From Deltaproteobacteria bacterium (GTDB lineage Bacteria; Desulfobacterota; Desulfobulbia; Desulfobulbales; Desulfobulbaceae): 33,003 nt of DNA. Below, piece by piece: positions 1-33,003 of this stretch. A program made the position numbers and the translations under genes. The notes below the pieces were generated by a model, which saw only the letters and a list, made by a program, of their open reading frames with translations, searched no databases and was not told where the DNA came from. Position 1 is the stretch's first letter; each line of letters starts with the position of its first letter. Location: assembly GCA_013151365.1 (NCBI GenBank), contig JAADIK010000065.1:1-33003 (forward strand), written 5' to 3'.

Positions 1-547
1 ACTGCGGCTTGACCAGGACGACCATCCGGACCGGGCCGTGAAACAGGCTGCACAGTGGCTCAAGCAGCAGGTTAAGAGATATAAACGAGGCGTCAATCAC
101 CGCCAGGTCAAGTGATTCCGGAATCTGCTCTCCGGTCAGAAACCGCGCATTGGTCCGTTCAAGGACCACAACCCGTTCGTCTTGCCGGAGCTTCCAGGCA
201 AGCACGCCGTAGCCGACATCCACGCAGTAGACCCGCCGCGCCCCGCGCTGCAGCAGGCAATCGGTAAAGCCGCCGGTTGAGCAGCCGATATCGGCGCAGA
301 TCAACCCGGCCGGATCCAGGGCGAATTCCCGTAATCCGGCGGCGAGTTTGCCGCCGCCCCGGCTGACATAGGCCTGCTTTTTTTTCAGTTCCAGGGAGCA
401 GTCCACACCGTAGCGGCTGCCGGCCTTGGCACCGGGCAAACCGTTCACCAACACCGCGCCCGCGCCGATCAACGCCTGGGCCGCGGCCGTGTCTTCGGCC
501 AGCCCTCTGGCTACCAGCAACCCGTCAAGTCTCTTCTTTATCGACAA
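1..547 (-). CDS. tlyA: TlyA-like S4-domain rRNA methyltransferase / hemolysin A family (3' end truncated by window edge)
   Basis: Reverse-strand reading contains KKRLDGLLVARGLAEDTAAAQALIGAGAVLVNG (S4 domain), VSRGGGKLAAGL, ICADIGCSTGGFTDCLLQRGA (SAM-binding motif), VIDASFISL. Start uncertain; TTG at 547 with upstream GAGAGG is plausible. Confidence 0.85.
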   Translation of the reverse strand, partial: MSIKKRLDGLLVARGLAEDTAAAQALIGAGAVLVNGLPGAKAGSRYGVDCSLELKKKQAYVSRGGGKLAAGLREFALDPAGLICADIGCSTGGFTDCLLQRGARRVYCVDVGYGVLAWKLRQDERVVVLERTNARFLTGEQIPESLDLAVIDASFISLNLLLEPLCSLFHGPVRMVVLVKPQ

Positions 548-680
548 AACTCTGAAATCCGCCTCTCTCGTTACGCGCAAACTCTTTATTGCATTATTGC
601 TAAATAAACGTATTTGCCGGTCTTCACCGCGCCGCCCTGCGGTCCGCCCGATAACGGCACATCTGCTGCGTTGGCAACTC

Positions 681-754
681 TTTGATATCACACCGGGATA
701 ATCAACATCGTTGCCGCCTTGCATCTGCACCGTTCTCGAACGCTCACGGATTCA
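681..754. repeat. Dispersed hairpin repeat, copy 1 (full length)
   Basis: TTTGATATCACACCGGGATAATCAACATCGTTGCCGCCTTGCATCTGCACCGTTCTCGAACGCTCACGGATTC; near-identical to 9662-9734 and 20451-20523. Confidence 0.9.
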
Positions 755-758
755 GGTC

Positions 759-1754
759 TTACTGCATACTGTTCAGATGTTGCCTGGCCGTCGCGGCCTC
801 CGGGCTTTTCGGATATTCCGCCAGCAATTTCTTGTAGATGATTTTTGCCGTTTCACGGTCAGTGAGCTTTTCAAAGGAGATGCCCTGCTTCAACAGCGCT
901 GTCGGAGTCCGCCGGTTTTTGGCATGATTCGAAATAACCTTCTGATAGTCCAGGATCGCCAGGTCATACTCGCCCTGCGCGAAGAGACATTCACCCATGA
1001 AAAAAAGCGTTTCCGCCGCCTTGTCACCTTTGGGATGGCCGGCGAGCACCTGTTCAAAGGTCTTGTAGGCATCCGCATACTTCTTGGCCTGGTATTGCTT
1101 CATGGCCCGGCTGAACAGGTCGATTCCGCGCACCGGCGGCGAGGTCGCGGATGCTGCATTCTTGCGCGGCAAATTCTTTGCGGTTGACGAAACGGCGGCC
1201 GGCGCGGCCTTGCGCCGCCCCGTAACCTTGACTTTCCGCCCGGTCGGCATGATATTGACAACGCCGCTGGCCGCGGTCGCCGCCATAACCGTCCGCTGTC
1301 TTGCTTCTTCCGCCCGCCGGGCCGCCGCCTGCGCCCGTTTCTCGGCCTCTCGAATCCTGGCCTGGCTCAGTTTGCCGACCTTGAAGGCCAGGCGGTCAAG
1401 CCGGTCCTCGATGAGCTTGAAGCGCTGTTGGTTTGCCGCCTGGTATTTTTCAACCGTTGACTGCAGGGCGGCCAGGTTTTCCTTTGACTGTTCCCGGAAC
1501 AGAGTCTCCTGGTGAGCGTTTTCCTCCAGCGAGCCACGCAGTTGTAACACATCATTCTGCACCGCTTCGATCCGGCTGAGGGAACCGGCCTGCCGTTTCT
1601 GTATCTTACTCACGGTCGTACTCTTGATATCCTCTACCTTCTGGTTGACCGCCCGGAGCTGATAACTTAAATTTTGCACCGCATCCTGGGTCGCACACTG
1701 GCAGAGCAAAAAAACAGAACAACCCGCAACAACCAGATTCCTTATACGTTTCAT
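759..1754 (-). CDS. cpoB: Tol-Pal system TPR protein CpoB/YbgF, lipoprotein-like N-terminus
   Basis: Start at MKRIRNLVVAGCSVFLLCQC (lipobox-like) is more likely than the ORF start at 1868, which overlaps tolB; coiled-coil N-terminus then TPR repeats (AMKQYQAKKYADAYKTFEQVLAGHPKGDKAAETLFFMGECLFAQGEYDLAILDYQKVI). Adjacent to tolB. Confidence 0.85.
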   Translation of the reverse strand: MKRIRNLVVAGCSVFLLCQCATQDAVQNLSYQLRAVNQKVEDIKSTTVSKIQKRQAGSLSRIEAVQNDVLQLRGSLEENAHQETLFREQSKENLAALQSTVEKYQAANQQRFKLIEDRLDRLAFKVGKLSQARIREAEKRAQAAARRAEEARQRTVMAATAASGVVNIMPTGRKVKVTGRRKAAPAAVSSTAKNLPRKNAASATSPPVRGIDLFSRAMKQYQAKKYADAYKTFEQVLAGHPKGDKAAETLFFMGECLFAQGEYDLAILDYQKVISNHAKNRRTPTALLKQGISFEKLTDRETAKIIYKKLLAEYPKSPEAATARQHLNSMQ

Positions 1755-1846
1755 TGACGCCCCTTTTTTCAAGTCCTTGCTTATCATGTTTTGAATATCA
1801 AGAAAACAACCGTGTTTCTGTTTTTGCCTCACTCGCGCCGGCCGCT

Positions 1847-3190
1847 TCATTTCGGTCGGCAGGACCACTGCGGATACGACTGATTGCCCTTCAGGTGAAA
1901 CAAAACCCGCAGTCCCCGGCCGTCCGCAAAAATCGCATACAACTGCTGTTTATTACCCAGGCGCCGGGAAAGAGCTATCTGTTTGCCGTCCGGCGACCAG
2001 GTCGGTGATTCGAATTCGCCCGGGCCGGAAGTCACCTGCCGGGGCGGCGAGGTGCCGGCCGGATCGATGGTGAAAATCTGGTGATGACCATTTATGCGAC
2101 CGGTATAGGCTATCAGGTCCCCTTTCGGCGACCAGCAGGGTTCCGTGTTTTCATTGCCCTGAAAGGTGAGACGCCGCGTCCGGTGGTTTTTCATATCCAT
2201 GATATATATCTGCGGAGTACCGCTGCGGTCGGAGACAAAGGCGATGGATTTGCCGTCCGGCGCCCAGGTCGCGGACACATTGATTCCGGCCCGGGAGGTA
2301 AGACGTTTGAGAATCCGGCCCTGCCGATCGATAATATAGAGATCCGGGTTGCCGTCCTTGCTGAGCGTCACGATCATGGTCTTGCCGTCCGGCGCCCAGG
2401 CCGGTGCCAGGTTCATTCCCCGGCGGCGGGAGATGGCCCTGGTGATCTTGTTCTGTGACAGATCGGTAACATACAGGTTCTGGTTGCCCGTGTGGTAGGA
2501 GGAATAGGCCAGGTAGCGGCCGTCCGGAGAAAAACGCGGCGAAACGACAAGATGACGATTACGGGTCACCTGGCGCAGCTTCAGGCCGAGGACATCGCTG
2601 ATATACGCTTCCTTGTAGCCGGTCGCATCGGAGATAAAGGCTATCCTGGTTCGGCTGATCCCCGGCTCGCCGGTGAATTCCTTGATCAGGGAATCGCACA
2701 GCATGAGGACCATTTCGTCCTGTTGCTTGACCGAGCCCCGATAGCGGCGGCCGACAAGCATCTTGTTCTGGGTCACGTCGAGGAGCCGCCCCTCTATCAT
2801 CATGCCGGAGGCCGTGGTTTCATAGCGCCCCAGGATTACATAATCGACCCCGAGAGATTTCCAGTCGGCGTCCTGCCGGCCCCCGTAGCGCTCGGGGGCC
2901 AGGATCTTGATAAAACCATGAAATTGCAGAGCGCGGGCCAGGAGTTTGGCCATGGCCCGGCCCCTGGCCTGATCCTGGCCGGGCGCCGACGAATTGGCAA
3001 ACCAGGGTACCGCCACCATGACTTTACGCATGTTCGAGGCCGTAAGGTCAAGATACACCACCTCGGCCCGGGCAGAAAGGACGCTGCCGAAAATGAGCAG
3101 CAAAAGACAGAAAGCCGTGCCGATTTGAATCGTCAGCCGACGGTGCAGTTGCATGGACAGGCAATGTGCTGGTTTCATATCATGACTCAT
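1847..3190 (-). CDS. tolB: Tol-Pal system beta-propeller protein TolB
   Basis: Signal peptide, N-terminal TolB domain, repeated SPDG/APDG propeller motifs (SPDGRYLAYSS, APDGKSIAFVSDRSGTPQIYIMD, SPDGKQIALSR). Confidence 0.93.
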   Translation of the reverse strand: MSHDMKPAHCLSMQLHRRLTIQIGTAFCLLLLIFGSVLSARAEVVYLDLTASNMRKVMVAVPWFANSSAPGQDQARGRAMAKLLARALQFHGFIKILAPERYGGRQDADWKSLGVDYVILGRYETTASGMMIEGRLLDVTQNKMLVGRRYRGSVKQQDEMVLMLCDSLIKEFTGEPGISRTRIAFISDATGYKEAYISDVLGLKLRQVTRNRHLVVSPRFSPDGRYLAYSSYHTGNQNLYVTDLSQNKITRAISRRRGMNLAPAWAPDGKTMIVTLSKDGNPDLYIIDRQGRILKRLTSRAGINVSATWAPDGKSIAFVSDRSGTPQIYIMDMKNHRTRRLTFQGNENTEPCWSPKGDLIAYTGRINGHHQIFTIDPAGTSPPRQVTSGPGEFESPTWSPDGKQIALSRRLGNKQQLYAIFADGRGLRVLFHLKGNQSYPQWSCRPK

Positions 3191-3208
3191 ATATCAAAGA
3201 GAGATCAA

Positions 3209-4111
3209 CTAATTGGCGGTAACAAGTTCTCCCGGCCTGAAACGGAGACCGACCTCAATGGATTTCTGCTGCATGAGGGGGGGGAAGCGCGGCATGGGGA
3301 CAACGCTCTGGATCGTTTTCATAACAAATTGATCAAAAAAAGGATCATTGGATTTTTTTTCAATATACGTATTGGTGACCGTCCCGTCCCTGCGGATGGT
3401 CAGGATAACAACCATCTCGAGTCCATGCCGCCATTGGCGCATATCGGGCAGAACCCATAATTGCCGGATTTTATTATCGAGAGAGGCCAGGTACTGCTGA
3501 AAGACGATTGATTGAATCTGTTTGCTCCCGGCAGACGCTTGGCGGGGCTGATTGTTCTCCAGTGCTCCCTGGTCGCGGATCATGTCGGCCAGGGCCTTCC
3601 GGGCATTGATCGCATCCCGCTCCGCCAGTTTTTCGTCGCGCCGGGCGGCGGCCAGGGCCTTTTCCCGCGCCCTTTTTTCCTGTTGCCGCCGGTGTTCTTC
3701 GAGCCGCCTGTTATCCACGGCTACCTTGATTTTTCTGCTTCGAGGACGCAGGGAGATCGGCTTCGCCGGCAGGGCGTTGATCGATACCTTCTTTGCCGGC
3801 TGCCGCCTGGCCACCTGGATTTTCGCCTTGACCTTTTTTGCCCTGGCAACAGGTTTCGCTCGTTTTTCCGGGACCGGCCGCGGGGGCGGCGGCTGGGCCT
3901 TCGCCGGCCGGTTCGCGGCAAGCCTGGGCAGGGAAACGAGATTGACCGTGATCACCTCGTTGAGCAGGGGGCGCCGGTGGATCAATGACGGCAAGGTGGC
4001 GGACAGGGCAAAAACGACAATATGAAAGATTACGGCCAGGCCGACGGGCCAGAGCCATCTTCGATCAGCGTCCTTTTGCCGCAGGAAAAATGCCGTATCG
4101 CTGAGAGTCAC
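3209..4111 (-). CDS. tolA: TolA/TonB C-terminal domain cell-envelope protein
   Basis: Single N-terminal TM, Pro/Lys/Arg-rich linker, TonB-like C-terminus (VVILTIRRDGTVTNTYIEKKSNDPFFDQFVMKTIQ); between tolR and tolB. Confidence 0.85.
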   Translation of the reverse strand: MTLSDTAFFLRQKDADRRWLWPVGLAVIFHIVVFALSATLPSLIHRRPLLNEVITVNLVSLPRLAANRPAKAQPPPPRPVPEKRAKPVARAKKVKAKIQVARRQPAKKVSINALPAKPISLRPRSRKIKVAVDNRRLEEHRRQQEKRAREKALAAARRDEKLAERDAINARKALADMIRDQGALENNQPRQASAGSKQIQSIVFQQYLASLDNKIRQLWVLPDMRQWRHGLEMVVILTIRRDGTVTNTYIEKKSNDPFFDQFVMKTIQSVVPMPRFPPLMQQKSIEVGLRFRPGELVTAN

Positions 4112-4132
4112 CGCTTCCAGTGCCGGATCCCC

Positions 4133-4552
4133 CTATCGCTCTTTATCGAACGGTTGCGTAATCATGCCCAGTTTTGCAAATCCCGCCTGCTTGATATCGG
4201 TCATAATGGCGACAACCAGGCCGTAGGGCACAGCTTTATCGGCACGCAGGTAGACCGGGCGCTTCTTTTCTCCGGCAGCCATGGCGCCGAGCTGCTGCCT
4301 GAGAAGCGCCGAACTGACTCTGACCTTGCCGAGATAGATGACCCCGTCCTTATCCAGCGTAACAATAAGCGGTTCAGTCTGTTGGCGTAAGGTCTTGGCC
4401 GTTGTCTCGGGCAGGGCGACCTCCAGGCCGTGGGTCATCATCGGTGCGGTTACCATGAAAATAATCAGCAGGACCAGCATGACATCAACCAGCGGTGTCA
4501 CGTTGATCTCGGCCATCAGAGTTTTCCGGCATTTACCTCCCATCGGCCCCAT
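4133..4552 (-). CDS. tolR: Biopolymer transport protein ExbD/TolR
   Basis: EINVTPLVDVMLVLLIIFMVTAPMM, hallmark of ExbD/TolR. Confidence 0.93.
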   Translation of the reverse strand: MGPMGGKCRKTLMAEINVTPLVDVMLVLLIIFMVTAPMMTHGLEVALPETTAKTLRQQTEPLIVTLDKDGVIYLGKVRVSSALLRQQLGAMAAGEKKRPVYLRADKAVPYGLVVAIMTDIKQAGFAKLGMITQPFDKER

Positions 4553-4600
4553 TTCGCTAACCTTTTCGCCTCTTGTTGAATTTTTTTGTTTTTACCTTGT

Positions 4601-4633
4601 ATCCGTGAGCGTTCGAGAACGGTGCGGATGCAG
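4601..4633. repeat. Dispersed hairpin repeat, copy 2 (core only, opposite orientation), in the tolQ-tolR gap
   Basis: ATCCGTGAGCGTTCGAGAACGGTGCGGATGCAG is the reverse complement of the 3' core of the copies at 681, 9662 and 20451. Confidence 0.85.
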
Positions 4634-4647
4634 ATTTTTGTAACTGT

Positions 4648-5346
4648 TCACTGCGCCCGGGTCAGGATATCGCGTTCAATAAGATTGAGAAAATCCGTTG
4701 AAAAGTGCTCGATATCCGAGTCGAATTCGGACAGTTTATTGGCAAAAAAATTATAAGAGATAACCGCGGGAATGGCAACCGCCAAACCGGCGGCAGTGGC
4801 GACAAGGGCCTCCGAAATGCCCGGCGCCACAACGGCAAGTGACGCCGAGCCCCGCATGCCGATGTCCTGAAATGATGACATGATGCCCCAGACGGTGCCG
4901 AACAGGCCGATAAAGGGAGCGGCGCTGCCGGTGGTGGCCAGGAAAGGCAGCGAGCGGCCCAGCCGGTCGATCTCGAAAATATGGGCCTTGCGCAGGGACC
5001 GCTTCAGGTTGTCAAGCGTGGCCAGCTGCATATCCAGGGTCTCCCGCTCGGGTTCCTGATGTTCCCGGGCGGTGCTGAGTTTTTTCAACTCGTGAAAACC
5101 GGAGACAAAAACCGCGGCCTCGGGGCTGAGAGTATATTCCTTGGCCGAATCGTACGCCTCGTTGAGAGTCTTGCTGGCCCAGAATCGATCGAGGAACTCC
5201 TCCGAATTCTGCCGCACCCGCCTGAACATCAGCTGCTTCATGATAATGATACTCCAGGAAACAACGGAAAAGAACAGCAGGATCAGCATGACGGTCTTGA
5301 CCATAAGACCGGTATGGATCATCATCGCAACAAGAGAGACATTCAC
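4648..5346 (-). CDS. tolQ: Tol-Pal/ExbB proton channel protein TolQ
   Basis: MotA/TolQ/ExbB motifs (LATTGSAAPFIGLFGTVWGIMSSFQDIG, ATAAGLAVAIPAVISYNFF). Confidence 0.93.
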   Translation of the reverse strand: MNVSLVAMMIHTGLMVKTVMLILLFFSVVSWSIIIMKQLMFRRVRQNSEEFLDRFWASKTLNEAYDSAKEYTLSPEAAVFVSGFHELKKLSTAREHQEPERETLDMQLATLDNLKRSLRKAHIFEIDRLGRSLPFLATTGSAAPFIGLFGTVWGIMSSFQDIGMRGSASLAVVAPGISEALVATAAGLAVAIPAVISYNFFANKLSEFDSDIEHFSTDFLNLIERDILTRAQ

Positions 5347-5492
5347 GGGGCGGGTTCCTTTTTCACCATTGGTTATTCACATCAGGGTAGAGGGGCATGG
5401 CCAGGGGCCGGCCCGACTTATTTCACTCCTCGCCGGATGGAGGTCGACCTCTCTACGCTTCAGGCTCATTTTGTCAGAGGCCGAAACAGGAC

Positions 5493-5523
5493 CTTCACGC
5501 CCGCTCATCGTGCAGGCGTGAAG
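5493..5523. other. 9-bp perfect inverted repeat in the tolQ-trxR-like intergenic region
   Basis: CTTCACGCC - 13 nt - GGCGTGAAG; no adjacent T-tract. Confidence 0.6.
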
Positions 5524-5856
5524 CCGGGCAATCGTGTCAACGGCCTGTCGGTCAGGCGAAATCGCCGCGGTACAGACAATGAAGACCTCAATGAGGGAAG
5601 CTCCCGGCAAACGACAATCATTCTTTTCGTCCGTCCGGGGTTTTTCTCCGGGGGTTTCGGGAAAGATACCGGAACGGCATCCATCGCTGCTTAATTTTTC
5701 ACAAAAATACGATAACTGAAAATTATAATTCTGTCGACCTTGTTTTACAGATAGTGTACTTATTTTATCCATATAAAAGGACAGGGCCGACCCCGGTTGC
5801 CGTCCCGTTGACGGTTGAGAATTCAACAATGATATCAGTGAGTATGGAGAGCGAAC

Positions 5857-6789
5857 ATGACAGAGAGGATCTATGACGTCGTTATTATCGGTGCCGGCGC
5901 GGCCGGTATTCAGGCGGCCATCCATGCGTCAAGAAAAAAAACAGATGTCCTGATGCTCGGACGCATTGAAAGCAGCGCCCTGTATACGGCCCATATTGAA
6001 AACTATGCCTTTCTCGACGGCGTCCGGGCCGGCCGGGACCTGCTGGAGACAGGCCTTGGCCAGGTGAAAAAATTCGGCGCCGAGGTTTCTCCCGAAGATG
6101 TCCTGCTCATCGCCCCGCAAGACGAGCAGGACGGCCTGTTTCGACTCGAATTGGAAAGCGGCGGCAAGGTCGCCGCCCGGACGATTATCTTTGCCATGGG
6201 CGTGGCCAAGAAGAAACTCGGCGTCCCCGGGGAAAAGGAGTTTGCCGGCCGGGGCGTCAGTTACTGCGTGGACTGCGATGCCAATTTTTACCGGGGCGCC
6301 AGGGTGGCGGTGGCCGGAAACCGCAGTGCGGCGGTGGACGGCGCCCTGACCTTGCTGGGCTATGCCGATAAGGTTTATTTGATCGCCAGGGAACTTGATA
6401 TTTCAGCGAATCTGATGAAACGCCTGCGGGAAAGCGCTGTTGAAATTATCGAAAAAAACTGGATCAAGGCCATTGAGGGTGAAAATGCGGCCACTACCGT
6501 TCGGCTTGAAAACGGCGATAGCCTGGACGTTGACGGCGTCTTCATCGAACTCGGCTCCAAAGGCGCCCTTGAGCTGGCCACCCAGGTCGGGGTTCAGCTT
6601 GACATGGAAACTTTTAAATATATTGATACCAACCGCCGGCAGGAGACCAATATCCCCGGCATCTACGCGGCCGGTGACATTGCCGGCCCTCCCTTCCAGA
6701 TGGCCAAGGCGGTCGGTGAAGGCTGTGTTGCCGGCATGGCGGCGGCAACCTATGCCGGAAAACTGAAAAGGCGGAAGTCGCAGACCTGA
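5857..6789 (+). CDS. Thioredoxin reductase-like FAD-dependent oxidoreductase
   Basis: FAD motif VVIIGAGAAGIQAAI, redox CVDCD (CxxC), C-terminal GIYAAGDIAGPPFQMAKAVGEGCVAGMAA. Confidence 0.88.
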   Translation: MTERIYDVVIIGAGAAGIQAAIHASRKKTDVLMLGRIESSALYTAHIENYAFLDGVRAGRDLLETGLGQVKKFGAEVSPEDVLLIAPQDEQDGLFRLELESGGKVAARTIIFAMGVAKKKLGVPGEKEFAGRGVSYCVDCDANFYRGARVAVAGNRSAAVDGALTLLGYADKVYLIARELDISANLMKRLRESAVEIIEKNWIKAIEGENAATTVRLENGDSLDVDGVFIELGSKGALELATQVGVQLDMETFKYIDTNRRQETNIPGIYAAGDIAGPPFQMAKAVGEGCVAGMAAATYAGKLKRRKSQT

Positions 6790-6838
6790 TCCGACCGTTT
6801 TCCCGTAGCCATCAGCGGCCGAACCGCCGTGGGAGTGT

Positions 6839-6880
6839 GGGGACGTGGAGCGTTGAAGCACCGCCGTCCCCCCTTCTTTT
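6839..6880 (+). terminator. Putative terminator/attenuator hairpin between the trxR-like gene and the ATPase
   Basis: GGGGACG...CGTCCCC stem (6839-6845 / 6865-6871) followed by CCCTTCTTTTT. Confidence 0.4.
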
Positions 6881-6893
6881 TCGGAGCAAATTC

Positions 6894-9629
6894 ATGAATA
6901 CGTTAATCGGCAAACTTTGGCACCATCTGCCGGCAAAAGAAGTCGTCGAGCTCCTGGAAGGCGATGCGGCAAAAGGACTTGATCTGTTCCAGGTCAAGCA
7001 TCTCCAGGAGACTTTCGGCCCCAATACCATTACTGCCAAAAGGGGAAAAAGGCCCTGGCAACGTTTTCTGCTCCAGTTTCACCAGCCGCTTATATATATC
7101 CTGATCGCCGCGGGCATAATTACCGCCTTTCTTCATGAATGGGTGGACTCCGGAGTTATTTTCGGGGTGGTGATGGTCAACGCAATTATCGGTTATATCC
7201 AGGAAGCCAAGGCCGTCAACGCCCTGGCTTCCCTGGCCCGGACCATGACCAGCGAGGCCACGGTTCTGCGCCAGGGTGAAAAAAAACGTATCTCAGCGAC
7301 GGAACTGGTGCCGGGCGACATCGTGCTGCTGTCCAGCGGCGACAAGGTGCCGGCGGACATGCGGCTGCTGGCGGTCAGGAACCTGCGGGTCGATGAATCC
7401 GCCCTGACCGGCGAGTCCCTGCCGGTGGAGAAAAGAGAGGGCGATCTCGGTCGTGACACGCTGCTGGCGGACCGGCTGAATATGGTCTACGCGTCAACCC
7501 TGGTGACCTACGGCCAGGGGAAAGGTATTGTCACGGCAATCGGCAATCATACCGAGGTGGGCCGTATCTCGGAGATGATCGCTGCCGTCGATGAACTGGC
7601 GACGCCGCTTACCCGCAAGATTGCCCGCTTCAGTCACATTCTGCTTTACGCCATCCTGGCCATGGCCGCGTTGACCATTGTCATCGGAGTACTGAGAGGG
7701 CAACCCCTGTTCGACATGTTCCTGGCGGCGGTGGCCCTGGCCGTCGGGGCCATTCCGGAAGGTCTGCCCGCCGCCGTCACCATAACGCTCGCTATCGGGG
7801 TCTCACGGATGGCAAAACGGCGGGCCCTTATCCGTAAACTGCCGGCCGTGGAGACCCTGGGCTCGACCACGGTGATCTGTTCGGACAAGACCGGCACGCT
7901 TACGGAAAACCAGATGACGGTCCAGGAAATCATGGCGGGAGGAGTCGTGTACGAGGTGACCGGCGCCGGCTATGATCCGTCTGCCGGAAAAATTCTGCCG
8001 GCGGACGGCAGTCCTGACCCCGGCGCCTCGCCGGTCCTGGCCGAATGCCTCCGGGCCGGAGTTCTCTGTAATGACAGTATGTTGTCAAACAAAGACGGTG
8101 AATGGCAGGTGCAGGGCGATCCCACTGAAGGAGCGCTGCTGGTCGCCGCCATCAAGGGCGGGGGTAACCTCACCGCATATAAAAACCGTTTTCCCCGGCT
8201 CGATACCTTGCCCTTTGAGTCGGAATATCAGTACATGGCCACCCTGCATGCAGGTGAAGACGGCGCGGAACGGCTCGTTTATGTCAAGGGGTCGACAGAG
8301 GCCGTTCTGGCCCGCTGCGGCTCCCGGCTGGACACGGCCGGCGCCCTCTCCGGCCTGGATGCGGCGGAGATCCATCACCAGGTTGAACGTCTGGCCGGAA
8401 AAGGCCTCCGGGTGCTGGCGTTTGCCGGTAAGAAACTACCTGCTGCCGTTGATCGTCTTACCCATGATGATGTGCGGTCGGACCTGGTCTTTATCGGCTT
8501 CATGGCCATGATCGATCCGCCGCGGGACTCGGCGGTGCAGGCGGTACGGGTCTGCCGGGCGGCCGGCATCCAGGTCAAGATGATCACCGGAGATCACGCG
8601 GTCACCGCCGCCGCCATCGCCGACCAGATCGGCTTGCATGGAATGACTACGGAGAACGGCGGCAGACCGCGGGTCCTCACCGGCAGTGACCTTGTTGCTC
8701 TTGCGGACCGGGAATTGATCGAGCAGGTCGAAGAAACAACGGTGTTCGCCCGGGTGGCGCCGGACCAGAAACTGCGCCTGGTGGAGGCCCTGCAGTCCCG
8801 TGGTCACGTGGTGGCCATGACCGGCGACGGCGTCAATGACGCCCCGGCCCTGAAACAGGCGAACATCGGCGTGGCCATGGGGATAACCGGCACCGAGGTG
8901 GCCAAGGAGGCCGCCGACATGGTGCTTATCGACGACAATTTCAGCTCCATCGAGGCCGCGGTTGAAGAGGGCCGCGGCGTCTTCGACAACCTGACAAAGT
9001 TCATTGTCTGGACCCTGCCCACCAACCTGGGTGAGGGGCTGGTCATCATTGCCGCCATTTTATTCGGCGTGACCCTGCCCATTATGCCCCTGCAGATCCT
9101 CTGGATCAATATGACTACCGCCGGTTTCCTGGGCCTGATGCTGGCCTTTGAGCCCAAGGAGCCGGGGATCATGACCCGGGCGCCCCGGGACCCGCAGACC
9201 CCGATTCTCACGCGAACCCTCATCGACCGCATTCTGCTGGTGGGCGGCTTGCTGCTGATCGGGGCGTTCGCCCTTTTTCAGTGGGAGCTGGCAAAGGGGG
9301 CCGATCTCGCCGAGGCGCGCACCGTGGCGGTTAATGCCTTTGTGGTCATGGAACTGTTTTACCTGTTCAACTGCCGTTCCCTGACAAAATCGGTTTTCAA
9401 GCTGGGCTTTTTTTCAAATGCGTGGCTGTTCGGCGGGGTGGCGGTCATGCTGCTTATCCAGATCGTTTACACGTATCTGCCGGTGATGAACACCCTGTTT
9501 CAGAGTGCGCCCATCGACCTCGAGGCCTGGCTCCGGATCGCGGCCGCCGGTATCATCACCTTCGCGATTGTCGAGTTTGAAAAATGGCTGCGGCTGGCAG
9601 CCCTCCGGAGACGCGCGGCAGCAAGTTAG
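6894..9629 (+). CDS. Cation-translocating P-type ATPase (P2A/PacL-like)
   Basis: TGES ([13 protein letters not shown]), PEGLPA in M4, DKTGTLT phosphorylation motif, [23 protein letters not shown]. Start at [13 protein letters not shown] rather than the upstream in-frame codon at 6837. Confidence 0.92.
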
Positions 9630-9661
9630 TACCCGTCCCGAAACGGTCCTGAATGCAATTC

Positions 9662-9734
9662 CTTGATATCACACCAGGATAATCGATATCGTTGCCGCCT
9701 TGCACCTGCACCGTTCTCGCATGCGCACGGATTC
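9662..9734. repeat. Dispersed hairpin repeat, copy 3 (full length, diverged hairpin arm)
   Basis: TTGATATCACACCAGGATAATCGATATCGTTGCCGCCTTGCACCTGCACCGTTCTCGCATGCGCACGGATTC; matches copies 1 and 4 with changes in the 3' arm. Confidence 0.88.
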
Positions 9735-9807
9735 GGGTAATTGTGCTATTTTGGTTGAATTTGTGCGGATGATTTTGTAGTTATATAAACTTACCTTTTT
9801 TTTATGA

Positions 9808-11325
<1,518 letters not shown>

Positions 11326-11358
11326 AACCTTGCCTGCAACCGGATACCCCGGCGCCTG

Positions 11359-13263
11359 TTGACCATGAAGCCCGATTTTATCGAATATCTCAAGGACCAC
11401 GTGGTGCTGGGAGACGGGGCGCTTGGTTCCTATCTCTATGAGAAGGGGATCGAACGCGGCCGCAACCTTGACCTGCTGAACCTGCAGGCGGCCGATTTTG
11501 TTTTCAGCGCTCACGAGGAATACATCCGGGCCGGCAGTCAGCTCATCGAGACCAATACCTTCGGGGCCAACCATTTCCGTCTGCGGGAAGTCGGCGCCCA
11601 GCACCGGGTGGGCGAGATTAACCGGGCCGGGGCCGAGATCGCAGTCAAGGCCGCGGGCCACCAGGTCTATGTGGCTGGCTCTGTCGGGCCGACGGGTCTG
11701 ACCTTTCCGCTTGATGAAGACGAGGTCCGGGAAGAGGATATCCGGCAGGCCTTTAACGAGCAGATAGCAGCTCTTGTCGAGGGCGGGGTGGATCTCATCA
11801 TGCTCGAGACCTTTCCCTGCCTTGACGAGATCCTGCCGGCCATCAAAGCGGCCCGCGCGGTGGCGCCGCAGCTGCCGCTGGTGGCGCAGATGGTGTTTCC
11901 GGCCCGGGGCATGACCGTCCGCGGTGAAGACGCCCTGACCTGCGGCCGGGCCATGGCGGCGGCCGGGGCGGATGTTGTCGGCACCAACTGCGGCCGCGGT
12001 ATCGATGCCATGGCCACGGCGGTCCGGCGTCTGGCGCCCCTGGCCAAGGAGGGGGTCATCCTTTCCGCCTTCCCCAATGCCGGTATGCCGGAGATGGTGG
12101 GACACCGGATGATCTACCCGGCGCAGCCGGCCTACATGGCCATGCGGGCCGGCGAGATGGTCCGCTACGGCGTGCATCTCCTGGGCGGTTGCTGCGGCAC
12201 CGGTCCCGACCACATCCAGGAGTTTCGCTCGACCCTGAAAATCAGGCCGGTGCGGATTCCGGGCGGCCGTCTCGTCGTTGCCCCGGACAAGACCCCGGAA
12301 ACGGCGGTGGCCATACGGACGGGAGGGTTCCTGGCCGGTCTTCCGGCAAATCGTCTGCCGATCATTGTCGAACTCGACCCGCCGACCCATCTTGATGTGG
12401 CGCCGGTGCTGGCCGGAGCCCGGGCCTTGACCGAGGCGGGAGTCGATGCCATTTCGCTGGGCGATAATCCGCTGGCCACCCTGCGGGTGGGGAACCTGGG
12501 GGTGGCCTCGCTGATGCGCAAAGAGACCGGCGTCCAGACGATTATTCACCAGAGCGGCCGGGACCTGAACGCCCTGGCCCTGCAGGCACGCATGATGGAG
12601 GCGCATCTGCTCGGCATCGAGGCGGTGCTCGCGGTCAGCGGCGATTCCGCCAGCGCCACGGATCAGCCGGAAGTAAGCGGCGTGTTTGATCTCCGTTCCT
12701 ACGGTCTCCTGCGCATGCTGCGGCAGCTTAACGGCGGCCTGAATATGGCCGGCCGGTCCATCAAGCACAAGACCAATTTTTCGGTCGGCGCGGCCTTCAG
12801 CTTCCGGCCGGATAATCCGAAGCTGCAGATCAGCCGCCTGGAGAAAAAATTCGAACTCGGGGCCCGTTTTGCCATGACCCAGCCGCTTTTTTCCCGGGAG
12901 TCGGTTGAACGGATGATGGAGGAGACCGGTCATCTCGATATGTTGATCTTCCCCGGTATTTTTCCGGTCATCTCGGCCCGGAATGCCGAGTTTCTGCACA
13001 ACGAGGTGCCGGGAATGTCGGTTCCCGAAAAATTTCGCCGGCAACTGGCCTCGTACCCGGAGGTGGCTGATCAACGCAAGGCCGCCCTTGATTATACCCG
13101 GCAGCTGGTGGAAGATATTGCCCCGACTGTCGACGGTTTTTATTTCGTCAGCCCGCTCAACAAGTGGGACATCGCCCTTGAATTCGTCCGCCAGGTCCGT
13201 CAGGCCGGCTGGCAGGGCAGCGGCCGGGCAAACCGTTTTTGTGAATTGCAGATTTCTGTCTGA
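11359..13263 (+). CDS. Bifunctional homocysteine S-methyltransferase / methylenetetrahydrofolate reductase (YitJ-like)
   Basis: N-terminal homocysteine methyltransferase domain (GDGALGSYLYEKG, ETNTFGAN, GTNCG, LLGGCCGTGPDHI Zn site) fused to a MetF-like domain (AVSGDSASATDQPEVSGVFDLRSYGLLRML, GARFAMTQPLF). TTG at 11359 or ATG at 11365. Confidence 0.9.
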   Translation: MTMKPDFIEYLKDHVVLGDGALGSYLYEKGIERGRNLDLLNLQAADFVFSAHEEYIRAGSQLIETNTFGANHFRLREVGAQHRVGEINRAGAEIAVKAAGHQVYVAGSVGPTGLTFPLDEDEVREEDIRQAFNEQIAALVEGGVDLIMLETFPCLDEILPAIKAARAVAPQLPLVAQMVFPARGMTVRGEDALTCGRAMAAAGADVVGTNCGRGIDAMATAVRRLAPLAKEGVILSAFPNAGMPEMVGHRMIYPAQPAYMAMRAGEMVRYGVHLLGGCCGTGPDHIQEFRSTLKIRPVRIPGGRLVVAPDKTPETAVAIRTGGFLAGLPANRLPIIVELDPPTHLDVAPVLAGARALTEAGVDAISLGDNPLATLRVGNLGVASLMRKETGVQTIIHQSGRDLNALALQARMMEAHLLGIEAVLAVSGDSASATDQPEVSGVFDLRSYGLLRMLRQLNGGLNMAGRSIKHKTNFSVGAAFSFRPDNPKLQISRLEKKFELGARFAMTQPLFSRESVERMMEETGHLDMLIFPGIFPVISARNAEFLHNEVPGMSVPEKFRRQLASYPEVADQRKAALDYTRQLVEDIAPTVDGFYFVSPLNKWDIALEFVRQVRQAGWQGSGRANRFCELQISV

Positions 13264-13289
13264 AAATATAAAGATATTCTTCCAGGGAG

Positions 13290-14459
13290 ATGAATATGCC
13301 CAATTACCTCTTTACCTCTGAATCCGTTTCCGAGGGCCATCCGGACAAGGTGGCCGACCAGATTTCCGATGCCATTCTTGACGCGATCCTGGCACAGGAC
13401 ATCCATGCCCGGGTCGCCTGCGAAAGCCTGGTGACCACCGGCCTGGCCATGATTGCCGGCGAGATCACCACCACCGCCTGGGTCGACATGCCTGAAATCG
13501 TCCGGCAGACGATCAGGGGAATCGGCTACAATTCCTCGGACATGGGTTTTGACTGGCGCTCCTGCGCGGTCATGACCACCATTGACAAGCAGTCACCGGA
13601 TATTGCCCAGGGGGTGAACGTGGGAACGGGCATCGACCTGGATCAGGGCGCCGGAGACCAGGGGCTCATGTTCGGCTATGCCTGTGACGAGACCAGTGTT
13701 TTGATGCCCATGCCCATTGCCTACGCGCATCGGCTGGTCAAGCGGCAGTCCGAGGTGCGCAAGGCCGGCCGGCTGCCCTGGCTGCGTCCTGATGCCAAGA
13801 GCCAGGTGACCATCGAGTACGACGGCCGGCAGCCCAAGCGGATCGAGGCCGTGGTTCTTTCCACCCAGCATAGCCCGGATGTGGATTATGAAGACCTCAA
13901 GGAAGGGGTGATGGAAGAGATCATTAAACCGATTCTGCCGGAGAATATGCTGGACCGGAATACCAAGTATTTCATCAATCCCACCGGTCGTTTTGTCATC
14001 GGCGGGCCGGTCGGCGATTGCGGAGTGACCGGCCGCAAGATTATCGTTGACAGTTACGGCGGCCGGAGTGCGCATGGCGGCGGCGCTTTTTCCGGCAAGG
14101 ACCCGTCCAAGGTGGACCGGTCTTCGTCCTACATGGGTCGCTATGTTGCCAAGAATCTCGTGGCCGCCGGCATTGCCGACGAGGTCGAGGTGCAGGTCGC
14201 CTATGCCATCGGTATTTCCAAGCCGGTGTCGGTCAATGTCAAGACCTTCGGCACCGGCAAGATCGATGATCAACGCATTACCCGGCTGATTAACGAGTTT
14301 TTCGACCTGCGGCCCAAGGCCATTATTCAACAGCTTGATCTTCTGCGGCCCATTTACCTGAAAACGGCCGCCTACGGCCATTTCGGCCGGGAACGTTCCG
14401 AGTTCACCTGGGAACGGACGGACAAGGCCGATGAGTTGCGGGAGGCCGCCGGCCTGTAG
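13290..14459 (+). CDS. metK: S-adenosylmethionine synthetase
   Basis: [77 protein letters not shown]. Confidence 0.98.
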
Positions 14460-14527
14460 GGTTTCGGAATCTAATAATATTGGGTATTATAAAATAAACC
14501 GCCAGCGGCGGATGATGGAGCACGAAA

Positions 14528-15814
14528 ATGAGCGATTATAAAGTAGCGGATATCAGTCTGGCCGAGTGGGGCCGTAAAGAGGTGGCCATTGCCGAGACCG
14601 AAATGCCGGGGCTTATGGCCTTGCGCACCGAGTTTGCCGGGCAGAAGCCCCTGGCCGGCGCCCGGATCGCCGGCTGTCTGCACATGACCATCCAGACGGC
14701 GGTCCTGATGGAAACCCTGGTGGAGCTCGGGGCCGAGCTGCGCTGGTCGTCCTGTAACATTTTTTCCACCCAGGACCATGCCGCCGCCGCCATGGCCGCG
14801 GCCGGTATCCCGACCTTTGCCTGGAAGGGCGAGTCCGAGGAGGAATTCTGGTGGTGCATTGATCAGACCATCTTCGGGCCTGGTGACTGGCGGCCGAACA
14901 TGCTCCTTGACGACGGCGGCGACCTGACCCAGGTCATGCACCAGAAGTATCCCGAACTGATGCGGGACGTGCGCGGCCTCTCCGAGGAGACCACGACCGG
15001 CGTCCACCGGCTGAACGAGATGGCCAAGGAGGGCAAACTGCTGACCCCGGCTTTCAATGTCAACGATTCGGTGACCAAATCCAAGTTTGACAATCTGTAC
15101 GGCTGCCGGGAGTCACTCATCGACGGCATCAAGCGGGCCACCGATGTCATGATTGCCGGCAAAACCGCCGTGGTTGTCGGTTACGGCGATGTGGGCAAGG
15201 GCTGCGCTCAGGCGTTGCGCGGCATGGGCGCCACGGTGCTGATCATCGAGGTCGATCCGATCTGCGCCCTGCAGGCGGCCATGGAGGGCTACCGGGTCGT
15301 AACCATGGAAGAGGCGGCCCCGGTCGGCGAGATTTTCGTGACCTGCACCGGTAACCTGCGGGTCATAACCCGTGCCCACATGGACGTGATGAAGGATCAG
15401 GCCATTGTCTGCAATATCGGCCACTTTGACGCGGAAATCGATATTGCCGGCCTGCGCGACCTGGAGTGGGAAAACATCAAGCCCCAGGTTGATCATGTGA
15501 TCTTTCCGGACGGCAAGCGTATCATTATCCTGGCCGAGGGCCGCCTGGTGAACCTGGGTTGCGCCACCGGTCACTCGAGCTTTGTCATGTCAAACTCCTT
15601 CACCAACCAGGTGCTGGCCCAGATTGAGTTGTGGCAGAATTCCGAGCGCTATGAGAAGAAGGTCTATTTTCTGCCCAAGAAACTGGACGAGAAAGTGGCC
15701 CTGCTCCACCTGCACAAGATCGGCGTCCACCTGACCCGTCTGACGCCGGAGCAGGCCGAATATATCGGCGTCGAGGTGGACGGGCCGTTTAAGCCGGATT
15801 ATTATCGCTATTAA
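14528..15814 (+). CDS. ahcY: Adenosylhomocysteinase
   Basis: [59 protein letters not shown]-terminal FKPDYYRY. Confidence 0.98.
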
Positions 15815-15821
15815 TTAACCC

Positions 15822-16037
15822 ATGAAAATTTTGCGGACAACATCGGCCGGGCTCCTGTTTCAGGCGGTCTTTTTTGGCCTGGCCGCCGTCCTGCTCAGCG
15901 GCTGTCTGCTGACCAAGGTCGTAACGGTACCCATGCGTCTGGGCGGGGCGGTTGTTTCAATCATCCCGGTTGCCGGCAACCCGGCCCATGACGCCATCGA
16001 CGAAGCGGCCGCTACCGTGGATAAGATTCCCCTGTAA
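15822..16037 (+). CDS. Small lipoprotein, 71 aa (resembles DUF6726-type proteins)
   Basis: Signal peptide with lipobox LLSGC, then LLTKVVTVPMRLGGAVVSIIPVAGNPAHDAIDEAAATVDKIPL; tight gene spacing on both sides. Confidence 0.65.
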   Translation: MKILRTTSAGLLFQAVFFGLAAVLLSGCLLTKVVTVPMRLGGAVVSIIPVAGNPAHDAIDEAAATVDKIPL

Positions 16038-16042
16038 GCGCT

Positions 16043-16570
16043 ATGGGTCGATTTTCGTTTTTTCCCCTTTTGGTCGGTCTGCTTTTGCTCCTTGGCGGTT
16101 GCGCCAGCCATACCTACAGGATCATGGAAACAACCGCCTACTGCGGTTGTAGCAAATGCTGTTCCTGGGAACGGGGCAGCTGGACCTATCTCAAGCTTGA
16201 TTTCTGGAACCGCTATGTGAGTGCCGGGCCGGATGCCGGCCGGCCCTATTCCGGCCTGACCGCGGCGGGCACCGAAGCCGTCGAACCGGTGCCCGGCCTT
16301 TTTTCCTTCAACAGCCTGGTCAACCCCTGGATGATTCCGGTCCGCCTCGTTTTTCCCTGGCTCTGGCTGCATCGGGACGGGACCATTGCCGCCGACACCA
16401 AATTTTATCCCTTCGGCACCCGGATGTATGTTCCGGATTACGGCTGGGGCGTGGTCGAGGACCGTGGTTCGGCCATCAAGGGGCCGAACCGGATCGACCT
16501 CTATTTCGAGTCGCATCAGGATGCCCTCAACTGGGGGCGGCGGCGGGTAGAGGTACAAATCGAGCGATGA
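16043..16570 (+). CDS. 3D-domain (MltA C-terminal-like) lipoprotein
   Basis: Lipobox [68 protein letters not shown]. Confidence 0.8.
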
Positions 16571-17895
16571 AAGAGGCGCGGGTTATCGTTGTCGGCGGCG
16601 GTCTCGCTGGTTGTGAGGCCGCCTGGCAGGCGGCGAGACTGGGGGTGGCCGTCGAGCTGTACGAGATGCGGCCGCAGCGGTTCAGTCCGGCCCATCAATC
16701 AGAGTCCCTGGGCGAACTGGTCTGTTCCAACTCGTTGCGCTCCAACATGGTCGATTCCGGCGTGGGCCTGCTCAAGGAAGAGATGCGCCGGCTCGATTCC
16801 CTGATCATCCGGGCCGCGGAGGCGACAGCCGTGCCCGCCGGCAAGGCCCTGGCCGTTGACCGGCAACAATTCGCCGACTATATCACCCGGGTCATGGAAG
16901 AGAACGAGTTGATCACGATTTTCCGGCAAGAGGTCGAGGAGATTCCGAAACCGGCCGGTTCCCCGGTTATCCTCGCCACCGGGCCGCTGACCTCGGAAAA
17001 ACTGAGCGCCAGCCTGCTGCGGCTGACCGGCGCGAAAAATCTCGCCTTCTATGACGCCATTGCCCCCATTGTCGCCGCCGAATCCCTGGACCTGGATGTG
17101 ATCTACCGCAAGTCGCGCTGGGATGACGGACCGGGCGATTATCTCAACTGTCCCATGAATGAAGAGCAGTATAACCGGTTTGTCGAGCTCCTGGCCGCGG
17201 CTGAAACCGTGCCGCTCAAGAGTTTTGAAACGCCGAAATATTTTGAAGGCTGCCTGCCCATTGAGGTGATGCTGGAGCGCGGGGAACAGACGCTGCGTTT
17301 CGGCCCCATGAAGCCGGTGGGCCTGCCGGACCCCCGGACCGGGCAGACACCCCATGCGGTGGTGCAGTTGCGGGCCGAAAACCGGGAAAAAAGCATGTAT
17401 AACCTGGTCGGCTTTCAGACCAAACTCACCTATGCCGGGCAAAAAAAGGTATTTCGGACGATTCCCGGCCTGGAGCGGGCCGAGTTTGTCCGGCTTGGTT
17501 CCATTCACCGCAACACCTTTGTCTGCGCCCCGGAATTGCTTGAGCCGACCCTGCAGATGAAGAAGAGGAAAAACCTGTTCCTGGCCGGGCAGCTTTCAGG
17601 GGTGGAAGGGTACGTGGAGTCGGCGGCCATGGGGCTTCTGGCTGGCATGAATGCCGCTCGCCTGGTCCGGGGCCAGGCCCCGGTTGTGCCGCCGCCCGAG
17701 ACGGCCCATGGCGCCCTGATTCATCACTTGACCGCCACGGCGCCTGAACATTTTCAGCCCTCCAATATCAATTTCGGCCTCTTTCCGCCCCTGAAAACAA
17801 AAATGAGAAAGCGGGACCGCGGCCGGTTCCGCGCCGACCAGGCCCTGGCGGCCCTCGAGTCCTGGCGCCGGCAATCGGACCCGTCTGGTGAATAG
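16567..17895 (+). CDS. trmFO: Methylenetetrahydrofolate--tRNA-(uracil-5-)-methyltransferase
   Basis: [74 protein letters not shown]; 4-nt overlap with the upstream gene. Confidence 0.96.
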
Positions 17896-17937
17896 CGGCA
17901 GCCAGGTTTTCACCTCAAGCCGTTACTGATTAAGGTT

Positions 17938-20346
17938 TTAGTGAACCGTAACCGGTTCATCCAGGGCCTTCCTGATTACCGTGGCCAGCCCGGTTCGATC
18001 TATGGGTTTCATGATAAACTCTTTAATACCGATGGCCTTGGCGCTTTGTTCATTGACGGTCTCACTGAAGCCGGTGCAGAGGATAATCGGGATGTCGGCC
18101 CGCTTGGCAAGCAGTTGCCGGGCCAGGCCCAGGCCGGTCATCTTCGGCATGGTCATATCGGTTATCACCAGGTCAAAGGCGTCCGGTTGCCGGGCAAAAA
18201 GCTGCAGGGCCTCCTGGCTGCTGGTCACGCCGGTGACCTGATAGCCGAGACCGGTCAGGATCCGGCTCTCGACATCAACGATGGTCACCTCGTCATCCAC
18301 CACCAGCAGCCTTTCCGTACCATGCGGGGGTTCTGCTTCGACTTTCCGGTCGATATCGATAACCGTGTCTGAATTTTCATACTGCGGGAAATAAATTTTA
18401 AAAGTCGTCCCTTGCCCCGGTTCGCTGTAGACCGAGATATAGCCGCCATGGCTTATGACAATGCCATGCACCACCGACAGGCCCAGGCCGGTACCCTCGC
18501 CTTTTTTCTTGGTGGTGAAATAGGGTTCGAATATTTTTTCGCTGATCTCCGGCGCCATGCCGCAGCCGGTGTCGCTGACTGCCAGTCTCAGGTACCTGCC
18601 CGGCCGCAGGCCCACGAACTGCTCGGCATTCACCTCGTTTATTTCCACCGGCTTCAAGGTTACCCCCAGGACGCCGCCCTGGTCGCGCATGGCATGATAG
18701 GCATTGGTACAAAGATTCATGAGCACCTGGTGAATCTGGGTGGGGTCGGACAACACCGGGCCGCACTTATCATCAATAGCCGTCTTGATCTCAATGGTGG
18801 TCGGCAGCGAGGCGCGCAGCAGTTTGAGCGCCTCCTTGACAATGTACTGCATTCGTAACGGCTTGCACTCCTGCTCGTGCTGCTGGCTGAAGGTGAGAAT
18901 CTGCTTCACGAGCTCCCGGGCGCGTTCGCCGGCCTTGAGCACCTCCAGGATATCGGCCTGCGCCTGCTCCGCCCCCGCGGGGATGTCGGTCAGTGCCAGT
19001 TCGGAATAGCCGAGCAGTGGGGTCAGTATGTTATTAAAATCATGGGCGATGCCGCCGGCCAGGGTGCCGACGGCTTCCATCTTCTGGGCCTGGCGCAGCT
19101 GGCGCTCAATCTTTTTCTGGTCGGTGATGTCTTTGGCAGTGTGAACGACGCCGGTTACCTTGCCGTTCTTGTCGATAATCGGCGCGATGGTGACTAAGAA
19201 AAATTTCTTGAGGCCGGCATATTCAAGGTCTGCGGTAGATGGCATGACATCATGAATGGCCTTTTCCGCCGGACAGTCCGGGCATGGTTCCGAAACGTCC
19301 CTGAATACCTTGTAACAATGCCGGCTTATGATTTTTTCCTGGCTTGTGTCTAAAATTTTGCAGGTCGCCTCGTTGACCTGTAGAATTCTATAATCTTTGT
19401 CTTGCAGGATCACGATATCCGGGATGGCATCAAAGGTTCTCTGCCAGTTGTCCCGCGTCTGCCGGATTGTCTCTTCGGCATTTTTTTGCTCCGTAATGTC
19501 GTGGATGATACCGACATTGCCTCTGACCTTGCCTTGCTCATCCAGCAGCTTCATAATCGCCATCCGGCCGAGAAACGTTTCGCCGTTTTTTCGTTTGAAC
19601 ATGGTTTCCAGCATTAATCCCGCCGTCGGTTCTTTTTTAAAGAAAATTTTTCGGCCCGTCTCTTCGAATCCCTCCTTCGTGGCATAGATCAGCGCGATCT
19701 GCCGGTCCATGATCTCGTCAAGCTCGTAGCCGAACACGTCACGCATGGCCGGCTGGTTGACGTTGACGATGCGGCGCTCGAGATCGGTCATGATAATGAC
19801 GTCGCGAATACTGTTAAAGAGATTCTGGAAAGAGCGCTCGCTATCCTCTATTTTGGCCTTGGTCTGCTCCAGTTCCCGCACCTTGTCCAGTAGTTTCCTG
19901 GCCAGGCCCGCATCATACATCCGGAACAGTTCCACCGGGTCCGCCACCGGTTCGTCCGGCACCGGCAGTTGGTCATGCTGGGCCTCTTGCACCACCTCGT
20001 CGACGATTCGCAGGAAATCATCCGTTTCCATCGGCTTGAGGATATACCTTGAAGCGCCCAGGCCGATGGCCAGCCGCTCGTCTTCAATGTCGGTATAGGT
20101 GGCGGTGTAAAAAACAAAAGGAATTTTGTTCAGCTCCTGGTCGTGCTTCACCTCGAAGCAGAGCTTGTAACCGTCCATGACCGGCATGAGGATGTCGGAG
20201 ACGATCAACTCCGGCTTCGAGGCCCGGGCCTTGCAGAGGGCATCCGCACCATGTATGGCTTCCTCGACCTGGTGCCCCGCGCCTTCCAGGTTTTTCCTGA
20301 GAATCAGCCGCGAATCCCGGTCGTCGTCAATGATAAGAATTTTCAT
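17938..20346 (-). CDS. Hybrid sensor histidine kinase: REC - PAS - PAS - HisKA/HATPase - REC
   Basis: Receiver N-terminus ([25 protein letters not shown]), two PAS domains, H-box [22 protein letters not shown]-boxes SDTGCGMAP / [12 protein letters not shown]-terminal receiver ([18 protein letters not shown]...[13 protein letters not shown]). Confidence 0.95.
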
Positions 20347-20450
20347 TTATGTAACTCCTTTTTCAAAGGCGCCCAGGCGCATAGTAACGCTATAACTGAA
20401 GCCGTAACACCGCCGGAACGCCAAAAGACGAGCAAGGTGCGTCAGTTGGT

Positions 20451-20523
20451 GCTTGACATGACACAAGATAATCAACCTCGTTGCCGCCTTGCATCCGCAC
20501 CGTTCTCGAACGCTCACGGATTC
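20451..20523. repeat. Dispersed hairpin repeat, copy 4 (full length, overlaps the response-regulator stop codon)
   Basis: GCTTGACATGACACAAGATAATCAACCTCGTTGCCGCCTTGCATCCGCACCGTTCTCGAACGCTCACGGATTC; matches copies 1 and 3. Confidence 0.9.
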
Positions 20524-20882
20524 ATGAGTATTTCCCGGATCTGCTCCATGACCATCACCGGGTCGATGGGTTTTTCAATATAACCGTTGCAGCCGGCGGC
20601 AAGCAGCTTCTCCCGGTCGCCGCTCATGGCGTATGAGGTCATGGCGATGATCGGTACCTTGCCGTCGGCCTTTGAACGGCGAATGGCTTGCAGCACCTCG
20701 GTGCCGTTGATATCCGGCAGCTGGATGTCAAGGATTATGAAATCAGGCAGTTCGCTTTCCGCAAGCGCGATGCCCTTGCGGCCATTTTCGGCGCCAATGG
20801 TTTCTACGCCATTCTTGTTCAGGATGAAGCGGATCAACTCCATGTTGTCCGGCGTATCCTCGATAATCAGTGCTTTTGGCAT
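20514..20882 (-). CDS. Single-domain response regulator (CheY-like)
   Basis: KALIIEDTPDNMELIRFIL, PDFIILDIQLPDINGTEVLQAIR, PIIAMTSYAMSGDREKLLAAGCNGYIEKPID. Confidence 0.93.
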   Translation of the reverse strand: MPKALIIEDTPDNMELIRFILNKNGVETIGAENGRKGIALAESELPDFIILDIQLPDINGTEVLQAIRRSKADGKVPIIAMTSYAMSGDREKLLAAGCNGYIEKPIDPVMVMEQIREILMNP

Positions 20883-20942
20883 TATTCTTTCCCCTAGGCA
20901 TTGATTTTTTTTTGATAACTCAAACTTTGTATCTATCCGGAT

Positions 20943-23327
20943 TCAGGTCAAAATAACCGGTACCCTCAAGGTAAACACGCTTCCTGCTCCCTCCCGGCTT
21001 TCCGCCCACACCTCGCCGCCCAGAACCTCGGTTGCCAGCTTCTTGGTCAGATACAATCCCAGGCCGGTGCCGGGCGTTGTGATTTTCTGCCGCGACTCAA
21101 GCCGCACAAACGACTGAAACAGCCGGGGCATGTCCTCCGCACTGATGCCGCAGCCGGTGTCGGCCACGGAGATCTCCACAGAATCCCCCGCTATCTCACC
21201 CCTTCCTTCGCTCCGTGCCTCCGTCCCTCCGCCCTTGGGCTGCTTTACCGCCACCGTCACCGTCCCCCCGGCCGTAAACTTTATCGCATTGCTCAGAAGA
21301 TTGAGCAGGCACTGCAAGAGCCGCCGCCGATCACTCTTCATCAGGATGGGGGGTTCCGGGACCGTTTTCCTCAATTCGAGACCTTTGCCGGCGAGCTGGA
21401 CCTTCAGGCTGTCACAGGCCTCATCGATGACCTCGTCAAGGAGAAATTCCCCGGCATAGGGTACGATTTTGCCGGACTCGATCTTGGCGATGTCGATGAC
21501 GTCATTGATGAGCAACAACAAATGCTTGCCTGCCCGGAAGACCCGCTCCAGTTGGTCGCGCTGCTCATTGTTGAGTTCGCCGGTCATACCCTGGAGGATG
21601 ATGCCGGTAAAACCGATAATGGAGTTGAGCGGCGTCCGCAACTCGTGACTCATGGAGGCAATGAACATGGCTTTCAACCGGTCAAGCTCCTGCAGTTTTT
21701 CGTTGGCGCTGTTCAGGTCCGCCACCAGGTGCAGCAGGTCCCGCCGCGCCTGATCGAGATCGGCGGTGCGCTCCCGCACCTTGTCTTCGAGGGTGAGTGC
21801 CAGTTGAATACTTGCTGCGTAAAGCTGTGCGTTGTCAATGGCCATGGCGATCTGGGCGGAGACCGTTTCGAGCAGTTGCAGGCTTTGCGCCGACGGCTTT
21901 TTGTCAGCCCGGCTAAAGACACAGAGAACCCCCATGCAGCGCTCGACGCTGATCAGGGGAAAGGCGGCGTGAAAGTGGATGTTTTCGCCGCAGGTTGTCT
22001 CCCGGGGTGAGAATTCCAGCACCGCCTCACGGTCGGCCAGGATCAGGGGCTTATGGTTCAGGGCGCACTCGCCGCACAGGCAGTCGCCGATCCTGGCGGC
22101 ATGGTCGGGCAAGTCCCCGATTGCTGCGGAGGTTGCCCGGTGGGCGGCAATCCGCAGCGTCCGGTCCGGGCTGACGGTATAGATGACGCCGCCTTCCAGG
22201 CCGGTAATCCGCAAGGCCTCGTCGATGACCTTGCCGAGCATCTCTTTCGTCTCCATGGTGCTTGCGCAGGCCATGATAATGCCGTTGACGGCCCGCAGTT
22301 TTTCATTGATTCTTTTGTTTTCGTCCTCGGCCTTTTTACGCTCCGCAAGCTCTTGCCGCAACTCCGCGGTCTTTCGCCGGACCTGTTTCTTCAGGGCGCT
22401 GTTCCAGATCACAAATCCCGAAACAAGGAGAAGCACAAAACCTATAAAGGACGCCAGGTACTTGAAAACCGTGCGCAAGGCAATATGGAGCGTATGTTCC
22501 GGGCCGATCCAGCGTTGGCTGAGCTCCGCCTTTTCACCGTCACTGATTGATGCCAGCGCCTTGTCCAGGATCACGGCCAGCTCGGGCCAGTCTTTGCGGA
22601 CGGCGATGCTTTCCGTGAAGTGGTCCCGATCGAAGACGGCGGTGAATTTCAGGTTGGCGAGTTGATACTTCGTTTTCAGATAGTGGCCGGCCCCGAGAAA
22701 GGTGATGGCCGCGTCGGCCTTGCCCACGGCAACGGCATTCAGGCCGTCGAGCATGGTGGCGACGTAGTAGGGTTTGACCGAGGGATATCGTCTCAGGAGT
22801 GATTTGACATACTGGTACTTTTCGACCATGGCGACACTCTTGCCTGCCAGGTCCCCGGGCCGGTTGATGTTCGTCGTTTTCTGCCGGGTCATGATCACCA
22901 GCGACTTGAATATGTAGGGCCGGGTAAAGGCGAACCATTTCTCGCGTTGCGGTTGTCGGCCCATGGTGGCGACCACGTCGACCTCGCGCCTCTTGGCGGC
23001 CGCGTAGAGATTTTTCCAAACTTTGGGCAAGGGCTTGATGGTGACGCCGATCCGATGGGCCAGGATCTGCATTATATCCACTGCCAGCCCCTCGCAATCC
23101 CCCGTATCATCCAAAAAACTATAGGGCGGGAAAGCGCTGTCAAAGCCCACCCGGATGGTTTTGTGGGCCGCCAGCCAGGTCTTTTCCCCGGCCGTAAGGT
23201 GTAATGAAGGCGGCGGGTCTATAATGTCCGTATCGATGGTCGCCGGCGTGGTGACCGCCGGGCCGGCGAAAAACATGACCATCAGGCTGATCAGGATGCC
23301 GGGATATTTACCAAACGGCTCGGTCAT
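20943..23327 (-). CDS. Periplasmic solute-binding (SBP_bac_3-like) - TM - GAF - histidine kinase
   Basis: LTAGEKTWLAAHKTIRVGFDSAFPPYSF...GLAVDIMQILA, TM segment, GAF-like domain, H-box SMSHELRTPLNSIIGFTGIIL, VADTGCGISAED, GTGLGLYLTKKL. Confidence 0.93.
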   Translation of the reverse strand: MTEPFGKYPGILISLMVMFFAGPAVTTPATIDTDIIDPPPSLHLTAGEKTWLAAHKTIRVGFDSAFPPYSFLDDTGDCEGLAVDIMQILAHRIGVTIKPLPKVWKNLYAAAKRREVDVVATMGRQPQREKWFAFTRPYIFKSLVIMTRQKTTNINRPGDLAGKSVAMVEKYQYVKSLLRRYPSVKPYYVATMLDGLNAVAVGKADAAITFLGAGHYLKTKYQLANLKFTAVFDRDHFTESIAVRKDWPELAVILDKALASISDGEKAELSQRWIGPEHTLHIALRTVFKYLASFIGFVLLLVSGFVIWNSALKKQVRRKTAELRQELAERKKAEDENKRINEKLRAVNGIIMACASTMETKEMLGKVIDEALRITGLEGGVIYTVSPDRTLRIAAHRATSAAIGDLPDHAARIGDCLCGECALNHKPLILADREAVLEFSPRETTCGENIHFHAAFPLISVERCMGVLCVFSRADKKPSAQSLQLLETVSAQIAMAIDNAQLYAASIQLALTLEDKVRERTADLDQARRDLLHLVADLNSANEKLQELDRLKAMFIASMSHELRTPLNSIIGFTGIILQGMTGELNNEQRDQLERVFRAGKHLLLLINDVIDIAKIESGKIVPYAGEFLLDEVIDEACDSLKVQLAGKGLELRKTVPEPPILMKSDRRRLLQCLLNLLSNAIKFTAGGTVTVAVKQPKGGGTEARSEGRGEIAGDSVEISVADTGCGISAEDMPRLFQSFVRLESRQKITTPGTGLGLYLTKKLATEVLGGEVWAESREGAGSVFTLRVPVILT

Positions 23328-24060
23328 GACTTGCCACCCATACCTTTCAATTTTTCCTTCAGTTCCCGCCGCCGCGGCTCCCGGTTGACGAAATTCCCTG
23401 GTTCGTATTGTCCGGAAACGAGGTTCTTTGTTTGAGAGCAGGTCTTTGCAGACTCCGAGGCAGGCGAAAAAAATAGACGCCGGCCGGATATTACGAGGAT
23501 TGTTGTTTGAGTATAATGAGGTAAGTGAGCTTGCCAGGCCCCGGGTATCGGGGAAAGATACCGTTCCTGGACGGACACAAGTCAGGGTTTCTGTAACATT
23601 ATTGGATTTTTTTTAACCCTGTTTTTATTACACTCTTCAGGTGGACAGAAGTCAAGGGACGATATTGTAAATATTTAGCCGCGCTCCATCTCCGGGCGCA
23701 GAGGACGCCGCCCGTCTCCTACTGTGGATTCACCGGCCTGCTTGTAAAAAATATGCAGCCTGTCCGAATGGTTACAAAATATTTAATGATCGATTCAACG
23801 GCACGATTATGCCCTCCGGGTCACATGATACTTGCAATCCCGTTGGGGGTGACTTAAGCTTTGTCTGTCGTTCATGAAACCGCTTTTTTCGGTAACACCT
23901 CACAGGGGTTAAATAGATTTTGTTTTAATGTCATTTGAAAGATACAAGGTGTAAGCCATCACAGGTGCCCCGGATTTGCGTATCTCGGTAATGAGGATCA
24001 GTTGAACAATAAATCGGTTGGCGGATAAACCGGCGACAGGCGGTTTGCAAAAGGAAAATC

Positions 24061-24996
24061 ATGAACGGCAATGCCAGAAAAATCAGCTATCTCAGTTTTG
24101 CAGCCAGCCTGATCATCGCCATCCAGATGATCATTATCCTGTTCAGGGGCCAGGCGGCCTGTCTGAACGAGGGCTGCCGGATCATCGAGAACCTCACCGC
24201 CATCCCGCCGCTTTATTTCAATTTGCTGGGCTTTATCTATTTCCAGGTCATCTTCTGGACGATTTTTATGCTGCGCAACAGACACGCCGGGTCGATAGAC
24301 TGGCTCAGGGTGCTGCTTATAGCCGGGCTGGGCGCCGAGGGCGTCCTGCTCGCCTATCAGATTTTCGTCGCGCAGACGCTGTGTTCATATTGTCTCATTA
24401 TCTTTGCCATTGTCCTGGTTCTCAACCTCATGGCCGGCCGGCAGCAGTCGGTCGCCGGTCTGTCGGTGCTGGCCGGTATTCTCCTTATCTTTTCACTGCT
24501 CGGCTTCGGCCCGTCCCTGCTGCTCTCTTTAAGAAATCAAACCTTGAGCGCCGGCACCTATGGCACCAGGACCTGCTCCAATCCTGCCAAAAAAGTGTAT
24601 CTTTTCTTTTCCGCGACCTGTCCCCACTGCCGGAAGGTGCTCGCTGCCCTGGAGAACTGCAACAGCTGCGACTTTTACTTCAACCCCGTCGGCAGATTAA
24701 AAAACATGGAGCTTGCCGGTGTCAAAAAGTCACCCTCTTATTCACCGGAAGTCAACCGTCTCATGCTCTCTCTCCTGGGCATCAAGGGCGTTCCTGTCCT
24801 GCTGGCCAGGGACCCGTCCGGTCTCTCCATAATCAGGGGCGACGAGAGGATTATCAGCTATATCAAGCAGTCATGTTATCAGGAGGCCCCCCTGCCGTAT
24901 CTTGGTCCCAACGCCGTTCAGGATAAGAACATGTCGATATACGGGGAAGAAGGCGAGTGCTCCATGACCGTTGACTGCGAGCATGGGGCAAAGTAG
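24061..24996 (+). CDS. VKOR family membrane protein fused to a thioredoxin-like domain
   Basis: Multi-TM VKOR region with loop Cys pair CLNEGC and active-site CSYC; C-terminal thioredoxin-like domain with CPHC (VYLFFSATCPHCRKVLAALENC). Confidence 0.85.
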   Translation: MNGNARKISYLSFAASLIIAIQMIIILFRGQAACLNEGCRIIENLTAIPPLYFNLLGFIYFQVIFWTIFMLRNRHAGSIDWLRVLLIAGLGAEGVLLAYQIFVAQTLCSYCLIIFAIVLVLNLMAGRQQSVAGLSVLAGILLIFSLLGFGPSLLLSLRNQTLSAGTYGTRTCSNPAKKVYLFFSATCPHCRKVLAALENCNSCDFYFNPVGRLKNMELAGVKKSPSYSPEVNRLMLSLLGIKGVPVLLARDPSGLSIIRGDERIISYIKQSCYQEAPLPYLGPNAVQDKNMSIYGEEGECSMTVDCEHGAK

Positions 24997-25011
24997 AGCG
25001 TTGGCCGTTTC

Positions 25012-25196
25012 AGTGCCTTGCTCCTGAATTCCTGTCATAAAAAAACAAGAAAATTGATCATGTTTTATAAGCCAGTAGGTTATTTAGGCTGAAGGCTATT
25101 AGCGCTACCCCCTAACAGCCTAACAGCCTAACAGCCTACAGCCTGTAAACAGATACGCTGGAAGTTGATTTGGGGTGTGGGTATCGCCCGCCTTGG
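25012..25196 (+). repeat. Long dispersed repeat, copy A (inverted relative to copy B)
   Basis: Contains AGTGCCTT..TCCTGAATTCCTGTCATAAAAAAACAAGAAAATTGATCATGTTTTAT ... AACAGCCTACAGCCT ... AGATACGCTGGAAGTTGATTTGGG.TGTGGG.ATCGCCCGCC; reverse complement of 32583-32763. Confidence 0.9.
25112..25135. repeat. Short tandem repeat (8-mer CTAACAGC x3) within copy A
   Basis: CTAACAGCCTAACAGCCTAACAGC followed by the degenerate unit CTACAGCC. Confidence 0.8.
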
Positions 25197-25209
25197 TAGT
25201 TTCCCCGCG

Positions 25210-26994
25210 TCATTTGTCACCCCTGGTTTCTTCAAAGCCCCAGAAGGGATAGTCAAGACGGTAATCGGCGATCTTGCCGGGACTGTGCTCCCGGCTGGCG
25301 ACCAGCCAGAGACTGCTGATTCGCTGGTCCAGGGGGCCTTGGTCAAAGAGGTCCCATTCGGGCAGCAGGACCATGGCGTTATCTGCCGAATATTCGATAT
25401 CTCCCGAACCCTTAAACGAGCCGAGATGCGGCTGCCGACCATACTGGCCGTCCGGGTCGCGCGAGAGTTCGGAGACGACCAGGAAGGAGACATTCTGTTC
25501 ATCGCGGATCGACTCCAGCTGCCGCAGCCAGGCGTCAATGCCGGTGCGGCGCTCGGAGAAATCCTTGAACGGCAGCTTATGCAGGCTGTCGATCACCACC
25601 AGGGTGAAACGGCTCCTGGTTTCGTGCCGCAGGAAGTCGATATGGCGGCGCATCAGTTCCGGCGTCAGCTGCCGGTCGGTCACCACGCGGAACCAGGGAA
25701 GCAGGGTCCGCAGGTTTTCCCGGGCCGCCGTTAGCCGCCCGGCCTCCTCGTCATCGAGGTTGCCGGCCTTGATCTGTGCCGCAGACAGGCGGCTGAGCCG
25801 GCACAGGGTCCGCTGATAAATTTTCTGGCGGCCGTTTTCAAAATCATAGTAGATAACCGGAATTTTGCGGCGGGCCATCTCCGTGGCAATCTGGATAAAC
25901 AGGCAGGATTTTCCACCCTTGGGCGTGCCGCCGACGATGTTGATGCCGTGGATGCCGTCAAGGGCCTGGTCGAGTGAGGCCAAGCCGGACGGCATGGTCA
26001 GGTGGTTGTCGCCGGCTTCCTGTTGCAGCCGTTCCTGAAACAGCAGGAGTTCTTTTTCCGGCGAGGCAAAGGGAGAGAAGGCCCGGGCCTCCTTGATGAG
26101 CATGAAGGCGTCCTGCCGGAAGTGTTCCTGCCGGTCAGCGGCAAGGCGGAGCAGGGAGTATTTTTTTTCAGTGTGTTCCGGCCAGCGGATAAGACGCGCC
26201 TTGTAACCGAGACCGGTGGCCAGGGCCCTGGCCGCCCTTTCGGCGTCGGCACTGTGGTTGACCCAGAGAAACACGGTATGGAGCCAGGCAAAGCGGCCCG
26301 GGTCCAGTTTTTCCAGGTCAGGCGCCGCCGGGACGGCAACGCCCGGCAGGCCGAGCTGTTTCAGGGCCAGCAGGTTATTCTCGCCCTCGACAATAACCAG
26401 GGCGCCGTTTTCACAGCAGTCAATATCGTTGCCGTTGAAAATCATGGTCCTTTCGGCCGGGAACTGTTCGTTGCCGTACCAGAATGTATCATCCGGGCGG
26501 TCAGGGTGAATACAGTGGGCCGTGTAGCAGTTTCCGTCTTCCTCGATGTAAGGGTAGACGAGATAGCGGCCGTTATAGCCGACCTGCATCTCTGCCAGGA
26601 CCTCCCGGGCAATTCCCAGCCGCTGAAACCGGGCAAAGAGTTCGTCGGTCATCCGGTCCTGGAAGTTTTGAATATCGGTATTGATGTTTTTGACGGGATA
26701 ATCGACGCCCGCGGTCCCGGGTTCGCGGTCAGGGTCATAACCGGGAACCAGATGCATGCCGACGCCCTTGCAACGCGCGAAGTGCAGAGGGAAGCCGCCC
26801 GGAGTGCAACGGCTCAGGCAGCGGAAATAGCCGTGAAAATAACTTTCCGGATTGAGAAAAACAACCAGGGAACCCGGTGTTTGTTCCGGGCCGGGGGTGC
26901 AGAAGGGGCAAGGGGTTTGCAGGATGTTGTTCTGCAGCTCCGCCCCCGGTAACTGATCCAGATAGAACCTGGTGACGGCGTCCGTTTTTTTCAT
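25210..26994 (-). CDS. Twinkle/T7 gp4-like protein: Zn-finger + Toprim-like + RecA/DnaB-type helicase domain
   Basis: CPFC...CLSRC Zn-ribbon, Toprim-like ALVIVEGENNLLALKQLGLPGVAVPA, Walker A GGTPKGGKS, Walker B LVVIDSLHKL, ELSRDPDGQYGRQPHLGSFKGSGDIEYSADNAMVLL. Start at 26994 (MKKTDAV) or 27021. Confidence 0.8.
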   Translation of the reverse strand: MKKTDAVTRFYLDQLPGAELQNNILQTPCPFCTPGPEQTPGSLVVFLNPESYFHGYFRCLSRCTPGGFPLHFARCKGVGMHLVPGYDPDREPGTAGVDYPVKNINTDIQNFQDRMTDELFARFQRLGIAREVLAEMQVGYNGRYLVYPYIEEDGNCYTAHCIHPDRPDDTFWYGNEQFPAERTMIFNGNDIDCCENGALVIVEGENNLLALKQLGLPGVAVPAAPDLEKLDPGRFAWLHTVFLWVNHSADAERAARALATGLGYKARLIRWPEHTEKKYSLLRLAADRQEHFRQDAFMLIKEARAFSPFASPEKELLLFQERLQQEAGDNHLTMPSGLASLDQALDGIHGINIVGGTPKGGKSCLFIQIATEMARRKIPVIYYDFENGRQKIYQRTLCRLSRLSAAQIKAGNLDDEEAGRLTAARENLRTLLPWFRVVTDRQLTPELMRRHIDFLRHETRSRFTLVVIDSLHKLPFKDFSERRTGIDAWLRQLESIRDEQNVSFLVVSELSRDPDGQYGRQPHLGSFKGSGDIEYSADNAMVLLPEWDLFDQGPLDQRISSLWLVASREHSPGKIADYRLDYPFWGFEETRGDK

Positions 26995-27072
26995 GGCTGT
27001 TTCCCGGCTCCCGGCGCGCATCCTCGCGCATCCTGAATGTGTAATCCGTTCCCGGACGCCCCGCAGGGCGCC

Positions 27073-28518
27073 TTATTCGAGAATGGTCTGTAACGTCGAC
27101 CGGTCAAGTTGGACATCGAATTTGATGTGCACCGAGAAATCACTGTCCAGCATATTGTATGACTGCACGCAGATAACGGTCCCGGTGAGGATGTGCTCCC
27201 GGGCACCGCTCATCGGTATTGTTGCCTTGATATTGCGGCCGAGCAGCAGGCGGCTGTTTTCTTTTTTGGAAATCCTGACAATAAAGGACAGGCCGCCCAG
27301 GGCAATATCGAACATCTCGCCCCTGAAACTGCTGATAGGCTTACCGGCTTTGTCGATGATCTGGAGGTTGATCCGCCGCTCAAGTTTGTACCGTTCATGG
27401 TTCCGCCGGTCCATTCCTTTTTGTTCAAGCAGAGAGTGGATGTCGCTGGTGCGGTTATAGTAATCCCTCAGCTTGGCTTCAAGGCCGGGGAATTTCTCCT
27501 CCTGGCGCATAAGGTCCTCCCGCGTGAGGACTGCGATCCTGGTGAGTTCCAGGGCCGTCAGGGTCATGGTCCAGACCGTGGCGTTAAAAAAACACTCGCC
27601 GGCGATCTCGCCGCTGTGAAGATTTTTTAAAAAGAATTCCTTCTGGCCGCCTTTATATGTGGCCTTGAGGCTCCCCTGGTTGATAAAGAACAGCTCATCA
27701 TTTTTTTCGCCCTGGGCGACAACCACCTGCTCGGGCTGGTATGTCCGTTCCTGCATCGAGTGATAGATGGCGTTGAATTCTTCCGCGGTAAACTCATGGT
27801 GCAGTTTCGACCATATCTGCAACTGAGTCCGGCTGATGGCGCCGCTTTTTTCCTCCTCAATGATCTCGCCCGACTGGATGATTTCCATGAGCGCCAGGGG
27901 GTCTATTTCATAGATCCGCTCCCGCAGCCGTTCGGCATTGGTGAAATCTTTTTTCTTGACACAGGAGATGATCAGGTCGAAAAGTTGTTTTTTGGCCTCG
28001 TCCTTTTCCCCTTTTGCCGCCAGTTGGAAGATTTCTTCTTCCCTGGCGGCAAGAGGACCATTTGCCGCCGGGGGTGCGGCCGGTTCCCTGGCGGCGGCCT
28101 GGGAACGTTCTTCTTCCTTGGCCGCCCGGGATGCCGCGAGTTTGAGAATATTTGTGGCTGTCGCCTGAATCCGGTCATGCAATTCCGGCGTGTCGGCCGC
28201 ATTGTCCATCCGGACGATTTCTCTCAGGGGTTGGAGGAGTTTTGTCAACAGTTCCCAGTTGTCGGAACCGGCAAGCAGGTTGGCGGTCTCGGTCAAACAG
28301 CCGGCGGAATTCTTCCGCAGTTTAGGATCTTCCGCGTGCAGGCCGATGATAATCTGTTCAATCAGTTTTTCGGCGATCCGGGGTTTATCGTTGTCAATAA
28401 GGCGAATGATCGTTCCCGGCAAGGCCCGGGAAATATTCGTATCACACAGAAATTCGTGATGTCCTGACAGGAGCTGGTTTAATCCTTCCTGTAACCTGGC
28501 GATTTTCTTTTCTTTCAA
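27073..28518 (-). CDS. Cyclic nucleotide-binding-like domain + PilZ-like domain protein
   Basis: QPEQVVVAQGEKNDELFFINQGSLKATYKGGQKEFFLKNLHSGEIAGECFF (cNMP-binding fold), then RRNHERYKLERRINLQI...GEMFDIALGGLSF (PilZ-like). Confidence 0.78.
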   Translation of the reverse strand: MKEKKIARLQEGLNQLLSGHHEFLCDTNISRALPGTIIRLIDNDKPRIAEKLIEQIIIGLHAEDPKLRKNSAGCLTETANLLAGSDNWELLTKLLQPLREIVRMDNAADTPELHDRIQATATNILKLAASRAAKEEERSQAAAREPAAPPAANGPLAAREEEIFQLAAKGEKDEAKKQLFDLIISCVKKKDFTNAERLRERIYEIDPLALMEIIQSGEIIEEEKSGAISRTQLQIWSKLHHEFTAEEFNAIYHSMQERTYQPEQVVVAQGEKNDELFFINQGSLKATYKGGQKEFFLKNLHSGEIAGECFFNATVWTMTLTALELTRIAVLTREDLMRQEEKFPGLEAKLRDYYNRTSDIHSLLEQKGMDRRNHERYKLERRINLQIIDKAGKPISSFRGEMFDIALGGLSFIVRISKKENSRLLLGRNIKATIPMSGAREHILTGTVICVQSYNMLDSDFSVHIKFDVQLDRSTLQTILE

Positions 28519-28767
28519 GCCGGCCTCCGGTGAATTCTCCGAAATTGTTTACGTGAAATCAAGGCGATATCGCCCTGGTCCGTTCAATGCCCCACCCCGG
28601 TCAAGTCGTTGCGCCTGAGAAGTGCTCGTCCGGGCCGCAGTCTTGCTCGGAAATTAGAGGAAAAACACGAATAGACACTAATATACCACAGGGTATTATT
28701 TTTTGAATATTATTTTTTCAAAGTGCTGCTATAAGCAAGCTGCCTGACTAGCTGGAAAACGCATTAT

Positions 28768-29376
28768 TCATGCCGGCGCCGCCGCCCCGTTTTCGATAAG
28801 CAGGGAGAGCAACCGGTGCAGGGGCAGGCCGATGACATTGCTGCATGAGCCGTGGATCTGCCGGACCAGGAACGAGCCGCTTCCCTGGATCCCGTAGGCC
28901 CCGGCCTTGTCAAGAGGCTCGCCGGTACGGATGTAGGCCTGTAGAATCTCGTCGCCGGCTTCGGTAAAGGTGACTGCCGTGGTCTCGACCAGGCTGGTCT
29001 TGATCCCCTTGTTTACGCAACAGAGGCAGAGCCCCGTCATGACCTGGTGGGTATTTCCCCGGAGCTGTCTGAGCATCATCAGCGCGTGTTCCCGGTTCCG
29101 GGGCTTGCCGAGAATGTTTTCGCCCGGCGTGACGACAATCGTATCCGCGCCGACAACCCAGGATGACGGCGCGGTCCCGGCAACGGCTGCGGCCTTGGCC
29201 GCGGCCATGCGTCCGGCAAAGTCTTCGGGCCGCTCCCGGTTGCCGGGGGTTTCGTCGATCACTGCCGGCATGACCGTAAATGTCAGGCCGAGCCCGGCCA
29301 GCAATTCCCGGCGGCGCGGCGATCCCGAGGCCAGGATGACCGGTTCGAGGGTGTGAAGCAGCGGCGGTGCGGACAT
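28768..29376 (-). CDS. maf: Maf-family nucleoside triphosphate pyrophosphatase
   Basis: VILASGSPRRRELLAGLGLTFTVMPAVIDE, VVGADTIVV, GAYGIQGSGSFLVRQIHGSCSNVIGLPLHRL. Confidence 0.95.
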   Translation of the reverse strand: MSAPPLLHTLEPVILASGSPRRRELLAGLGLTFTVMPAVIDETPGNRERPEDFAGRMAAAKAAAVAGTAPSSWVVGADTIVVTPGENILGKPRNREHALMMLRQLRGNTHQVMTGLCLCCVNKGIKTSLVETTAVTFTEAGDEILQAYIRTGEPLDKAGAYGIQGSGSFLVRQIHGSCSNVIGLPLHRLLSLLIENGAAAPA

Positions 29377-29403
29377 TTTTGTTTTTCCCGTGATTTTAAC
29401 TTG

Positions 29404-30186
29404 TTAGAAAGCATCTTCTTTGTAGAAGACTTGTTCGAGAAACAGGGCGCGGGCCGGCGCCGTCGGTCCGGCCCGGCAGCGGTCCCTGCTCCGGAGGATG
29501 GCCAGAAATTCTTCCGGGGTCATTTTTCCCGCCCCGGCCTCGAGGAGCGTGCCGACAAAGTTGCGCACCATGTGGCGCAGAAAGCCGTCGCCGGTAAAGC
29601 GAAAAGACCAGGCGTCGTCCCTGCCGGGACATCGGAAAAATTCGGCCCGGTAAATGGTGCGGACCGCGCCGCGGCCGCTGGTCCGGCCCGGTTCCCTGGA
29701 GCCGCTGGCCTCGAAACTCGAAAAGTCATGGCTGCCGGCGAGGTGCCGCAGGCAGGCATTGATCCGGTCAATGTCGAGCGGGCCGGGCACATGGAGGGCG
29801 TATAATCTGTCGGTGGGCATCAGTAGCCGGCCGGTCAGGATGTCGTAACGATAGGTCTTGCCGGTTGCGTCAAAGCGGCTGTGAAACGTTGTTTTCACGT
29901 CATTGACGGCGAGAATCCGGATATCGGGGGGCAAGAGGGAGTTGAGGCCCCGGAGGAAACCTTGGGCGGCAATGGTTGAGCTGGTGTTGAAATTGGCCAC
30001 CATCCCCAGGGCATGAACCCCGGCGTCGGTGCGGCCGGCGCCGTGCAGGGTGACGGCCGCACCGGTCATGGTCGCCAGCCGGTCTTCCAGGCTCCCCTGG
30101 ATCGTGGCCGTGTCGTTCTGTCGCTGCCAGCCGCTGTAGCCGGTGCCGTCATAGGCGATCAGCAGCCGGATATTTCTCGGGTTCAC
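29404..30186 (-). CDS. truA: tRNA pseudouridine(38-40) synthase
   Basis: [52 protein letters not shown]. Confidence 0.97.
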
Positions 30187-31223
30187 GGAAAGAAAGGAGT
30201 CCCGGTCAGCCCCGCGGCCTCGTCCAGGTCGTTCATCAGGTTCATGTTCTGGACCGCCTGGCCGGCGGCGCCCTTGGCGATATTGTCAATAGCGGTTATG
30301 ACGATAATCCGGCCGGTGCGCCGGTCGACCTTGAAGCCGATGTCACAGTAGTTGCTGCCGCGCACGTATTGGGTAGCGGGCAAGGTCCCGGCCGGGCAGA
30401 CCCGGACAAATTGTTCGTCCCGGTAGGTGTCGTCAAACAGCTTCTGCAGCTCTGTTTCACTGACATCGTGGTCCAGGCGGGCATACATCGTGCTAAGGAT
30501 GCCCCGGGAAACGGGTAACAGGTGCGGAGTAAAGGTTATGGTCACCGGCTCGGCGGCAAGCAGGCTCAGTTCCTGCTCCATTTCGGGAATATGCCGGTGG
30601 GTGCCGCCAACCTTATAGGCCCGGAAGCCGTCGGCCACCTCGCAGTACAGCGAGGCGACGTTCGCGGACCGGCCGGCGCCCGTGGTCCCCGATTTGGCAT
30701 CGATGATAATGGTCGCCGGCTCGATCAGGCGCTCCCGCAGCAGCGGGGCGAGACCAAGGGCGACCGAGGTGGGGTAACAGCCGGGGTTGGCCACCAGCCG
30801 GGCATTTTTGATCTGCTGCCGGTACAGTTCGGGCAGTCCGTACACGGCCTCTTTTATCAGTTCGCTGCTCGAGTGTTTCTGGTACCACTGTTCATAAACC
30901 GCTAGGTCGCGAATCCGGAAATCGGCGCTCAGGTCGACAACCTTTCTGCCTGCGGCCAGCAGCGGGGGGACGATATCCATGGCGGTTTTGTGGGGCACCG
31001 CGGTGAAAAAGAAATCGGCCTGCCGGACAAGTTCCTCGGGAGAGGGATTGACGCAGACCGTGTCCACGCGGCCCCTGAGACTTGGAAAGATCCGGGACAG
31101 GGGCTGGCCGGCATGTTGCCTGGAGGTGACGACCGTGATTTCAGCCCGGGGATGGCCGGCCAGAATCCTGGCCAGTTCGACCCCGGTGTAGCCGGAAGCT
31201 CCGACGATTCCTATTCGCAGCAT
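30183..31223 (-). CDS. argC: N-acetyl-gamma-glutamyl-phosphate reductase
   Basis: [52 protein letters not shown]; 4-nt overlap with truA. Confidence 0.97.
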
Positions 31224-31294
31224 TGCTTGTCCACCTTGCTTGGTTTGTTGTCTTTTACACCTGTATCCGCAGGTTTGTCACGGATGCGCGATAA

Positions 31295-31341
31295 TAAAAA
31301 ATTAAAAAAAAAGGGAATAACGAAGCAATTCGTTATTCCCT
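31295..31341 (-). terminator. Rho-independent terminator after rplM-rpsI
   Basis: AGGGAATAACGAA-GCAA-TTCGTTATTCCCT 13-bp perfect stem (31312-31341), followed on the - strand by TTTTTTTTTAATTTTTT. Confidence 0.92.
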
Positions 31342-31404
31342 TGACTTACCGGAAAGGTAAATGAAATCCAAAAAATATAAACGTAAAAAGCTCCGCCCGC
31401 AATC

Positions 31405-31797
31405 TTAACGCTTGGAGAACTGGAAGCGGGCACGGGCACCGCGCTGGCCGTATTTTTTCCGTTCCTTGCAGCGCGGATCGCGAGTCAAAAGACCCGCCCT
31501 TTTCAGGGGAATGCGCATCTCCGAGTTCATATCCTGCAGGGCCTTGGATATGCCGTGCACCAGGGCGTCGACCTGGGCGGACTTACCGCCGCCCTTGATC
31601 GTGGCGACGACATTGTATTTATCCGTGGTCTCGGTAACGGCAAAAGGCCGGGCAACTTTCGGTTCACAGAATATTTCACCGAAGTAGTCGCCTAATGACT
31701 GTTTGTTAACGGCTATCTCTCCATTGCCCTGGGTAATCCAGACCCGGGCAACGGCCGTTTTCCGTTTGCCGGTAGCGTAAAATCGTTCCTGCGCCAT
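31405..31797 (-). CDS. rpsI: 30S ribosomal protein S9 (uS9)
   Basis: YATGKRKTAVARVWI...GLLTRDPRCKERKKYGQRGARARFQFSKR. Confidence 0.98.
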   Translation of the reverse strand: MAQERFYATGKRKTAVARVWITQGNGEIAVNKQSLGDYFGEIFCEPKVARPFAVTETTDKYNVVATIKGGGKSAQVDALVHGISKALQDMNSEMRIPLKRAGLLTRDPRCKERKKYGQRGARARFQFSKR

Positions 31798-31814
31798 AAC
31801 TGTGCTCCGTTAAA

Positions 31815-32243
31815 TCATATATCCAGATTTTCAGGCTGTTGCGCCTGATGGGGATGATCGCTTCCTGTATAAATTTTCAGCTTCTTGAGCTGTTGCCGGC
31901 CAAGCTTGTTTTTCGGCAGCATGCCTTGAACGGCCTTGCGAATCAGCTCTTCAGGCTTTTTCTCGCGAATCTCCCTGGCGGTCTGCATGCTGATGCCGCC
32001 CGGGTAGCCGCTGTGGTGGTAATATTTTTTGTCGTCCCACTTTTTCCCGGTGAGATGGACCTTCCCGGCATTGATGACGACAATAAAATCGCCGTTATCC
32101 TGGAAATTGCAAAAGGTCGGCTTATGCTTGCCGCGCAACCGGCGGGCAATTTCCGAGGCGACACGGCCCAGAACCTTGCTGTCGGCATCCACAACATACC
32201 ATTTGCGATTTATTTCCTTTACCGGCGTATAATAGGTTTTCAT
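31815..32243 (-). CDS. rplM: 50S ribosomal protein L13 (uL13)
   Basis: [83 protein letters not shown]. The longer ORF to 32456 reads through the tRNA and is not the real start. Confidence 0.97.
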
Positions 32244-32274
32244 CGGCTGCGCCTCTAATTCTCCCAAAAAACAA

Positions 32275-32310
32275 AATAACAAAAAAAGGTTCGAATGAGG
32301 TTCGAACCTG
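32275..32310 (-). terminator. Rho-independent terminator immediately downstream of tRNA-Gly
   Basis: - strand AGGTTCGAA-CCTCA-TTCGAACCT followed by TTTTTTT. Confidence 0.85.
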
Positions 32311-32320
32311 ATAAAATCAA

Positions 32321-32395
<75 letters not shown>

Positions 32396-32426
32396 CTGAT
32401 CGTTTTCCGTACGTAGACAGCCTTAA

Positions 32427-32456
32427 AGTATAACAAGATTTTTGAATGAGTGTCAA
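32427..32456 (-). promoter_or_regulatory. Sigma70-like promoter for tRNA-Gly
   Basis: - strand TTGACA - 18 nt - TATACT, ~30 nt upstream of the tRNA 5' end. Confidence 0.8.
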
Positions 32457-32582
32457 TAAAAAATTTCATCCGTAATCGGTGCCGGCCGTAACCGGTACCG
32501 GCGCGTCCGGCAGAAAGAAAGGGTGGTCATGTGGAAGAAAAGTTGCCAATGTCAGCGAAGAAGAATATATAATAAGTATATT

Positions 32583-32763
32583 CCAGGGCGGGCGATGCCC
32601 ACAACCCAAATCAACTTCCAGCGTATCTATTTCCAGACTGCTAGGCTGTAGGCTGTTAGGGTAGGGCTAATAGCCTACAGCCTAAGCAACCTGCTGATTT
32701 GCATAAATAAAACATGATCAATTTTCTTGTTTTTTTATGACAGGAATTCAGGATTAAGGCACT
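32583..32763 (-). repeat. Long dispersed repeat, copy B (inverted relative to copy A)
   Basis: Reverse complement matches 25012-25196, including TCCTGAATTCCTGTCATAAAAAAACAAGAAAATTGATCATGTTTTAT and GATACGCTGGAAGTTGATTTGGG. Confidence 0.9.
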
Positions 32764-32821
32764 AATTTTTTCAGTGGCAAAGGCCCCGGTCGGGGGCGCC
32801 GGGTCAGACAAGGAGTGAACA

Positions 32822-33003
32822 GTGGCCGATAATTTACAGCGAATTGGTGAGATAGAACGTAAAACCAGGGAAACGAACATCCGGCTCCGCCTGGACCTCG
32901 ATGGCAACGGCACGGTCGAAATCGAGACCGGAGTCGGCTTTATGGACCACATGCTGACGCTTTTCGCGGTGCACGGCTTTTTCGATCTGCAGGTTTCGGC
33001 GCA
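32822..33003 (+). CDS. hisB: Imidazoleglycerol-phosphate dehydratase (5' portion, truncated by window edge)
   Basis: GTG start with upstream [53 protein letters not shown]. Confidence 0.95.

Follow-up and report, generated by a model that had tools for sequence, protein, structure and literature searches.

A structured repeat of Desulfobulbales as one end of a high-copy MITE, probably mobilised by IS1380-family transposases

The window, that is, the whole stretch of 33,003 nucleotides of Desulfobulbales DNA that was analysed, contains dispersed copies of a hairpin repeat that are best explained as parts of an IS1380-mobilised MITE with a conserved single-strand fold serving the element, a joint reading to which we give a probability of about 0.72. 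The repeat would be the structured right end of this high-copy non-autonomous transposon of about 218 bp. In the mechanism that we propose, (i) DDE transposases of the IS1380 family would recognise the 13-bp ends, move the MITE in trans and leave a 5-bp target duplication, as the identical ends and the duplication length suggest; (ii) the fold between the ends, as covariation shows, is maintained by compensatory change throughout Desulfobacterota, which we take to be the phylum of the order Desulfobulbales, whereas the spacer is free to drift and the ends would differ according to IS1380 sub-type; and (iii) the fold would most likely act in a read-through RNA, binding a factor that aids persistence or movement of the element, with folded single-stranded DNA as the main alternative.

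A 27-nt core was matched in the window at 727-753 (+, 0 mismatches), 9708-9734 (+, 3 mismatches), 20497-20523 (+, 0 mismatches) and 4599-4625 (-, 1 mismatch) and not once in 100 shuffles, which agrees with the four positions given by the sequence-only reading. The length of about 75 bp that it assigned to the repeat covers just the best-kept portion of an element that measures about 218 bp and has inverted ends of 13 bp, and the copies that it described as full-length are, like the fourth, truncated or decayed. The features are as follows; for copy 1, the strand given is the one favouring the fold.

584..756, - strand: copy 1, truncated on the left so that about 173 of the 218 bp remain, with homology to the family consensus starting TTTATTGCATTATTGC at about 584
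622..756, - strand: copy 1, structured half, small hairpin plus long imperfect hairpin (model R1 match, 145 bits, E 7e-34; covariation)
744..756, - strand: copy 1, terminal inverted repeat CCTGAATCCGTGA, all 13 bp intact with 0 mismatches, equal to IS1380 element ends
4596..4633, + strand: copy 4, terminal fragment of 38 bp, flanked by a tolR-like and a tolQ-like gene
9655..9737 (R1: 9609-9737), - strand: copy 2, decayed and truncated (R1 31.9 bits)
20400..20526, - strand: copy 3, decayed (R1 42 bits), terminal repeat at 20514-20526 with 1 mismatch

Copy 1 has lost its left end. All four copies lie in gene gaps or at gene ends, as had been stated from the sequence: copy 2 is flanked by genes for a P-type ATPase and for a ketol-acid reductoisomerase, and copy 3 ends a response-regulator gene that takes its stop codon from the terminal repeat at 20514-20526, so that the insertion may have altered the final residues of the regulator. 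A tol-pal-type operon at 759-5346 (TPR protein, TolB, ExbD/TolR and TolQ) contains copies 1 and 4 in its intergenic gaps. Another dispersed repeat of the window, about 180 bp long and unrelated to the first, is present in two copies of inverted orientation (25012-25196 and 32583-32763) that are 83-96% alike in pieces; within it, CCTGAATTCCTGTCA is a distant echo of an IS1380-type end.

In an alignment of about 50 copies, the element stops sharply on the right, at ...CTCACGGATTCAGG, and has its matching left end, CCTGAATCCGTGACGGCTTGAGG, about 218 bp away. Each end of the full element is a 13-bp inverted repeat (CCTGAATCCGTGA); between them lie a spacer rich in A/T and, on the right, the structured half. 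Four loci had been listed, and a genome holding only these had been named as what would refute the reading; this refutation failed, as the host assembly (2.18 Mb in 200 contigs, 82% complete) contains 113 right-core sites (32-nt core, up to 3 mismatches) and 225 left-end sites, while the backwards control for the core and left-end search of the same assembly gave 0 sites. Contig ends coincide with many of the copies, which is to be expected of a repeat that breaks assemblies. Both ends are present in 61 of the 103 copies examined. The proposed search for target duplications and empty sites was run, and 26 of the 61 complete copies carry 5-bp target duplications, against 0.6 expected from shuffled flanks, with 78% A/T in the duplicated 5-mers. 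An empty site was found in a genus-mate (G001) for one short-form copy (L116 vs L236): the allele of the host, G000, reads TAGAG-element-TAGAGGACGACGAG, and that of the genus-mate, with a single TAGAG, reads ...CATAGAGGACGACGAG. Elsewhere in the host (L131, about 1534-1556; G000:C171) lies a 23-bp palindrome, CCTGAATCCGTGACGGATTCAGG, that is little beyond two fused ends, an extreme internal deletion.

The candidate partner was recognised in relatives of the same order, where PF13701 genes score above the cut-off in 31 of 146 genomes and several complete IS1380 copies of about 1.65 kb end exactly in CCTGAATCCGTGA and are bordered by 5-6 bp duplications; three proteins of these insertion sequences are IS1380-family transposases by NCBIfam (1e-102 to 1e-105). 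The likeness of the MITE to these insertion sequences (NF033539 / PF13701) consists of identical 13-bp ends and 5-6 bp target duplications in the same order, which identifies the element as an IS1380-type MITE and not as a REP spread by a RAYT. Unlike the MITE, they encode a transposase, and the shared sequence is limited to the 13-15 bp ends, with nothing shared inside. Mobilisation of the MITE in trans by IS1380 is thus something that we infer, strongly, from these matches. No match to the PF13701 (IS1380) transposase was found in the 82%-complete host assembly, and the genus-mate has a weak PF13701 remnant at most, which speaks against the link; a resident enzyme is not needed, though, if the element moved in the past. 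An IS4/IS5-type (PF01609) partner was rejected, as none occurs in the host's own genome and the loci found in relatives did not show matching ends. A supposed 1.28-kb autonomous copy (L195) turned out to be two MITE copies flanking a host gene.

The structured half is predicted to fold, inside the paired end repeats, into a small hairpin followed by a long imperfect hairpin. Support for this fold is strong. In a MAFFT alignment made without the use of structure from 27 elements, chosen to be below 88% similarity, 96% of cells are paired, vs 27-40% when slid, and compensatory double changes occur in 14 of 46 pairs, a level reached by 0 of 500 shuffles; folding of single sequences gave z-scores of -4.4 to -9.8. 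The long hairpin contains a conserved CAGATGC/GCAGATG internal loop with tandem G.A on one strand, and the small hairpin has the form CCC-NNN-GGG. The hairpin that had been proposed initially (ATCCG/CGGAT plus CGTTC/GAACG) can be drawn, yet it has 0 covarying pairs and is no better than shuffles. Extra hairpin-like inserts of 25-55 bp (e.g., ...CTCGCAGGCTCGC... and ...GCCCCGCAGGAAGTGCCCTTGGGGTGC...) lie within the long hairpin at six loci (L173, L191, L253, L175, L216 and L209) and recur across genomes.

Among the matches listed, the element is present in Desulfobulbus alkaliphilus DSM 24258 and in several metagenome-derived Desulfobulbales genomes, and comparison across the families of this order shows conservation of both ends and of the right half, but not of the A/T-rich spacer on the left. 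Beyond this order, a covariance model built on the structured half detected the core in further orders of the phylum, and a second model, at E<=1e-4, matched at least 103 of 395 genomes and at least 76 of 246 genera (8 candidates per genome scored; E-values rough). Phylum-wide, double changes affect 37 of 41 pairs in alignments that were fitted to the model and so lean towards the structure they were fitted to (slid controls, 30-48% paired). Throughout the phylum, conservation extends to two unpaired motifs, CAGATGCAAGGCG and AACGCAGCAGATG, which form the tandem G.A loop on the favoured strand only. Many of the elements read outside the order are MITEs of about 255-260 bp in which the core adjoins one end, with 4-5 bp duplications and ends different from CCTGAATCCGTGA:

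CCTAAATCCTGCA: ends of MITEs with the same core at L336 and L343
CCCAAATTATGCA: ends of a MITE with the same core at L353
CCTAAACGTTGCA: ends of a MITE with the same core at L334
CCTAAATTGAGCG: ends of a MITE with the same core at L344

One IS1380 element (L287) ends in CCTAAATCCTGCA and another (L271) in CCTAAATTTTGCA, so that the ends appear to track IS1380 sub-types while the core stays; for ends other than CCTGAATCCGTGA, this link rests on these two insertion sequences. Six matches (L326-L329, L331 and L335) are bare hairpins that showed no such ends, which counts against the reading, and viral contigs gave 0 matches to one exact form of the core.

Mismatches within the long hairpin point to the strand on which the fold acts. 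In the unfitted alignment, A.C outnumbers G.U by 27 to 10 on the strand read first, which equals G.U 27 : A.C 10 on the other; over 116 elements the wobble ratio is 103:35 in the hairpin vs 24:17 in the end repeats, which served as control. These raw counts are not independent, and with each distinct column state counted once the ratio is 16:9. The complementary strand also folds better in 130 of 136 elements. Such an asymmetry between G.U and A.C, which a two-strand cruciform would not give and RNA or single-stranded DNA would, supports selection on a single strand, with the hairpin-side end 5', within the limits of counts that are not independent. Between the two forms, we lean moderately towards RNA. 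That the element is an IS1380-type MITE whose fold acts instead as folded single-stranded DNA, exposed, for example, in replication or transposition, is a serious possibility to which we give rather less than an even chance. In DNA, too, G.T pairs are tolerated better than A.C pairs; GNA triloops, which form very stable DNA minihairpins, are common in the small hairpin (GCA in 35 and GAA in 21 of 95 elements); and deletion of the hairpin between short ACGG repeats fits a hairpin on the replicating strand. Against this, IS1380 (DDE) type transposases act on double-stranded ends.

The deleted forms also bear on what the fold is for. Hairpin-less elements of 118-130 bp retain intact ends, nearly all share the same junction, and 5 of 8 have a target duplication, so the hairpin might be dispensable. 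For 7 of the 8, however, the closest relative is a full copy, which rules out the short forms as a separate mobile lineage; hairpin deletions therefore recur but do not spread, despite intact ends, and this fits selection for the fold in propagation, eight forms being a small number. As to the host, tandem, convergent and divergent gene contexts and both orientations occur at about chance frequency, and no host copy lies inside a gene by simple ORF calls, which speaks against the regulation of particular host genes and suggests that the fold serves the element. A host regulatory RNA or terminator multiplied by selection beside genes could account for the strong covariation on one strand and for the intergenic position of all copies; we consider it unlikely, given the chance-like contexts, the inverted ends with target duplications and the lack of any match to the element among the Rfam 15 curated covariance models, and the lack of orientation bias among copies led us to reject a terminator or regulatory role.

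Somewhat less probable still is that the paired changes are a mutational by-product, with template switching correcting imperfect palindromes and no selection on the fold. Paired changes can indeed arise in the absence of selection when quasi-palindromes are corrected; but mismatches inside the fold, among them GA/GA and AAG/AAC, have been kept across the phylum rather than corrected, the adjacent spacer drifts freely, and the strand asymmetry would be left unexplained.

That the repeat is a REP-type palindrome which a RAYT (Y1) transposase has spread is highly improbable: it is, like REPs, palindromic, intergenic and of high copy number, and the genome contains one Y1_Tnp gene, but this sole Y1 transposase gene, located by the RAYT check, is not flanked by the repeat, and inverted ends with 5-bp target duplications are no REP traits and are common to IS1380 elements. 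Of the initial description as a "REP/MITE-like or non-autonomous element", the MITE part stands, given the inverted ends and target duplications, the many copies, the empty site in the genus-mate and the autonomous IS1380 elements that share these ends, and the REP part is not supported. The host gene for the Y1-type (REP-associated-like) transposase (L112, about 407-1387; G000:C66) is a 371-aa open frame that has sequences resembling GGGGTCAAGTCT / AGACTTGACCCC on both sides.

No named family had been recognised at the outset, and none was matched in Rfam or in the open literature, where a limited search did not find the element sequence. ERIC and Correia elements are likewise small extragenic MITEs with foldable transcripts; they differ in having a TA duplication, as opposed to the 5-bp duplication here, and are not known to have IS1380 ends. 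Chunjie, a 235-bp MITE of Geobacter uraniireducens (PMC10969869), is also short and non-coding, with inverted ends, target duplications and many partial copies; the review reports no phylum-wide core supported by covariation. The mobile/repeat candidate motif MRSC-65-2 (PMC11109978) resembles our element in that it forms one long stem with covariation, occurs dozens of times in a genome and has no consistent orientation, whereas it has a conserved UYCCGG repeat in place of the CAGATGCAAGGCG and AACGCAGCAGATG loops and IS1380-type ends, and one of the 250 unnamed motifs in that study could equal the present element. The Desulfotalea-1 motif (PMC2864571) is a related published idea. As MRSC, Desulfotalea-1 and Chunjie are distinguished by description and not by alignment, earlier detection of the element is possible.

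To conclude, the element is known in kind, as a MITE, and what would make it a novel form is a single-strand core that is conserved phylum-wide while its ends change. The usual view is that a passenger transposon requires its ends alone, and a conserved internal fold is unexpected. We tentatively propose, at a little under even odds, that the core represents an unnamed class of structured nucleic acid, most likely RNA, whose long hairpin with CAGATGCAAGGCG ... AACGCAGCAGATG loops is conserved through Desulfobacterota as a passenger that would exchange its ends to follow IS1380 transposases and would need its fold to spread. Evolution keeps the interior of the element across the phylum, and the ends change to suit different transposases, so that a role of structured RNA or of a folded DNA strand in the spread of a non-autonomous element can be put to the test. 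The element also serves to trace past insertions in many uncultured Desulfobacterota and accounts for some of the assembly breaks there.
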